Shown here: piece by piece, positions 1 to 64,000 of the stretch | Layout of the letters: each line of letters begins with the position of its first letter | Numbering within the stretch: the first letter of the stretch is position 1 | NCBI GenBank assembly: GCA_029210625.1 | Contig: JARGFU010000027.1 | Coordinates: 1 to 64,000 of the forward strand | Source: Deltaproteobacteria bacterium | GTDB lineage: Bacteria; Myxococcota; Myxococcia; SLRQ01 | Length of the DNA stretch: 64,000 bases | Direction: 5' to 3' | The notes under the pieces: generated by a model | Told to the model about the DNA's origin: nothing | The model's input: only the letters and a program-made list of their open reading frames with translations | The model's database searches: none | Translations under genes and position numbers: made by a program

Positions 1-1
1 G

Positions 2-109
2 GACGACGACGAGGACTCCGACGACGACGAGGACTCCGACGCCGACGAGGACTCCGACGACGACGAGGACTCCGACGACGACGAGGGCTCGGACGACGAC
101 GAGGGCTCG
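2..109 (+). repeat. Six 18-bp tandem repeats coding for Asp/Glu/Ser units
   Basis: Six consecutive 18-bp units, unit type GAC GAC GAC GAG GAC TCC, encode the hexapeptide DDDEDS. One unit has GCC for GAC, and the last two end GGC TCG (DDDEGS). A seventh partial unit follows before the pattern dissolves. The left end runs off the window, so the array may be longer. It lies in frame inside the RNase E/G gene, and the unit length keeps the frame when the copy number changes. Confidence 0.9.
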
Positions 110-1942
110 GACGACGACCGGGAGACCGCCGGCGAGGCCAGCGCCACCGAGGACGCTCGAGAGGGCTCCGCGGAAGAGGGTGAGGACCGTGCGGCCGCGT
201 CCGCCGACTCGGAGCCCCGCCGGGGCCGCTCGCGGGGTCGACGGGGTCGTCGCTCCCGGGGCCGGGACCGGTCCCCGGAGTCCGGTGAGGGCGAGCCCGC
301 CGAGGCGAAGGCCGAGGCCGGCAAGGACGGGGCCGGCGCCCGGGACAAGAAGAACGAGCGCGAGGACCGGGAGGAGGACGACGGCAACGACGACCGCGGT
401 CGCCGGGGCCGGGGCCGCCGCCGGGGCCGCACCTCCGAGCGCCGCGCCCGCAGCGGCGAGGCTCGCCGGGACCGCCGGGACCGTCGCCGGGTGAAGCGAG
501 CCAAGATCGAGGAGCTGATCAAGGAAGGCGACGAGCTCATCGTTCAGGTCTCCAAGGCCCCCATCGGCTCGAAGGGCGCCCGGATCACGACCCACGTCTC
601 CCTCCCCGGACGCCACCTGGTCTTCATGCCCACGGTGGATCACGTCGGCATCTCGCGCCGCATCGCCTCCGACAAGGAGCGCCGCCGGCTGCGAGAGACC
701 ATCGAGGAGCTGCGTCCGCCCGGGACGGGCTTCATCGTGCGCACCGTCGCGGACGGTGTGGATCGGGACAAGGCGCGGACCGACGCCCGCTTCCTGCTCG
801 ACCTCTGGGCCGACATCAACAAGCGCAAGGAGCGGATCAGCGCCCCGGCGCTCCTCCACCCGGACCTCGACCTCATCCTGCGCTCGACGCGCGACCTCTT
901 CAGCGGAGAGGTCGACAAGCTGATCATCGACGACCGGACGGCCTACGAGCGCGTGCGGTCCTTCGTCGAGAAGCACATCCCGGCGCTCCTCGATCGCCTC
1001 GAGTTCTACGAGGGCAAGGAGCCGATCTTCGATGCCTACGGGATCGAAGACGAGCTGAAGCGGGCTCAGCAGCGGAAGGTGTGGCTGAAGAGCGGCGGCT
1101 ACCTGATCATCGATCAGGCCGAGGCGCTCACCGCCATCGACGTCAACTCGGGCCGCTACATCGGCAAGAAGGACCTCGAGGAGACGATCACCAAGATCAA
1201 CATCGAGGCGGCGGACGAGGTCGTCTATCAGCTCCGCCTGCGCAACCTCGGTGGCATCATCATCATCGACTTCATCGACATGGAGAAGTCGTCCAACCGG
1301 GAGAAGGTCTACCGGGCCCTCGACAAGGCGCTGCGCTCCGACAAGGCGAAGACCAACATCCTGAAGATCTCCGATCTCGGCCTGGTCGAGATGACCCGCA
1401 AGCGGGTCCGCGAGTCCCTCACCCGGATGATGCACGAGGCCTGCCCCTACTGCGACGGCCGAGGCATGGTGCGGACCACCACGACGGTGGCCTACGAGGT
1501 CCTGCGCGACGTCATGCGTGAGGCCGCCCATCGCAAGGGCAACTCGGTCTTCGTGAACTGCAGCAAGGACGTCGCCGCGCTCCTCACCACCGTCGAGCGC
1601 GACGCGCTCGGTCACACGATGGAGCGCTGCGGCAAGAAGGTCATCATCCGGCCCCAGGAGGGCTACCACCGCGAGCAGTACGATCTGGTCTCGCGCAACA
1701 CCGGCACCGGCGCCGCCGTGGTGAGCACCCCGGAGGAGCCCGTCGCGGCGCGCGCCTCCGGCACCTCCGAGGCCCGGGAGCGCAACAGCCGCCGTCGCCG
1801 CCGCCGCCGTGGGCGCGGGCAGAAGGGCGGGGGCGAGGCCCGGGAGAACGGGGCCGGCGGGGGCGAGGACCAGGGTGGCGAGGCCAAGTCTGGTGAGGGT
1901 GGCGGGAACAAAGCCTCGCCGCCGGCCTCGAGCGAGGCGTGA
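2..1942 (+). CDS. rng: Ribonuclease E/G family endoribonuclease (5' end outside window)
   Basis: RNase E/G cuts single-stranded RNA in rRNA maturation and mRNA decay. The reading frame is open from base 2, so the true start lies upstream. An in-frame GTG at 491 exists but would begin inside the S1 fold and is not a credible start. Recognisable are the second half of the S1 domain ('GSKGARITTHVSLPGR', about 560-620), the RNase-H/DNase-like core with both catalytic aspartates ('AIDVNSGRY' near 1134 and 'IIIIDFIDM' near 1255), and the zinc-link 'CPYCDGRG' near 1441. The tail is Arg/Gly-rich. Codons from base 2 to about 490 encode an extreme low-complexity insert, first Asp/Glu/Ser repeats and then mixed Arg/Asp/Glu, placed where the S1 domain would be interrupted. 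The TGA overlaps the GTG of the next gene. Family assignment is secure; RNase E versus G cannot be decided without the N-terminus. Confidence 0.93.
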   Translation, partial: DDDEDSDDDEDSDADEDSDDDEDSDDDEGSDDDEGSDDDRETAGEASATEDAREGSAEEGEDRAAASADSEPRRGRSRGRRGRRSRGRDRSPESGEGEPAEAKAEAGKDGAGARDKKNEREDREEDDGNDDRGRRGRGRRRGRTSERRARSGEARRDRRDRRRVKRAKIEELIKEGDELIVQVSKAPIGSKGARITTHVSLPGRHLVFMPTVDHVGISRRIASDKERRRLRETIEELRPPGTGFIVRTVADGVDRDKARTDARFLLDLWADINKRKERISAPALLHPDLDLILRSTRDLFSGEVDKLIIDDRTAYERVRSFVEKHIPALLDRLEFYEGKEPIFDAYGIEDELKRAQQRKVWLKSGGYLIIDQAEALTAIDVNSGRYIGKKDLEETITKINIEAADEVVYQLRLRNLGGIIIIDFIDMEKSSNREKVYRALDKALRSDKAKTNILKISDLGLVEMTRKRVRESLTRMMHEACPYCDGRGMVRTTTTVAYEVLRDVMREAAHRKGNSVFVNCSKDVAALLTTVERDALGHTMERCGKKVIIRPQEGYHREQYDLVSRNTGTGAAVVSTPEEPVAARASGTSEARERNSRRRRRRRGRGQKGGGEARENGAGGGEDQGGEAKSGEGGGNKASPPASSEA

Positions 1943-2286
1943 GCATGGACGAACAGGCCCGCGAGGAGCTCGAGGCGCTGCGCAAGGAGGTCCGCTTGCA
2001 GGTGAACCACGAGTTCGCCTCCATGGAAGCCTTCATCACCGAGTACGTCGCCGACCTCTCCCGCTCCGGGGTCTTCGTCCGCAGCGACGACCCCCTGCCG
2101 GTGGGGACCCGGGTCGCCCTCAAGTTCTCGGTCGTCGCCGACGAGATCGAGACCCTCGAGGGGATCGGCGAGGTCGTGCGCGTCGTCCTGCCCGGGGGGG
2201 ATCGCCCCGCCGGGATGGGCGTCGTCTTCCGCGAGCTCTCCGACTACAGCCAGGATCTGATCGAGCGCCTGGTCACCGGAGGCTGA
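1939..2286 (+). CDS. PilZ domain protein, TIGR02266-like
   Basis: A 115-residue single-domain protein of the PilZ class, which usually binds cyclic di-GMP or acts as a degenerate PilZ adaptor. The segment 'DLSRSGVFVRSDDPLPVGT' followed by 'VALKFSV' and 'EGIGEVVRVV' is the typical core of the myxobacterial TIGR02266 subfamily. The PilZ serine motif is in the form D-L-S-R-S-G. An N-terminal helix precedes it, and there is no signal peptide or membrane segment, so it is cytoplasmic. The GTG start overlaps the RNase stop (GTGA), which implies translational coupling; an ATG two codons later (1945) is an alternative start. The classical RxxxR c-di-GMP switch is not obvious at the N-terminus, so nucleotide binding is uncertain. 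Confidence 0.85.
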   Translation: MSMDEQAREELEALRKEVRLQVNHEFASMEAFITEYVADLSRSGVFVRSDDPLPVGTRVALKFSVVADEIETLEGIGEVVRVVLPGGDRPAGMGVVFRELSDYSQDLIERLVTGG

Positions 2287-2317
2287 TCGACGCTGGCCGG
2301 GGGTGAGGGCACCTTCC

Positions 2318-2346
2318 TTGGGGGGAGGCAGGCCTTCACCTACAAT
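2318..2346 (+). promoter_or_regulatory. Candidate sigma-70 type promoter placing +1 at the yihY start codon
   Basis: TTGGGG (2318-2323), a 17-bp spacer and TACAAT (2341-2346). The -10 box matches the consensus at 5 of 6 positions and ends six bases before the GTG at 2353, so the expected transcription start falls on the initiation codon itself. No Shine-Dalgarno sequence sits at a useful distance. This is the geometry of a leaderless mRNA. Confidence 0.45.
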
Positions 2347-2352
2347 CGAGCG

Positions 2353-3705
2353 GTGAGCCGGTCTTCCCAACTCGCCTCCATCGTCGAGGTCCTGGCGGCG
2401 ATCCGTCACTTCTTCGACGTCGATGTCTGGGAGCGGGACCACTCCCAGCACAAGGGGATGGTCTGGTTCCTCCTGCGGCAGCTGCAGGTGGTCCTCCTGG
2501 TCGTGAAGGGCCTGCGGGAGGACAAGATCTTCGTGCGGGCCAACGCGCTGGCCTTCGTGACCCTCCTCTCGATCGTCCCCTTCCTGGCGGTGATCTTCTC
2601 GATCTTCCAGGCCCTGGGTGGCCTCACCTCGCTGCGGGAGAGCGTGCAGAAGTTCATCTACGACAACCTCGCGGTCGGCTCCGACTCGCAGCTGGTGAGC
2701 TGGCTCGACGGCCTGATCGCGAAGTTCCACGGGGGGGCGGTGGGGGGCATCGGCGTCGCGCTGCTGCTCTACGGCTCCATCCGCCTGATGATCGCGACCG
2801 AGGCTGCCTTCGACGGCATCTGGGGGGTGCGCCGCAAGCGCTCCCTGCTCTACCGGGTGGTCGTCTACTGGAGCCTGATGACCCTCGGCCCGATCCTGCT
2901 GGCCCTGAGCCTCGCGACCACCGCGGCCCTGCGGGGCTGGCTGGGCAGCGGCACCTTCGCCGGGCTCGCCGGGCTCTTCGGGCTGGTGCCGGCGCTGCTC
3001 TCGGTGCTGGGCTTCGCGCTGCTCTACCTGATCGTCCCCAACACCCGGGTGAAGGTGAGGCACGCCCTGATCGGCGGGCTCATCGCCGGCGCGCTCTTCG
3101 AGGGCGCGAAGTGGGGCTACGCCTGGGTGGCCGCGCACCTCTTCTCCTACAACGCGCTCTACGGGTCGCTGGGGGCGATCCCGGTCTTCATCATCTGGGT
3201 GAACATCTGCTGGATCCTCCTGCTCTTCGGCTGCGAGCTGACCTTCGCGAACCAGAACGTGAACACCCTGCGCCTGGAGCAGCGCGCCCGGGACGCCTCC
3301 ACCCGCACCCGAGAGATCCTGGCCGCTCGCCTCATGCTGGAGGTGGCCTCCGCCTTCCACGACGGCGGCGATCCCCCCCAGGCCGCCTCCTGCAGCGAGC
3401 GCCTCGGCGCGCCCGTCCGCCTGGTCCGGGAGGTCCTCGATCAGCTCCGGGACGCCGGGCTGGTGCGCGAGGCCCTGGCGGGGGCCACGGATTCCGGGTG
3501 GTTACCAGCCCGGGTGCTCGAGCAGATCAGCGTCGGAGACGTGGTCGGAGCGGTGCGGGGGAGCGAGCAGGACGTGTTCAAACTGACGGAAGGGCCCGGA
3601 AGTATTGAGCTAGAGGCCCTGCAGGTGCAGGCCGAGGCCCTCGCCGCGGAGAGCCTGGACAAGATCACCTATCAGGCACTGGCCAGGGACCTCCGGGAAG
3701 GCTGA
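2353..3705 (+). CDS. yihY: YihY/RBN family inner-membrane protein
   Basis: A polytopic inner-membrane protein of the YihY/virulence factor BrkB family, once misassigned as RNase BN. Residues about 55-310 hold six hydrophobic segments, starting with the family signature 'ALAFVTLLSIVPFLAV' and ending 'FIIWVNICWILLLFGCELTFA'. The last 130 residues form a soluble domain that resembles a winged helix ('VREVLDQLRDAGLVREA'), a C-terminal extension seen in many long YihY homologues. Molecular function is not established for the family. The GTG start is the first in frame and sits directly behind a good -10 box, with no ribosome binding site. The gene ends before a strong GC hairpin. Confidence 0.88.
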   Translation: MSRSSQLASIVEVLAAIRHFFDVDVWERDHSQHKGMVWFLLRQLQVVLLVVKGLREDKIFVRANALAFVTLLSIVPFLAVIFSIFQALGGLTSLRESVQKFIYDNLAVGSDSQLVSWLDGLIAKFHGGAVGGIGVALLLYGSIRLMIATEAAFDGIWGVRRKRSLLYRVVVYWSLMTLGPILLALSLATTAALRGWLGSGTFAGLAGLFGLVPALLSVLGFALLYLIVPNTRVKVRHALIGGLIAGALFEGAKWGYAWVAAHLFSYNALYGSLGAIPVFIIWVNICWILLLFGCELTFANQNVNTLRLEQRARDASTRTREILAARLMLEVASAFHDGGDPPQAASCSERLGAPVRLVREVLDQLRDAGLVREALAGATDSGWLPARVLEQISVGDVVGAVRGSEQDVFKLTEGPGSIELEALQVQAEALAAESLDKITYQALARDLREG

Positions 3706-3708
3706 CCT

Positions 3709-3747
3709 CGGGGGCCCGGGCCGGTGGCGGGTCCCCGCTGGCCCCCG
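3709..3747 (+). terminator. Terminator-like hairpin after yihY
   Basis: CGGGGGCC (3709-3716) pairs perfectly with GGCCCCCG (3740-3747), and an inner GCGGG/CCCGC stem lies between them. No U-run follows, so it would be a weak or factor-dependent terminator. It lies directly behind the yihY stop and before the AT-rich patch upstream of the HU gene. Confidence 0.4.
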
Positions 3748-3751
3748 AAGA

Positions 3752-3800
3752 AGATTCGCTTGCAATTACATATGGTTCAAAGCTAACGTCTCTTCATTGA
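3752..3800 (+). promoter_or_regulatory. AT-rich upstream region of the HU/IHF gene
   Basis: Within the 185-bp gap before the HU gene, bases 3752-3800 are markedly AT-rich for this genome and include TTGCAA (3760-3765) as a possible -35 box. About 18 bp downstream there is only a weak -10 (TAACGT). I take this as the likely promoter region but cannot fix the exact elements. GGAGAG about 12 bases before the ATG at 3891 is the likely ribosome binding site. Confidence 0.3.
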
Positions 3801-3890
3801 CCCTGGCCTCCACGTGCGTATCGGGGGTCGTTTTTCGCAAGAGGGGAGCCCGAAATGCTCGGTCGGCAAGAGGAGTCGGGAGAGTAGGGC

Positions 3891-4259
3891 ATGTTGAAGT
3901 CCGATCTCGTACACGTTCTCGTGGAAAAACGAGGGATTACCCAGAAGCAGGCCGAGCAGGCTGTCGAGGTGATCTTCGAGACCATGCGGGACGCCCTCTG
4001 TGGTGGCGAAAACATTGAAATCAGGGGCTTTGGTGCCTTCCACGTGAAGCACTACAAGGGCTACCAGGGGCGTAACCCCAAGACCGGTGAGGTGATTCCG
4101 GTCGCCCCCAAACGCGGCATCCTCTTCCGCACCGGCAAGGAGCTGCGCGAGCGGATCAACCTCCTCCTCGAGGAGGAGCTCCGGGCCGCGCGCGGTGAGC
4201 AGGCTCAGGCCGCAGGCGCCGGCGCGATGAGCGACGAGCCGGGCCACCCCGGCGACTGA
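3891..4259 (+). CDS. HU/IHF family DNA-bending protein
   Basis: A nucleoid-associated protein of the HU/IHF fold. Residues 1-97 match the family from end to end: helix-turn-helix dimerisation part ('GITQKQAEQAVEVIFETM'), 'IRGFGAF', and the DNA-binding arm with the intercalating proline in 'GRNPKTGE', then 'FRTGKELRERIN'. It is closer to IHF subunits than to canonical HU in 'HYKGYQGRNPKTGE'. After the core comes an unusual tail of about 26 residues rich in Ala, Gly and acidic residues. The coding region of that tail overlaps the 3' end of the convergent sctV gene by 55 bp. The ATG start is supported by the family N-terminus. The subunit partner is unknown. Confidence 0.92.
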   Translation: MLKSDLVHVLVEKRGITQKQAEQAVEVIFETMRDALCGGENIEIRGFGAFHVKHYKGYQGRNPKTGEVIPVAPKRGILFRTGKELRERINLLLEEELRAARGEQAQAAGAGAMSDEPGHPGD

Positions 4260-6355
4260 TCGATCCGGCCTCCCGGATCGAGCAAGGCCACACCCTCAAA
4301 GGGGTCGAGCTGCGCCCGGGATCCGGAGGGGAGCTCGAGGCGGCCGAGGGGTCGCAGGGGGAGCTCGGCCGGGAGCTCGCCGTAGGCGAGCACCTCGATC
4401 CGGGGTCCGCCCGCCGGGCGAGCCCGCAGGAGGCGCGAGAGGGCCGAGCGCAGCTCCTCCGGGGCGAGCAGGGCGACGGGGCGGGCGCCGGCGAGGCGCT
4501 CCACGCCCTCCCGGAGTGCGGTCTGCTCCTCGGGATCGAGGGCCAGGACCGGGGCGTCCTCCAGCCGGGCGAGGGCGCCCCGCAGCCGGGCGTCGGTGAG
4601 CGGATCGAGGAGGAGGCAGGGGAGCGCCCCCGCCTCGAGGAGGGGCTGCACCAGCTGTCGCCCCAGGGCTCGCCGGGCGACCTCGATGCCCTCGCCGAGC
4701 AGGCGCTCGGGCTCGACCAGGAGGAGCGCCTCGAGCAGGCGATCGAGGGGACGCAGGGGGACGCCCTCCTCGAGGAGGAGCTGCAGGACGCGGTGGAGGA
4801 GCGAGGGGCCCAGCCGCGCGCGCACCTCCTCGACGAGGGAGGGGGCCTCGCCCTCCAGGTGATCGATGAGGGCAGCGGTGTGCTGCAGGGTCAGCCACTC
4901 GCCGGCGCTGTCCGCGAGCGCGCTCTGGAGCGCGCTGACCAGGAGCCGATCGGGGGTGAGGGGGTGCAGGCCGCAGCGTCGCGCCAGCGCCTCGGCGCCG
5001 GCCTCGAGCTCGAGCGCAGCCTGGCCCCGGTGCTCGATCTCGCGTCCGTCGATGCCCAGCAGCCGGGCCTCGTCCCGCCGCAGCGGGAGGACCGCGCGCT
5101 CGGGGAGGACTCCCTCGGCGAGGAGCGCGCCGTGGAGCAGCAGCCGGTAGCGGCCCGCCGCTCCCTCGCGCAGCAGGAGGGGCGGGGGCGCCAGGCCGAG
5201 GCGGGCCTGGAGGGCGCGGCGCAGCTCTCCCGGGAGCGCCTCGTGGTCCCCGGCCGCGGTGTCCCCCAGCTCGAGCACCAGCGCCCGGGAGGCGGCCGCG
5301 CGTGGGCTCGCCGGGAGGACGGCGCCGGGAGGGGGCGCGGATCCCGGCGCGGCGGCGCGGGGCTCGGGTAGCTCGCCGTCCGGATCGAGCTCGCGGTCGC
5401 GGTCCTTGCGCCGGTAGGCGAAGCGCGCGGCGGCGCCGAGGGTGAGGGACGAGAGGAGGAAGGGGAGGAGCGGGAGCCCCGGGACGAGGCCCAGGACGAC
5501 GAGGACGGTGGCGGCCAGGGCGAGGGCCCGCGGGTCGTCGACGAGCTGCCGCACGAGCTCACCGGCCGAGCCCCCCTCGCCCCCCTGGCGGGCCACGCGG
5601 GTGACGACGACGCCCGCCGCGACGGAAGCCAGGAGGGCCGGGAGCTGGGAGACCAGGCCGTCCCCGATGGAGAGGAGCGTGAAGTGCGCGGCCGCCTCAC
5701 CGGGGGAGAGGCCGTGGATCCCCACGCCCACCGCGAGGCCGCCCACGACGTTGATGAGCGTGATCAGGAGCCCGGCGATCGCGTCGCCCTTCACGAACTT
5801 CATGGCGCCGTCCAGGGCACCGTAGAAGCGGCTCTCCTCCTCCAGCTGCGCCCGGCGGCGGGCACCCTCGGCCTGGCTGCAACCACCGCTGCGCAGGTCG
5901 GCGTCGATGGAGAGCTGCTTGCCGGGCAGCCCGTCGAGGGTGAAGCGCGCGCCCACCTCGGCGACCCGCTCGGCGCCGCGCGCCACCACCACCAGCTGCA
6001 CCACCGTGAGGATGGCGAAGACCACCGCGCCGACGATGTGCGAGCCCCCGACGACGAAGGCCCCGAAGGCCTCGATGATCTGTCCGGCCTCGCCGCGGCC
6101 GAGGATCTGCCGGGTCGAGGAGACGTTCAGGGCGAGGCGGAAGAGGGTGGAGATCAACAGGAGCGTGGGGAAGGACGAGAGGCGGAGGGGATCATGGAGG
6201 AGGAGGGCGGTCGCGAGGAGGAGGAGCGCCAGGCCGAGGTTGAGGGTGAGCAGGAGATCGAGGAGCAGGAGCGGGAGCGGAATCAGGAGGCTGCCGACGA
6301 CGAAGAGCACGCCCAGGGCAGCGAGGAGATCGAGGAGCGGCGAGGGGTTCTTCAT
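4205..6355 (-). CDS. sctV: Type III export gate protein SctV (FlhA family)
   Basis: The largest export-apparatus component, forming the nonameric cytoplasmic gate that receives chaperone-substrate complexes. The 716 residues fit the family. Residues about 1-320 hold the hydrophobic segments, with the FHIPEP signature around 'RLALNVSSTRQIL', the conserved 'VKGDAIAG' loop and the stretch 'SIGDGLVSQLPALL'. The remainder is the cytoplasmic domain, longer and more Ala/Leu/Arg-rich than in enterobacterial homologues. The ATG at 6355 overlaps the sctU stop (ATGA). The last codons overlap the convergent HU gene. Both flagellar FlhA and SctV are possible by family; the neighbouring SctI and SctJ genes argue for SctV. 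Confidence 0.93.
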   Translation of the reverse strand: MKNPSPLLDLLAALGVLFVVGSLLIPLPLLLLDLLLTLNLGLALLLLATALLLHDPLRLSSFPTLLLISTLFRLALNVSSTRQILGRGEAGQIIEAFGAFVVGGSHIVGAVVFAILTVVQLVVVARGAERVAEVGARFTLDGLPGKQLSIDADLRSGGCSQAEGARRRAQLEEESRFYGALDGAMKFVKGDAIAGLLITLINVVGGLAVGVGIHGLSPGEAAAHFTLLSIGDGLVSQLPALLASVAAGVVVTRVARQGGEGGSAGELVRQLVDDPRALALAATVLVVLGLVPGLPLLPFLLSSLTLGAAARFAYRRKDRDRELDPDGELPEPRAAAPGSAPPPGAVLPASPRAAASRALVLELGDTAAGDHEALPGELRRALQARLGLAPPPLLLREGAAGRYRLLLHGALLAEGVLPERAVLPLRRDEARLLGIDGREIEHRGQAALELEAGAEALARRCGLHPLTPDRLLVSALQSALADSAGEWLTLQHTAALIDHLEGEAPSLVEEVRARLGPSLLHRVLQLLLEEGVPLRPLDRLLEALLLVEPERLLGEGIEVARRALGRQLVQPLLEAGALPCLLLDPLTDARLRGALARLEDAPVLALDPEEQTALREGVERLAGARPVALLAPEELRSALSRLLRARPAGGPRIEVLAYGELPAELPLRPLGRLELPSGSRAQLDPFEGVALLDPGGRIDQSPGWPGSSLIAPAPAA

Positions 6356-7434
6356 CGAGGGGCTCCGGGAGGCGAGGGGGCGGGGGCTTTCCGTTCGCCG
6401 CCGCCAGGGGGCGGCGCGAGGCCGGCGCGGTAGACGCTGGAGAGGAGCGCGGCGACCGGGGCGAAGAGCTCGGCGGGGATCTCCTCCCCGGGATCGAGGC
6501 GCATGAGCGCGCGGGCGAGGTGCCGGTCGCGGAGCATCGGGACGCGGGCCCGGCGCGCCTCGGCCCGCACGCGGGCGGCGGCCAGGCCGGTGGCCCGGCG
6601 TCCGAGGTAGGGGAGGGCGTCCAGGTGATCGTGGTGGATCGCGACGGCGAGGTGGGTCGGGTTCAGGACGACGACCTTGGCCTCGCCCAGGGGCGGCGCG
6701 GGGGCGAGCGTCATCTGCCGGTGCCGGCCCCGGCGCTCCTGCCGGGCCCGGGGGTCGCCGGTGTCCTGGCGCGCCTCCTCGCGCAGCTCTCGATCGCTCA
6801 TGCGCAGCGAGACCTGGTGGCGATGCCGGCGCCAGAGGGTGTCGCCGAGCGCCGAGAGGGCCGCGAGCCCGAGGCCCGTCCACAGGAGGGGCCGGGCGAG
6901 CCCGGGCAGGAGGCCGAGGGCCGGGACCTCGCCGCCGAGGCGCGGCAGGGCTGCGAGGGTGGGGAGCTGCGCGGCGAAGACGCGCCCGAAGAGGGGAAGG
7001 GCGAGGAGGACGAGGAGCAGCCCCCGCAGCGGCCCCGCCAGGCGATCGAGGCCGAAGAGGCGCCGCCAGCCGGCGGCCGGGGAGAGGCGCTCGAGGCGGG
7101 GGCGCAGGGCGTGGAGGCCGAGGTGGCCGCCGCTCTGAGCGAGCCCCGCGAGCCACCCACCGAGCCCGAGGAGCGCGAGCCAGGGGAGGAGCAGCGCGAG
7201 GAGGGTCGAGGCCGCCTGCGCCAGCGCCGCCGCGGGGTCGCACTCCTCGGAGAGGAGGAGGGGCCAGAGCGCGGCGATCCGGCGGCCGGCCGGCGCCAAC
7301 CCCGGGCCGAGGATCATGAGGAGGGCGGCGACGCCGAGGAGGCCCGCGGGCTCGGGAGAGACGGGGACGCGGCCCTCCCGCCGGGCCTGGCGGAGGCGGC
7401 GCGCGCTGGGAGGGTGGCGGCGGGCCTCGCTCAC
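6352..7434 (-). CDS. sctU: Type III export switch protein SctU (FlhB family)
   Basis: A substrate-specificity switch protein of the export apparatus. It has four membrane segments in the first 210 residues, then a cytoplasmic domain with the self-cleavage motif NPTH in 'VVLNPTHLAVAI', which is intact, so auto-cleavage between N and P is expected. The N-terminus 'ARRHPPSARRLRQARREGRV' is the typical basic FlhB/SctU start. The GTG start overlaps the sctT stop (GTGA). Length 360 agrees with the family. It acts in the inner membrane next to SctV and SctR/S/T. Confidence 0.93.
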   Translation of the reverse strand: MSEARRHPPSARRLRQARREGRVPVSPEPAGLLGVAALLMILGPGLAPAGRRIAALWPLLLSEECDPAAALAQAASTLLALLLPWLALLGLGGWLAGLAQSGGHLGLHALRPRLERLSPAAGWRRLFGLDRLAGPLRGLLLVLLALPLFGRVFAAQLPTLAALPRLGGEVPALGLLPGLARPLLWTGLGLAALSALGDTLWRRHRHQVSLRMSDRELREEARQDTGDPRARQERRGRHRQMTLAPAPPLGEAKVVVLNPTHLAVAIHHDHLDALPYLGRRATGLAAARVRAEARRARVPMLRDRHLARALMRLDPGEEIPAELFAPVAALLSSVYRAGLAPPPGGGERKAPAPSPPGAPR

Positions 7435-8141
7435 CGGCCGCTCCCGAGGAGGAGGGGCTCGAGGCGCTCGAGCACCTCGGCGACGGCCGGGAGCAGCTCA
7501 CCCACGCTCAGCGCCGCGACCAGGGCGACGCCCAGCGACTTGAGCGGCTGACCGAGGAAGAAGAGCGGGAGGGCGGGGAGGAAGCGGCCGACGAGGCCGA
7601 GGGCGAGATCGAGGAGGAGGCTGGCGAGGAGGAAGGGCAGGGCCAGGGCCACCAGCGCTCCGAAGAAGAGGAGGCCCAGCTGCTGGAGGTCCGCGAGATC
7701 CAGGATCGGGAGATGCCGCATCGATCCGCCGCTGGCGAGGAGCCGGGCCGCCACCCGCAGGACGCGGTGGTCCAGCCCGGCGCTGCCGGCGCCGACGAGC
7801 AGGGCGAGCTCCAGGGCCAGCGCCAGCGGCGGCGCCCGCTCCCCGCCGGTCGAGGTGCCCGACCACTGCGAGGGCGTGCCGCGGCTCTGGGCGGCCACGC
7901 CGCCCACGCCCCGCAGCAGCGCGAAGGGGAGGTGGAGGGTCAGCCCGGCGGTGAGCCCCGCGGCGAAGGCCAGGCCGAGCTCGAGCGGCGCGGGCGGCGG
8001 GAGGGCGGGGTCGGCCAGGAGCGCCAGCCCGAGGGCCAGCGCGAGCCTCGCCGGCGCCGGGAGGTGGCGGCCACCGAAGAGCGGGACGATCCAGAGGAGG
8101 GGCGCCCAGAAGAGGAGGTCGCGCAGGACGGCCGGGCTCAT
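7431..8141 (-). CDS. sctT: Type III export apparatus protein SctT (FliR family)
   Basis: An inner-membrane export-gate subunit that joins SctR and SctS in the helical export channel. The 236-residue protein is hydrophobic almost throughout, with the FliR-type pattern 'LPFALLRGVGGVAAQSRGT' in the middle (conserved in FliR/SctT as a G-x-x-x-x-x-QxG region) and 'VALALPFLLASLLLDLALG' in the last third. ATG overlaps the sctS stop (ATGA), and its own stop overlaps the sctU start. Position between sctS and sctU is the universal order. Confidence 0.9.
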   Translation of the reverse strand: MSPAVLRDLLFWAPLLWIVPLFGGRHLPAPARLALALGLALLADPALPPPAPLELGLAFAAGLTAGLTLHLPFALLRGVGGVAAQSRGTPSQWSGTSTGGERAPPLALALELALLVGAGSAGLDHRVLRVAARLLASGGSMRHLPILDLADLQQLGLLFFGALVALALPFLLASLLLDLALGLVGRFLPALPLFFLGQPLKSLGVALVAALSVGELLPAVAEVLERLEPLLLGSGR

Positions 8142-8407
8142 CGGAGGGTGGGCTCCGCGGCGAGGAGGAGGAGGTCGGTGGTCAGCCGGGCCAGCTCGTC
8201 GAAGGCCCAGGGGCCGGTGAGCCCGAGGGTGAGGCCGACCGCCAGCAGGCGCAGGGCGAGGGCGAGGGCCTGGTCCTGGATCTGGGTGATGGCCTGGGCG
8301 ACGCCCACCAGCAGGCCCATGAGCGCGGCGGCCAGCACCGGCGGCGCGGCCAGCGCGAGGGCGGCGTGCAGGGCCTGGGCGAGGAGCTCGGCGGGCAACG
8401 CGCTCAT
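8138..8407 (-). CDS. sctS: Type III export apparatus protein SctS (FliQ family)
   Basis: A small export-gate subunit, 89 residues, with two transmembrane hairpin helices. 'LMGLLVGVAQAITQIQDQAL' corresponds to the conserved FliQ loop (G-x-x-Q-A-x-T-Q-I-Q-E/D-Q-x-L), which is clearly present. Its start overlaps the sctR stop (ATGA), and its stop overlaps the sctT start. Length matches FliQ/SctS (86-90). Confidence 0.93.
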   Translation of the reverse strand: MSALPAELLAQALHAALALAAPPVLAAALMGLLVGVAQAITQIQDQALALALRLLAVGLTLGLTGPWAFDELARLTTDLLLLAAEPTLR

Positions 8408-9114
8408 GGCCCGAGCCCTCCGCCGGGGAGGTAGCCGCGCACGAGGGCCTCGGCCAGGAGCTGCCAGCCGTCCGTCGCCACGAAGAGGAGGAGCTTCAAG
8501 GGGAGGGAGACCGTGGTGGGCGAGAGCATGTGCATCCCGAGCGAGAGCGTCACCGCGCTGACCACGAGGTCGACCACGAGGAAGGGGAGGAAGAGGAGGA
8601 AGCCGATCCGGAAGGCCTCCCGCAGCTCGCCGAGGAGGAAGGCGGGGACGAGGATCCGCAGCGCGGGTGCCTCCCCGGGCGGGGTCGAGGTGCCCTCCGC
8701 GACGCCCTCGCCGCCGGCGGCGAGCTCGAGGAAGAGAAGTCGATCCTCGGGGCGGCTGTGGCGCAGGAGGAAGTCTCGCAGCGGTCCGGCCGCCGCATCG
8801 AGCCGCGCCTCGAAGGACGCGCCCGCGCGCGCGGCCTCGGCCTGGGCGGCGTGCGCTCGCTGGGCGACCGGGGCCATGACGAAGCAGGAGAGGAGCAAGG
8901 CCAGGGAGGTCAGGACCGTGGTCGGTGGGACCGTGGCGCTGCCGAGGGCCGAGCGCAGGATGCCCAGCACGACCGCCATCTTGGCGAAGGAGGTCACCAT
9001 GACCGCCAGGAAGGGCAGGAGGGAGAGGAGGGCGAGGAGGATGACGGTCTGGGGGATGTCGGCGGCGAGGCCGAACTCCGCCAGCTGCGTGGGATCGGGG
9101 AGGGTCGGGGTCAT
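8404..9114 (-). CDS. sctR: Type III export apparatus protein SctR (FliP family)
   Basis: The core export-gate subunit, five copies per channel in known systems. The N-terminal part holds 'LLALLSLLPFLAVMVTSFAK' and the FliP pattern 'VLGILRSALGSATVPPT'. The C-terminal half carries 'FRIGFLLFLPFLVVDLVVS' and 'SLGMHMLSPTTVSLPLKLLL', both diagnostic for FliP/SctR. No cleavable signal peptide is apparent, as in SctR rather than many FliP proteins. There are four ATGA-type overlaps in a row around it, so it sits inside a tightly coupled operon. Confidence 0.95.
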   Translation of the reverse strand: MTPTLPDPTQLAEFGLAADIPQTVILLALLSLLPFLAVMVTSFAKMAVVLGILRSALGSATVPPTTVLTSLALLLSCFVMAPVAQRAHAAQAEAARAGASFEARLDAAAGPLRDFLLRHSRPEDRLLFLELAAGGEGVAEGTSTPPGEAPALRILVPAFLLGELREAFRIGFLLFLPFLVVDLVVSAVTLSLGMHMLSPTTVSLPLKLLLFVATDGWQLLAEALVRGYLPGGGLGP

Positions 9115-9359
9115 GCCTCGCCTCCCGCTTCCCCGGAGGCTTCGGCCAGGCGGGTGAGGAGGCGAGGGGCCGGCTCACCCCAGCCGACGACCAGGTGCTC
9201 GCCCCGGAACTCCACCACGGCCAGCCCGACCCGGGGGGCGAGCTCGAGGCGCGCCCTGAGGGTGAGGTCGGGGCCCGCGGGGGCCTGGCGGCGGCGCTGC
9301 CAGTGGAGCAGGGCCGCCGCGGCGAGCACCAGGAGCCCGAGGGAGAGGAGCAGGCTCAT
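9111..9359 (-). CDS. FliO-like small membrane protein
   Basis: 82 residues: an N-terminal transmembrane helix (residues 2-19), a basic stop 'QRRRQ', then a small beta-rich domain ('LTLRARLELAPRVGLAVVEF') that ends in the polar tail. This is the layout of FliO, the flagellar assembly factor that helps FliP oligomerise, and the gene lies in the flagellar position between the fliM/N-type gene sctQ and fliP-type sctR. Most injectisomes have no FliO equivalent. Assignment rests on position, topology and the 'l-x-R-x-x-L/V-V' texture, not on a strong signature. Starts and stops overlap both neighbours. Confidence 0.6.
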   Translation of the reverse strand: MSLLLSLGLLVLAAAALLHWQRRRQAPAGPDLTLRARLELAPRVGLAVVEFRGEHLVVGWGEPAPRLLTRLAEASGEAGGEA

Positions 9360-10420
9360 CTCCGCCTCGCGGTGAGGCGCACGGCCAGCCGATCGTCGAG
9401 CTCGACGAGCTCGCCCCGGCCCAGGATCTCCTCGTCGACCACCAGCTCGACCTCGGGCGAGCGCAGGTCGAGGGGCAGGACGACGCCGGGGGCGAGCGCG
9501 GCGAGGGACTCGAGGTCGAGCGAGAGTCGACCGAGCCGCAGGTGCAGGTCGATGCGGAGGTCGTCGAGAGGGGTACCGGTCATGGAGGGGGTCTCCGGGT
9601 GCAGGTGGACAGGGGGGGCGAGGGCCTCGATCGCGAGGTGGTCCGGGCCGAGGCTCCCGCTCGCCGTCAGCCCGGGGGCGAGGCAGAGCTGGGCCGGACC
9701 GAGGAGCCGGCCCTCCACCCGACGGTGCTCGGCGTGGAGCAGGAGGTGGTCCCCGGGGCGCAGCCGGGCGAGCTCGGCGTAGGGCAGCGCGGTGCGGCCC
9801 AGCTCCAGGGCGACCCTGACCTGGCGAGGGCAGCCGGGGCGGGCGGCGAGCTCCACCGGCGGCGGGGGCAGCCCGCGGCAGAGCTCGAGCAGCGAGGGGT
9901 CGAGGCCCACCTCGACGGCGCCGGCGCGCTCGCCCCAGTGGAGGTCGAAGGAGAGGGTGTGGCGGGCGCACGCGGCGGGCCGGGCCGCGAGGGAGAGGTG
10001 GGGGCCCTCCTCCTCGGCCACGGCGGCGAGGAGGCCGAGGAGCCGGTGGAGGAAGAGCGCGCGCTCGAGCCGCCCCGGAGGGGAGCCGGGATCCGGGCGA
10101 GGCGTCCGGGCCACGCCCTCGTCCGCGCGCAGGAGGCCGGGCCCCACCACCAGGGAGGCGAGGGCGCCGGTCGCGCGGTGCTGGAGCGCCAGCTCCAGGC
10201 CGACGGTCCGGCCCGCCGGTCCGGGACGCGGCTCACGCAGGGCGAGGGGCTCGCCGAGCACCGCACCGGCCCGCGAGAGCTGCACCGCCAGCCACCCCGC
10301 CAGCCGGTTGGCGAGGAGCGCGTGCTCGAGGAGCAGCGAGTTCTCGTCCTCGACGCGGCGCAGCCGCAGGGGAGCGAGGCCGGGTTCGTGGCGAAGATCG
10401 CGGGTGATCGTGGCGTCCAT
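9356..10420 (-). CDS. sctQ: Cytoplasmic ring protein SctQ (FliM/FliN, SpoA domain)
   Basis: A sorting-platform or C-ring component. The last 75 residues form a SpoA/FliN domain ('PLDDLRIDLHLRLGRLSLDL', 'LDLRSPEVELVVDEEILGRG', 'RLAVRLTARRR'). The first 270 residues are divergent, Ala/Leu/Arg-rich, and correspond to the SctQ/FliM N-terminal region. Length 354 is that of HrcQ/YscQ. The ATG start has an AGAGAGG ribosome binding site. A 131-bp gap separates it from the upstream gene, the only real gap inside the cluster, and it contains a motif that also precedes the first gene of the cluster. Confidence 0.82.
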   Translation of the reverse strand: MDATITRDLRHEPGLAPLRLRRVEDENSLLLEHALLANRLAGWLAVQLSRAGAVLGEPLALREPRPGPAGRTVGLELALQHRATGALASLVVGPGLLRADEGVARTPRPDPGSPPGRLERALFLHRLLGLLAAVAEEEGPHLSLAARPAACARHTLSFDLHWGERAGAVEVGLDPSLLELCRGLPPPPVELAARPGCPRQVRVALELGRTALPYAELARLRPGDHLLLHAEHRRVEGRLLGPAQLCLAPGLTASGSLGPDHLAIEALAPPVHLHPETPSMTGTPLDDLRIDLHLRLGRLSLDLESLAALAPGVVLPLDLRSPEVELVVDEEILGRGELVELDDRLAVRLTARRR

Positions 10421-10433
10421 CGGCGGAGCCTCT

Positions 10434-10452
10434 CTCCAAGGGGCGTGCCACC
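10434..10452 (-). promoter_or_regulatory. Second copy of the 19-bp GGTGGCACGC-type motif, upstream of sctQ
   Basis: On the minus strand GGTGGCACGCCCCTTGGAG, 17 of 19 bases identical to the motif at 12346-12364. The core TGGCACG-N4-TTG resembles a sigma-54 promoter, but the -12 GC is GG here. The site ends only 13 bases before the sctQ ATG, so a sigma-54 start would leave almost no leader. A regulator binding site is an equal possibility. Confidence 0.45.
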
Positions 10453-10551
10453 TGCAGGAAGGCGCCCTCGAGGGTCTCCCGGGCAGCTGGAGCCTCTCGT
10501 GGTGGTCCGATCGCCGGCCATGCGTCCGCGAACCGGACCGACCGGCGGCGC

Positions 10552-10863
10552 TCAGCGAGGGGCGGCGCGCAGGAGCAGGGCGAGGTGGGGCGGCCGCCAG
10601 AGCAGGACGCGCTGATCGCTCCGGGAGAGGACCACCTCCGATCCGGGGGCACCCGAGGCCGACCCCTCCTCCCGGGAGGCCCGGACCAGCTGCGCCAGGG
10701 CGGCCAGCCGGCTGGCGCGATCGGCGCCGCCGGCGGGCGCCCGGGTGGGCGCGGGCGCGGGGGGCAGGTGAGCCTCCAGCCGGACCCAGGTGTCCGGTGC
10801 CAGGGCGAGCCCGACCGTCTCGAGGTCGGTCCGCCAGCGGGGCCTCGCGGCCGCGTCAGGCAT
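10552..10863 (-). CDS. Small unknown protein in T3SS cluster
   Basis: 103 residues between sctJ and sctQ. I do not recognise a domain. It begins with an acidic/basic mix ('RWRTDLETVGLALAPDTWV'), has a Pro/Ala linker in the middle and ends with 'SEVVLSRSDQRVLLWRPPHL'. There is no signal peptide or membrane helix. The ATG overlaps the sctJ stop by a few bases, so it is translationally coupled to sctJ. In other T3SS operons the genes after sctJ encode SctK or SctL, but the size is too small for either. It could be a lineage-specific platform or chaperone protein. Confidence 0.6.
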   Translation of the reverse strand: MPDAAARPRWRTDLETVGLALAPDTWVRLEAHLPPAPAPTRAPAGGADRASRLAALAQLVRASREEGSASGAPGSEVVLSRSDQRVLLWRPPHLALLLRAAPR

Positions 10864-11461
10864 CGGGGCCGGGCCTGCCGGAGGGGAGGGTCACCACCAC
10901 GACCTCGACGTGCTCGGGCTCGAGGCCGGCGACGGCGCCGGCGACCAGCGACCTCACCGCGCGGGTGTCCGCCTCGGTGGGGCTGGCGTCGGGGAGCACC
11001 CTCAGGAGGATCGATGCCTTCTCGATGGTGGGCTCCCGCTCGCGCCCCCCGCCGCCGAGGCCGGTCGCCGCGAGGTGGACCCGGGCGTCGATCACGCCGG
11101 GGAGGGTGAGCAGGGTCCGGGTGACCTCACCGGCGGCGCCGCGAACGAGGCGCACCTGCTCCTCGACCCGGGAGGGGACGAGCCCGCCGCCCTCGAGGGT
11201 GTCGTCCCAGCCCTCGGGCCGACGCCGGGGGAGCCCCGCGCGATCGAGGGCCGTCACTGCCTCCCGGAGCTTCGAGGCGGAGACCCGGATGTCGAAGCCC
11301 TCCCGGCTGCTCTCCTTCGTCGGCTCGAGGCCAGCGGCGTAGAGCACGGTCAGCGCGCGGTTGGCCTGCGCCTCGTCGGCGACCTGCAGCGCGCTGGCGT
11401 CGCAGCCGGTGAGCCCGAGGAGGACGAGGAGGGAGGCGGCGAGGTTCCGGGCGTGGCTCAT
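10856..11461 (-). CDS. sctJ: T3SS inner-ring lipoprotein SctJ (YscJ/FliF family)
   Basis: A basal-body ring lipoprotein in the periplasm. The signal peptide ends with the lipobox 'LTGC' at residues 17-20. The ring-building motif region follows: 'NRALTVLYAAGLEPTKES', then 'FDIRVSASKLREAVTALDRAGLPR', which is the YscJ/FliF consensus, and 'LLTLPGVIDARVHLA' with 'KASILLRV' in the second domain. The 201-residue protein ends shortly after the second domain, without the C-terminal transmembrane helix that YscJ often has. The lipobox and short length separate it from flagellar FliF (about 550 residues), and this is the best evidence that the cluster is an injectisome-type system. Start and stop overlap the neighbours. 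Confidence 0.92.
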   Translation of the reverse strand: MSHARNLAASLLVLLGLTGCDASALQVADEAQANRALTVLYAAGLEPTKESSREGFDIRVSASKLREAVTALDRAGLPRRRPEGWDDTLEGGGLVPSRVEEQVRLVRGAAGEVTRTLLTLPGVIDARVHLAATGLGGGGREREPTIEKASILLRVLPDASPTEADTRAVRSLVAGAVAGLEPEHVEVVVVTLPSGRPGPDA

Positions 11462-11889
11462 AGCTGGGTCCCCAGGAGCTGACGTGCCCCGCTGGAGGTG
11501 GACTCGACGACCTTCGAGAAGGTCTCGAGGATCAGGGTGCTGCGGTAGATGCGGGCCTGGAGCCCGATGAGCTCCTGGCTGGTGAAGGTGCGGCCGGCCC
11601 GCGCCTCGGAGATCAGGGCGTCGAGCGCCCGGCTTCCCTCGCGGGCTCCCCGGTAGAGGCGGGAGACGCTCTCGGTGGCGCCCGCATCCCCGACGGCCGC
11701 GAGGGGCGCGGAGCCTCCCGGGGCCACCGGGCCTGGCTCGACGGGCGGAGCGGGGATCCCGCCGGCCCGCTCCAGGTGGACCCGGAAGCGCTCCCCCGGG
11801 GGACCGTCGGTGGCCGGAGCGGCGGGGAGCCGGGGGGCCGCCCCGGTGAGGGGTGCGGACGAGGAGACGGCGCTGGTGACGATGGGCAC
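11458..11889 (-). CDS. sctI: Candidate inner-rod protein SctI
   Basis: 143 residues. A low-complexity Pro/Ala/Gly N-terminal part (to about residue 85) precedes a helical C-terminal part 'ELIGLQARIYRSTLILETFS', which then ends 'GARQLLGTQL'. Inner-rod proteins such as PrgJ and YscI end in the same pattern (EL...Q..I....L......S........GA..LL), as I remember those sequences. Its place directly before sctJ also matches prgJ-prgK and yscI-yscJ. It is expected to be secreted by the system and to build the rod or adapter below the needle. The stop overlaps the sctJ start (ATGA). Confidence 0.75.
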   Translation of the reverse strand: MPIVTSAVSSSAPLTGAAPRLPAAPATDGPPGERFRVHLERAGGIPAPPVEPGPVAPGGSAPLAAVGDAGATESVSRLYRGAREGSRALDALISEARAGRTFTSQELIGLQARIYRSTLILETFSKVVESTSSGARQLLGTQL

Positions 11890-11898
11890 GCGCTCCCC

Positions 11899-12309
11899 CT
11901 AGCGGATGTTGGCGATGGCGTTCTGAGCGGCCTCGTGCCGGGCCCGCATGATGTTGGAGAGCGCGGTGTAGGCCCGGGCCTCTCTGGCCATGCTCTCCTG
12001 CAGGGCCAGGTAGCGCAGGTTGAGCCCGCGGGAGCCGGACAGGAGCGACTCGAGCCCCGGGCTCTCGGCGGCCAGGCCACCGGCGGCCCCGGCGGTCCCG
12101 GCGCCGCGCGCACCGAGGAGGCGGGACATGCCGCCGAGGGCGAGGGAGATCAGCCCCGCGCCGGGCACGAGGGCGCCGGCGGCGCCGGCGACCTGCGAGG
12201 CGACGTCGAGGCCCCGCGAGATCCGGCCCCGGAAGGTGCTGCCGGGGAGGGCCGCCGAGGGCGCGGCGGGGGAGGGCGAGGAGAGGGCGGTGGGGAAGTC
12301 GAGGGACAT
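11899..12309 (-). CDS. Candidate needle-like protein (SctF-like C-terminus), first gene of T3SS cluster
   Basis: 136 residues. Residues 1-95 are Ala/Gly/Leu-rich, with a hydrophobic stretch ('LVPGAGLISLALGGMSRLLG'). The last 34 residues, from 'LQESMAREARAYTALSNI' to the end 'NAIANIR', are amphipathic helix. They can be laid on the C-terminus of YscF without gaps (from memory: shared L, Q, S, Y, S, I, R, Q), and the end resembles the 'SN...NFR' end of PrgI and MxiH. Gene order needle-rod-ring lipoprotein fits prgI-prgJ-prgK. Against it: needle proteins are about 80 residues and lack such an N-terminal extension. ATG at 12309 with a GGAG site; a sigma-54-like motif lies 37-55 bases upstream. 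Confidence 0.6.
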   Translation of the reverse strand: MSLDFPTALSSPSPAAPSAALPGSTFRGRISRGLDVASQVAGAAGALVPGAGLISLALGGMSRLLGARGAGTAGAAGGLAAESPGLESLLSGSRGLNLRYLALQESMAREARAYTALSNIMRARHEAAQNAIANIR

Positions 12310-12345
12310 GTCCGGGCTCCGGGGTTCGGGGTCGCCGGCCGCCAG

Positions 12346-12364
12346 CTACAAGGCGCGTGCCACC
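12346..12364 (-). promoter_or_regulatory. Sigma-54-like promoter upstream of the T3SS cluster
   Basis: On the minus strand GGTGGCACGCGCCTTGTAG: TGGCACG, four bases, TTGTA. This matches the sigma-54 consensus TGGCACG-N4-TTGCA except for one base at the -12 C. Predicted start near 12335, about 26 bases ahead of the ATG at 12309, which leaves room for the GGAG ribosome binding site. The same 19-bp sequence recurs with two changes upstream of sctQ. Confidence 0.5.
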
Positions 12365-12469
12365 CCTCCGGATCCGCTTCCAGTGCGGCTCTCGTGCCGG
12401 TGACGGGGTGCGCGCAGCGTGGCGCACGTCCGAAGGCGCGACCTCGGTCCGTCGCCCGGACCGGAGCCT

Positions 12470-13453
12470 CTACTTCCTCCGGGTGAGCGGGACCTCGGCG
12501 GCCCGGTTGCCGCCGGCGTCCTGGGCGATGGCGACTGCGTCGGTGGCCTCCCGGATCATCTGGGCGAAGGAGACGTCACCCTTCCCCCGGTAGACCGCGA
12601 TGCCGATGCTGGCGGTGGTGCCGGCGCTGCCCTCGATGAGGGTGAGGCGGGTCTTGGCGACTCGCCGCCGGATGCGCTCGGCCGCGGAGCGGGCGCCCCG
12701 GTGGCCGGTGTGAGGCAGGACCGCCAGGATGTGTCCGGGCCCGAGATCGACGGCGATGTCCTGATCGCGGAGCGCCCGGGAGACCGCCAGCCGCAGGCCG
12801 CCCTCCAGGGTCTCGACCATCTCGGCACCGTGGGCCAGCTCCACCTCGGCCAGGGAGTCGAAGGCGACGCGCAGGAGGGTGAAGGGGATCCCGTAGCGTC
12901 GGGCGCGCTTGAGCTCGGCCGCCAGCAGCGGCTTGAAGTGCTCGAAGCGGTAGAGGTGGGTGCGCGGATCGACCGGCGCGGCGGCCTCCTCCAGGCTGGC
13001 GGCGGCCTTGCCGGCGGCCTGCCGCTCCCGGTGGGCCGCCACCATCTGCGCCAGCGCCCAGGCGGTCAGCCCGAGGGCGCGCAGGGGCACCGGCCGGGCG
13101 AGGGCCCCCTGGGCGCCGAGGCGCTCGGCCTCGCTCTCCATCTCGACCACGTCCGAGCCCTTCGGGAAGATCGTGAGGAGGGCCGGGCGGGGCTCGGGCA
13201 GGGTCTCGAGGGCGAGGGAGACCTGCTCGGCCTCGAAGCCCTCGGTGACGGAGAGGACCACGACCTCGATCGCGTCCTCGCCGTGCGCCTCGAGGAGGGC
13301 GACGGCCTCCTCGATCTCGGCGCAGCCCCTCGCCGTCAGCCCCGCCTCCTCGAGGGCCTCGATGCTCCGGCCCAGCGCCCCCCGGTTGGGCTCGACGATC
13401 AATGACACCGGTGCGGCGGCCGGCGGCTCCTTCTCCTGGCGGTCGTTGCTCAT
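12470..13453 (-). CDS. Degenerate receiver-like plus degenerate GGDEF protein
   Basis: 327 residues. Residues about 15-130 have a receiver-like alternation ('VSLIVEPNRGALGRSIEALE') without the acidic pair or phosphoacceptor. Residues 160-325 follow the GGDEF fold ('THLYRFEHFKPLLAAELKRA', 'ASIGIAVYRGKGDVSFAQMI'), but the signature is 'LGPGHILAVLPHT', so GGDEF has become GPGHI and no diguanylate cyclase activity is expected. It may bind a partner or act as a c-di-GMP or protein sensor. It lies four bases downstream of a similar gene (13457-14401), so the two are probably co-transcribed and may form a heterodimer. Its stop is 160 bp from the T3SS start. Confidence 0.72.
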   Translation of the reverse strand: MSNDRQEKEPPAAAPVSLIVEPNRGALGRSIEALEEAGLTARGCAEIEEAVALLEAHGEDAIEVVVLSVTEGFEAEQVSLALETLPEPRPALLTIFPKGSDVVEMESEAERLGAQGALARPVPLRALGLTAWALAQMVAAHRERQAAGKAAASLEEAAAPVDPRTHLYRFEHFKPLLAAELKRARRYGIPFTLLRVAFDSLAEVELAHGAEMVETLEGGLRLAVSRALRDQDIAVDLGPGHILAVLPHTGHRGARSAAERIRRRVAKTRLTLIEGSAGTTASIGIAVYRGKGDVSFAQMIREATDAVAIAQDAGGNRAAEVPLTRRK

Positions 13454-13456
13454 GCT

Positions 13457-14401
13457 CTAGTAGACGATCCTGTTCCCGCCCCGCTCGAGGGCGAAGCGCA
13501 GCGCCGCGCTCGAGGCCTTGATCAGGCCCGCGAAGCTCATGCGCTCGGAGGGACGGCTGGCGGAGAGCCCCACCGAGAGGGTGGGGGTGAAGGTGGTGCC
13601 GCCGGCCTGGATCCGGCTGCGCTTGATCACGGAGCGGATGCGCTTGCCCACGGCGACGGCTCCCTCGAGGGAGGTGTGGGGCATGAGGATCAGGATGTTC
13701 TGGCGGCCGTAGGAGACCGGGAGGTCGGTGTCTCGCAGGGAGCGCCGGACGGCGAGGGCGAGACCGCCGTAGAGCTCGTCGAGGATGGCGTCCTGATCCG
13801 GCGCCGCGGCCTTGATCTCCTCGAGGCGCGGCGGGTCGTAGCTCATCAGGAGCACGGCGAGGGGGTAGTCGTAGCGGCGCGCCCGCTTCACCTCCACGTA
13901 GAGCGCCTCCTTGAAGTAGGCGAAGGTGTAGAAGCCGGTGCGCGCCTCGCGGACGCTGCTCTCCTCCCGCAGCTCGGCGGGGGCGCGGCCCGGGCGGCCC
14001 GCGATGGCCGCCATCTCGCCCTTGAGCTGACGGATGAGCGCCATCGAGCGGACGCAGGTGAGGAGCTCTCGCCGCTTGAGCGGCCGGACGAGGTAGTTCT
14101 CGGCGCCCACCTTCCGGCAGTGGGTCACCGCCGCGCGATCCTCACGGGAGAAGAGCAGGACGCAGGGGATGGTCGGATCGAAGACCTCCTTGACGTGCTG
14201 CACCAGGCTGTACCCATCCCCGCCGGGCAGGCGGGCGCCGGTGAGGACGATGTCCGGCTCGAAGGTCTTCAGCTCCCGCCGGGCGGCGGCCAGCGAGCGG
14301 GCGAGCTGGACCCGGTAGCCGTCCCGGGCGAGCAGATCACGGGTGCTTTCCAGAAAGCGCGGGTTCCGGTCCGCCACTAGGATCTTCTCCCGCCTCCGCA
14401 T
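13457..14401 (-). CDS. Pseudo-receiver plus degenerate GGDEF protein
   Basis: 314 residues with a clear receiver domain (1-125: 'KILVADRNPRFLESTRDLLA') followed by a GGDEF fold (150-314). The phosphoacceptor position reads 'DIVLTGARLPGGDGY', where Asp is replaced by Gly. The conserved Lys is Arg ('YLVRPLKRREL'), and the first acidic pair is DR. The GGDEF signature is 'YGRQNILILMPHT'. So neither phosphorylation nor cyclase activity is expected. The layout resembles PleD-like and myxobacterial ActA-type regulators with worn active sites. ATG start. It sits divergent from the surface-protein gene at 14741 across 339 bp. Confidence 0.75.
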   Translation of the reverse strand: MRRREKILVADRNPRFLESTRDLLARDGYRVQLARSLAAARRELKTFEPDIVLTGARLPGGDGYSLVQHVKEVFDPTIPCVLLFSREDRAAVTHCRKVGAENYLVRPLKRRELLTCVRSMALIRQLKGEMAAIAGRPGRAPAELREESSVREARTGFYTFAYFKEALYVEVKRARRYDYPLAVLLMSYDPPRLEEIKAAAPDQDAILDELYGGLALAVRRSLRDTDLPVSYGRQNILILMPHTSLEGAVAVGKRIRSVIKRSRIQAGGTTFTPTLSVGLSASRPSERMSFAGLIKASSAALRFALERGGNRIVY

Positions 14402-14740
14402 CGCGCAGACCGAAGTCTACCCCCTGGGGCCCTGCCATCGCCAGATCGCTTCCAGGACGCCGGAACCGGCCCTCCGCGGGCTCCGACCCTGGCGCGTCGG
14501 TCGTCCAGTCGTTCAGGTTCTGGACGGCCCGGGACGGGCATTGACAAAGGCCACCCCTGGATCGTTTGCTACGAGCCCACCAGAAAAGGGGCTTTGCGGT
14601 CTCTACGGGCTCTCGGGCTCCTTCCTTCCGTTTTCGGATCCGGGCTTGCACGTACCTTCACCCTCGAATTCCCGGCGTCCGTCGAACGACTCCCGCGCCG
14701 GGCCCGCACCCGACAACCTCCCGGTTCACAGAGGTACCTC
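14402..14740 (+). promoter_or_regulatory. Divergent intergenic region with candidate promoter and long leader
   Basis: 339 bp without a convincing gene. TTGACA (14541-14546) is a perfect -35 box; 18 bp on, TTTGCT (14565-14570) is a weak -10. If used, the mRNA for the 14741 gene would have a leader of about 160 bases. That leader has a small AGCCC/GGGCT hairpin near 14574-14601, but I recognise no known riboswitch class. An in-frame ATG at 14594 would add 49 residues to the downstream protein. It is rejected as start because it would bury the lipoprotein signal. Confidence 0.4.
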
Positions 14741-17719
14741 ATGCGATCGACCACCCTGCTCACCACTCCGATCGTCCTCTTCGGGCTGGCGCTCTCCCTC
14801 TCGGTCTCGGCTTGCAGCTGTGACAACGGGGGCGGCGTCACCAGCACGAACGCGATTCCCACCGTCGACCAGGAGCACCTCGACTTCGGCGACGTAGAGG
14901 TCGGCGGAGCCCGGATCATCGAGCTCGAGCTCTCCAACACCGGGCAGGGCACCCTGAAGGTCGAGAACACCCTCATCACCGGCACGGGCAAGGACTGGTT
15001 CCAGGTCTCGCCCCGCAAGGTGACCCTCGCCACCGGCGGCATCGCCCGGATCGAGGTCACCTTCCAGCCCATCGACGTCGGGGTGGCGGACGCGACGATC
15101 ACCTTCTTCAGCAACTCCCGGGACGTGCCCGAGAAGGTCGTGACCGTGACCGGGCGGGGCTTCATCCCGGCGGTCGCGGTGACGCCCCAGGCCCTCGACT
15201 TCGGGAACGTCATCGTCGAGACGCTCAAGACCCTGAGCATCACCGTCTCCAACACCGGCACCGACGCCGCCGGCGTGCGCCTGCGGCCCCTGACCGGGCA
15301 GTCCGCGGCGCAGTTCGAGATGACGGCGCCGGCGGGCACCTCGGGTGAGGTCTTCCTGCTGGAGGCCGGTAACGAGGCGACCATCGACGTCACCTACTCC
15401 CCCGCGCTCACCGGGAGGCACCTCGCGGCCTTCACCATCGAGCCCTGCGACGCCTGCCAGCCGGTGAACGTGAACCTCTCCGGCGTGGGCATCGAGTCGG
15501 GCCTGGTGGTCGAGCCCGCCTCCATCGACTTCGGCGCGGTGAACCCGGGCTCCACCCTGACCCGGCCCATCACCTTCCGGAACATCGGCAACCGCCAGGT
15601 GCAGATCACCGGCGTGGACCCGGTCAGCCTCACCCAGGGCTCGGCGCCGGACCCCGCCTTCTCGGTCGAGTCCCTCACCCTGCCGATCGTCCTGGACGAG
15701 GGCGACGTCGTGCCGGTGGGCATCACCTTCTCCCCGGGCGACCTCAACAGCCACACCGGCGCCATCGGCTGGTACTCCACCGACCCCAAGAACCCCGAGG
15801 GTCAGGTGGTCGTGGTGGGCCGCGGCGGCGGCCCGGACATCGAGCTGCTGCCTCCCTCGGTGGAGTTCGGGCCGGTCGCCATGGGCGCCCCCCTCACCCG
15901 CCGGGTGATCATCACCAACGTGGGCTTCGAGAACCTGGTCATCTCCGACATCGCGATCCGCGGCTCCACCGACTTCACCATCGTCTCCTCGCCCACCGAC
16001 CTCGTCCTCCCGGTCGGTGACGTGCGCGAGGTGGTGGTGGCCTTCGATCCGACCACCGAGGCCTCGATCGAAGGTGAGCTGGTCGTGTCCTCCAACGACG
16101 CGGACGAGCTCGAGGCCATCGCCGAGCTCCACGGCACCGGCATCGACCTGCCGCCCTGCAGCCCGCTGGTGACGCCGCCGGCCCTCAACTTCGGCAACGT
16201 CGAGCGCAACAAGCGGCGCACCCTGGAGTTCGGGGTGACCAACCCGGCCGGCGCCTCCGACCAGTGCCTGGTCTCGGTGCTCGATCTCACCGGCGACTCG
16301 GATCCCGAGTTCAGCCTGCCCGCCGGCCCCCTCAACGGCATCCTCCTGGATCCGGGCCAGACCCAGCGGGTGGCGGTGGAGTTCATGGCCGCCGACAACG
16401 GCAGCTACCACGGGACGGTCCGCTTCTACGTCTCCGATCCGAGCAACCCCGAGATCGACGTGGCGCTCACCGCCACCGCCCGGGCCGCCGAGATCCTCAT
16501 CGCGCCGGACGACCTCGACTTCGGCGTGATCAAGGTCGGCTGCTCGACCCGCGACCGGCAGTTCTGCGTCTACAACACCGGCTCCACCAACGTGACCCTG
16601 ATGGACCTCACCCTGGTCGAGTCGAGCCCCAACACCGAGTTCTTCTTCATGAGCTTCCCGCCGGGGGTGGGGACGCCCAGCGGCCAGACCATCACGCCGG
16701 GAGGCCAGGCCTGCTTCACGATGAGCTACAAGCCCGTCGATCTGGGTGACGACAGCGCCGCCGTCTACCTCGACATCGCCCAGTTCCCGGATCCCTTCGT
16801 GATCACGGTGACCGGCACCGGCGCCACCGACGCCATCCAGACCGACACCTTCGTGCAGCTGGATCAGCCCGAGGCCGACATCCTCTTCGTCATCGACAAC
16901 TCCTGCTCGATGTACGAGGAGCAGACCGCGCTCTCGACGAACTTCGACTCCTTCATCCGCTTCGCGACCCAGCAGGCCATCGACTACCACATCGCCGCGA
17001 CCACCACCGACACCGGCTCGTCGGGCGAGCAGGGGGCCTTCGTCCCGACGGATGGCTCCCGGGCGCGGATCGTGACCCCGGATCTGACCGACCCCGAGGG
17101 CGTCTTCCGGGCCAACGTCCAGCTCGGCACCAGCGGCAGCGCGACCGAGAAGGGGCTCGAGGCGGGGTACATGGCCCTCTCGGATCCCAAGATCAACGAC
17201 CCGACGGTGAACGGCGGCTTCCTGCGCCCCGACGCCCACCTGGCGGTGATCTTCATCTCCGACGAGCACGACCAGTCGGGCAACGTGGTCGACTTCTACA
17301 TCAACTTCTTCCTGAACATCCGCGGCTTCCGCCGGGCCAACCTCTTCTCGGGCTCCGCCATCGTCGGCCCCTCGCCGGGGGGCTGCAGCGGAGCGGGCGG
17401 CAGCGCCTCCGCCGGTCCGGAGTACATCGACGTCGCCCGCCGCACCGGCGGCGTGGTGGAGTCGATCTGCACCTCCGACTGGTCCAAGGCCCTGGAGAAC
17501 CTCTCCCTGGTGGCCTTCGGCTACAAGAGCCGCTTCTTCCTGAACAACATCCCCGTCCCGGGCACCGTCACGGTCGTCGTCCATCGCCCCGATGGCTCGA
17601 GCTACACCGCGACGGCCTGGGACCTCGACACGGCGACCAACTCGGTCGACTTCGATCCGCTGGCGATCCCCGAGCCGGGCGACACGGTCGAGGTCACCTA
17701 CGAGGTGCAGTGCCTCTGA
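14741..17719 (+). CDS. Surface lipoprotein with six ASH/choice-of-anchor-D repeats and a vWA domain
   Basis: 992 residues. A lipoprotein signal (hydrophobic core, then 'SVSAC' at about residues 22-26) is followed by six ASH-type Ig-like repeats. Each begins with a 'LDFG(D/N)V' strand: residues about 47, 152, 262, 374, 482 and 593. From about 710 a von Willebrand A domain starts ('DILFVIDNSCSM'), with an intact MIDAS D-x-S-x-S. The last 60 residues ('PGTVTVVVHRPDGSSY') form a small beta domain often found behind such vWA modules in myxobacteria. It is probably exported and anchored by lipid in the outer membrane, with metal-dependent adhesion as a plausible role. ATG at 14741 has a modest GAGG site ('cagaggtacctc'). 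No partner is evident beyond the two downstream surface genes. Confidence 0.85.
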   Translation: MRSTTLLTTPIVLFGLALSLSVSACSCDNGGGVTSTNAIPTVDQEHLDFGDVEVGGARIIELELSNTGQGTLKVENTLITGTGKDWFQVSPRKVTLATGGIARIEVTFQPIDVGVADATITFFSNSRDVPEKVVTVTGRGFIPAVAVTPQALDFGNVIVETLKTLSITVSNTGTDAAGVRLRPLTGQSAAQFEMTAPAGTSGEVFLLEAGNEATIDVTYSPALTGRHLAAFTIEPCDACQPVNVNLSGVGIESGLVVEPASIDFGAVNPGSTLTRPITFRNIGNRQVQITGVDPVSLTQGSAPDPAFSVESLTLPIVLDEGDVVPVGITFSPGDLNSHTGAIGWYSTDPKNPEGQVVVVGRGGGPDIELLPPSVEFGPVAMGAPLTRRVIITNVGFENLVISDIAIRGSTDFTIVSSPTDLVLPVGDVREVVVAFDPTTEASIEGELVVSSNDADELEAIAELHGTGIDLPPCSPLVTPPALNFGNVERNKRRTLEFGVTNPAGASDQCLVSVLDLTGDSDPEFSLPAGPLNGILLDPGQTQRVAVEFMAADNGSYHGTVRFYVSDPSNPEIDVALTATARAAEILIAPDDLDFGVIKVGCSTRDRQFCVYNTGSTNVTLMDLTLVESSPNTEFFFMSFPPGVGTPSGQTITPGGQACFTMSYKPVDLGDDSAAVYLDIAQFPDPFVITVTGTGATDAIQTDTFVQLDQPEADILFVIDNSCSMYEEQTALSTNFDSFIRFATQQAIDYHIAATTTDTGSSGEQGAFVPTDGSRARIVTPDLTDPEGVFRANVQLGTSGSATEKGLEAGYMALSDPKINDPTVNGGFLRPDAHLAVIFISDEHDQSGNVVDFYINFFLNIRGFRRANLFSGSAIVGPSPGGCSGAGGSASAGPEYIDVARRTGGVVESICTSDWSKALENLSLVAFGYKSRFFLNNIPVPGTVTVVVHRPDGSSYTATAWDLDTATNSVDFDPLAIPEPGDTVEVTYEVQCL

Positions 17720-17750
17720 CGCCCATCTGGGGCGACCAAGCGAAATAGAA

Positions 17751-17768
17751 CGCCGCTCTCGAGCGGCG
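17751..17768 (+). terminator. Perfect 7-bp hairpin in the 14741/17844 spacer
   Basis: CGCCGCT, loop CTCG, AGCGGCG, 31 bases behind the stop of the vWA lipoprotein gene. No U-run follows. It could be a weak terminator or an RNA-stability hairpin between two surface-protein genes. Confidence 0.35.
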
Positions 17769-17843
17769 AGTGAGGGAGCGCCGGTGTCCCGATCACCCAG
17801 TAGAGGTGGGGGGCGCCGGCGCACCGTTCATGAGGACGAACAC

Positions 17844-20800
17844 ATGAAGCGCCTGCTGACGACTCTCGGCCTGCTCTCGACCCTGGTGATCCCCGCGCTG
17901 GCCACCGCCCAGCCGGACCTCACGGTGAGCAACATCACCTCGGATCCCATGATCTTCTCGGGCCGGGACACGACGGTCACCTTCACCATCACGAACCTCG
18001 GGACGGCGGTGAACCCCTCGACCTTCGAGTTCCGGGTCTACCTCTCGGACAACCGGGTGATCACCCTCAACGATCTCCAGCTCTACGCCGGCTCGCTGCC
18101 CAGCGCGGCGAACGTGCCGGGGACGCCGACGACGCTCACCGTCTCGATCCCCAGCGGGATCAACGAGGGGGGCTACTACCTGGGCGTGATCGTGGACGCC
18201 GGGAGCGTCATCGACGAGCCCAACGAGGTGAACAACGCCCGGAGGGGCGAGCTGATCCAGGTGCGTACGCCCGCCCCGGATCTCACCGCGGCCGAGGTCC
18301 GGATCCCTCCCCTGGGGGCCGCCGGCGAGGCCATCGCCGTGACCTTCACCATGGAGAACCGGGGCAACGAGCCGGCCACCTTCGAGTACGGGGTTTACCT
18401 CTCCCACAACTCGACGATCTCCCCGGAGGACCTGCTGCTCTTCCGCGGTCAGCGGAACCTCACCGCGGGCACCTTCCAGACCCGCTCCGACTACGTCCAC
18501 CTGAGCCCCACGCTGCCCGAGGGCGAGTACTACCTGGGGCTCGTGCTGGATCCCGACGGGCTGGTGCACGAGCTCGATGAGACCAACAACGCCCAGGCCA
18601 GCCCGCTGCCGCTGCAGGTGCTGCGGCCCGAGCTCGCCGTCATCACCACCTTCGTCCCCGAGGCCGTCGTCAGCGTGCCCTTCGACTGGCGCTTCGCGGC
18701 CATCGGCGGCACCGGCAACTACTCCTTCGCGCTGACCAGCGGCAGCCTGCCGCCCGGCCTGGCCCTCGACGGCGCCACCGGTGACGTGACGGGGACCCCG
18801 ACGGCGGCGGGGGAGTACCGCTTCGTCCTCGAGGTGACCTCCGGGGCCCAGTCGGCGGCCACCGGCTACACGATCCTGGTCTCGGAGCCCACCGTCTCCC
18901 TGAGCGTGCTGACCGGCGCCCTGCCGCCGGGCGTGCTCCAGCAGGCCTACTCCACCCGCCTGGCGGCCGTGGGCGGTGCGCCTCCCTACAGCTGGACGGA
19001 GCTCTCCGGGCGCCTCCCTGGCGGCCTGATCCTCTCCCAGGACGGCGTGCTCTCCGGCGCGCCCACCCTGGTGGGCAGCTTCTCCCTCGAGATCGAGGTC
19101 AGCGACGCCCGGGGCGAGATCGCCCGGGTCCTCCTGCCCCTGAAGATCGTGGATCAGGGGATCCTCACCATCACCACCGGCTTCCTGCCGGTGGGCCAGG
19201 TGGAGCAGGCCTACATCGCGGGCTTCGAGGTCGTCGGGGGTGAGCCGCCGATGACCTGGTCCCTCGTGGGCGGCGAGCTGCCCCCGGGGATCGCCCTCGA
19301 GCCCAACGTCGGCATCCTCTCCGGGGCCCCGCTGGGCGCCGGCCGCTATCGCTTCCAGGTGCAGGTCACCGACTCCGGCGGCCTCTTCGACACCAACAAC
19401 TACGTCATCGAGTCGCTCGCCCAGCCCCTCGCCATCGTCACCGCCGAGCTCGATCCGGCCCAGGTTGGCGAGGAGTACGCCCAGAACCTCAACGTCCTCC
19501 CGAGCTCCGGCGAGGGCCCCTTCACCTGGCGGATCCGCTCCGGCGAGGTGCCCGAGGGCCTCGACTTCGACGGAAGCGCGGGCACCATCACCGGCACCCC
19601 GGCCGCGGGCTCGGCGGGGACCTATAACCTGCTGCTCGAGGCGACCGATGTCCGGGGCGCCTTCGGCCGCCGGGCCTTCGTGCTCGAGGTCCGCGACCCC
19701 GCGCTCCAGCAGCGGCTCGCCATGCAGCCCGAGGACAAGGGCTGCTCCAGCGCCTCGGGCGAGGGGCTCCTCGCGCTCGTCGGGATCCTCGCCCTGGGTC
19801 TCCTCCGGCGGCGGCGCCGCGCCGGCGGGCTCCTCCTGCTGGCGGCGGCCCTCGCGCTGCCGGGCGTCAGCCGCGCCCAGGGCAACTACTCGGTCTCCAT
19901 CGTCCCCGAGACCTACGTGGCGGTGAGCGGCGGGACGCCGGTCTCCTTCAGCTCCTCGGACGAGGCCACCACGACCGTGGATCTGCCCTTCGTCTTCAGC
20001 TTCTGGGGCGTGAACTACACCCAGGTCACGATCAGCACCAACGGCTTCGTGGCCTTCGGGGGCAGCACCGGCTCGAACTACAGCAACGACCCGATCCCGG
20101 ACGCCAGCACCCCCAACGGCTTCGTCGCGCTCTTCTGGGACGACCTCGCGGCCGGCTCGGGACAGGTGGTCACGGCCGTGCAGGGCAGCGCGCCGAACCG
20201 GGCCTTCGTCATCGAGTACGCGAACTGGAGCCGCTACGGGGGTGGGAACACCTTCTCGATGAAGCTGCGGCTCTACGAGACGACGAACGTCATCCGGGTG
20301 AGCTACGGCGGGATGAGCGGCACGAGCTCGATGAGCGCCTCGGCCGGCATCGAGAACCAGGCCGGCACGGCGGGGCTCGAGGGCCTGATGTGCACCCCGG
20401 CGTGCACCGCCAGCGCCTGGCCCACCAACATGTCCATCATCTACTCCCGGGATCCCGACATCGCGACCCTCTCGGCCACGGCGCCGACCACGGTCTTCGG
20501 CTCGGTGCCGGCCCAGATCGACGCCGAGATCGCCAACCTGGGCGGAAAGGCCGCCGGACCCTTCGTGGTCGGGGCGCTGCTCTCGAACGACACCACCCTC
20601 GACGCGGCCGACCGCATCCTGAGCGGCCAGGCCGACGTCAACGGGCTCGCGACCGGCGAGGTGAGGCACATCTCCTTCCTGGCCCAGCTGCCGGCCGATC
20701 TGCAGCCCAACGTCACCTACTACCTCTTCGTGGTCGCGAACCTCACCTCCACGGTCCAGGAGGGCGGGCTGACGAACAACACCTACGGCCCCCTCGAGAT

Positions 20801-22364
20801 CCGCTCCGGGCCGCCGACCGCGAACCTGCGGGTTTCGCCGCCCACCGCGAGCCAGGGAACGGCGGCGCCGGGGACCGCCCTGCAGGTCACGCTTCGGATC
20901 GAGAACACCGGCAACCTCGACGCTGCCTCCGACTTCGCGGTCGTGCTCTCCGGCAACTCGGTGATCAGCACCGAGGACCTCGCCCTCGCCTCGGGGACCC
21001 TCTCGCTGGCGCCGCAGGAGGTCGATCAGCGGACGATCTCGGTGACCCTGCCCTCGACCCTCGCCCAGGGGGTCTACTACCTCGGCCTGATCGCCGACAC
21101 CCAGAACACCCTCGACGAACCCGACGAGGCGGACAACGCCGCGGCGAGCCTGGCCACCCTGGGGGTGGTGAGCAACTCGATGATCGTGCTGACCCAGACC
21201 CTGCCCGAGGGCAGGGTGGGGCGGGCCTACGAGGTCTGGCTCGAGGCCGCCGGCGGCAACGGCACCATCACCTGGAGCCTGGCGGGCGGCAGCCTGCCCC
21301 CCGGCATCGCCCTCACCGGCGCCGGCCGGCTCACGGGCACCCCGACCACCGCCGGGGACTACGAGATCCGCTTCCTCGCCAAGAGCGGCGCCCAGGCCGC
21401 GCTGGTGACCCTCCACCTGATGGTGCAGGAGCAGTCCCTGCCCCTGACGGTGGTCACCCAGGCCCTCCCGGACGGCATCTTCGGCTCCGAGTACTCCGTG
21501 CGCCTCACCGCGGTCGGCGGGACGCCGCCCCTGACCTGGGCCCTCTCCTCCGGCACGCTGCCGCCGGGGATGGCCGTCCTGCCCGACGGGATCCTCGGCG
21601 GGCTCTCGGGGAGCGAGGGCGACTTCTCCTTCGGGGTGGCGGTGACCGACGGCGACGGCGCGTCGGCCAGCCGCGACCTCGACCTCCACGTCGCCCAGCC
21701 CGGCAACCTGGTGGTGGTCACCGCCGAGCTGCCCCGGGCCCGTCTGGCCGAGGCCTACGAGGCCTCCCTCCTGGCGGCCGGCGGTACGCCTCCCTACAAG
21801 TGGGCGCTCGACGGCCCCGGGCGGCTGCCGGAGGGGCTCACCCTCGACACCGACGGCCGCCTCTGGGGGACGCCCACCGAGGTCGGCGTCTTCGACATCA
21901 CGGTGCAGGTGCGGGACGATCGCGCTCGCTTCGACACCAACACCCTCTCCCTGACCGTGGGCGCGGACCAGGGGATCACCATCCTCACCGGCCTGCTCCC
22001 CTCGGCGACCTACGAGATCGAGTACCAGGCCCACCTCACGGCCACCGGCGGGCAGACCCCCTACACCTGGTCGATCACCGGCGGCGAGCTGCCTGCCGGT
22101 CTCGATCTGGAGGAGGACGGCCGGATCGTGGGCACCCCCATCGGCGACGGCCAGGAGACCCTCTCGGCCTTCATCGTCGAGGCGGTGGACGCGGCCGGCC
22201 GCCGGGACCTGGCCGGGCTCTCCATCCGGGTCGCCAACGGCCCGGTGGTGCAGCCGCGAGGCGGATGCGATAGCGGGCGCGGCGGCTCCTCGTCGGCGCC
22301 CTTCCTGGCCTTCCTCCTGGTGGGGGTGGCCGCGCTCTTCGGGCGTGGGCGGTTCGGACGATGA
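17844..22364 (+). CDS. Giant fused CARDB / putative-Ig surface protein with internal and terminal MYXO-CTERM-like tails
   Basis: 1506 residues in one open frame. Half one: signal peptide (1-22, 'LATAQ'), two CARDB domains (24-250), four putative-Ig repeats of the 'GLALDGATGDVTGTP' kind (265-625). At 633-662 comes a MYXO-CTERM-like tail: 'GCSSASGEG', hydrophobic, 'RRRRR'. Directly behind it is a signal-peptide-like stretch ending 'GVSRAQ' (about 680). Half two: a nidogen-like beta domain (680-860), two CARDB domains, four more putative-Ig repeats and a second tail 'GGCDSGRGG...RGRFGR'. So the ORF reads like two complete secreted proteins joined without a stop. No ATG, GTG or TTG lies at the junction. 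ATG at 17844 is chosen because the signal peptide starts there. TGA overlaps the next ATG. Confidence 0.85.
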   Translation: MKRLLTTLGLLSTLVIPALATAQPDLTVSNITSDPMIFSGRDTTVTFTITNLGTAVNPSTFEFRVYLSDNRVITLNDLQLYAGSLPSAANVPGTPTTLTVSIPSGINEGGYYLGVIVDAGSVIDEPNEVNNARRGELIQVRTPAPDLTAAEVRIPPLGAAGEAIAVTFTMENRGNEPATFEYGVYLSHNSTISPEDLLLFRGQRNLTAGTFQTRSDYVHLSPTLPEGEYYLGLVLDPDGLVHELDETNNAQASPLPLQVLRPELAVITTFVPEAVVSVPFDWRFAAIGGTGNYSFALTSGSLPPGLALDGATGDVTGTPTAAGEYRFVLEVTSGAQSAATGYTILVSEPTVSLSVLTGALPPGVLQQAYSTRLAAVGGAPPYSWTELSGRLPGGLILSQDGVLSGAPTLVGSFSLEIEVSDARGEIARVLLPLKIVDQGILTITTGFLPVGQVEQAYIAGFEVVGGEPPMTWSLVGGELPPGIALEPNVGILSGAPLGAGRYRFQVQVTDSGGLFDTNNYVIESLAQPLAIVTAELDPAQVGEEYAQNLNVLPSSGEGPFTWRIRSGEVPEGLDFDGSAGTITGTPAAGSAGTYNLLLEATDVRGAFGRRAFVLEVRDPALQQRLAMQPEDKGCSSASGEGLLALVGILALGLLRRRRRAGGLLLLAAALALPGVSRAQGNYSVSIVPETYVAVSGGTPVSFSSSDEATTTVDLPFVFSFWGVNYTQVTISTNGFVAFGGSTGSNYSNDPIPDASTPNGFVALFWDDLAAGSGQVVTAVQGSAPNRAFVIEYANWSRYGGGNTFSMKLRLYETTNVIRVSYGGMSGTSSMSASAGIENQAGTAGLEGLMCTPACTASAWPTNMSIIYSRDPDIATLSATAPTTVFGSVPAQIDAEIANLGGKAAGPFVVGALLSNDTTLDAADRILSGQADVNGLATGEVRHISFLAQLPADLQPNVTYYLFVVANLTSTVQEGGLTNNTYGPLEIRSGPPTANLRVSPPTASQGTAAPGTALQVTLRIENTGNLDAASDFAVVLSGNSVISTEDLALASGTLSLAPQEVDQRTISVTLPSTLAQGVYYLGLIADTQNTLDEPDEADNAAASLATLGVVSNSMIVLTQTLPEGRVGRAYEVWLEAAGGNGTITWSLAGGSLPPGIALTGAGRLTGTPTTAGDYEIRFLAKSGAQAALVTLHLMVQEQSLPLTVVTQALPDGIFGSEYSVRLTAVGGTPPLTWALSSGTLPPGMAVLPDGILGGLSGSEGDFSFGVAVTDGDGASASRDLDLHVAQPGNLVVVTAELPRARLAEAYEASLLAAGGTPPYKWALDGPGRLPEGLTLDTDGRLWGTPTEVGVFDITVQVRDDRARFDTNTLSLTVGADQGITILTGLLPSATYEIEYQAHLTATGGQTPYTWSITGGELPAGLDLEEDGRIVGTPIGDGQETLSAFIVEAVDAAGRRDLAGLSIRVANGPVVQPRGGCDSGRGGSSSAPFLAFLLVGVAALFGRGRFGR

Positions 22365-23626
22365 GCACCAAGAGCGTGAGAGAGGATACGACGGTGACGA
22401 AGCTTCGGATGGTGGGCGCCCTGGGCGCCGTGATGGTGCTCTCGGTGGTGGTGTTCCTGGCCGCGCCCGGCTGCGGCGGCAAGAAGGGCTGCAAGGGCGT
22501 GCGCTGCCCGTCCGGCTCCTTCTGCGCCGAGACGGACGGGCTCTGTCACTGCGGAGGCCCCTCGGGGGCGATCTGCGGGGACGACGAGGCCTGCGATCCC
22601 CTCGCCGGGGTCTGCCGGGCGCCGAGCAGCGCCTGCGACGCGGTCTCCTGTGGCGCGGGCGAGGCCTGCGACGCCACCGACGGCCAGTGCAAGTGCGGCG
22701 GCTCCGGGGGCGCCACCTGCGGCACCGGGGAGGTCTGCGAATCGGCCAGCGGCACCTGCGTCGTGCCGGCGCGATGCACCAGCGTGGTCTGCGCGCCGGG
22801 CGAGCACTGCCACCCCGGCTCGGGGCTCTGTCACTGCGGCCCGGCCGAGTGCGGGATCGGCGAGCGCTGCGAGGACGGGGCCTGCACCCCGGACCTCTGC
22901 TTCGGCGTCGCCTGCTCCGGCGGAAACGTCTGCGATCCCACCGACGGCCGCTGCCGCTGCGGCGTGGCCGGCGGTCCGGTCTGCGGCGGCTCGGAGACCT
23001 GCGATCCGGACACCGCCAGCTGTGTCCCCGCGGCCAGCTGCCTCGGAGTCGAGTGCACACCGGGCACCGCCTGCGATCCGGCCGACGGCGTCTGCAAGTG
23101 CGGCGGCCTCGGGGGCGAGGCCTGCCTCTCCGACCAGAGCTGCGACCTCTCCGCCTTCCTCTGCGTCGGGGGCGATCCCTGCGTGAACGTCACCTGCTCC
23201 GCCGGGACCACCTGCGATCCCGAGGACGGGATGTGCCGCTGCGGCGGTCAGGGTGGACCCACCTGCACGGAGGGGGAGCGCTGCGTCTTCCTGGGGGGCA
23301 TCGATCCCTTCTGCAGCGCCGCCTGTTCGCCGGCCTTCCCCGACTGCATCGACGAGACCGAGGCCTGCTACTACTCGGTCGGCCTGGACGAGACCTTCTG
23401 CCTCGCCGAGGGCGAGGGGCTGGTGGACGCCTTCTGCGCCGCCGCCGCGGACTGCGCCTCGGGTCTCCACTGCATGGTCGAGGGCACCGGCGCCGGCACC
23501 TGCCTCTACTACTGCGATCCCGGCGCTTCCTATCCGCAGCCGGGCTCCTGTGGGGTCGGGTACTACTGCGACTCGGTCTTCACCCAGCAGCCCTCGCTGG
23601 GGGTCTGCCGGAACGCCAGCGGCTGA
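22361..23626 (+). CDS. Cysteine-rich repeat lipoprotein
   Basis: 421 residues. After an N-terminal hydrophobic segment (about 17-35) and 'AAPGC' (probable lipid attachment) come at least seven Cys-rich units of about 40 residues, with the pattern C-x-x-G-x-x-C-D-P-x-x-G-x-C-x-C-G-G. These resemble the EGF-like or 'dickkopf-type' repeats common in myxobacterial surface proteins. The last 110 residues have a different Cys pattern ('CYYSVGLDETFC', 'CDPGASYPQPGSC'). The periplasmic or surface location would allow disulfides. The ATG at 22361 overlaps the previous stop (ATGA); a GTG at 22394 or ATG at 22409 would give a more standard signal peptide. No enzymatic residues seen. Confidence 0.8.
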   Translation: MSTKSVREDTTVTKLRMVGALGAVMVLSVVVFLAAPGCGGKKGCKGVRCPSGSFCAETDGLCHCGGPSGAICGDDEACDPLAGVCRAPSSACDAVSCGAGEACDATDGQCKCGGSGGATCGTGEVCESASGTCVVPARCTSVVCAPGEHCHPGSGLCHCGPAECGIGERCEDGACTPDLCFGVACSGGNVCDPTDGRCRCGVAGGPVCGGSETCDPDTASCVPAASCLGVECTPGTACDPADGVCKCGGLGGEACLSDQSCDLSAFLCVGGDPCVNVTCSAGTTCDPEDGMCRCGGQGGPTCTEGERCVFLGGIDPFCSAACSPAFPDCIDETEACYYSVGLDETFCLAEGEGLVDAFCAAAADCASGLHCMVEGTGAGTCLYYCDPGASYPQPGSCGVGYYCDSVFTQQPSLGVCRNASG

Positions 23627-23639
23627 TCCCGCGAGGGCG

Positions 23640-23661
23640 GCCCCGCGCCGATCGGGGCTTT
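23640..23661 (+). terminator. Intrinsic terminator after the Cys-rich lipoprotein gene
   Basis: GCCCCG (23640-23645), 7-base loop, CGGGGC (23653-23658), then TTT. It lies 14 bases behind the stop codon and ends the surface-protein unit that starts at 14741. Confidence 0.5.
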
Positions 23662-23675
23662 ACAGAGGCCGCCCT

Positions 23676-23705
23676 TTGCGGTTGATTGACTTGCCAATCA
23701 ATAAT
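23676..23705 (+). promoter_or_regulatory. Promoter with overlapping operator for the acyl-CoA dehydrogenase gene
   Basis: TTGCGG (23676-23681), 18 bp, AATAAT (23700-23705) is a plausible promoter in the only AT-rich patch here. A perfect 7-bp inverted repeat TTGATTG-N6-CAATCAA (23682-23688 and 23695-23701) fills the spacer and touches the -10. Operators of this size and position upstream of fatty-acid genes are typically bound by TetR-family repressors, but no regulator gene is in the window. Confidence 0.5.
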
Positions 23706-23708
23706 TGA

Positions 23709-23730
23709 CCGGCGGGAAGCAGCCCGCCGG
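23709..23730 (+). other. Leader hairpin directly before the acyl-CoA dehydrogenase ribosome binding site
   Basis: CCGGCGGG, loop AAGCAG, CCCGCCGG: a perfect 8-bp stem. It is followed immediately by GGGAGG and, nine bases later, the ATG at 23744. It would lie at the start of the mRNA and could stabilise it or modulate translation. Confidence 0.45.
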
Positions 23731-23743
23731 GGGAGGCAAGATC

Positions 23744-24889
23744 ATGGGCCGCGAGGTGATGTTCACCGAGGAGCACCAGCTCTTCCGCAAGACCGTCCGC
23801 ACCTTCTGCGAGAAGGAGCTCGCCCCCCACACCGACGAGTGGGACAAGGCCGGGCTCTTCCCCCGGGAGGTCTTCCAGCGGGCCGGGGAGCTGGGCCTGC
23901 TGGGCATCAACAAGGGGGAGGACGTCGGCGGCGCGGGCCTCGACTACTGGTACACCGTCGCCTACGCCGAGTCCCTGGCCTACTCCCGCAACGCGGGCGT
24001 CAACATGGCGCTGATGGTCCAGAGCGACATGGCCACCCCGATCATCGACGAGATCGGCTCGGACGAGGTGAAGCAGGAGTTCCTCGCCCCGGCGATCGCC
24101 GGCGAGAAGATCGCCGCCCTCGGCGTGACCGAGCCGGGGGTGGGCTCGGACGTGGCCAACCTCGCCACCACCGCCAGGAAGGACGGCGACGACTACGTCA
24201 TCAACGGCCAGAAGACCTTCATCACCAACGGCACCCGGGCGGACTTCATCACCCTGGCCGTCCGCACGGGAGAGGAGGGCTTCGGCGGCATCTCCTTCGT
24301 GGTCGTGCCCACCGACGTGAAGGGCTACTCGGTCTCCCGCAAGCTGGAGAAGATGGGCAACCTCGCCTCGGACACCGCCGAGATCTTCTTCGACGACGTG
24401 CGCATCCCCCAGCGCTATCGCCTCGGTGACGAGAACGCGGGCTTCTACCACATCATGACCAACTTCCAGGGGGAGCGGCTCATCGCCGCCATCACCGCGG
24501 TGTCGGGGATGGAGCTGATGATCCGCGACGCCATCGCCTACGGCTTCGAGCGCAAGGCCTTCGGCCGCCCGATCGTGAAGTTCCAGGTCTGGCGCCACCG
24601 CTTCGCCGAGCTGCTCACCCAGGTCGAGGCCGCCCGCCAGCTGACCTACTACGCCTGCGACAAGTTCGACCGGGGCGAGATGGCGACCAAGGAGATCAGC
24701 ATGGCCAAGCTCTACGCTGGCGATCTGATCCAGAAGGTCGCCTACGAGTGCCAGCAGTTCCACGGGGGCTACGGCTACGTGATGGACTACGACATCGCCC
24801 GGGCCTTCCGCGACGTCCGCCTGATCACCATCGGCGGCGGCACCAGCGAGGTCATGAAGGAGATCCTCTCGAAGCTGGAGGGGATGTGA
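23744..24889 (+). CDS. Acyl-CoA dehydrogenase
   Basis: An FAD-dependent enzyme for the first step of beta-oxidation or branched-chain acyl-CoA breakdown, passing electrons to ETF. 381 residues, the normal length. Signatures: '[18 protein letters not shown]' (FAD/substrate), '[13 protein letters not shown]', and the C-terminal '[13 protein letters not shown]'. The usual catalytic Glu in the loop 'Y-E-G-T' is Gly here ('IGGGTSEV'). A Glu in 'NFQGERL' (about residue 244) sits where long-chain and isovaleryl-type enzymes carry theirs, so activity is expected with that substrate class. ATG at 23744 with GGGAGG; a TTG at 23705 would add 13 unlikely residues and overlap the hairpin. TGA overlaps the cutA GTG. 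Confidence 0.92.
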
Positions 24890-25254
24890 GCCTGGTACCG
24901 GGCGACGAGGCCCGGGTGGTCCTGGTCACGGCGCCGACGCCCGAGGTGGCCGCGGCGCTGGCCCGGGGGCTGGTGGAGGAGGGGCTCATCGCCTGCGCCA
25001 ACCTCGTGCCCGGGCTGCGCTCGATCTACCGCTGGCAGGGGGAGGTCTGCGACGACCCCGAGGTCCTGCTCGTCCTGAAGACCGAGGCCGGGCGGCTCGA
25101 GGCGGTGGAGGCGGCGGTGCGCGAGCGGCACCCCTACGACACGCCGGAGCTCCTCGCGCTGCCGGTGAGCGAGGGCTCCGACCGCTACCTCGGCTGGCTC
25201 TCGGCGAGCCTCGCTGGCGCCGCCTCAGGCGAGGACGGCGCGCAGGAGGAGTGA
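24886..25254 (+). CDS. cutA: Divalent-cation tolerance protein CutA
   Basis: A small trimeric CutA1-family protein, 122 residues. Conserved segments: '[20 protein letters not shown]', '[20 protein letters not shown]', '[13 protein letters not shown]', '[15 protein letters not shown]', 'YLGWL', all as in the family. The molecular role in copper or divalent cation tolerance is not well settled. GTG start overlaps the dehydrogenase stop (GTGA). A short Ala/Gly/Glu tail beyond the family core overlaps the convergent gene at 25225 by 30 bp. Confidence 0.93.
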
Positions 25255-26499
25255 GGCGACCGCCGCCGGCAGCTGACCCAGCGCGCCCTTCACCGCCAGC
25301 AGCTCGTTGAGCACCTGGTAGCGCACCGGCCCGAGCCGGATCACCGGCTGGATGATCACCTTCAGGCCGACCTCGACTCCGAGCCCCGCGTCGAGGGCCT
25401 CGGTGGCGGCGGAGAGCATCTGGGCGCGCTCCCGGTCGTCGAAGTTGGTCAGGTAGAACTGCCGGACCACCCGCAGCGCGTGCGCGACCTCCGAGCTCAT
25501 CCGGTGGCCTCCGACCTCGACCACGTGGGCCTCGAGATCGATCCGCTTCTGGGGGGAGGGTGAGCGGCGGGGCGCCGGGGGAGGCCGGGGCGCCGGGGAC
25601 TGGCGCTTCTGCGCGGGGGGCGGACGAGGGGCCGGGGCCCGGGCGGCCGGGCGGGGCGCGGGCACCTCGGCCGGCCGCAGGGAGTCCGCCCAGACGGCCC
25701 CGCTCTCTTCCAGCGGAGTGCCGAGGAGGGCGCCGGACACGCTCTCGGAGAGGATCTCCGGCGCCAGCTCGATCGAGCCGGGGTCGAAGTCCTTCGGGTT
25801 CGCCACGTGCCGGGGGGGCTCGATGGCCCGCTCGTGAGCCGCGATCAGCTCCGGACGCTGCTGGTGGGGCGGGAGGGAGGCCTCGGCGAGGGACACCGGA
25901 CCGCGGCCCCCCAGGCCCAGGGGATCGGGCGTGCGCTCCCGCGCCGGATCCGGCGCCTCCCCGACGTCGAGGAGGTGCAGCTTTCCGGTGCGGGGATCGA
26001 GGATCGCCGCGTGCACCCGAACGTCGTCCGGGATCACCGCCGCGGAGCGCAGCTCGCCGGCCGCCCGGGGCAGCCAGCCCTGGGGGTCGTCGAGCAGGCC
26101 CAGGTAGCCGCGGAGGTCGGCGGAGGGGATCGCGTCCCGATCGACGCCGCGGCTGCGGAAGGCCTCGACCAGCGCCGCCGAGTCCTGCGGGCTCATGGCC
26201 GAGGGGAGGGCGAGGAGGAGCACCTCCCGGCAGCCGTGGCGGAAGCAGGCCGCGGCCACCGCCCGCACGACGCCCGGATCGAGGCTGCCCCCGGCGTCCC
26301 GCTGGGGGCCGCCGGGGAGCGTGATCATCACCGCGTCGCCGGGTGTCAGGCCCAGGGCCGCGTCGAGCCAGCCCACCAGCCAGGGGTGGGCCGGCGCCAC
26401 GATGCAGAGCTCGAGATCCGTCTCGTCGTCGACGAGGCCGCCCAGGGGGGAGGCCGCCTTCATCGCGCCCCGAAGGCGCTGCAGGGTGTCTCGCGCCAC
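25225..26499 (-). CDS. Pseudo-beta-carbonic-anhydrase-like protein with Pro-rich linker
   Basis: 424 residues. Residues 30-185 can be laid along beta-carbonic anhydrases of the Rv1284 kind: 'LCIVAPAHPWL' against IVACMDARL, 'DPGVVRAVAAACFRHGCREV' against the helix before the His-Cys motif, 'LLLALPSAMS' against LLHHTDCGM, and 'ILDPRTGKLHLL' against the final strand. All zinc ligands and the Asp/Arg dyad are changed (Cys to Pro36, Asp to His38, Arg to Trp40, His to Leu98, Cys to Ala101), so catalysis is excluded. A Pro/Ala/Arg linker (270-325) leads to a helical domain of about 100 residues that I do not recognise. GTG start six bases behind the flotillin stop, so it belongs to that operon. The comparison is from memory. 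Confidence 0.65.
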   Translation of the reverse strand: MARDTLQRLRGAMKAASPLGGLVDDETDLELCIVAPAHPWLVGWLDAALGLTPGDAVMITLPGGPQRDAGGSLDPGVVRAVAAACFRHGCREVLLLALPSAMSPQDSAALVEAFRSRGVDRDAIPSADLRGYLGLLDDPQGWLPRAAGELRSAAVIPDDVRVHAAILDPRTGKLHLLDVGEAPDPARERTPDPLGLGGRGPVSLAEASLPPHQQRPELIAAHERAIEPPRHVANPKDFDPGSIELAPEILSESVSGALLGTPLEESGAVWADSLRPAEVPAPRPAARAPAPRPPPAQKRQSPAPRPPPAPRRSPSPQKRIDLEAHVVEVGGHRMSSEVAHALRVVRQFYLTNFDDRERAQMLSAATEALDAGLGVEVGLKVIIQPVIRLGPVRYQVLNELLAVKGALGQLPAAVASLLLRAVLA

Positions 26500-26505
26500 G
26501 AGGGC

Positions 26506-27990
26506 CTAGCCCTTCTTCGTCTCGACGGTGGTCTCCGAGGCGCGGCCCTCGGCGTCCTGCTGGGCGTTCCCACCCAGGCCGGGCACCCGGGCCACCAGGT
26601 CCTGCAGGCGGACCCCCGAGAGCTCCTCGAGGACCGGCGGCACCTGGGCCATCACCGCGGCGATGTCCCGGGTGAGGCGGGAGGCGCCTCCGCCCTCACC
26701 GCCGGCGTCGACGATGACGATCTTCTCGGTCTTCGCCAGGGGGGCGGAGACGGCCGCGGCCATCTTCGGCAGCATCTCCACGAACATCTGGGTGACCGCC
26801 GCGGAGTTGTACTTCTCCCAGGAGGCGGCCTTCTTCTCCATGGCCTCTGCCTCGGAGAGGCCCTTGGCCTTGATGACCTCGGCGTCGGCCAGGCCCTTCT
26901 GGCGGGAGGCGGTCGCCTCCGCCTCACCGGTGGCCTTGATGACCGCGGCCTCGGCGAAGCCCTGCGCCTGCTGGGCCTGGGCGCGGCCCTCCGCCTCGGC
27001 GGTGAGCTTGTACTTCTCGGCGTCGGCCTCGGTCTGGACGGCGTAGCGCTTGGCGTCGGCCGGCTTCTGCACGGTCGCCTCGAGCTCGCGCTGGCGCCGC
27101 TGGATCTCCTTCTCCTGAACGGCGATCTGCTGCTCCTTCTCGACGAGCTCGACCTTCACCTCCTCCTCCTTCACGGCCTGGCCGGTCTTGAAGCGCTGGA
27201 GGTCGTAGGCTAGGTCGGCGGCCGCCTTCTTCTCATTCACGGCGGCCTGGTACTCGGCCCGCTTGGACTCGTAGTCCCGGTTCGCCTCGGCGATCTGGGT
27301 CTCGGCGATGTAGCGGGCGCTCTCCCCCTCCTGCTTGGCCTTGGCGGCGCGGATCTGCGCGTCCCGGTCGGCCTCGGCCTGGGCGATGATCGCGTCCCGC
27401 TTCACCTGGGCGAGGCGGGGCTGGCCGAGGGCGTCGAGGTAGCCGTGGCTGTCCTTGATGTCCCGCAGGGTGAAGGAGACGATGCGCAGACCCATGTGGG
27501 CCAGGTCGGGGACCGCCGCCTCCTGCACGCGCTGGGAGAAGCCCTCGCGGTTCTTGTAGATCTCCTCGACGATCATCGTGCCGAGGATGGCGCGGAGGTG
27601 ACCCTCGAGGGTCTGGCGGGCGACCGCCTGGATGTCGCGCAGCCCGCGGCCGAGGAACTGCTCGGCGGCGGTGCGGATGCCCACGTCGGTGGACTGCACC
27701 TTCACCTGGGCGATGCCGTCGACCTGCACCGGCACGCCCTGCTCGGTGTAGACCTCGGGGGTCGAGACGTCGATGGTGATCACCTCGAGGGAGAGGCGAT
27801 CGAACTTCTGGAACATCGGGATCACCACGGCGCCGCCACCCACCCGGAGGCGCACCTTTCCGGTGCCGGAGATGACCAGGGCCTCGTTGGGCCCGGCCTT
27901 CTTCCAGAGGGTGGCGATGGTGAAGGCGATGCCGAAGACGACCCCGACGGCTGCAGCCGCGTACGGTGCTACGGAGATGATGACATCCAT
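26506..27990 (-). CDS. floT: Flotillin-like membrane-domain scaffold protein
   Basis: 494 residues. An N-terminal membrane anchor (about 7-28) is followed by an SPFH/band-7 domain (30-200; 'AGPNEALVISG', 'VYTEQGVPVQVDGIAQVKV'). Then comes a long Ala/Glu/Lys coiled coil with repeated 'EAE(A)' units (210-400) and the C-terminal flotillin part ('MFVEMLPKMAAAVSAPLAKT', 'IVIVDAGGEGGG'). Flotillins organise membrane microdomains and fluidity. The gene follows an NfeD-like gene by 27 bases, the usual pairing. GGAAG precedes the ATG. Confidence 0.93.
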   Translation of the reverse strand: MDVIISVAPYAAAAVGVVFGIAFTIATLWKKAGPNEALVISGTGKVRLRVGGGAVVIPMFQKFDRLSLEVITIDVSTPEVYTEQGVPVQVDGIAQVKVQSTDVGIRTAAEQFLGRGLRDIQAVARQTLEGHLRAILGTMIVEEIYKNREGFSQRVQEAAVPDLAHMGLRIVSFTLRDIKDSHGYLDALGQPRLAQVKRDAIIAQAEADRDAQIRAAKAKQEGESARYIAETQIAEANRDYESKRAEYQAAVNEKKAAADLAYDLQRFKTGQAVKEEEVKVELVEKEQQIAVQEKEIQRRQRELEATVQKPADAKRYAVQTEADAEKYKLTAEAEGRAQAQQAQGFAEAAVIKATGEAEATASRQKGLADAEVIKAKGLSEAEAMEKKAASWEKYNSAAVTQMFVEMLPKMAAAVSAPLAKTEKIVIVDAGGEGGGASRLTRDIAAVMAQVPPVLEELSGVRLQDLVARVPGLGGNAQQDAEGRASETTVETKKG

Positions 27991-28017
27991 GTGGTCACTT
28001 CCTTTCTTGATTGGCTT

Positions 28018-28800
28018 CTAGGACGAGGGGTTCCTGTCGGAGTCGTTGGTGGAGCCTAGCCGTTCGAGTCGCCGCCCAACGGGCTCGCGCACGATCGCGG
28101 TGCTTCCTTCCAGCCGCTCGATGAGAACCGTGGTGCCTACTGGAAGAGAGCCGCCCGTGAGGCTGCGAGCGGCCATGTTCTGGAGGGAGCCGGCTGCGAT
28201 GAGGCTCACCTCACCAACCTTTCCTTCCGGAATGCTGACCGAGACCTGAGCCTCGGCACCAAGGAGATGGCGTCGACGGACCTCGCTCGACTGGCTCCAG
28301 GTGGTCCGGAGCTTGTGGAAGAAGATGCCCACCGCGCCACCCATTCCCAGACCGGTGGTCAGTGCGATGGGAAGGTGAAGAAGGACCCCGAGGCCCAGTT
28401 CGAGGCTGGCGTAGCCGGCGAGGCCGAAGCCCGCGAGGAAGGCCGAGATCACGTAGGGCGAGAGAAATGGGAAGCCGGGTTGGGCCTCGCCCATTCCATA
28501 CCCCGCGTCGATGCTGTCGATGCCCGTATGGGCGAGGTCGAGGGCGTGTCCGCCGGCGTCGGTTCCATGGAATCCACCGTCGACGTTCGCGTCCAGCCCA
28601 CCGTCGAGGCCCTCGACGCCGCCGTCGAGCCCGCCGTCGAAGCCACCGTCGAGGCCGTCGACGCCCCCATCGATGGAGCCGTCGAAGCCGTCCACCGAGG
28701 AGGAGTCGCCTCCTCCGATCCCGGCCATGACACCCGAGAGGAGGACCCAGAGGGCACCGGTGAGTCCGGTGAAGGCGTAGATCCACGACCAGGTCATCAC
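28018..28800 (-). CDS. NfeD-like membrane protein with Asp-Gly repeat insert
   Basis: 260 residues: a membrane helix at the N-terminus, then an insert of about 43 residues (36-78) built of D-G-G/x units. Two or three further helices (107-165) and an OB-fold NfeD-type domain follow ('LLGAEAQVSVSI', 'GSLPVGTTVLIERLEGSTAI'). NfeD proteins partner with flotillin or stomatin homologues, and here the flotillin gene is next in line. GTG at 28800 and ATG at 28797 are equally placed starts; both overlap the upstream stop. The Asp/Gly repeat is unlike the family and might bind calcium. Confidence 0.8.
   Translation of the reverse strand: MMTWSWIYAFTGLTGALWVLLSGVMAGIGGGDSSSVDGFDGSIDGGVDGLDGGFDGGLDGGVEGLDGGLDANVDGGFHGTDAGGHALDLAHTGIDSIDAGYGMGEAQPGFPFLSPYVISAFLAGFGLAGYASLELGLGVLLHLPIALTTGLGMGGAVGIFFHKLRTTWSQSSEVRRRHLLGAEAQVSVSIPEGKVGEVSLIAAGSLQNMAARSLTGGSLPVGTTVLIERLEGSTAIVREPVGRRLERLGSTNDSDRNPSS
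28567..28695 (-). repeat. Asp-Gly-Gly coding repeat in the NfeD-like gene
   Basis: About ten imperfect 12-bp units, written on the plus strand mostly as GCCGTCGA or GCCCTCGA variants, code for units such as DGGFDGGLDGG. The unit length is a multiple of three, so copy changes keep the frame. The repeat lies between the first membrane helix and the remaining ones, probably on the outside. Confidence 0.75.
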
Positions 28801-29552
28801 GTTGCGTCCTCGACGGCGGATTGCAGCAGGTCTGACAGGGTCGCTCGCCAGGTCACGACGAGCGCGTGCAGCTCACCCACCGCCCCGGCGACGGCCAGCT
28901 CTCCGAGGGTGCGGGCGGTCTCGAGCCGGGTGGTGAAGGGCAGGCGGGGGTCCTGGATCGGATCGAAGTAGGTCACCAGGATCCGGGCGTCCTCGAGGAG
29001 GGCCTCGTGGTCGGCGGGGGCGTCCGGCCGGCGCTGCATCGCCTCGAAGAGGAGGCTCTCCAGCTCGCGGGCGGCGGCCGTGAGGCGCTCGCGGCTCGCG
29101 TGGCTCGCGCGCCCCGAGGGGCCCGGGTCGAGCTCGGCGAGGGTGAGGGTCTCCTTCGCGCAGGCCTCGAGGTGGGCCAGGGTCGGATCGAGGGCGTCGG
29201 GGGGCGCGGTCAGGGTGCGGCGCCCGTGGCGGCGCAGGGTGGCGCGCAGGCTGCGGGGGAGGCGCCAGCGGGAGCGGGCCAGGGGGAGGGGCAGGGGAGG
29301 CGGGACGCGGCCGATGTGCTCGAGTCCGCCGAGGACCTCCTCGAAGCGCAGCAGGAGGGCGGCGTCGTGGAGGATCCCCTCGGGGCCCAGCAGCAGGCCC
29401 CGGACGGTGTCCCGCCGGTCGGCCTTCAGGCGGGGGGCGTCCGCCGCCTGGCCGAGCGCGCGCAGGAGCGCCTCGGCCGCGGTGGGCGCCAGGAAGCCCC
29501 GGGCCGCGGCCTCGACGGTGATGCCATGCCGTGCGCGGAACGCTCCGGGCAC
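28797..29552 (-). CDS. Unknown protein in PspA-flotillin operon
   Basis: 251 residues, no recognised domain. Mostly helical, Arg/Leu/Ala-rich ('LRALGQAADAPRLKADRRDT', 'RSLRATLRRHGRRTL', 'ARELESLLFEAMQRRP'). There is no signal peptide or clear membrane helix, so it is probably cytoplasmic. GTG start; the stop overlaps the start of the NfeD-like gene, and 86 bp separate it from pspA upstream. Position between pspA and nfeD/flotillin suggests a role in the same membrane-stress response. Confidence 0.7.
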   Translation of the reverse strand: MPGAFRARHGITVEAAARGFLAPTAAEALLRALGQAADAPRLKADRRDTVRGLLLGPEGILHDAALLLRFEEVLGGLEHIGRVPPPLPLPLARSRWRLPRSLRATLRRHGRRTLTAPPDALDPTLAHLEACAKETLTLAELDPGPSGRASHASRERLTAAARELESLLFEAMQRRPDAPADHEALLEDARILVTYFDPIQDPRLPFTTRLETARTLGELAVAGAVGELHALVVTWRATLSDLLQSAVEDAT

Positions 29553-29638
29553 CGACTCCCTCCTCCCTTTGGTGGCGGTGGCCGGCCCGCTGGCTGACCC
29601 CCGCGTCCTCCCCCATGGGCCGGCGCGGCCGCCGGGCG

Positions 29639-30364
29639 CTACTCGTTCTTCTCGGCGAGCCGCTTCTTGAGGGCGTCGAGCTCGTCCTCCACCGCGCTCG
29701 AGGCCTTGAGCTGCTTGAGCTTCTGCTCGATCTCGAGCTCGGCCCGGATGTCCGGGTCGGCGCCGGTGCTCACCGAGGAGAGCTCCTCCATCGCCTCCAC
29801 CTTGCCCTCGATCTGGAGGATCTTCTCCTCCATCCGGGCGAAGGCCGCGAAGGCCGTGTCGTCCTGCAGGGCCTGGTGGGTGCCCTGGGCGACCTCGCGG
29901 GCGGCGATCATGTCCTCCTTCACCTTGGCGGCCCGGAGCCGGGAGACGAGCTGGGTCTTCTTGCTCTTGGCCTCCTCGATCTTGCTCTCGAGGGCGGTCA
30001 GCGAGGCTCGCAGGGTGTCGACGTAGTCCTTCTGCACGACGACCTGCTCCTCGAGGGCGCTGGCGCGGGACTGGGAGGCGCTCTTGCGGCGCAGGGCCTC
30101 ACGGGCGAGGTCGTCGTCGCCGCCCTCGACGGCCGTGATGGCCTTGCGCTCCCAGGCCGAGACCTCCTCGTTGGCCGTCTGGAGCTTCTTCTCGAGCACC
30201 TTCTGCTGGGCGAGGGTGTCGATGACCTCCTTCTTGGCCTCCTTGACGTTGTCCTGCATGTCCACGATGGACTGCTCCAGGATCTTCTCCGGATCCTCCG
30301 CCTTGGAGATGAGGTCGTTGAGGTTGCTCTTGATCAGGGTGCTGATGCGAGAAAGGACGCCCAT
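29639..30364 (-). CDS. pspA: PspA/IM30 family protein
   Basis: 241 residues with the family pattern throughout: the N-terminal amphipathic helix 'MGVLSRISTLIKSNLNDLIS', 'AEDPEKILEQSIVDMQDNV', and a long coiled coil to 'QIEGKVEAMEE'. PspA/Vipp1/IM30 proteins assemble into ESCRT-III-like rods and rings that repair membranes. The ATG has a GGAG site, and the leader holds a stem-loop at 30395-30420. Downstream on the same strand come the unknown, NfeD, flotillin and pseudo-carbonic anhydrase genes. Confidence 0.95.
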   Translation of the reverse strand: MGVLSRISTLIKSNLNDLISKAEDPEKILEQSIVDMQDNVKEAKKEVIDTLAQQKVLEKKLQTANEEVSAWERKAITAVEGGDDDLAREALRRKSASQSRASALEEQVVVQKDYVDTLRASLTALESKIEEAKSKKTQLVSRLRAAKVKEDMIAAREVAQGTHQALQDDTAFAAFARMEEKILQIEGKVEAMEELSSVSTGADPDIRAELEIEQKLKQLKASSAVEDELDALKKRLAEKNE

Positions 30365-30539
30365 GCCGTCTCCTTACGGGTGTGAGCCTCACCAGGATCT
30401 TCCGGTCGGGCGACCGATCCCCGGCGGTGTGAAAAAGTGCAGTCAATGTAACAGTTTCGGCGGTCTGGAGAAGGGGTCGGTTTCTGGCCTCGGGGTCTGA
30501 CGGGCGATACCCTCGCCGGATGGAGGAAGGTGCCAAGCC
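30365..30539. promoter_or_regulatory. Divergent intergenic region pspA / ubiB-like gene
   Basis: 175 bp. The AT-rich part around 30430-30458 should hold the pspA promoter; TTGACT on the minus strand is a possible -35, with no good -10. A stem-loop CGGTCG-GG-CGACCG (30403-30416), extended by GGAT/ATCC to 30395-30420, lies in the pspA leader. GGAGGAAGG precedes the ubiB-like ATG. I find no sigma-54 promoter, although pspA genes elsewhere often use one. Confidence 0.35.
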
Positions 30540-32242
30540 ATGAGCACCCTGCGCTCGGTCTACACCAACCTGCGGGCCGCCCGGACAACCATCCGGGATG
30601 TCAGGCGATTCCAGCAGATCGCCCGGGTCCTCATGCGCCATGGCTTCGGCTTCCTCTTCTCCCGCTTCTCCCGGGCCGACCCCGAGCTCAAGCGGGCGCT
30701 GGAAGAGGCCCTGGAGGGGGTCGAGGAGGGCGTGGAGAGCGCCCCCAGCGCCGCGACCATCGATCTGGCCCGGCGGGCGAGGGCCTCGATCGAGGAGCTG
30801 GGCCCGGTCTTCGTGAAGTTCGGGCAGATCCTCTCGACCCGCCCGGACCTGGTCCCGCCGGTCTTCTGCCGGGAGCTGCAGGGGCTGCAGGACGACGTCG
30901 GGCCGATGAGCTCCGAGCAGGCCGGCGAGGTGATCCGCGAGTCCCTGGGGGTCCCGGCCTCCGAGCTCTTCGCCGAGATCGACCCGGTGCCCATCGCCGC
31001 GGCCTCGGTGGCCCAGGTGCACGAGGCCCGCCTCGAGAGCGGGGAGCGGGTGGCGGTGAAGGTCCAGCGCCCGCGGATCGCGGACACCCTCGACGCCGAC
31101 CTGGACATCCTCTACTTCCTCGCCCGCCAGGTGGTCGAGGTGGCCCCCGAGGCCCGCTTCTTCGATCCGGTGGGCATCGTCCGCGAGTTCGAGAAGGCCG
31201 TGCGCCGCGAGCTCGACTTCGCCCAGGAGGCGCGCAACCTCATCCGCTTCGCCCGGAACTTCGAGGGCGTGGAGGGCATCCACATCCCGCGGGTCTACCG
31301 GGAGTACTCCTCGACGCGGGTGCTGACGATGGAGTTCGTCGATGGCCGCAAGGTGCAGGAGGCCATCGAGGAGGGCTACATCGAGGCCGAGGTCTGCGCC
31401 CGGGAGCTGCTCAACGCGCTCTTCAAGCAGCTCTTCCAGGACGGCTTCTTCCACGGTGACCTGCACCCGGGGAACATCTTCGTCCTCGACGACGGGCGGA
31501 TCTGCTTCCTCGACTTCGGTCTCTGCGCCCGGCTGACCCCGGAGCGGAAGGACCGGGTGGTGGACGTGCTCTTCGCCATCGGCCGCGAGGACTACGACGG
31601 CCTGGCCCGGGCCTTCTTCGAGCTGGGCATCCGCGAGGCCCCGGTCGACTACGACGCCTTCGTCGCCGACGTCTACGACGTCGCCGAGCGCAACCTGATG
31701 GACACGCCCCTCTCCGAGGTGGACGTGGGTCACCTCTTCCGCGAGCTGGTGGAGGGCTGTCAGCGCCACCGGATGCGGATGCCCGCCGACTACACCCTGG
31801 TCTTCAAGGCGCTGATGACCATCGAGGGCCTCGGCAAGCAGATCGCGCCGGACATGGACGTGATCGCCGAGGCGCAGCCCTTCATCCAGGAGCTGCTGCG
31901 CGACCGCTACAGCCCCGAGCGGCTGGTGCGGCGAGCGATGGAGGGGGTCCACGTCGCGGGCAAGCTGATGCGGCAGGTGCCGCCGGCGCTGACCCGGGTG
32001 CTGGAGGACATCGACTCCGGCAGGATGTCCCTGAAGGTCGAGCTGCCGGCGGTCGAGACCCTGGTGGAGGACCGCCGCCGCTCGGACACCCTCTGGGGCC
32101 TGGGCGCCACCTTCGGCATCCTCACCCTCTCGGCCACCCTCGCCCTCGGCTACGAGGGCTACCTCATCTGGGGCTTCCCGGCGGTGAGCTTCGTCGGCTA
32201 CCTGCTGGCGCTGCCCTCGGCGGTGCTCTTCCTGCGGGCCTG

Positions 32243-32255
<13 letters not shown>
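30540..32255 (+). CDS. ubiB: UbiB/ABC1 (AarF) family atypical kinase
   Basis: 571 residues. The UbiB signature set is present: the KxGQ motif in 'VFVKFGQILSTRPDL', the Ala-rich loop 'IAAASVAQVHEARL', the lysine in 'VAVKVQRP', the catalytic 'FFHGDLHPGNIFVL' and the metal site 'FLDFGLCARL'. Two hydrophobic helices at the C-terminus (about 520-560) anchor it in the membrane. Family members support ubiquinone/isoprenoid lipid metabolism as atypical kinases or ATPases. The gene overlaps the start of the hybrid kinase by 13 bp if the latter begins at its GTG. Confidence 0.92.
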
Positions 32256-35610
<3,355 letters not shown>

Positions 35611-35614
<4 letters not shown>

Positions 35615-37473
35615 GCCTCTACCAGAAGCTGATCGTCTTCATGCTGGCGGCGACGGTCGTCCCCATGGCCGTGGTCGGCTTCGCCCTGGTCCGGCAGTCG
35701 GAGGACGCCCTGCGCGAGCGCATCCGCGCCGCCCAGGAGGAGGCGGCCGTGGCCGAGGCGCGGGCAGCGGCCACGCTGATCACCGAGCAGGTCGACGACC
35801 TGCGCCGGGCGGCCCACGCCTTCGATCTCCGGGGCGCCGACGAGGCCGCGCTGCAGGGCGCGCTGCGGATGATCTACCAGGCCGCCCCGGACGTCGCGAT
35901 CACCCTGGTGGTCGACGACCGCGGCGCGCTGCAGGCCCCGCCGGTCTTCCTGGAGGATCCCGCGGCGATCCCGGAGCTCGCCGAGCACCCGGTGCGGGAG
36001 GCGGCGGCGGTCAGCCGCCTGCAGACCTTCGTCCCCCTGGAGCGGGCGGTGGAGGAGGGGGTGGGCGCGGTGGTCCTCTCCCCGCCCTACCTGGTCGCCG
36101 AGGCGCGAGAGGTCGCCTTCGCCCTCGCCTTGCCCGTGGCGCGGCAGCCGCAAGGGAACCTGGTCTTCGCCGCCGAGGTCTCCCTCGGGGCGCTCGTGGA
36201 GCAGGTGCAGTCGGTCTCGGCCCTCGGCGAGGTGATCATCGTCGACCGCGAGGGGAGGGTGGTCGTCCACCCGCAGCCCTCCCGCCTGCGCGAGCCGCTC
36301 GCCCTCGGGGGGCTGGTGGAGCACCTGCCCCTCACCGCCCGCGCCTCGCTCGATCTGTGGGAGGGGCAGGAGCGCCTCCTCGCCGCCGGCGCCCCGGTGC
36401 CCGTCCCCGGCCTGGACTGGACGGTGGTGATCGTGATGCCCCAGGCCCGGGCCTTCGCGAGCGTCGCGCGCCTGCGCTGGACCGTGCTGGGAGCCTCCGG
36501 GGCCACGGTGCTCCTCCTGCTCGTCCTCGGCGGCCTCTTCACCCGCCGCATCGGCCGCGCCCTGGGGAAGGTGCGCGCGGGCGCCGAGGCCTTCGGGCGA
36601 GGGGATCTGCTGCACCGGATCGACCCGCCCTCGGAGGAGGAGCTCCACGCCCTGGCGCTCTCCTTCAACGCCATGGGCGAGGAGATCCACGCGGCCCGCC
36701 AGAAGCTCGAGAGCTGGAACGACGAGCTGCAGGCCGAGGTGGAGGCGCGGACCGCCGAGCTGCGCGCCGCCCAGGCCCGGCTGCTCCAGGCCCAGAAGCT
36801 GGCCGCGGTGGGCCAGCTCGGCGCGGGGGTGGCGCACGAGATCAACAACCCCCTGGCCGGCATCCTGGGCAACGTGCAGCTGCTCCTGCTCAAGCGCCGC
36901 AAGGCCGGCGCCGAGGAGAAGGAGCTCTCGACCCTGGAGAAGATGGAGGAGGCGGCGCGGCGCTGCCGGGCCATCACCCAGACCCTCCTCGAGTTCTCCC
37001 AGCAGGCCGACGGTCATCCGCAGCCGGTGGACGTGGGGGAGCTGCTCGCGGCCGCGGCCGCCGCCAGCGCGAGCCAGCGCGAGGAGCCGGGCGTGGAGGT
37101 CGAGCTCGAGGTGGCGGAGGACCTGCCCCGGCTGCAGGCGGATCGCGGCCAGCTCCAGCAGGCGCTGATGCACCTGCTCTCCAACGCGCAGATCGCGGTC
37201 GGGGAGGGCGCCGGCGGCCGGGTGCGGGCCGGGGCGCGGCGCGAGGGGGACGAGCTCGTGCTCTGGGTCGCGGACGACGGGGTTGGCATCCCGGCCGCGG
37301 ACCGCGAGCGGATCTTCGAGCCCTTCTTTACCACCAAGCGGCACTGGACCAGCCTCGGCCTGGGGCTGGCGGTCACCTACCGGATCGTCGAGGCCCACGG
37401 AGGCCGGATCGAGGTGAAGAGCGAGGTGGGCGAGGGGACGGAGGTTTCCCTGCGCCTGCCCATCGATCCATAG
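35611..37473 (+). CDS. Membrane sensor histidine kinase (Cache-HAMP-HisKA-HATPase)
   Basis: 620 residues. Transmembrane helix one (8-28), a periplasmic double-Cache-like sensor (30-285) with 'VIIVDREGRVVVHPQPSRL' typical of Cache, helix two (about 293-312), HAMP (312-365) and a coiled coil. Then HisKA with 'GVAHEINNPLAGILGN' (His about 410) and HATPase with 'DDGVGIPAADRERIFEPFFTTK' and 'GLGLAVTY'. No receiver is attached. ATG overlaps the stop of the hybrid kinase (ATGA), so both kinases are co-translated and one of the three receivers of the hybrid protein is a likely phosphate acceptor. Confidence 0.92.
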
Positions 37474-37485
37474 TCGAGAGCGTCC

Positions 37486-38439
37486 GTGGCGAAGCGCAAG
37501 AACCTCATCTTCGGTCTGGCGGTGCTGGCGCTGCTCCTGGTGGTGCCGCTGGCGTGGTGGATGCTCCTGGAGCGGCCGCCGCTGCCGCCCCCGCCCGCCG
37601 CGACGCCGCCGCCCGAGCTCGAGGTGCCGCCGCCGCCTCCCGCCGAGGCCCGGGTGGTGGTCCCCGAGGCCGTCGACGTGGTGGCGGTGAGCGGCGAGGT
37701 GCTGGTGCAGCGGGGAGAGAGCGGGAGCTGGCAGCCCCTGGGGGCGGGGGAGCAGCTCTCGACCACCGATCGGATCCGCACGGGGAAGGCGTCGGAGGTG
37801 CGGCTGCGCGCCGCCGACCACACCGTCACGCTGGTGCCCCACACCGAGCTGAAGGTGGGGGAGCTCACCGCCGAGCTCTCCGCCTTCCTCCTGCGCCGGG
37901 GCATGGTGCGGGCCTCCGCCGAGGGTCCCCGGGCGCTGCGCTTCGGCGCCGCCGAGAGTGACGTGCAGGTCGAGGCCCGGCAGGGCCGCTTCGACCTGGC
38001 CACCGACGGGAAGGGGACCGTCGCGGTGGCGAGCACGGCGGGAGAGGTGGAGGTGTCGGCGCGCGGCGAGGCCGTGGTCCTCCAGCCCGGCTTCGAGACC
38101 CTCGTGCGCAAGGGGCAGGCCCCCACCGCGCCGGCGCCGATCCCCGCGGAGCTGCTCCTGCGGGTGAAGTGGCCGACGGCCCGCCGGACGAACAAGCGCG
38201 CGATCACCGTGGAGGGGCGGACCCGGCCGGCCGCCCTCGTCTTCCTCGACGGAGCGCTGGTGGAGGTGGCGGAGGACGGGAGCTTCAGCCAGCGGCTGCC
38301 CCTGAAGGAGGGCCGCAACCAGGTCCAGCTCGAGGGCATGAGCGTCGGCGGTCAGGCGGGCACGCAGCGCAGCCCGGTGATCGTGGTCGATACCAAGGGG
38401 GCGAAGGCGGACTTCGACACCAAGGAGCTGTGGGAGTAG
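37486..38439 (+). CDS. FecR-domain membrane protein
   Basis: 317 residues. An N-terminal transmembrane helix (7-29) and a Pro-rich stretch precede a FecR-type beta domain (about 65-210; 'GEVLVQRGESGSWQPLGAGE', 'LSTTDRIRTGKASEVRL'). Residues 225-310 look like a bacterial Ig-like or glucodextranase-type domain ('ITVEGRTRPAALVFLDGALV', 'EDGSFSQRLPLKEGRNQVQL'). It is periplasmic, anchored in the inner membrane. FecR domains can transmit surface signals to sigma factors, but many myxobacterial ones are structural. GTG start 12 bases behind the kinase gene, so it is probably the same operon. Confidence 0.82.
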   Translation: MAKRKNLIFGLAVLALLLVVPLAWWMLLERPPLPPPPAATPPPELEVPPPPPAEARVVVPEAVDVVAVSGEVLVQRGESGSWQPLGAGEQLSTTDRIRTGKASEVRLRAADHTVTLVPHTELKVGELTAELSAFLLRRGMVRASAEGPRALRFGAAESDVQVEARQGRFDLATDGKGTVAVASTAGEVEVSARGEAVVLQPGFETLVRKGQAPTAPAPIPAELLLRVKWPTARRTNKRAITVEGRTRPAALVFLDGALVEVAEDGSFSQRLPLKEGRNQVQLEGMSVGGQAGTQRSPVIVVDTKGAKADFDTKELWE

Positions 38440-38456
38440 GTGCTCACGTTGAGCAC
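38440..38456. promoter_or_regulatory. Perfect inverted repeat behind the FecR gene
   Basis: GTGCTCA-CGT-TGAGCAC, a 7-bp perfect palindrome beginning at the last base of the FecR stop codon. No U-run follows. It could be an operator for the promoter at 38497 or a small stabilising hairpin. Confidence 0.35.
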
Positions 38457-38496
38457 ACCGGGCGCCGGGCTCCCACAATGTCGGAAAATGCGTACA

Positions 38497-38525
38497 TTGA
38501 CGGGGGTTTAGCCGACTCCTACGAT
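38497..38525 (+). promoter_or_regulatory. Candidate promoter of the TolB-propeller gene
   Basis: TTGACG (38497-38502), 17 bp, TACGAT (38520-38525). A further palindrome CCTACG-N5-CGTAGG (38518-38523 and 38529-38534) overlaps the -10 and reaches into the AGGAGG ribosome binding site. The predicted start is about nine bases before the ATG at 38541, which gives a very short leader. Confidence 0.45.
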
Positions 38526-38540
38526 CCACGTAGGAGGCAC

Positions 38541-40094
38541 ATGGGCAGACTCGCGACCACCACAGCCGCTCTCCTCTTTGCTCTGGCGGTGGGCAAGCCG
38601 GCGACGGCGCAGGTGACCATCGACGGCGCCGCGGTGCAGGTCACCACCCGCGTCACCAGCCAGCTCGATCCGAGCATCGACGGTGATCTGGTCGTCTACT
38701 CCGACCTCTCCAGTGGCGACGCGGACGTCTACTACACCGACCTCTCCACCGGAGTGGAGTCGCAGGTGACCACCGCGCCGGGCTTCCAGCAGCTGCAGGA
38801 CGTCGGCGGTGGCGTGATCGTGTACTCCGAGCTCTCGCCCGCGACCGGCGCGTCGGTGATCCAGACCCACGACGTCTCGACCGGGCTCACCGCGCCGGTC
38901 GTCTCGGCGACGGCCAACGACTCGAACCCGACCATCTCGGGGGGCGTCGTCGCCTTCCAGGGGCTCGGCGCCAGCTTCGACATCTACGCCTACGATCTCT
39001 CGGTCGGCGCGACGATGGCGATCACGGCGACCGCCGCGCACGAGACCGAGCCCCGGGTCGATGGCTCGCGGATCGTCTACCAGCGCCTCTCGGGCACCCG
39101 CTGGGACGTGCTCCTCTTCGATCTCTCCACCAACAGCGAGCAGCTCCTCGCCGCGGGCCTCGCCACTCCGCCCACGCCGGATCTCTCCGGCGACACCGTG
39201 GTCTGGGTCGGCGGCGTGGCGGGCGACTCCGACATCATGGTCCTCGATCTCGCCACCGGGAGCGCACAGACCCTCGCCGCGCCGGGCGATCAGAACCGCC
39301 CGCGGGTCTCCGGCGCGATGCTCGCCTACGACGATCTGGGGGGAACGGATCTCGACGTGGTGGTCCGCCACCTGCCGAGCGGCGCCGAGCGCCGGATCGG
39401 CGGGGCCGTCGGCAGCGTGGAGTTCCTCAACGACCTCACCGAGGGGCGGGTCGCCTACACCAGCGACGTCTCCGGCAACTTCGACATCTGGGTCTACGAG
39501 TTCACCCTGAGCGAGCCGCCTCCCCCGGGTGATCTCTGCGAGGGTGGGGCGACCCCCGACGAGAGCTACGTCTTCGACGAGGACGCGAGCGCGACGATCG
39601 CTGGCTCGGGTAGCGGCCAGCTGGTCGTCCGCGCCGAGGGCGACTGCGAGGACACGATCGTCTCCCTCGATGGCGCGACCCTCCTCGGCGAGGAGGACTT
39701 CGCCAGCGGCGCGGCCTGCTGGTCCCTGGCGGTGAGCGTTGCCGGGGGCGAGATCGTGAGCGTCGCCCTCGACGACGACCACGACGACGACGGCGAGACC
39801 GGCGACGAGGACGACCACGCCGGCTGCACCCACGAGAACCAGCGCGGCCAGGGCCACACCGAGCACGGCAACGGCAACGGCTACGGGCACTACAAGGACC
39901 GCGGCGAGAGCTGCTCGGTCAGCGTGGAGCTCTACCTGGACGCCCCGGAGTCCGAGCCCCTGGCCAGCTGCGCGACCGGGACGGGCGGCGCCGGCCTCTG
40001 GCTCCTCCTGCTGGTCCTGGGGGGGCTCGCCCTCTCCCGCCGCCAGGAGCGGGCGCCGATCCGCGTGCGCCACTCTGACCGCCGCTTCAGGTAG
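38541..40094 (+). CDS. Secreted TolB-like beta-propeller protein with MYXO-CTERM-like tail
   Basis: 517 residues. Signal peptide (1-24, 'KPATAQ'), then a TolB-type propeller (30-325) with repeats such as 'NPTISGGVVAFQGLGASFDI' and 'SGNFDIWVYE'. Residues 340-470 hold a separate domain with an Asp/His-rich stretch ('LDDDHDDDGETGDEDDH', 'GHTEHGNGNGYGH') that could bind metal. The end 'SCATGTGGAG', hydrophobic helix, 'SRRQER' is a MYXO-CTERM-like sorting tail, followed by an odd extra 14 basic residues. It is probably surface-anchored after processing by a myxosortase-type system. ATG with AGGAGG; an upstream ATG (38478) precedes the promoter and is rejected. Confidence 0.82.
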   Translation: MGRLATTTAALLFALAVGKPATAQVTIDGAAVQVTTRVTSQLDPSIDGDLVVYSDLSSGDADVYYTDLSTGVESQVTTAPGFQQLQDVGGGVIVYSELSPATGASVIQTHDVSTGLTAPVVSATANDSNPTISGGVVAFQGLGASFDIYAYDLSVGATMAITATAAHETEPRVDGSRIVYQRLSGTRWDVLLFDLSTNSEQLLAAGLATPPTPDLSGDTVVWVGGVAGDSDIMVLDLATGSAQTLAAPGDQNRPRVSGAMLAYDDLGGTDLDVVVRHLPSGAERRIGGAVGSVEFLNDLTEGRVAYTSDVSGNFDIWVYEFTLSEPPPPGDLCEGGATPDESYVFDEDASATIAGSGSGQLVVRAEGDCEDTIVSLDGATLLGEEDFASGAACWSLAVSVAGGEIVSVALDDDHDDDGETGDEDDHAGCTHENQRGQGHTEHGNGNGYGHYKDRGESCSVSVELYLDAPESEPLASCATGTGGAGLWLLLLVLGGLALSRRQERAPIRVRHSDRRFR

Positions 40095-40106
40095 CATTCC
40101 CCCCTG

Positions 40107-42041
40107 ATGGGAGGGGTGAAACACGCCATCGTGTGGGCGGTGCTCCTGCGCCTCGCGGCGCCCGCTCTGGCCCTGGCCGGGGAGGGGACCGGAGGGCTGG
40201 AGCTCTGGCTCACCGCGCCCGACGCCACCGTCACCCGGCCCCTCGACTTCGCCCTCGTCCGCCGGGACGCCGAGGGCCGGGTGGTTTCGCCGGGGGAGGT
40301 CGAGGTCGAGGCCCGGCCGGGTCGGGTCGCCCCGCTGGACTGCCCCGATCCCCGCCTGCGCTGCTTCCAGCTGATCCCGCCCCCCGCCCACCGCGGAGAG
40401 CTCCTCCTCGTGGCGAGCGCCGGGGAGGCGCGCGTCTCCCGCCGGCTCGTCCTCGGACCCCCCGAGTCCGCGCGGATCGAGCTCTCGGTCGAGCCGGCCG
40501 TGCTGGTGAAGCGGCCGGGGGCCACGGCGACGGTGCGGGTGAAGGTCACCGGGAGCAGCGGCGGCGTGATCCCGATCTTGAGCACGAACCTCGGTGAGGT
40601 GGGGCCCCTCGAGCCCGAGGGGGAGGGGGCCTTCCGGGCCACCTACCGCCCGAGCGAGAAGCGCTACCCCGAGGTGGCGATCCTCTCGGCCTTCCTCCCC
40701 TTCCCGGACGCGAGCTCGCCGGCCTTCGCTTTGGCGCAGGTGCAGCTGCCCCTCCCGGCCGCCATCGATCTGCCCGGCAAGACCCGGCCGCGGGTGCAGA
40801 TGTCGGTGGAGATCGCGGGGGAGACCTTCGGCCCGGTGCCCTCGGACGAGCGAGGGCACTTCCAGGTGCCGGTGGTCGTCCCCCCGGGGCACGGCGAGGC
40901 GCGCGGGGTCTCCATCGACAAGCTGGGCAACCGGCGCCGCACGCCCATCGATCTCCGCCTGCCGCCCACCAACCGCCTGGCGGCCACCGCCCACCCGCGC
41001 ACGCTGGTGGCGGACGGTCACTCGATGGCGCAGGTGGTGGTCACGGTGATCGACGCCTTCGGCAGGCCCGCGGAGGGCAGCGCGCCGGTGCTGGCGGTCG
41101 AGCGCGGCCGGCTCTCGGCGCCCGAGCCCGCAGGGGTGGGCAGCTACCGTGCCTGGTACACCGCGCCGGTCGGCGTGGGGGAGGGGCTGGATCGGCTCAC
41201 GGTCACCCTGCCGCGGGATCGCAAGTCGAAGGCGACGCTCGAGCTTCGCCTCCTCCCGGGGCCTCCCGTCACGGCGTCGGTCGAGGTCGAGCCCGGGGTC
41301 GTCGCCGCGCCCTCGGACGAGCAGGTCCGGATCCAGCTCTCGGTGCAGGACGCCTGGGGCAGCCCGGTGGCGGCGCCCAGGGTGAGCGTCGAGGCGGCGC
41401 GGGGGAGGGTGCGGGCCGACGCCCCCCTGGCCCTGCGCTACCTGCCGCCCTCCACGCCCGAGGGGTGGGAGGACCCGCTCACGATCCGGATCTCCCCGGC
41501 CCGCGAGCCCCGGGCGGTCGCCGCGGCCATCGATGTCGAGGCCGGCGCGCTGGTGCTCCTCGGCGTCGGCGGGCGGCCGGTCCCGGGCACGGAGCTGACG
41601 ATCGGAGAGGCGGAGAGCACGCGCACCGACGCGCAGGGCGAGGTGCCGCTGCCCGAGGGAGAGACGATCTCCCTGCGCTGGGCCGGCCGCGGCGAGGACT
41701 TCCTCCTGCACCGGGCCCTCGACCTCGAGGGACGCCCGGTGGTCTTCCCCGGCCACCGCCGGGAGCTGGTCCTCACCTCGAGGGTGATCCTGATGGAGCC
41801 CGAGCCGGTGCGGGTGAGGGTGGCGATCGAGGCCGTCGGCGGCGCGCCGGCCCTCGTGCGGTGGAGCGTGAACCCCGACGCCGGGGAGCGGCGGGTGCGC
41901 CTGCAGGTCGGTGAGCGCGAGCCCATCGAGCAGCGGGGCCTCTCCGGCGAGTGGCGGGGCGAGGCGGCGGCCGGCGAGCTGGTCACCGTCACCGATCTGG
42001 AGACCGGGGTCATCGGGGTGGTGGAGATGAGGGCCCCGTGA
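40107..42041 (+). CDS. Exported protein with invasin/BIG_1-type Ig-like domains
   Basis: 644 residues. A signal peptide (1-24) is followed by a beta-rich chain. The segment 'RTLVADGHSMAQVVVTVIDA', then 'GRPAEG' and 'GVGSYRAWYTAP', is the typical invasin/intimin Ig-like (BIG_1) pattern and is repeated around 'VQDAWGSPVAAPRVSVEAAR'. The C-terminal 150 residues include a carboxypeptidase-regulatory-like fold ('VGGRPVPGTELTIGEAESTR'). There is no membrane anchor or sorting tail, so it is periplasmic or bound to the barrel protein that follows with a GTGA overlap. The function is probably structural. Confidence 0.78.
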   Translation: MGGVKHAIVWAVLLRLAAPALALAGEGTGGLELWLTAPDATVTRPLDFALVRRDAEGRVVSPGEVEVEARPGRVAPLDCPDPRLRCFQLIPPPAHRGELLLVASAGEARVSRRLVLGPPESARIELSVEPAVLVKRPGATATVRVKVTGSSGGVIPILSTNLGEVGPLEPEGEGAFRATYRPSEKRYPEVAILSAFLPFPDASSPAFALAQVQLPLPAAIDLPGKTRPRVQMSVEIAGETFGPVPSDERGHFQVPVVVPPGHGEARGVSIDKLGNRRRTPIDLRLPPTNRLAATAHPRTLVADGHSMAQVVVTVIDAFGRPAEGSAPVLAVERGRLSAPEPAGVGSYRAWYTAPVGVGEGLDRLTVTLPRDRKSKATLELRLLPGPPVTASVEVEPGVVAAPSDEQVRIQLSVQDAWGSPVAAPRVSVEAARGRVRADAPLALRYLPPSTPEGWEDPLTIRISPAREPRAVAAAIDVEAGALVLLGVGGRPVPGTELTIGEAESTRTDAQGEVPLPEGETISLRWAGRGEDFLLHRALDLEGRPVVFPGHRRELVLTSRVILMEPEPVRVRVAIEAVGGAPALVRWSVNPDAGERRVRLQVGEREPIEQRGLSGEWRGEAAAGELVTVTDLETGVIGVVEMRAP

Positions 42042-45000
42042 GGCGGGCGCTCACGCTCGCCGGCCTCGCCGCCGCGCTCCTGGGTGGGCCCCGCTTGGCG
42101 GCCGCGCAGCTCGCGGCGAGCGAGCCCGCCACCACGGTGCTCGGCGAGGTCTGCGAGGACCTCGGGGCCGACGGCCGCTGCGACCCTGCCGATCCGCCCC
42201 TCGGCGGGGTGGTGATCCGCACGACCCGGGGGGCCGTCGTCCGCACCGATGCCCGGGGCCGCTTCCGGCTCCCGGTCATCGGCGCCCGCAGCCTGGCCCG
42301 GGACGAGGTCGGCCGCCTGCGACCGCGCCTGGAGCAGCTCTACCTCTTCGTGGACTCCCGCTTCCTCGGCGGCCGGCGGTCCCCCCCCGCCGGGCAGTGG
42401 GTCGATCTGATCCCCGGCGGCACGGTGGGGGTGACCTTCGCCCTCGCGCTCGAGCGGGCCGGAGAGCCCGAGCGCTCCCGCGCCGGCGTCGAGACGGGGG
42501 TGCTCCCGGCGGCCGCACAGGAGGCGGCGGGCTTCACCCTGCAGGTGCCCTACGAGCTGCGGCCGGGGCACCTGCTGGAGGTGGAGGGCGTGCCCGTCGC
42601 GGCCGGCGAGGACGGCGTGGCCCGGCTGCCGGTGCCCCTCGAGGGCCGGGAGGGCGTCACGACCTTCGTCGATCGCGCGCCGGACGGGCTGGCCCAGGTG
42701 CTGGAGGTGCGGGCCCTGCGCGTGCCCTGGGAGAACGGCGCTCAGCTCCTCGTCCACCGGGAGGTGGAGCGCCTGGCGGTGCTGGAGCTGCCTTCGGGGC
42801 CGGTGGCCCCGGGGAGGCTGCGCGTGGCGGTGCGGGCGCCGCCGGGCACCACCCTCCGCCTCGGCGACGCCGAGGCCCTGACGATCGACGAGAGCGGGCG
42901 GGGCGAGCGGTGGATCGAGGTGGCGGGTGAGCCCCTCGAGATCGAGCTGCTGCGCCCCGACGGCCGGCGGCGGTCGCTGCGCCTCGAAGTGCCGGTGGAT
43001 CCCCGCCTGCTGCGCACCCTCCACGTCGCCGCGGATCTGCGCGCCGGCCACGGGGACGGTGTCTTCGGCGAGGGGCGGGTGGAGCTCCTCGGCGAGCTGC
43101 CGCTCCTCGGCGGGACCCTCGGGGGCGGGCTGCTCCTCTCCGACGCCCGGATCGTCGAGTGGGGGCGCGGCGGCCGGCTGCTCACCGCCGCGAACGGGCC
43201 GGTCTACGGGCGGGTCCCCGATCCCGAGGTGGTCGGCCACACCTTCGCCGACGAGAGCGTCTTCGTCGACGAGAACCCGGCGGCGCTCACCCTCTGGGGC
43301 GGCTGGCGGGGCGAGGCCGGCGAGGTCGGCTTCGGCGGCGGGCGCACGCCGCTGGTGGGCGGCGAGGTCGGGCGCTTCGACCGGGCGACCCTCGGACCGT
43401 CCGTGGATCTCGCCGCGGAGCTGGGCTCCACGCGCGTGCGCTTCGCTGGCGCCGCCGACGCCTGGGGAGTGCCCCTGATGGACGACCCGGGGGTGCTGCC
43501 GGCCCACGCCCTGCTCGAGGCCACCGGCGGCGCCTTCTACCTCCTGCCCCACCGGCGGATCGCCGAGGGCTCGGAGCGGCTCTGGATCGAGCACCTCGAT
43601 CCTTCCTCCGGGCTGCCCCTCGACCGTCGGCTGCTGCGGCGGGGCCGGGACTACGAGCTGGACCTCGAGAGCGGGCGGGTGCTGCTCGCGGCGCCGCTGG
43701 GCCTCTCGGGGATCGCGCCGGGCGGCCGGCTGGGCGAGCGGTCGCTCGGAGGCCCCGCGCGGCTGGTGGCCGACTACCACTACCGCCCGGACGGAGCCGG
43801 GCGGGGCTACGCCGCTGGTGGGGCGCGGGTGTCGGTGGAGCAGGGCTGGCTGCGGGCCGGGGTGCAGGCCGCGGGGGTGAACGCCGGGCGCTACGGGCTG
43901 CTGGCGGGGGACGTCGCCCTCGAGCCGCTGGAGGGCCTCTCTCTCTCGGCGAGCGTGGCCCGCTCGGCGGGCAACCCCTTCTTCCCGGAGCCAGTCTCCT
44001 CGTTCGTGTGGCCCGGCGTCTTCCTCTCGGACGCGGCCACCAGCCTGGACGGGGGCGAGCGCTACCTCCAGGAGCAGGTGGGAGGGCTCGACGAGCAGCG
44101 AGGCCTGGCCCTGGCCGCCCGCCTCCGCTACGACGCCGGGGGGCTCTTCGGGCTGGAGGCGATGGGCCAGCAGCGGGATCGTGGCTTCGCCGACGGGACC
44201 GGTCTGGGCGGCGCACGGGCCCTCGGAGCCCGGCTGTGGGTGGGCGACGAGGACCTGGGGCTCTTCGCCGACCTGGGACTGGGGGAGGGGCCGTCGACGG
44301 GTTGGGGGCAGTACCACGAACGGCAGGGGGGCTCGCTGCGGGGGCAGGCCCGACTGGGAGACTTCGGGCTGTCGCTGGAGGGCGGCTACCGGTCGTACAC
44401 GACCGTCGTCACGGAAGGGGTCGCGGGCGGTCGCTACGAGGGTCACCACCTCTTCACCGGCCTCGAGCTCTCCTGGCGGGCCAGCGAGTCCCTCGAGCTG
44501 CTCGTCGGTCACCTCCAGGGCTTCGCCCGCGGCGGCACCGGACCGATGGCCGAGGATCCGACCTTCACCTCGGTGGGGGTGCGGACGAGCCTGCCCTCGC
44601 TGGGGCGGCTGGAGGCGCGGGGCGGCGTGCACCTCGACGGCCGCCCGGGCTTGCGCCTCTCCTGGCTGGCCGAGCAGCGAGGCGAGACGCGCTACGCGAA
44701 CTTCGCCACCGAGACCGACCGCGCCTGGGACGGCCAGGGGCAGGCCTCGGTGGTCGGCGGCCGGCAGGTGGTGGGCATGAGCACCGACCTCTTCGCCGAG
44801 TCGCGGGTGACCCGCGACCTCGCCGGGGCCGCCGAGGCAGGCACGGCGGTCGGCGGCCGCTGGGGCGAAGGGCCGCTCTCGCTCACCGCCACCTACGAGC
44901 GCGCCGCCCGGCCCACCGAGAGCCTCGGGCGCCTGCGCGACGGACTCTTCCTGCGGGCCGGCTGGAGCGGGAGGAGGCTCTCGATCTCGGCCTTCGGCGA

Positions 45001-45661
45001 GAACACCCGGGCCTACGCGAGCGTGTTCGAACGCGCGTTCACCCGTCGCTCGGTGGGGGGCTTGAGCCTGCACCTCGCGCCCGCCGACGGCCTCGCCCTC
45101 GGCCTGCGCGCGCTGACCTCGATCGTCGAGCGCGAGGGGGGCCTCGACGACACCGCCGGCGTGGAGGCCAGCTCGGACCTGGTCTACCGGCCCGCGCGGG
45201 GGCTCCTCTCCCTCGCCTACCTCCACTACGGCCTGCGCTCCGATCCACGGGTGGACGCCGCCGGCCTCTGGCACCGCCGCCACGACGCCCGGGCGGGCCT
45301 CGGCCTCGGCCGCTCCACCGGGCCGACCCTCCTGCTCGCCGGGGTGCTGGCGGTGGACGAGGCGCGCCGCCCCTCCACCGGCGAGGCGCCGGCGGCGCGC
45401 GCCCTGGTCGGCACCCTCCGGGGCAGCTGGCCCCTCTTCGGGCGGGTCGAGCCGGTGCTGGAGCTGGGCCTGCGCCGCCTCTGGGGCGCGGGCGAGGATC
45501 TGCCGGTGGCGACCCTGCGGGCGGAGGTGCTGGCGGTGCTCGGCCCGCTGCGCCTGGGCCTGGGTGGCGCGCTCACCGGCTTCACCGGGGAGGGCACCGA
45601 GGCCGTCTCGGGCGAGCCCGCGGCGCCCCGGATCTACCTCGTGCTGCGGGGGGCGCTGTGA
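42038..45661 (+). CDS. Outer-membrane beta-barrel protein with SdrD_B-like N-terminal domain
   Basis: 1207 residues. Signal peptide (1-23, 'RLAAAQ'), an SdrD_B/Cna_B-like domain (34-90; 'GADGRCDPADPPLGG', 'VVRTDARGRFRLPV'), and more beta domains to about 330. From about 350 to the end, long alternating strands of an outer-membrane barrel follow ('LRAGHGDGVFGEGRVELLGE', 'RLRLGLGG'-like textures), ending in a short strand 'APRIYLVLRGAL'. The segment 'GPVYGRVPDPEVVGHTFADE' recalls the YPxYGD region of large myxobacterial/cyanobacterial surface barrels. It probably presents or exports the Ig-like neighbour. GTG start overlaps the previous stop. There is no TonB box or plug. Confidence 0.75.
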   Translation: MRRALTLAGLAAALLGGPRLAAAQLAASEPATTVLGEVCEDLGADGRCDPADPPLGGVVIRTTRGAVVRTDARGRFRLPVIGARSLARDEVGRLRPRLEQLYLFVDSRFLGGRRSPPAGQWVDLIPGGTVGVTFALALERAGEPERSRAGVETGVLPAAAQEAAGFTLQVPYELRPGHLLEVEGVPVAAGEDGVARLPVPLEGREGVTTFVDRAPDGLAQVLEVRALRVPWENGAQLLVHREVERLAVLELPSGPVAPGRLRVAVRAPPGTTLRLGDAEALTIDESGRGERWIEVAGEPLEIELLRPDGRRRSLRLEVPVDPRLLRTLHVAADLRAGHGDGVFGEGRVELLGELPLLGGTLGGGLLLSDARIVEWGRGGRLLTAANGPVYGRVPDPEVVGHTFADESVFVDENPAALTLWGGWRGEAGEVGFGGGRTPLVGGEVGRFDRATLGPSVDLAAELGSTRVRFAGAADAWGVPLMDDPGVLPAHALLEATGGAFYLLPHRRIAEGSERLWIEHLDPSSGLPLDRRLLRRGRDYELDLESGRVLLAAPLGLSGIAPGGRLGERSLGGPARLVADYHYRPDGAGRGYAAGGARVSVEQGWLRAGVQAAGVNAGRYGLLAGDVALEPLEGLSLSASVARSAGNPFFPEPVSSFVWPGVFLSDAATSLDGGERYLQEQVGGLDEQRGLALAARLRYDAGGLFGLEAMGQQRDRGFADGTGLGGARALGARLWVGDEDLGLFADLGLGEGPSTGWGQYHERQGGSLRGQARLGDFGLSLEGGYRSYTTVVTEGVAGGRYEGHHLFTGLELSWRASESLELLVGHLQGFARGGTGPMAEDPTFTSVGVRTSLPSLGRLEARGGVHLDGRPGLRLSWLAEQRGETRYANFATETDRAWDGQGQASVVGGRQVVGMSTDLFAESRVTRDLAGAAEAGTAVGGRWGEGPLSLTATYERAARPTESLGRLRDGLFLRAGWSGRRLSISAFGENTRAYASVFERAFTRRSVGGLSLHLAPADGLALGLRALTSIVEREGGLDDTAGVEASSDLVYRPARGLLSLAYLHYGLRSDPRVDAAGLWHRRHDARAGLGLGRSTGPTLLLAGVLAVDEARRPSTGEAPAARALVGTLRGSWPLFGRVEPVLELGLRRLWGAGEDLPVATLRAEVLAVLGPLRLGLGGALTGFTGEGTEAVSGEPAAPRIYLVLRGAL

Positions 45662-45675
45662 GCGGAGGCGCTAGA

Positions 45676-48459
45676 ATGAGGGGCATGATGCCCGGGCGCC
45701 GCCTCGTCCTGGCGCTCCTGGTGGGGAGCGTCCTCGCCTGGCCCGCGCCGGGCCGCGGGGCAGGGGAGTGGCACTCGGCCCCGCTCCCCGAGGGCAGCGT
45801 CGCGCCGGTGGGGCAGGGCGAGGCCTGGGACGTGGTCTTCCTCGATCCGCCGGCCGCCGTCGGGCTCGAGGGCTTCATCGTCACCCGCACCGCCACCCCC
45901 GCCGTCTCGGTGGTGCCCTTCGTCCTGCCGGACGCCGGGCCCCCGAGCTGGGATCCCGCGGCGGCGAGCGCGCAGGGCTGGACCGGCGACGCCCCCCGGA
46001 TCGCGGCCTCGGGACGGCGCGTGATCCTCACCCACCAGGCGCTCAACGCGGGGCACTTCGACGGCACGGCCTGGAGCGACTTCCCGGCCACCGCGCAGCT
46101 GCAGAGCGGGGTCGCCTTCGACGTCCAGGGGAACGATCGCGCCATCGTCGGGACGACGGCGGCCTTCACGGGCTTCCGGATCGTCCAGGGCGGCACCTGG
46201 CCGGTCACCAGCACCGGCTTCAGCCAGGGCGAGGTCTTCGCCTGGTCGGGGCAGCGGGTCCTCGCCTTCGGCACCTTCGGGAGCCTCGCCAGCACGGACG
46301 GCGCGGCCACCTTCCTGCCGACCGCCCTCACCGTCTTCCCCCAGGACATCGTGGCCCCGCCCGGCGCCACCGGGGGCTTCTGGGCCGTCTCCCAGGCCGG
46401 GACCTACCGGGTGATCGACGATCCGGCCGGCACCTTCGTCGAGACCGCCCACGACACCGGCGGCGCCGAGGACCTCGTCGCCATCGGGCGCAACGGCGGC
46501 GAGGCCTGGGTGCTGCAGTCCGAGGGCACCCTGCACTGGCACGCGAGCGGTGAGAGCCCCGACTGGCTCGATCTGGGCGGCACCTACCTGCAGTGGAGCA
46601 CGGGGCTGCCGGTCGCCCGGGGCCTCGCGGTGGCGGGCGACCACCAGGCCGTGGCGGTGGGCGCCGACGGCGCGGGCCTGCCGATGATCGCCTGGCGCAA
46701 CCGGCCGCCCGGCGCGCCCTCCCTCCTGGACGCCGCGGTGGAGGAGGGGAGCGGCGCCGACAAGAGCATCACCGCCGACGGCGGCGATCCCGAGGGGGCC
46801 GGCGTGGTCCTCGCCTGGGACTGCAGCGACGGCAGCACCGGCAGCGGCGCCACCCCGGGGGTGCCCTTCGATCTGCTGGTGCCGGACCAGCCCGCCTGCG
46901 AGGGCGAGAGCTACGTGATCACCTGCGCGATCACGGCCACCGAGACCGGCGCGGGGGTCGAGGGGCTCTCCTCACCCCCCGAGACCCTGGACGTGCAGGT
47001 CGCCGGGGTCGACGACGCGCCGCCGACGGTGCAGGCGCTGGAGCTCCGGGAGGCCGGCGCCCCCCTCGCCGATCCGGTGGAGGTGGCCGTCGCCGCCTCC
47101 CTCACCGCCGAGGCCCTGGCCACGGACCTCTGTGACCCCGGCCCCCTCGGCGTGAGCTGGCGGCTGCTGGATGCGGCGGGCAACCCCCTCTCCGTGGGGC
47201 CGAGCGCCGCGACCTGGACCTTCCCGGCGCCGGATCCCGGGGCGAGCGCCCAGACCTTCCGGGTGGAGGCCACGGTCCGTGACGCCGCCGGCAACGCCAC
47301 CGTGGCGACCCGGGACTTCACGGTCCATCCGCCCACGCTCTTCACCCTCACCTGTCCGGCCTCGATCGTGGCGGGCGAGACCGACACCGTGACGGCCACC
47401 GTCCAGAGCGGCGCCGCCAGCGTCGCCTGGAGCCACGTGGACGCGTCCTCCTTCGTCTCGACCCTCCAGCCCGCCGGGCTCTCGGCCAGCCTGACCCCGG
47501 ACGCCTGCGGATTCCTCGCCCCCGGCGAGGGCGTCACGGTCACCGCCACCCCCGATGGCCCCGGCGGCGGCAGCCCCGAGAGCTGCCTCGTCCCGATCCT
47601 GCCGGGCGCCACGCGGCCCTCTCTCGACCTGCTGCCGGGCGGCGATCCCATCGTCTGGGAGCTCCCGGTCGCGGGAGGTAGCCTCACCCTCGAGCCCCTC
47701 CCCGGCTTCGCCTGCGGTGACGAGCAGGTGAGGCTGCGCTGGGACCTGAGAGGCCTGCCCGGGGAGCTGCACCCCGCCGGGGCGGCCGGAGGGCTGGTCG
47801 ATCAGGCGCAGGCCCTGCCCCTGACGCTGGAGGCCACGGCCGACGAGGTCGCGGCCGTGCTCGGCGCGGCGGGCAGCTTCGAGGGGCCGCTGGTGCTCGA
47901 GGGCCGCTACCTGCCGGGCACCTGGCACGAGGACGATCCGGCGGCCTACCCTCCGGTGGTCCTGGAGCGCACCCTGCGGATCGTGCCCGCCCCCGCGACC
48001 GAGACCACGGTGGCGCTGCTCGCCTCCGGCGCCGTCGGCCCCGGCGAGATCGTCCCGGCCCGGATCACCTTCCGCTCCGACGTCCCGGTCTCCGAGGTCC
48101 GCCTGGGCCTCGCCGCCCGGGGCCTCTCCCTGGTGCCCGGCTCCCGGGTGGAGGTGGCGAGCGGCTGCGCCACCACGAGCGCCGCCGCCGCAGCGGCACC
48201 GGGCGGCCTCGTCCTCGCCCTCGACGCCGTGCCGGCGGCCTGCACCGTCGAGCTCACCGCGCTGCTGCGGGTGGAGTGGGGGGCCTCCTCCCTGGCCTTC
48301 GAGGCCTGCACCTGGCGGGAGGGGCCCCTCGCCTGCGAGGGCCGCGCCGTCCTGGGCCGGGCGGGGATGTTCGGCTGCGATCAGGGCCGCGGGGCCGGCG
48401 GCGGCGCGCTGGCCCTCGGGCTGCTGCTCCTGGGCCTCTGGTGGCGGCCCCGGCGCTGA
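45676..48459 (+). CDS. Secreted beta-propeller/Ig-like protein with MYXO-CTERM-like tail
   Basis: 927 residues. Signal peptide (1-29), an N-terminal region of Trp/Gly-rich beta repeats (30-350, probably a propeller: 'GGFWAVSQAGTYRVIDDPAG'), then Ig-like or fibronectin-like domains (350-560; 'PPTVQALELREAGAPLADPV'). Another beta region runs to about 890. The end 'GCDQGRGAGGGA', hydrophobic helix, 'WWRPRR' is a MYXO-CTERM-like sorting tail. ATG at 45676 has GGAGG seven bases ahead; a GTG overlapping the previous stop (45658) is an alternative. Last gene of the surface locus. Confidence 0.8.
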   Translation: MRGMMPGRRLVLALLVGSVLAWPAPGRGAGEWHSAPLPEGSVAPVGQGEAWDVVFLDPPAAVGLEGFIVTRTATPAVSVVPFVLPDAGPPSWDPAAASAQGWTGDAPRIAASGRRVILTHQALNAGHFDGTAWSDFPATAQLQSGVAFDVQGNDRAIVGTTAAFTGFRIVQGGTWPVTSTGFSQGEVFAWSGQRVLAFGTFGSLASTDGAATFLPTALTVFPQDIVAPPGATGGFWAVSQAGTYRVIDDPAGTFVETAHDTGGAEDLVAIGRNGGEAWVLQSEGTLHWHASGESPDWLDLGGTYLQWSTGLPVARGLAVAGDHQAVAVGADGAGLPMIAWRNRPPGAPSLLDAAVEEGSGADKSITADGGDPEGAGVVLAWDCSDGSTGSGATPGVPFDLLVPDQPACEGESYVITCAITATETGAGVEGLSSPPETLDVQVAGVDDAPPTVQALELREAGAPLADPVEVAVAASLTAEALATDLCDPGPLGVSWRLLDAAGNPLSVGPSAATWTFPAPDPGASAQTFRVEATVRDAAGNATVATRDFTVHPPTLFTLTCPASIVAGETDTVTATVQSGAASVAWSHVDASSFVSTLQPAGLSASLTPDACGFLAPGEGVTVTATPDGPGGGSPESCLVPILPGATRPSLDLLPGGDPIVWELPVAGGSLTLEPLPGFACGDEQVRLRWDLRGLPGELHPAGAAGGLVDQAQALPLTLEATADEVAAVLGAAGSFEGPLVLEGRYLPGTWHEDDPAAYPPVVLERTLRIVPAPATETTVALLASGAVGPGEIVPARITFRSDVPVSEVRLGLAARGLSLVPGSRVEVASGCATTSAAAAAAPGGLVLALDAVPAACTVELTALLRVEWGASSLAFEACTWREGPLACEGRAVLGRAGMFGCDQGRGAGGGALALGLLLLGLWWRPRR

Positions 48460-48511
48460 TCCTCGCGGGCCGTACAGCCGCGCCGGTCGATGTGGTACGA
48501 GCACGATCCTG

Positions 48512-49555
48512 ATGCGGGTCGACTCCATCCTGGGCCACGATCGCCCCAAGACGATCCTCTCGGCGGCGCTGGCCGGCGGGCGGCTCCACCACGCCTGGCT
48601 CTTCTCCGGGCCCGCCGGGGTGGGCAAGGAGCTGCTGGCCATGATCTTCGCCCGGGCCCTCCTCTGCGAGGGCGGCGATGCGGGCCGCCCCTGCGAGGCG
48701 TGTGAGAGCTGCGAGCGCTCGGCGCGGGGCGTGAACCCCGACCTGGTGATCGTCCGGCCCGAGGCCGAGCGTGTGGCTCGCAACGAGATCGACCGGGACG
48801 CGCTCGAGGGCAGCCCCTCCCGCGAGATCCGCATCGCGGAGGTCCGGGCCCTCGAGCGGCGCCTGCGCCTGCCCTCCCACCGGGGCGGCCGCACGGTGGC
48901 CCTGATCAGCCCCGCCGAAGCCATGAACGGCTCGGCCCAGAACGCCCTCCTCAAGACCCTCGAGGAGCCGCCCAACGGAAGCGTCCTCTTGCTGGTGACC
49001 GACGCCGAGGGCGCCTTGCTGCCCACGGTCCGCTCGCGCTGCCTGCGGCTGCCCTTCGGGCCCCTGCCCACCGCGCTGCTGGAGCGCGAGCTGCGCGCCC
49101 GCCTCGAGTGCGACGAGGCGGTGGCCCGCTCGGTGGCGGCCCTCTCGGGCGGCTCCCTGGGCCGCGCCCTGCAGCTGGGCACCGAGAGCGCCGAGCGCCG
49201 CTACCAGGTCCTCGATCTGCTCGAGGTGCTCACCACCAGCCGCGGCCCGGATCCCATCGAGATCCAGCGGGCGGCGGCCGAGTGGTCCGGCGACCGGGAC
49301 GACACCACCTGGCTGCTGGAGATCACCGAGGGCTACCTGCGGGATCTGCTCGCCGCCGCCGCCGGCGCCGGGGCCGAGGCCCTCCACAACCACGATCGCG
49401 TGGATCCGATCCTCGCCACTGCGGCGCGGGTGGCGCCCTTCCGGATCCACGCCGCCCTCGAGAGCCTCGAGGAGGCGCGGGCGGGGCTCGCCCGCAACGC
49501 CAACCTGCGCCTGACCCTCGAGCGCACCCTCGGCCGGGTCGCGGAGGCCCTGTGA
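48512..49555 (+). CDS. holB: DNA polymerase III subunit delta'
   Basis: 347 residues. Clamp-loader AAA+ fold: 'HDRPKTILSAALAGGRLHHA', 'WLFSGPAGVGKELLA' (Walker A), zinc module 'CEGG...CEACESCERS', 'AEAMNGSAQNALLKTLEEPP' and the sensor 'VRSRCLRL'. In the SRC motif Ser-Arg-Cys is intact. It loads the sliding clamp with DnaX and HolA. ATG at 48512. The stop overlaps the GTG of holA (GTGA). Confidence 0.95.
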   Translation: MRVDSILGHDRPKTILSAALAGGRLHHAWLFSGPAGVGKELLAMIFARALLCEGGDAGRPCEACESCERSARGVNPDLVIVRPEAERVARNEIDRDALEGSPSREIRIAEVRALERRLRLPSHRGGRTVALISPAEAMNGSAQNALLKTLEEPPNGSVLLLVTDAEGALLPTVRSRCLRLPFGPLPTALLERELRARLECDEAVARSVAALSGGSLGRALQLGTESAERRYQVLDLLEVLTTSRGPDPIEIQRAAAEWSGDRDDTTWLLEITEGYLRDLLAAAAGAGAEALHNHDRVDPILATAARVAPFRIHAALESLEEARAGLARNANLRLTLERTLGRVAEAL

Positions 49556-50856
49556 GCGACGACGCCCGGATCCTGCTGCTGGTCGGCGACGAGTTCCTGG
49601 TGCGGGAGCGCGCCCGCCAGCTGGCCGACGCGCGCGTGCCCGAGAGCATGCAGAGCCTCAACCTGGTGGTGCTCGACGGCCCGGGCACCGACGCCCGGCA
49701 GATCGCCCAGCACCTGGCACAGGTGCCGATGTTCCGGGGCGCGAAGGTGGTGCTGGTCCACGACACCACCCTCCTGGCGGGACAGAAGGACCTCGCGGAC
49801 CTGCTGGAGAAGGCCCGCAAGCAGGTCGAGGACGGCAAGCTCGGCCCCGCCACCCGGCGGGTGCTGGGGGTGCTGGCGAGCGCCGGCTGGTCGATCGCGG
49901 ACCTCACCGAGGCGAACAAGGCCCGCTTCAAGAAGGAGCTGGGCGTCGACCGCGACGTCTTCGGCAAGCCCTTCTTCCAGCGCATCCGCGAGCACGCCGA
50001 GGAGCAGGAGTGGCGGGTCCCCGAGTCGGAGACCGAGGCCCTCGAGCGGCTGATCGCGGATCCCCCGGGAGAGAACGGCCTGATCCTCACCGCCGAGGCC
50101 GCCGACAAGAAGCACCCCCTCTACCGGAAGATCGAGGAGGTCGGCGCCGTCGAGGTCCACCGGGCCCAGCAGCGCGGCCGGGACATCGAGACCCTCGACA
50201 TCTCCGCGGTGCGCGACGGCATCCTGAAGGAGCACGGCAAGCGGCTGACCCCGGGGGCCGAGCGCCTCCTCAAGCGGGCCATCGGCAGCGAGCTGCGGCT
50301 GCTCGCCACCGAGCTCGAGAAGCTCTGCCTCTTCGCGGGTGAGCGCCCGCAGGTGACGGAGGAGGACATCCGCGAGCTCGGCATCTCCCAGGTGCGGGAG
50401 GAGGCCTTCTGGGAGCTCGGCTCCGCCGTCACCGCCGGCGACGCGGCCCGGGCGCTCTACTTCCTCGGCGACGCCCTCGATCACCGGCACGCGCCCCTCC
50501 AGATCCTCGGCGGGATCGCCTCGGCGGTGCGCAACGCGCTCCAGGTCCGGGCGCTGGGGGAGCGGGCCGGCCTCTCCGGGCGCCTGCGGGAGATGCCCCC
50601 CGAGCTGGTGGCCGAGGTCGGCGCCCTGCGCGGCCGCAAGCCGCACCCCTTCGCCCTGCTCAAGGAGTGGGAGCGCGCCAGCAGCTGGCCGGACCTCGCG
50701 GCCCTCCAGCTCGCCCTCGAGGCCTGCGCCCGCACCGATCTGGAGCTGAAGGGCGACGGCGGCTCGCCGCGGCTGGCCCTGGAGGCCCTGGTCTTCCGGA
50801 TCGCCGGCCTCGCCCGCCCGCCCCGGCGGCGCGCCGCGCCCGCGGCTCGCCGGTAG
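49552..50856 (+). CDS. holA: DNA polymerase III subunit delta
   Basis: 434 residues, about 90 more than E. coli HolA. The clamp-loader delta pattern is visible: N-terminal 'LLVGDEFLVRERARQL', 'LAQVPMFRGAKVVLV', later 'PGAERLLKRAIGSELRLLAT', 'ELEKLCLFAGERPQVTEEDI', and the C-terminal helical part 'APLQILGGIASAVRNALQVR'. The extra length is an insert at about 90-150 with Lys/Arg-rich helices. GTG start is coupled to holB. The tail is Arg-rich. holB and holA next to each other is uncommon but sensible. Confidence 0.88.
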   Translation: MSDDARILLLVGDEFLVRERARQLADARVPESMQSLNLVVLDGPGTDARQIAQHLAQVPMFRGAKVVLVHDTTLLAGQKDLADLLEKARKQVEDGKLGPATRRVLGVLASAGWSIADLTEANKARFKKELGVDRDVFGKPFFQRIREHAEEQEWRVPESETEALERLIADPPGENGLILTAEAADKKHPLYRKIEEVGAVEVHRAQQRGRDIETLDISAVRDGILKEHGKRLTPGAERLLKRAIGSELRLLATELEKLCLFAGERPQVTEEDIRELGISQVREEAFWELGSAVTAGDAARALYFLGDALDHRHAPLQILGGIASAVRNALQVRALGERAGLSGRLREMPPELVAEVGALRGRKPHPFALLKEWERASSWPDLAALQLALEACARTDLELKGDGGSPRLALEALVFRIAGLARPPRRRAAPAARR

Positions 50857-50892
50857 CGCGACCGGCCCAGGTCACATAAGTATCCGGGCGCC

Positions 50893-52917
50893 ATGAGCAT
50901 CCGTGACGAATCCGACGCCCCGATCCTGGTGACCTCTGCGCTGCCCTACGCCAACGGCAGCATCCACCTGGGCCACCTGGTCGAATACATCCAGACCGAC
51001 ATCTACGTGCGCTTCCTGAAGTCCATCGGGGCGGACGTCACCTACGTCTGCGCCGACGACACCCACGGCGCCGCCATCGAGATCTCGGCCGCCCGGGAGA
51101 AGGTCTCCCCCGAGGACTTCATCGCCCGGGTGAAGGTCGAGCACGAGCGGGACCTCGCGGCCTTCGGGGTCGCCTTCGACGCCTTCCACAGCACCCACTC
51201 CGAGGAGAACCGCCGCTGGGCGACCCGGATCTACGAGGCGCTGCGGGACGGCGGGCACGTCACCGAGCGCTCGAGCGAGCAGCTCTACTGCGTCACCGAC
51301 GAGCGCTTCCTCCCCGACCGCTTCGTGAAGGGCACCTGCCCGAAGTGCGGCGCCGCCGACCAGTACGGCGACAACTGCGAGCAGTGCGGCGCCACCTACG
51401 AACCCACCGATCTGAAGGGCGCGGCCTGCGCCATCTGCGGGCACGAGCCCGAGGTGCGCTCCTCGACCCACCTCTACGTGCAGCTCGAGCACTTCGCCGA
51501 CTTCCTCAAGGGCTGGACCGGCAGCGGCAGCCTCCAGCCCGAGATCCGCAACTTCGTCGAGGGCTGGCTGGAGGAGGGCCTGCAGGACTGGTGCGTCACC
51601 CGCGACGGCCCCTACTTCGGCTTCGAGGTGCCCGACCGCCCCGGCAAGTACTTCTACGTCTGGCTCGACGCGCCGGTGGGCTACATCGCCTCCACCGAGT
51701 TCTGGGCCGGCGGCGCCGGCAAGGACGTGAAGGACTACTGGGAGCGCCCGGGCGCCCGGATCCTCCACTTCATCGGCAAGGACATCGTCTACTTCCACAC
51801 CCTCTTCTGGCCGGCGATGCTCGAGGGGGCGCAGCTCGCCCTGCCCGAGCGGGTCATCGTCCACGGGATGCTCACCGTGAACGGCGTGAAGATGTCCAAG
51901 AGCCGGGGCACCTTCATCAACGCCCGGACCTACCTCGAGGCCGGCCTCGATCCCGAGTGGCTGCGCTACTACTACGCCGGCAACCTCGGGGCCCGGCCCG
52001 ACGACCTCGACCTCAACCTCGAGGAGTTCGGTCAGCGGATCAACGCCGAGCTGGTCAACAACGTGGCCAACCTCTGCCACCGCGCGGTCTCCTTCGGCTG
52101 CTCGAAGCTCGAGGGCCGCATCGGGGCCCCCTCGCAGGGGGAGCTGAAGACCGAGGCCCTGAAGCTCATGGACGAGATCCGGGACCACTACGAGGCCCTC
52201 GACTTCCGCAAGGCGCTCAAGGCGATCAACCAGCTCGCCGACCTGGGCAACCGCCACTTCCAGGACTCGGCGCCCTGGACCCAGATCAAGACCGACCCCG
52301 AGGCGGCGCGTCAGACCGTCACCGACGCGGTGAACGTCTCGGCGCTGCTGGCCATCGCCCTCGCGCCGGTGGTGCCCGGCCTCTCCGGCCGGATGGCCGA
52401 GGCCCTGGGCCTCGAGGAGCTCGGCTGGGGGCGGGCGACCTTCTCCGAGGCCGACCGCGCGATCGGCCCGGCGGTGCCCCTGGCCAGCCGGGTGGAGCCC
52501 GAGAGGGTGCAGGCCATGGTGAAGCCGCAGGAAGAGCTCCCGCCGCCGCCGCCGCGCAAGGCGGAGGAGGGGCAGGGCGCCGAGGTCGGCCTGATCGGCT
52601 TCGACGACTTCCAGAAGGTCGAGCTGCGGGTGGGCCTGGTCGTCGAGGCCGAGAAGGTGGAGAAGGCGGACAAGCTCCTGAAGCTCGCGGTGGACCTGGG
52701 CGAGGACCGGCACCGCACCATCCTGGCGGGGATCGCGCAGGCCTACGAGCCGGAGACCCTCGTCGGCAAGCGGGTGGTGGCGGTGACCAACCTGGCCCCC
52801 CGCAAGCTCCGGGGAATCCTCTCCGAGGGGATGCTCCTGGCCGCCGGACCTGGCGGCGCCGAGCTGACCCTGGCCGAGATCCCCGGAGAGGTCGCGCCGG
52901 GAACGAGGGTGAAATGA
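50893..52917 (+). CDS. metG: Methionyl-tRNA synthetase
   Basis: 674 residues. Class I signatures: 'SIHLGHL' (HIGH) and 'KMSKSRG' (KMSKS). The zinc-binding insert has four CxxC-type pairs ('CPKCG', 'CEQCG', 'CAICG'). The C-terminal 110 residues form the Trbp111/EMAP-like tRNA-binding domain ('DFQKVELRVGLVVEAEKVEK'), preceded by a Pro/Glu linker. ATG at 50893. It ends with an ATGA overlap to the HEAT-repeat gene. Confidence 0.97.
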   Translation: MSIRDESDAPILVTSALPYANGSIHLGHLVEYIQTDIYVRFLKSIGADVTYVCADDTHGAAIEISAAREKVSPEDFIARVKVEHERDLAAFGVAFDAFHSTHSEENRRWATRIYEALRDGGHVTERSSEQLYCVTDERFLPDRFVKGTCPKCGAADQYGDNCEQCGATYEPTDLKGAACAICGHEPEVRSSTHLYVQLEHFADFLKGWTGSGSLQPEIRNFVEGWLEEGLQDWCVTRDGPYFGFEVPDRPGKYFYVWLDAPVGYIASTEFWAGGAGKDVKDYWERPGARILHFIGKDIVYFHTLFWPAMLEGAQLALPERVIVHGMLTVNGVKMSKSRGTFINARTYLEAGLDPEWLRYYYAGNLGARPDDLDLNLEEFGQRINAELVNNVANLCHRAVSFGCSKLEGRIGAPSQGELKTEALKLMDEIRDHYEALDFRKALKAINQLADLGNRHFQDSAPWTQIKTDPEAARQTVTDAVNVSALLAIALAPVVPGLSGRMAEALGLEELGWGRATFSEADRAIGPAVPLASRVEPERVQAMVKPQEELPPPPPRKAEEGQGAEVGLIGFDDFQKVELRVGLVVEAEKVEKADKLLKLAVDLGEDRHRTILAGIAQAYEPETLVGKRVVAVTNLAPRKLRGILSEGMLLAAGPGGAELTLAEIPGEVAPGTRVK

Positions 52918-53639
52918 GCCTGCTCTTCCCCCAGCTCCCCGATGGCCCGGTGGCCGACTTCGATCCCGAGCTGCTGGAGGCCACCGTCGAGGAGCTGATC
53001 GCCGTCCTGGAGGAGCAGGATGGCGGCCGGCGCCTCGCGGCCGCCGCGCTCCTCGCCGCCCACGGCAACGACGCCGGCCGGGAGATCCTGCGCGAGGGTG
53101 TAGAGGAGGACGCCAGCACCTACGTCGCCCTCGAGGCGCTGCGCTGGCTGGAGGACGATCACTGCCTGCCCTGGGCCCGGGACGTGCTGGGCCGGCGGCT
53201 CCTCTCGCCCTTCGTCCAGGCCCAGGCCGCCGCGCTGCTGATCGCCGTGGGGGAGGGCGCCGATCGCGAGCGCGGCACCGCCCACCTCCTCGAGCGCGCT
53301 CGCAACCGCACGCGGGACGACGATCGCGGCCTGGTGGTGGAGCTCCTCGGAGAGGTCGGCGTCGAGGCCGCCCTGGAGGAGCTCGAGAAGACCGCCGCGG
53401 CCGTCGCGGATCCCTTCTGCGGCGCCGCCCTCAAGGCGCTGGCCCGCCTGGATCCCGAGGGCGTGCGCGAGCGTCTCTCCGCGCTCGCCCGGGACGGCGC
53501 GGCCGACACCGATCTGCGCTGCGATGCGGTGGAGGCCCTCTCGATCCTCGACGACGAGGCCGCCCGGGCGGTGCTCCTCGAGGTCGCCGGGGGCGACGAC
53601 ATCGTCGCCGACCTGGCGCAGGGGCTCGTCGAGGACTGA
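52914..53639 (+). CDS. HEAT-repeat protein
   Basis: 241 residues of paired helices typical of HEAT/PBS-lyase repeats: 'GGRRLAAAALLAAHG', 'STYVALEALRWLEDD', 'GLVVELLGEVGVEAALEELE', 'CGAALKALARLDPEGVRE', 'LRCDAVEALSILDDEAARA'. There is no signal peptide, so it is a cytoplasmic scaffold or regulator. Overlaps metG (ATGA) and tatD (shared base of TGATG), so the three are translationally coupled. Specific function unknown. Confidence 0.85.
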   Translation: MSLLFPQLPDGPVADFDPELLEATVEELIAVLEEQDGGRRLAAAALLAAHGNDAGREILREGVEEDASTYVALEALRWLEDDHCLPWARDVLGRRLLSPFVQAQAAALLIAVGEGADRERGTAHLLERARNRTRDDDRGLVVELLGEVGVEAALEELEKTAAAVADPFCGAALKALARLDPEGVRERLSALARDGAADTDLRCDAVEALSILDDEAARAVLLEVAGGDDIVADLAQGLVED

Positions 53640-54646
53640 TGTTCATCGACGCGCACGCGCACCTCGACGCGGAGAGCTTCACGCTCCCGCCCGAGGAGAT
53701 CCTCCGCCGCGCCTTCGAGGCCGGGGTCGATCAGCTGATCGTGGTCGGCTGCGGCGTCGAGCGCTCCCGGAACGCGCTGGCGCTGGCGCAGCGCCACCCG
53801 GGCCGGCTCTTCGCGGTGGTGGGCGTCCACCCCCACGACGTGGCCGGGATGCGGGACGCCGACCTCGAGGCCATCGCCGCCCTGGCTCGCGAGCCGGAGG
53901 TCGTGGGGGTGGGGGAGACCGGCCTCGACTACCACTACGATCACTCGCCCCGCGACGTGCAGCAGGAGGTCTTCGCCCGTCACCTCGAGCTGGCCCGGGA
54001 GGTCGGCAAGCCGGTGGTCATCCACACCCGCGAGGCTGAGGAGGACACGCTCTCGGTCCTCGAGCGGGTGGGGCGCCTCCCCGCCGGCGGTCAGCTCCAC
54101 TGCTTCACCTCCTCCCGCGAGCTCGCCCTGCGGGGCGTCGAGGAGCACGGCTTCCACGTCAGCTTCTCCGGCGTGCTGACCTTCGCCAACGCCGACCCGC
54201 TGCGGGCGATCTGTGCCGAGCTGCCCGAGGAGAGGCTGCTGATCGAGACCGACTGCCCCTACCTCACCCCCGCGCCCTTCCGGGGCATCAAGAACGAGCC
54301 AGCCCTGGTCAGCGTGGTCGCCGGCAAGATGGCCGAGCTGCGGGGGCTCGAGGTCGCCGAGCTGGCCCGCCGGACGAGCGCCCACTGCCGGGCCCTCTTC
54401 GGACTCCCCCCGCCGCCGCCGAGCGACCTGCTCGCCTTCGCCTCCGGCCGCTGCCTCCACCTCCGGGTGGATCACCCCGAGGCCACCGCCGCGCAGCTCC
54501 TCGAGGCCGCCGGGCGCTGGCCGGAGAAGAAGCTGCGCGAGGTCGAGCTCCTCACCCTCGGAGGGGAGGAGCGCGCGGTGCTGGCCGAGGCGGCGCGGGG
54601 CTGGGCCGCGGCCCGCGGACTCAGTCTTCGCCCAGGGGAAGCGTGA
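53639..54646 (+). CDS. tatD: TatD family metal-dependent hydrolase with C-terminal extension
   Basis: 335 residues. A TatD barrel of normal length (1-260) with all metal ligands: 'DAHAHLD', '[11 protein letters not shown]', '[12 protein letters not shown]', 'GQLHCFTSS', '[12 protein letters not shown]'. 3'-5' exodeoxyribonuclease or D-amino-acyl-tRNA deacylase activity is reported for family members. After a PPPPP linker at about 258-262 a further 75 residues follow ('[20 protein letters not shown]', '[20 protein letters not shown]'). They look like a small alpha/beta domain and are not part of TatD. The last 26 bp overlap the convergent chemotaxis gene. Confidence 0.9.
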
Positions 54647-56705
54647 AGCGCTTCATCTCCTCGGCCATCAGCTCGGCGTCCTGCAGGAGCTCCTGCATCA
54701 GCCGGTGAATCCGGGCGGCGTTCTCGCTGTTCTGCTCGGGCAGCTCGGCGATCCGCTGGAGGGAGGCCAGGATCTGACGGGCGCCCTGCTCCTGCTCCTT
54801 CAGGGCCCGGGAGAGGGTGTGGGTGCGGTCGGCGATGGTCTCCACGGAGGAGGAGATGTGGCGGCTGCCGGTGGCCTGCTCCTCGGTGGCGAGGTTCACG
54901 CTGTGCGCGCCGATCCGCATCCGCTCCGCGGCCTGCATGATGAGGTCCATCCCGGTGGACTGCTCGGAGGTGGAGTTGGCGATCTGCTTCGCCATGTTGC
55001 GCAGGAGCTCCATGGAGTCGGCGACGCTCTTGGTCGCGGCGGCCTGCTCCGCCGTGCGCCGCTCGATCGACGCCGCCATCTGGGTGGAGCGCCGGGAGCT
55101 GGCCAGGATCTCCTCGAGGGCCGAGCTGGCGGCCCGGGTCAGGCCGATGCCCTCCTCCACCGAGAAGAGGCCGCCGGCCATCGCCTCGATGGCCTCGCTG
55201 ACCTCGCGGCGGACGGCCGAGATGAGCTGGGTGATCTCCTTGGTGGAGCGGGCCGTCTGCTCGGCCAGATCCTTGATCTCCTCGGCGACCACCGCGAAGC
55301 CCTTGCCGTGCTCTCCCGCCTGGGCGGCCAGGATGGCGGCGTTGAGGGCCAGGAGGTTGGTCCGGTCGGTGACCGACTCGATGACGGTGAGGATGGAGCC
55401 GATCTCGGTGGAGCGATCACCGAGGCGCTGGACCGTCCCGGCGGCGCGCTCCACGCTGGCCTTGATGGCCTCCATCCCGGTCTTGGTCTTCTCCACCGAG
55501 ACCACGCCGAGCGAGGCCGCGTCCCCGCTGGCCTTTTCCGAGAGGCGGGCGGACTCCCGGGCGCTCTGCTCGACGTCCCGGATGGTGCTGGAGATCTGGG
55601 CGACGGCGGAGAGGGTGTCCTCGGCGACGGTCGCCAGGCCCTCGGCGTTGCGGGCGATCTCCCCGGTGGTGGTGGCGAGCTGGAAGATCGACGAGGAGGC
55701 CTCGTCGATGCCGCCGGTGAGGGCCTGGGCGCTGTGGGTGACGGAGCCGATGGTGGCGGCCATCTCCTGGATCGAGCTGGAGGAGGTCTCCACCGAGGCG
55801 GCCAGGTCGGCGGTGACCCCGGAGATCTCCTCGATGGCCGCCTTCAGCTCGCCGATCGAGGAGGAGATCTCGGTGACCGCCTCCGCCTCGGTGCGGGCGC
55901 CCACGGAGACGCGCTCGGCGTCCCGCAGGATGATCTCCGCCGAGCCGGAGACGCGCTCGGCGACCCGGTGGATGTGCTGCAGCATCCTCCCCAGGGAGAC
56001 CATCGAGCTGCGGATGGACTGATCCAGGCGGCCGATCTCGTCCCGGGAGTCGATCTTGGTCTGGAAGCTCAGGTCCCCGGTCGCGAGGCGCGCCGCCTCG
56101 GTCTCCAGCATGGTCACCGGCTCGATCACCTCCTTGCGCAAGAAGCGGCGGATCAGGAGGAGCACCAGCACGGTCAGGAGGAGGGCTCCGCCGAGCATGG
56201 TCAGCAGGAACTTCTGGACGATGTCCCGCTCGGCCTGGAGGGAGGTGGAGATCTTCACCGCGCCGAGCACCTTGCCCTCGGAGGTGTGGCAGGCGTGGCA
56301 GGCCTTGGTGTTGGGGAAGGGGTCGTAGATCGTGAGGCGGCCGCCTTCTTCGAAGACCAGCCGCTCGCCGCTGGAGGAGATGCGGGTGAGGGCCTCGCTC
56401 TCGCTCACCCGGGCCTTCGGCTGGAAGGCGGGGCGCCCCTCGTGGTTGAAGACCTCGACCGTCTCGAGGCCCTCGATGGAGCGCAGCCGCCGCACCAGGC
56501 TCTCGGTCACCTCGTTCTCCCCGGAGAGCATCGTCTCCTCGATGCTGCTGCGGACCACCAGCGCGGTGTCGTCCAGGCGCTGGCGGGCCGCCGTGAAGAC
56601 GTCGGAGCGGGTCAGGTAGACGATCACCAGGCAGGTGGCGAACATGCTCATGGCCACGACGGCCATGATGAAGATCAGGATCCGGTGTTCGAGTCGTTCT
56701 CTCAT
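54621..56705 (-). CDS. Methyl-accepting chemotaxis protein with c-type heme motif in the sensor domain
   Basis: 694 residues from the ATG at 56705; a GTG at 56768 would add 21 Pro/Arg-rich residues before the first membrane helix and is less likely. Transmembrane helices at about 8-32 and 167-186 enclose a periplasmic PAS-like domain. It contains '[11 protein letters not shown]' (Cys136, Cys139, His140), a CxxCH motif for covalent heme. HAMP follows (190-245), then a long coiled coil with the signalling tip '[20 protein letters not shown]'. Heme-PAS chemoreceptors are known from Geobacter (GSU0582, GSU0935) and may sense redox state or ligands. No che genes lie in the window. Confidence 0.92.
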
Positions 56706-56878
56706 GCTCGCCCGAGCGGGCTCCCGGCCTGGCGGTGGGAGGGGCCTCTCGACCTCCCGATTTATCACGGCAGGGGAGGGGATCCTATCGGCCGGTGGCA
56801 GGAGCCCCCGGCCATGCTATCCGGGATCTCGCTGTCCCCTCCCGGGCCGCCCGCCCCCGAACCTCGAAGGAGGAAGCC

Positions 56879-58852
56879 ATGACGCCGAAGAGGACCCTCG
56901 CCCTGCTCCTCGTCCTCACCCCCCTCCTCGCCGCGAGCGCGGCGCGGGCCGAGCGCCGGGAGGAGGGCACCCTCGTCTTCGACGGCGTCCCCGAGGCCCC
57001 GGCCGAGCTCGGCGAGCGGCTGCGGCAGTACGAGAACGTCCGGGCTGCCGCCCTCGATGGCTGGGATCCCGTCCGGGGCGGCCTCCTCGTCACGACCCGC
57101 TTCGCCGAGACGGCGCAGCTGCACCACGTCGCCCGCCCGGGCGCCTACCGCCAGCAGCTGACCTTCTTCGCCGAGCCGATCCGGGAGGCCGCCATGCGGC
57201 CGGCGGTGAAGGGCCAGAAGGCCCACGGCCTCGTCCTCCTGAAGGACGTGGGGGGCGACGAGAACTACCAGCTCCACTACCTCGATCTGGCGACCGGGAA
57301 GGCTCACCTCCTCACCGACGGGAAGGCCCGGCACGGCGAGGCCCGCTGGAGCCACGCCGGGGATCGCGTCGCCTACTTCGGCACCGGCCGCAACGGGAAG
57401 GACTGGGACATCTACGTCACCACCCCCGAGGCGAAGGGGGCCGGGGAGGCCCGGCGAGTGTACGAGGGGGAGGGGAGCTGGGTGCCCTACGCCTGGAGCC
57501 CCGACGACCGGAGGCTGCTCGTGGGCAAGTACGTCTCGATCAACGAGAGCAGCCTGCACGTCCTCGACCTCGCCACCGGCGCGTTGACCCAGGTCAACCC
57601 CTCGGAGAAGAGGATCGCCTACGGTGAGTCGGCGGTCTTCTCCGGAGACGGCAAGGGTGTCTTCTACACCTCGGACGAGGCGGGGGAGTTCCGGCAGCTC
57701 GTCTACTGGGATCTGACGCGGCGGCAGGCGACGGTGCTCTCGGCGAAGATCGACTGGGACGTGGAGGAGCTGGCGATCTCCCCGGACGGCCGCGCCCTGG
57801 CCTTCACGGTCAACGAGGACGGCATCCTGCGCCTCTACCTGATGAACACGAAGACCCGCGCGCACCGGCAGGTGAAGGGGCTCCCCATCGGCCTGCTGCG
57901 CGGGCTCCACTTCTCCCCGGACGGCAGGCAGCTCGGGGTCGGCGCCAACACCCCCCAGACCCCCGGCGACGTCTTCGTGGTCGACGTGAAGAACCCGAAG
58001 AAGGTCACCCGCTGGACCCACAGCGAGGTGGGGGGGCTGGACCCGGAGATCTTCGTGGTGCCGGAGCTGGTCCGCTACCCGACCTTCGATCAGGTCGAGG
58101 GGAAGGCCCGGGAGATCCCGGCCTTCGTCTACCGGCCCCGGGGGGCGAAGGGCGCGGCGCCGGTCATCGTCTACATCCACGGCGGGCCGGAGAGCCAGTT
58201 CGTGCCCTACTTCTCCTCGTCCCTGCAGTACTACCTGAACGAGCTGGGCGTCGCGGTGGTGGCGCCCAACGTGCGCGGCTCCGCCGGCTACGGCAAGAGC
58301 TACCTGGAGCTCGACAACGGCTTCAAGCGCGAGGACTCGGTGAGGGACATCGGCGCCCTGCTCGACTGGATCGAGAAGGATCCCGGGCTCGACGGGAAGC
58401 GGGTGGTGGTGATGGGCGGCTCCTACGGCGGCTACATGGTGCTGGCCACCCTGGCCCACTACGGCGACCGGCTGGTGGCGGGCGTCGACAACGTCGGCAT
58501 CTCCAACTTCGTCACCTTCCTGACCAACACCAAGGACTACCGCCGCGACCTGCGCCGCCAGGAGTACGGCGACGAGCGTGATCCCGAGATGCGGGCCTTC
58601 CTCGAGAAGATCTCGCCCACCAACAACGTGGAGAAGATCACGAAGCCCCTCTTCATCGGCCAGGGCCAGAACGACCCCCGGGTCCCGGTGAGCGAGGCCG
58701 AGCAGATGCTGGCCGCCCTCCGCGCGCGGGGGGGGACCGCCTGGTACCTGCTGGCCCGCGACGAGGGCCACGGCTTCCGCAAGAAGAAGAACTACGACGC
58801 CTACCGTCAGGCGGTGGTGCTCTTCCTCCAGGCCTACCTGCTGACCGACTAA
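56879..58852 (+). CDS. S9 family prolyl oligopeptidase, secreted
   Basis: 657 residues. Signal peptide (1-24, 'AARA'), an N-terminal WD40-like propeller (30-400; 'SWVPYAWSPDDRRLLVGKYV', 'LAISPDGRALAF') and an alpha/beta hydrolase domain with Ser in 'GGSYGGYM' (about 516), Asp in 'GQNDPRVP' (about 598) and His in 'EGHGF' (about 630). So the catalytic triad is complete. It is probably a periplasmic or secreted acylaminoacyl- or dipeptidyl-peptidase type enzyme. ATG with AAGGAGG. The stop codon is the outer end of a palindromic element. Confidence 0.93.
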   Translation: MTPKRTLALLLVLTPLLAASAARAERREEGTLVFDGVPEAPAELGERLRQYENVRAAALDGWDPVRGGLLVTTRFAETAQLHHVARPGAYRQQLTFFAEPIREAAMRPAVKGQKAHGLVLLKDVGGDENYQLHYLDLATGKAHLLTDGKARHGEARWSHAGDRVAYFGTGRNGKDWDIYVTTPEAKGAGEARRVYEGEGSWVPYAWSPDDRRLLVGKYVSINESSLHVLDLATGALTQVNPSEKRIAYGESAVFSGDGKGVFYTSDEAGEFRQLVYWDLTRRQATVLSAKIDWDVEELAISPDGRALAFTVNEDGILRLYLMNTKTRAHRQVKGLPIGLLRGLHFSPDGRQLGVGANTPQTPGDVFVVDVKNPKKVTRWTHSEVGGLDPEIFVVPELVRYPTFDQVEGKAREIPAFVYRPRGAKGAAPVIVYIHGGPESQFVPYFSSSLQYYLNELGVAVVAPNVRGSAGYGKSYLELDNGFKREDSVRDIGALLDWIEKDPGLDGKRVVVMGGSYGGYMVLATLAHYGDRLVAGVDNVGISNFVTFLTNTKDYRRDLRRQEYGDERDPEMRAFLEKISPTNNVEKITKPLFIGQGQNDPRVPVSEAEQMLAALRARGGTAWYLLARDEGHGFRKKKNYDAYRQAVVLFLQAYLLTD

Positions 58853-59013
58853 ACCAGAGATCATGATTCCCGAACAGCGGATGGCGCCGCGGACGTGCCC
58901 GGATGCAAGGAAGGGTGAGGGAGCCTAGCCTTAGCTAGGTGACCGAGGCCTGACGCCGCAGGCGGGTGCGGCCTGCAAGCCAAACGTGATCGGGAATCGT
59001 GATTTCTGGTTTA
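58850..59013. repeat. 164-bp palindromic element joining two convergent stop codons
   Basis: The outer arms TAAACCAGAGATCATGATTC... (58850-58876) and the complement of 58987-59013 agree at 24 of 27 positions. Each arm begins with the TAA of a flanking gene (S9 peptidase and gloB). Inside lie two more perfect stems: CCTAGC-CTTA-GCTAGG (58924-58939) and GCCGCA-GGCGGG-TGCGGC (58955-58972). The whole piece is free of genes and can fold into a branched structure on either strand. It could be a bidirectional terminator, a non-autonomous repeat element or a structured RNA. Confidence 0.75.
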
Positions 59014-59775
59014 GAAGCCGTCCTTCTCGGCGCGGAGGGCGGCGAAGACCTCGGCGGGCGCCTCGCGGCCGGTGTGGGCGCGGGGGCCCGGCTGCGTGCA
59101 GCGCAGGAAGGGGTTGGTGGCGAGCTCCTCACCGAGGGTCGCCGGGACCGTGGGGAGGCCGGAGGCCCGGGCCTGCTCGACCAGGGCGAGGCGGGCGCTC
59201 ACGGCGAGGGAGCCCGGCTCCACGTGCTGGGCGAAGCGCAGGTTGCTCCGCGTGTACTCGTGCCCGCAGTAGACCAGGGTCTCGGGCGGGAGGGCCGCCA
59301 GGCGGGAGAGCGAGGACCACATCTGCTCGGGCGTGCCCTCGAAGAGGCGGCCGCAGCCGCCGGTGAAGAGGGTGTCGCCGGTGAAGAGGACGCCGAGGGC
59401 CGGCAGGTGGAAGGCGAGGGCGCCGTGGGTGTGACCCGGCACGTGGAGGGCGACGCCCTCCTCGTCGAGCAGCTCGAAGCGTGCGCCGTCCTCCAGGGCC
59501 TCGGTGACGCCCTCGATCCTCCCCTCCCGCGCGTCGTGGGCCGAGGCGATCACCCGGGCGCCGGGGTGGCGGGCGAGGAGGGCGGCGAGGCCCCCGAGGT
59601 GGTCCCAGTGGTGGTGGGTCAGGAGGAAGGCGACGGGCGTGAGCTCGCTGCCGAGCAGCCACTCCAGCAGCCCCCGCTCTTCGCCGGGGTCGACGATCGC
59701 GCAGGTGCGCTCGCCGCGCCGGTGGAGCACCCAGGCGTAGTTGTCCGAGAGGAGCGGGACCGGCGTGATCTTCAG
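59011..59775 (-). CDS. gloB: Hydroxyacylglutathione hydrolase-like metallo-beta-lactamase fold enzyme
   Basis: Glyoxalase II-type hydrolase. Metal motifs: 'THHHWDH' (T-H-x-H-x-D-H), 'PGHTHGALAF', 'FTGDTLFTGGCGRLFEGT', 'YCGHEYTRSNLRF'. The first ATG/GTG/TTG in frame is the GTG at 59730, but that would cut off 'KITPVPLLSDNYAWVLH', the conserved glyoxalase II N-terminus, which is plainly encoded from the CTG at 59775. I therefore start at CTG 59775 (254 residues, against 251 for E. coli GloB). No Shine-Dalgarno is seen; the stop of the upstream gene lies 16 bases ahead, so coupling is likely. TAA at 59011 begins the palindromic element. Confidence 0.85.
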   Translation of the reverse strand: MKITPVPLLSDNYAWVLHRRGERTCAIVDPGEERGLLEWLLGSELTPVAFLLTHHHWDHLGGLAALLARHPGARVIASAHDAREGRIEGVTEALEDGARFELLDEEGVALHVPGHTHGALAFHLPALGVLFTGDTLFTGGCGRLFEGTPEQMWSSLSRLAALPPETLVYCGHEYTRSNLRFAQHVEPGSLAVSARLALVEQARASGLPTVPATLGEELATNPFLRCTQPGPRAHTGREAPAEVFAALRAEKDGF

Positions 59776-59791
59776 GGAGGCGCCGATGGGG

Positions 59792-61738
59792 CTAGCCCTT
59801 CGAGCCCCGGGCGAGGCGCTCCTTGGCGCGCCCGAGGATCTCCTCGGCCGCCTCGTCCATCGCCCGGTCGAGGACCTCGACCTGGGGATTGAAGGTGAAG
59901 CGGCCCCTGCGAATGGTGAGGATGCCGGTGAAGGCCTCCTCGCCCCGGATGCTCTCGAAGACGGCGTTCACCACCCGGCCGCGGTCGAGGAAGATCTCAC
60001 CGGAGCGGTTCTTGCCTTCGACGTGGATCTGACCCGAGCGGCCGGCGTCCCCGAGGATCGAGACGATGTCCTCGAGCTTGATCTCGTCGAGGGTGCCCCG
60101 GATGGACTTGTTGCGGGCCTCGGACTCGCCGTAGGCCTCGAGGATCCGCTTGATCTTGGCCAGGAAGACCACCACCGCGTAGGGCTTCACGACGTAGTCG
60201 GCGGCCCCCAGGCGCAGCCCCTTCTCCACCGCGGTCGGGTTGTCCTCGGCGGTGAGGAAGACGAAGGGGATGGAGCGGCCCCAGGGCTTCTCCCGCAAGG
60301 TCTCGAGGAGGGTGAAGCCGTCCCGGTCGGGGAGGTTCGCCTCGGCGATGACCAGATCGGTGCCGTCCTCGGCGATCTCCATCGCCGTGTCGTAGTCCCG
60401 GGCGAGGGAGACCACGTAGCCGCGCTGGGAGAGCTTCAGCTCGAGGAGGGAGGCGTTCTCCGGATCGGGATCGACGATGAGGATGTGCTGCCCCTGGGCC
60501 AGGAGGCGCCGGCGCATCAGGTCACCGGTGAGGGTCTCGCGCAGCAGCTCGACCACCTGGGGGTCGAGGACGGTGCCCGCGTACGCCTGCACCTCGCGCA
60601 GGGCCGCGTCGCGATCGAGGGGCTCGCTCTCTCCCTCCCGGGGCACCCGGATGAAGTCCTCGTAGGCGTCGACCGCGGCGATGATCCGGGCGCCGAGGGT
60701 GATGGAGGCGCCGGCGGTGCCCTCCGGCACGCCGCTGCCATCCCAGGCCTCGTAGAGCTGACCCAGGATGGTGTTCACCGGGTTGGGCAGGCGCACGGCC
60801 TCCATCAGGCGCAGGGGCGTGCGGTAGTAGCGCTTCGCCTCCTTGCGGAAGAGGTCGAGCTCGGAGATGCCCGGCAGGGTGAGGTGGAGGTCCTCCTTCT
60901 TGCCGAGGTCGTGGAGGTAGGCCGCCATCACGATGTGGTTGGTCTCGCGCTGCCCGAGGTTCATCCGGCGGCAGATCTGCAGGGCGAGCTTGGCGACCGC
61001 GGCGGAGTGGCCCTTGAAGCGGGCCCGCGGCATCTCGATGAGGCCGACCAGCACGTTCAGGGTCTCGACGAAGTCGTTGTCGGTCGTGAGGGAGGCCGAC
61101 TGCACGGCGTCCACGGCCTGCCGGACGGAGGTGGGCGCGATGGAGCCGGTGTCGGCGGCCGGCGCGGTCTGGGTGGCGACCGAGAGCCCGGAGAAGCTCC
61201 GGTTCACGTCGTCCACCTGACCGTCGGGCTGGGTCTGGTCCCGGCGGGGGCGGGGGCGATCCGCCTCGAGGTCGGCGAAGGCGCTGATGTCGCCGTAGTA
61301 GTGCTTGCGCACCGCCGCGCGGATCGCGGCCCGGGTGGCGATGTAGGCCTGCACCGAGGCGGCCTCCGAGACCAGCTGGATCTCGATCTGGACCTCGACG
61401 TTCTGGGGCTCGGCCATGACCACCGAGAGCACCTTGCGCGCGTCGTCCCAGAGGATCGGCAGCAGCAGCTGGCCCTCGGCCATCCGGACGGGGATCCGCT
61501 CCAGGATGGCGGAGGGGATCTTCACCTTGGAGAGCTTCTCGGTGCTGACGTAGCGAGTGTTGTACTCGGCTGCCAGGAAGCGGAGCATGGCCGACTCGGA
61601 GACGTAGCCCTGCTCCACCAGGACGTCTCCCAGCCGACCGCCGTGCTCGTTCTGGTACTCCACGGCTGTCTGAAGGTGCTCCGGCGAGAGAAATCCCGCC
61701 TCGACCAGACGCTCGCCCAGGAGTTTTCGGTCAGCCAT
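59792..61738 (-). CDS. GspE_N / degenerate HD-GYP / pseudo-receiver / DUF4388 regulator
   Basis: 648 residues. GspE_N (MshEN)-like domain at 10-110 ('LGERLVEAGFLSPEHLQTAV'), a possible c-di-GMP binding module. HD-GYP-like domain at 225-400: 'AAYLHDLGKK' keeps the HD pair, but the second half has 'LYEAWDGSGVPEG' where HHE...DGxGYP is expected. Receiver at 425-545: the acceptor site reads 'DLVIAEANLPDRDGF', Asp replaced by Glu, and Lys is kept ('DYVVKPYAV'). DUF4388/PATAN-like domain at 560-645 ('GTLDEIKLEDIVSIL'). Cytoplasmic. ATG with GGGAG and a good promoter upstream. It probably integrates c-di-GMP and protein signals without enzymatic output. Confidence 0.85.
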   Translation of the reverse strand: MADRKLLGERLVEAGFLSPEHLQTAVEYQNEHGGRLGDVLVEQGYVSESAMLRFLAAEYNTRYVSTEKLSKVKIPSAILERIPVRMAEGQLLLPILWDDARKVLSVVMAEPQNVEVQIEIQLVSEAASVQAYIATRAAIRAAVRKHYYGDISAFADLEADRPRPRRDQTQPDGQVDDVNRSFSGLSVATQTAPAADTGSIAPTSVRQAVDAVQSASLTTDNDFVETLNVLVGLIEMPRARFKGHSAAVAKLALQICRRMNLGQRETNHIVMAAYLHDLGKKEDLHLTLPGISELDLFRKEAKRYYRTPLRLMEAVRLPNPVNTILGQLYEAWDGSGVPEGTAGASITLGARIIAAVDAYEDFIRVPREGESEPLDRDAALREVQAYAGTVLDPQVVELLRETLTGDLMRRRLLAQGQHILIVDPDPENASLLELKLSQRGYVVSLARDYDTAMEIAEDGTDLVIAEANLPDRDGFTLLETLREKPWGRSIPFVFLTAEDNPTAVEKGLRLGAADYVVKPYAVVVFLAKIKRILEAYGESEARNKSIRGTLDEIKLEDIVSILGDAGRSGQIHVEGKNRSGEIFLDRGRVVNAVFESIRGEEAFTGILTIRRGRFTFNPQVEVLDRAMDEAAEEILGRAKERLARGSKG

Positions 61739-61776
61739 CGTCTCCCGCTCCAGTGCGGGTGGAAGGTGAATAATTC

Positions 61777-61806
61777 AGTATAGACGTGGCTTTAGAGCAC
61801 GGTCAA
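61777..61806 (-). promoter_or_regulatory. Sigma-70 type promoter of the HD-GYP/DUF4388 gene
   Basis: On the minus strand TTGACC (61806-61801), 18 bp, TATACT (61782-61777); both boxes match the consensus at 5 of 6 positions. The predicted start is near 61770, giving a leader of about 32 bases with GGGAG before the ATG at 61738. Confidence 0.6.
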
Positions 61807-61813
61807 AAGAACT

Positions 61814-63502
61814 TCAGCTCTCCTCCGTGCCCCCCGAGCCGGCGCCATTGCCGGTGTCGCTCTTCGAGGGCGGCGCCTCGGTGGCCGGCGGGGCGGCCTC
61901 GGCCTTCTCGTTCTCCCTGGCCAGCGCGGCGAAGGGGTTGAAGGTCAGCGAGGCGGGCTTCTCCTCCCTGGGGCCCCGGCCGGGACCGCGGTCCCGCTCG
62001 CGTCCGCTCCGGGGACGGGCGTCGCGCTCGCCCCGCTCGGGGCGTCCGCTGCGCGGTCCCCGCCCGCCGGCGGGGCGGCCTCGGTCGGAGCGCTCGCCGG
62101 AGCGCTCGCCGGAGCGGCCGCCTCGGTCGGAGCGCTCGGAGCGCTCGGGGCGCTCGGGACGGCGGCGCGCGGGGCGGCGTCCGGCGGAGGATCCGTCGGT
62201 CTCGCTCGCGCCACGCCGCCCCTCACCCTCGCGGGCGGCGGGGGCGCCGGGGCTGCCCTCGCCCTTGCGGCGGCGGCTGGTGCGGCGCTTCCGGCGCTTC
62301 TTGCCTCCGCTGCCCTCCGGGCGGAAGAGCGGCCGGTCGTAGAAGCGGCTGTAGTCGGTCCAGCCGCTCTGGCCGGCGTTCTCCAGCAGCTCGGACCAGG
62401 ACGAGATCCGGGCGTCCGCCAGGTCGGCGAAGTGGACCACCAGGGCCTCGAGGGTCATCGGCGGCTTCGCCGCGCCGTGCTCGGGGGCCCCATGGTGGGA
62501 GACGAGGATGTGCATCAGCTGGTCGCAGAGGCTCTCCGGGAAGTCCGGCAGCTCGGCGATGAGGGAGCGCACGCGGTTGGCGCCGAGCACCAGGTGGCCC
62601 ATCAGGCGGCCGGCGTCGGTGTAGGTGAGGGGGCCGGCCCAGTCGAACTCCTCCAGCTTGCCGAGATCGTGGAGGAGGGCGCCGGTGACGGCCACGTCCC
62701 GGTCGACCTGCGGGTAGAGCGCGCAGAAGGCCTCGGTGAGCTGGGCGGTGGCGAGGGTGTGCTCGAGCAGCCCGCCGCGCCAGGCGTGGTGGACCGAGAG
62801 GGCCGCCGGCGCGCCGCGCAGGCCCGCGACGATGGACGGGTCGTTGTAGGCGCGCTCCAGCAGGGCCTTGAGCTGGGGGTGATCGAGGCTGTCCACCAGC
62901 TCCCTCACCGCCGCGAGCATCTCGTCGGGGGAGCGCTCGGGCTCGCCCACCAGCTCGATGGCGTCCACGCCGGCCTCGGCGGGATCGACCGGCTCGAGCT
63001 TGTCGATGCGCACCTGGAGCCGGCTCTGGAAGGTCGCCGACTGCCCCTCGACGCGGACGACCGCGCCGGAGGTGATGCCGTCGAGGGCCTCGGGATCGAC
63101 GCCCCACATCCGCGCCTCGATTCGGCCGGTGGCGTCGGCGAGGGCGCCGACCAGGAAGGGCTTGCCCTGCCGGTCCAGAGGGAGGTCGAAGTGGCGCAGG
63201 ACATAGATGCCCTTCACCGCCATCCCGCTCTTGATCTCGGCCACCGGCGTGCCCTTGGGCCGCCGGCGCTTCACGCCCTCGACCTCCTTCGGCTCCTCCG
63301 TCTCCTCCCCCCGAGCCTCAGCTTCAGCCTCAGCCTCAGCCTCGGCCTCGGCGGCCACGGGGGCCACGGCCTCGGCGGCCACGGGGGCCACGGCGGCCTC
63401 GGGCGCCTCCACTTCAGCCTTGGCCTCGGTGGCCTCGGCGGCGAGCTCGGGCTGCTCGGGGGTCTCGGGGGCGGTCTCGATGGGGGTGTTGGGCTCGGCC
63501 AT
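61814..63502 (-). CDS. YhaM-like OB/HD exoribonuclease with disordered tails
   Basis: 562 residues. Residues 1-85 are Ala/Glu/Pro-rich and disordered. Residues 88-175 form an OB fold ('GMAVKGIYVLRHFDLPL', 'ATFQSRLQVRIDKLEPV'), and 185-385 an HD domain with 'HHAWRGGLLEHTLA' and 'ALLHDLGKLEEFDWAGPLTY', as in the 3'-5' exoribonuclease YhaM/CBF1. Residues 395-530 are Arg/Gly/Ser/Glu-rich repeats, ending in a hydrophobic patch 'SLTFNPFAALARE' and an acidic tail. Metal ligands of the HD fold are intact. ATG at 63502 with GGAG. The long tails resemble RNA-binding or scaffold regions of degradosome proteins. Confidence 0.85.
   Translation of the reverse strand: MAEPNTPIETAPETPEQPELAAEATEAKAEVEAPEAAVAPVAAEAVAPVAAEAEAEAEAEAEARGEETEEPKEVEGVKRRRPKGTPVAEIKSGMAVKGIYVLRHFDLPLDRQGKPFLVGALADATGRIEARMWGVDPEALDGITSGAVVRVEGQSATFQSRLQVRIDKLEPVDPAEAGVDAIELVGEPERSPDEMLAAVRELVDSLDHPQLKALLERAYNDPSIVAGLRGAPAALSVHHAWRGGLLEHTLATAQLTEAFCALYPQVDRDVAVTGALLHDLGKLEEFDWAGPLTYTDAGRLMGHLVLGANRVRSLIAELPDFPESLCDQLMHILVSHHGAPEHGAAKPPMTLEALVVHFADLADARISSWSELLENAGQSGWTDYSRFYDRPLFRPEGSGGKKRRKRRTSRRRKGEGSPGAPAAREGEGRRGASETDGSSAGRRPARRRPERPERSERSDRGGRSGERSGERSDRGRPAGGRGPRSGRPERGERDARPRSGRERDRGPGRGPREEKPASLTFNPFAALARENEKAEAAPPATEAPPSKSDTGNGAGSGGTEES
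63315..63397 (-). repeat. Ala-Glu coding repeats in the YhaM-like gene
   Basis: Two repeat types lie side by side: a 6-bp repeat (GCCTCA/GCTTCA/GCCTCG on the plus strand, 63315-63350) coding for (Glu-Ala)n, and a 24-bp near-perfect tandem (63350-63373 and 63374-63397) coding for 'EAVAPVAA'. Both preserve the frame when the copy number changes. Confidence 0.7.
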
Positions 63503-63732
63503 GGTGGCTCCGGATTGAGGACTACTGAAGAGCGGACCGGATATCACCCGGGGCCGCCCGGGGCCACCGTTGCGGGACCCCGGCGGGTCCGCGCCCCCCA
63601 CCGCGCGGTCGCGCACTCGGACCCGGACCCTTGGTCCAGGTGCCGGACCGCGTTTTCGCTGCCCGCCGCCCGAACCCCCCGCAAAGACGAGGGCCACCGA
63701 GGCGGCACGCCCCATGAAGCGCGTGCCGCCCC

Positions 63733-64000
63733 TTGTGCGTCCGCCCTCCCACGGTTGGCGAGAGCCCCTACCGTCCCCGCGCCCCGGCCCTCGGCCTCCT
63801 CCACCGCGTCGTTCGTGAGTGGCTCGCGGCCTTCCGCGAGCTGCGTCCCGATCTGCCCTTCCACGTCGTCCAGGCCTTCGAGGAGTTCCTCGACTGCGGC
63901 ATCCTCGCGAACGGCTTCACCCGCCTGCGCTGCGCCGACTGCGGCCACGAGCGGCTCCTGCCCTTCTCCTGCAAGGGCCGCCTCTGCCCGAGCTGCAACG
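63733..64000 (+). CDS. IS91-like transposase, N-terminal part (cut by window edge)
   Basis: The frame is open from 63718 to the end of the window. It reads 'ESPYRPRAPALGLLHRVVRE', then 'FHVVQAFEEFLDCGIL', then the zinc-binding pattern CADCGHERLLPFSCKGRLC-P-S-C-N, which is the transposase zinc-ribbon N-terminus of IS91/IS801-like Y2 transposases. The only standard start in frame is TTG at 63733; the real start may lie there or the gene may be frameshifted at the front, because an ATG at 63714 lies in another frame with a similar open stretch. Composition matches the host, so the insertion may be old. Whether it is complete cannot be judged here. Confidence 0.75.
   Translation, partial: MCVRPPTVGESPYRPRAPALGLLHRVVREWLAAFRELRPDLPFHVVQAFEEFLDCGILANGFTRLRCADCGHERLLPFSCKGRLCPSCN

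What the first reader, a model, noticed from the sequence alone, without database searches (positions are those of the whole stretch)
4205..12364. Flagellum-like, secretin-less type III secretion core of the early-branching kind
The cluster has injectisome-only parts (lipoprotein SctJ, SctI, a needle candidate) in front of a strictly flagellar gene order (sctQ, FliO-like, sctR, S, T, U, V). A FliO-like gene is a flagellar trait. ATPase, stator, SctD and secretin are missing, and the neighbours on both sides are unrelated. From the literature (Abby and Rocha 2012) I recall that myxococcal T3SS branch first from the flagellum and lack a secretin; this cluster fits and seems to keep FliO. How such a system crosses the outer membrane, if it does, is not known.
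Basis: partly seen in the sequence, partly recalled or inferred. Interest (0 to 1): 0.75.

Follow-up and report, generated by a model that had tools for sequence, protein, structure and literature searches.

The report
Myxobacterial short type III exporter
This is the early-branching, secretin-free 'short' type III export machine of myxobacteria, already known since 2012; new here are that its ATPase genes sit elsewhere in the genome and that its first gene, and genes of the supposedly needleless predation system, are relatives of needle subunits.

Summary
An intact, overlapping minus-strand operon (12309-4205) encodes orf136-SctI-SctJ-orf103-SctQ-FliO-like-SctR-S-T-U-V. It is the 'short' Myxo non-flagellar T3SS of Abby & Rocha (2012). 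The same operon lies beside HU/YihY genes in about 30 Myxococcia genomes. In a SctV tree it forms one clade (98/98) and branches before all other non-flagellar T3SS (95/92), although a joint clade with T3SS* is not excluded (AU p 0.127). FliO in both M. xanthus systems was published in 2025.

Corrections: ATPase and stator are not missing. A sctL-sctN-sctO trio lies on another contig. In three Myxococcaceae genomes that kept only the short locus, sctL and sctN (plus sctO where seen) survive at the site where the T3SS* locus was lost. No flagellum, no recognisable SctD. The three secretins belong to type IV pili, T2SS and a Tad system.

New: the first gene family carries an SctF-like C-terminal helix. 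A profile of needle subunits from other phyla retrieves only this family, T3SS* relatives and SctI among 1421 Myxococcia proteins. The 'needleless' T3SS* also encodes needle-family proteins, two above Pfam's cut-off, and a FliG_C protein. The exit through the outer membrane stays unknown.

The parts
11899..12309 (-). orf136: SctF-like needle/filament subunit candidate (first gene; C-terminal helix residues ~86-135 is the needle-like part)
   Evidence: Orthologue family A1 in 26 genomes; family HMM and certified-SctF HMM cross-hit; Pfam needle families are the top three by number of members hit; the window protein alone has no Pfam hit
11458..11889 (-). sctI, inner rod
   Evidence: Family A2: 15 of 20 members hit PF17001, best 3e-5; the window member alone has no hit
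10856..11461 (-). sctJ, inner-ring lipoprotein with lipobox LLGLTGC; ends without the C-terminal TM helix that orthologues have
   Evidence: TIGR02544 2e-32, PF01514 5e-20; comparison with L042/L048
10552..10863 (-). orf103: small helical protein at the FliG/SctK place; FliG-like fold suspected
   Evidence: Family A3/A6; AF2 of the L048 orthologue pLDDT 84; Foldseek list dominated by FliG but no significant E; hhalign to the T3SS* FliG_C protein 34%, E 4e-4
9356..10420 (-). sctQ, C-ring / sorting platform
   Evidence: PF01052 4e-18, TIGR02551 2e-23
9111..9359 (-). fliO-like
   Evidence: TIGR03500 2.5e-7, PF04347 20.5 bits against a cut-off of 22; conserved between sctQ and sctR in the class
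8404..9114 (-). sctR
   Evidence: PF00813 1e-64; NF009438 over cut-off
8138..8407 (-). sctS
   Evidence: position and phmmer hits to orthologues
7431..8141 (-). sctT
   Evidence: PF01311 1e-21
6352..7434 (-). sctU with NPTH autocleavage motif
   Evidence: PF01312 1e-59; sequence VVLNPTHLAVAI
4205..6355 (-). sctV
   Evidence: PF00771 5e-168, TIGR01399 5e-161; trees
3891..4259 (+). HU/IHF-like gene, converging on sctV: conserved neighbour, a synteny marker and not part of the machine
   Evidence: same neighbour in L042, L048, L054 and others

Best explanation
The cluster is the vertically inherited 'short' Myxo non-flagellar T3SS. Its export gate (SctRSTUV, FliO-assisted), SctJ ring, SctI rod and SctQ platform are encoded here. 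Its motor part (SctL-SctN-SctO) is encoded at a second locus (G000:C20), and together they form one ATPase-driven exporter in the inner membrane. Its first-gene product, with an SctF-like C-terminal helix, is most likely the early substrate that stacks on SctI as a short rod or needle in the periplasm or beyond. There is no dedicated secretin or SctD, so any release from the cell must use another exit; borrowing of the Tad secretin, by analogy with T3SS*/Kil of M. xanthus, is the most plausible. Shown by sequence: gene content, orthology, phylogeny, synteny, absence of flagella and of a spare secretin, SctF-like homology of the family. Inferred: assembly into one machine, needle function, export of substrates, outer-membrane exit.
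For: Operon and family hits. Same 11-gene order next to HU-YihY in about 30 Myxococcia genomes. One SctV gene in the genome. Second locus sctL-N-O, syntenic as its own trio in Anaeromyxobacter-like genomes. Natural deletions: G010, G132 and G136 have only the short SctV and lack the T3SS* genes at the T3SS* site, but keep sctL and sctN there, with sctO in G010 and in part in G132. Purifying selection on nearly all genes in five species pairs; dN/dS of orf136 0.18-0.46, of orf103 up to 0.70. Tree and AU tests. Needle-family evidence.
Against: The window's lineage evolves fast: SctV end branch 1.2-1.4, SctJ lacks its C-terminal TM, FliO-like is the shorter form, and orf136 and SctI have no Pfam hit on their own. 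The SctF-like match covers only about 36-60 residues, and hhalign gives 74%, not 95%. No SctP ruler, tip, translocon or chaperone was found in the cluster. A secreted substrate is unknown. In M. xanthus the second T3SS is reported not to take part in prey killing (PMC12403147, citing Thiery 2022, not read).
Confidence: 0.78

Rival explanations
1. The cluster is a decaying relic of a flagellum or injectisome, kept by chance.
For: Fast lineage, SctJ and FliO shortened, no secretin or SctD. Abby & Rocha report that earlier annotators called the M. xanthus loci relics (PMC3459982).
Against: All frames intact and coupled; conserved order across the class; dN/dS well below 1 for nearly all genes; sctL/sctN kept when T3SS* was lost in three genera.
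Confidence: 0.08
2. The export gate serves only inner-membrane or periplasmic export, for example a CORE complex for nanotube-like structures, with no needle at all; orf136 is a regulator or another secreted protein.
For: No outer-membrane channel; FliO-P-Q-R-FlhB-FlhA is the set named CORE in nanotube work (own knowledge); orf136 has a long disordered N-terminal half.
Against: Injectisome-type SctJ lipoprotein and SctI are conserved; the first gene is SctF-like and stands directly before sctI-sctJ, as in prgI-J-K (order recalled).
Confidence: 0.2
3. orf136 belongs to the SctF/tip superfamily but acts as tip filament, gatekeeper or second rod rather than needle subunit.
For: Longer than needles (130-190 aa); needle-like HMMs also hit 200-250 aa proteins of other T3SS loci such as Bordetella L289; T3SS* has separate 71-74 aa needle-family genes besides its orf136 homologue.
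Against: It is the only needle-family gene of the short locus and stands in the needle gene's place.
Confidence: 0.3
4. Short and long (T3SS*) loci are sister groups, as in the 2012 tree, rather than the short type branching alone.
For: AU test does not reject it, p 0.127, lnL difference 8.9.
Against: Free tree: all other NF-T3SS without the short clade 95/92; long type groups with injectisomes 99/97.
Confidence: 0.3

Closest known systems
'Short' Myxo NF-T3SS locus of Cystobacterineae (Abby & Rocha 2012, PMC3459982)
   Same: Export gate, SctJ, SctI, no secretin, no large inner ring, conserved gene order, early branch
   Different: Published description gives no SctF, no FliG and does not name FliO; here an SctF-like first gene, a possible FliG-like gene and FliO are present, and the ATPase trio is at a separate locus
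T3SS* ('needleless' long locus, mxan_2434-2464) of M. xanthus (PMC12075869, PMC10433427)
   Same: FliO, SctI/J, no secretin, flagellar order, a first gene homologous to orf136
   Different: Other SctV clade; long locus with own sctL-N-O, FliG_C protein, TPR chaperones and extra needle-family genes; this genome has no such locus
Bacterial flagellum export apparatus
   Same: Gene order Q-O-P-Q-R-FlhB-FlhA and FliO
   Different: Only one FHIPEP gene in the genome; SctJ is a lipoprotein, not FliF; SctV outside the flagella (AU p 0.004)
Canonical injectisomes (Ysc, SPI, Hrp families)
   Same: SctF-like/SctI/SctJ trio in front, SctRSTUV, SctQ, SctL-N-O
   Different: No secretin, no recognisable SctD, tip or translocon; FliO present; branches earlier

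Membership tests
Short Myxo NF-T3SS | SctRSTUV plus SctJ and SctI in conserved order | tested here: met
Short Myxo NF-T3SS | SctV in the short clade | tested here: met
   98/98 support with Myxococcus-, Anaeromyxobacter-like and other short loci
Short Myxo NF-T3SS | own ATPase present | tested here: met
   sctL-N-O on contig C20
Short Myxo NF-T3SS | no dedicated secretin | tested here: met
   three secretins, each in a T4P, T2SS or Tad operon
Short Myxo NF-T3SS | no large inner-ring protein SctD | tested here: inconclusive
   no hit over cut-off, but the family diverges fast
Short Myxo NF-T3SS | lacks SctF (as published) | tested here: not met
   SctF-like first gene; the published negative is an absence call, so the family definition rather than membership is in question
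T3SS* (long Myxo locus) | SctV in the long clade, sctN inside the cluster | tested here: not met
Flagellum | FlhA in the flagellar clade | tested here: not met
   AU p 0.004; a single FHIPEP gene
Canonical injectisome | secretin SctC | tested here: not met
T3SS_needle_F / SctF (for orf136) | score above the family's curated cut-off | tested here: not met
   window protein no hit; 8 of 26 orthologues below cut-off, best 0.017
T3SS_needle_F / SctF (for orf136) | C-terminal helix homologous to certified needle subunits | tested here: met
   short-family HMM finds L280 SctF 7.5e-6 (L280 itself PF09392 5e-15); needle-protein HMM finds the family; hhalign 74%
T3SS_needle_F / SctF (for orf136) | polymerises into a needle | not testable with these tools
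   experiment needed
FliO | FliO family score | tested here: inconclusive
   TIGR03500 E 2.5e-7 and PF04347 20.5 bits, both below curated cut-offs; position and orthologues agree
FliG (for orf103) | FliG domain homology | tested here: inconclusive
   weak:

The most novel reading that the evidence does not exclude
Neither myxobacterial T3SS is needleless: both begin with a gene for a diverged SctF-type subunit (T3SS* also has 71-74 aa and longer needle-family genes, and a FliG homologue). The short type is then a surviving intermediate between flagellum and injectisome: an ATPase-driven exporter with FliO, a needle and possibly a FliG-like part, but without secretin. It draws on a remote or T3SS*-encoded sctL-N-O set.
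Probability: 0.5. Interest if true: 0.75.

Novelty: new member of a known kind. Interest (0 to 1): 0.5.

Why it matters
The origin of injectisomes from the flagellum is inferred from these myxobacterial systems, and the 2012 scenario rests partly on their lacking SctF and FliG. If needle-family and FliG-family genes are present after all, the ancestral non-flagellar T3SS had a needle and a FliG-like part before any secretin. The M. xanthus predation T3SS* would also need re-reading as a needle-bearing system. The retained sctL/sctN genes in short-locus-only genomes give a direct genetic test of whether two T3SS share one ATPase.

Tried and rejected
Direct Pfam and NCBIfam scans of the window's orf136, SctI and orf103: no T3SS hit; homology became visible only through orthologue families. 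PDB profile searches with A1, A2 and the 71-aa T3SS* protein: only chance hits. AF2 of orf136: confident only for helix 86-135, and no Foldseek match. orf103 as FliG: not provable by sequence, since the A3 HMM does not hit FliG; left as suspected. SctD search: hits were FHA domains of regulators, a CpaC-like protein and an FHA-TPR protein. First tree with few references could not order short, long and injectisomes; broader sampling could. Thiery 2022 is not held, so the report of no predation role for the second M. xanthus T3SS is second-hand (PMC12403147). Rejected: horizontal acquisition (syntenic in the class; similar GC elsewhere in the window); a flagellum elsewhere in the genome.
Full report
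1. What is in the sequence. Between 12309 and 4205 on the minus strand lie eleven intact genes, nearly all overlapping at start/stop codons: orf136, sctI, sctJ, orf103, sctQ, a fliO-like gene, sctR, S, T, U, V. Profile searches confirm SctJ, Q, R, T, U, V and the FliO-like protein. SctU keeps NPTH; SctJ has a lipobox. SctI is recognised through its family (15 of 20 members hit T3SS_basalb_I).

2. The rest of the genome (G000, 6.1 Mb, 64 contigs, 98% complete). Only one SctV/FlhA-family gene exists, so there is no flagellum. An ATPase scoring 318 bits to FliI/YscN stands out from the F-type ATPases. Around it are a FliH/SctL-like and a FliJ/SctO-like gene, forming sctL-sctN-sctO on contig C20. 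The three secretins are PilQ with pilM-P, GspD with T2SS genes, and a CpaC-type secretin with a prepilin peptidase and FHA/CpaF-like genes. No SctD reaches the cut-off; the hits are FHA domains of regulators and other proteins.

3. Distribution and synteny. The same operon, in the same order and beside HU and YihY genes, is found in about 30 examined genomes of the class, among Myxococcus-like, Anaeromyxobacter-like and other families. In Anaeromyxobacter-like genomes sctL-N-O is also a separate trio, next to a sigma-factor gene. In a Myxococcus-like genome with both systems (G011), the only SctN-like ATPase is that of T3SS*. Genomes G010, G132 and G136 have only a short-type SctV. At the former T3SS* site, between the usual neighbours, they lack the T3SS* genes but retain sctL and sctN; sctO is clear in G010, partial in G132 and was not called in G136. 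I take this as a natural experiment indicating that the short system needs this motor set. Nearly all genes are under purifying selection.

4. Phylogeny. With wide sampling (named loci), the short clade is supported 98/98 and all other non-flagellar systems together 95/92. T3SS* and other Myxococcota systems group with the injectisomes (99/97). The window's SctV with the flagella is rejected (p 0.004), and short plus injectisomes alone is rejected (p 0.006). Short plus long as one clade is not rejected (p 0.127). The window row is a long branch, so its exact place within the short clade is less sure.

5. The first gene. orf136 orthologues share a C-terminal block...LQ..MQ.ESRE..a.SNiMKvrHDsAKaaInNIr. 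By number of members hit, the top three of 24736 Pfam families are all needle or pilus families (HrpF, T3SS_needle_F, HrpA_pilin), at weak E-values. A profile of the short family finds the 75-aa needle protein of a Magnetovibrio T3SS locus at 7.5e-6 among 9210 ORFs; that protein is certified by Pfam at 5e-15. A profile of nine needle proteins from other phyla (three of them checked against Pfam) finds, among 1421 Myxococcia proteins, this family, T3SS* needle-like proteins and then SctI; reversed decoys reach only 0.36. hhalign gives 74%, E 3e-5, in register to the C-terminus. The window's own protein is tied in through its family (2e-24) and the needle-like profile (5e-9). Circularity caveat: the needle-like profile set was itself collected with the Pfam needle model.

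6. T3SS* in passing. The long locus begins with a homologue of orf136 and carries further needle-family genes of 71-74 and 200-250 aa; in two genomes these pass Pfam's cut-off. Its gene after sctJ encodes a FliG_C protein (PF01706 5e-6, over cut-off; hhalign 96% to FliG). Published accounts call T3SS* needleless and without needle homologues (PMC10433427, PMC10849154, PMC12075869), and state that Myxo systems lack FliG (PMC3459982).

7. orf103 stands at the place of FliG/SctK. The AF2 model of the L048 orthologue is confident (pLDDT 84). Most Foldseek matches are FliG structures, but none is significant (best E 0.83). hhalign to the T3SS* FliG-like protein is 34%, E 4e-4. I call this suspected, not shown.

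8. How it probably works. Inferred: SctL-N-O unfolds substrates at SctQ; FliO helps to build SctR5S4T1; SctU/V select substrates; SctI and then orf136 are exported and stack on the SctJ-bounded gate as a rod or needle. The exit through the outer membrane is unknown. A Tad secretin exists in the genome, and in M. xanthus T3SS* works with a Tad-like apparatus (PMC12075869), so borrowing is plausible but untested.

9. Verdict. The system is a new family-level member of an already described kind, and FliO in it is no longer a surprise (PMC12403147). The added value lies in the remote ATPase trio, its retention where T3SS* was lost, the deepest branching of the short type, and the overlooked needle-family and FliG-family genes.

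Noticed in passing
L139:7710-8279; L162:1495-1710; L164:1459-1674; L047:5252-5476 and 7667-7891; L147:1495-2196; L148:1189-1929: T3SS* loci, published as needleless, encode several needle-family proteins; L147 and L148 pass the PF09392 cut-off. TPR chaperone-like genes lie beside them.
   Followed up: partly
L139:11436-13760; also L181:6623-8179, L185:2723-4375, L186:2699-4075: T3SS* gene after sctJ encodes a FliG_C-containing protein with a variable low-complexity tail.
   Followed up: yes
L139:16368-17282: Between sctO and sctQ of T3SS* lies a 304-aa protein in the place of FliK/SctP (length control); similarity judged by eye only.
   Followed up: no
L047:2599-2883; L190:4970-5260: T3SS* clusters carry a stand-alone second copy of the SctU C-terminal domain (about 95 aa) right after sctU.
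   Followed up: no
window 12470-13453 and 13457-14401 (-): Two response-regulator proteins with GGDEF-like C-terminal halves lie directly upstream of the T3SS operon on the same strand; Myxococcus-like L048 has a PilZ-like and a receiver-domain gene at this place. A c-di-GMP link is possible.
   Followed up: no
window 10856-11461 and 9111-9359: In this lineage SctJ lacks its C-terminal TM helix and FliO is reduced to about 82 aa, while orthologues keep longer forms.
   Followed up: partly
L184:9303-11501, L304:6464-8355, L305:22-2269: Three Myxococcaceae genomes lost T3SS* but kept sctL and sctN (with sctO in G010, partial in G132) at its site.
   Followed up: yes
L243, L284, L223, L233, L269, L232, L275, L279: Further Myxococcota, other delta-proteobacterial and one Nitrospira-labelled NF-T3SS fall between the short clade and the injectisomes in the SctV tree; their gene content was not examined.
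   Followed up: no
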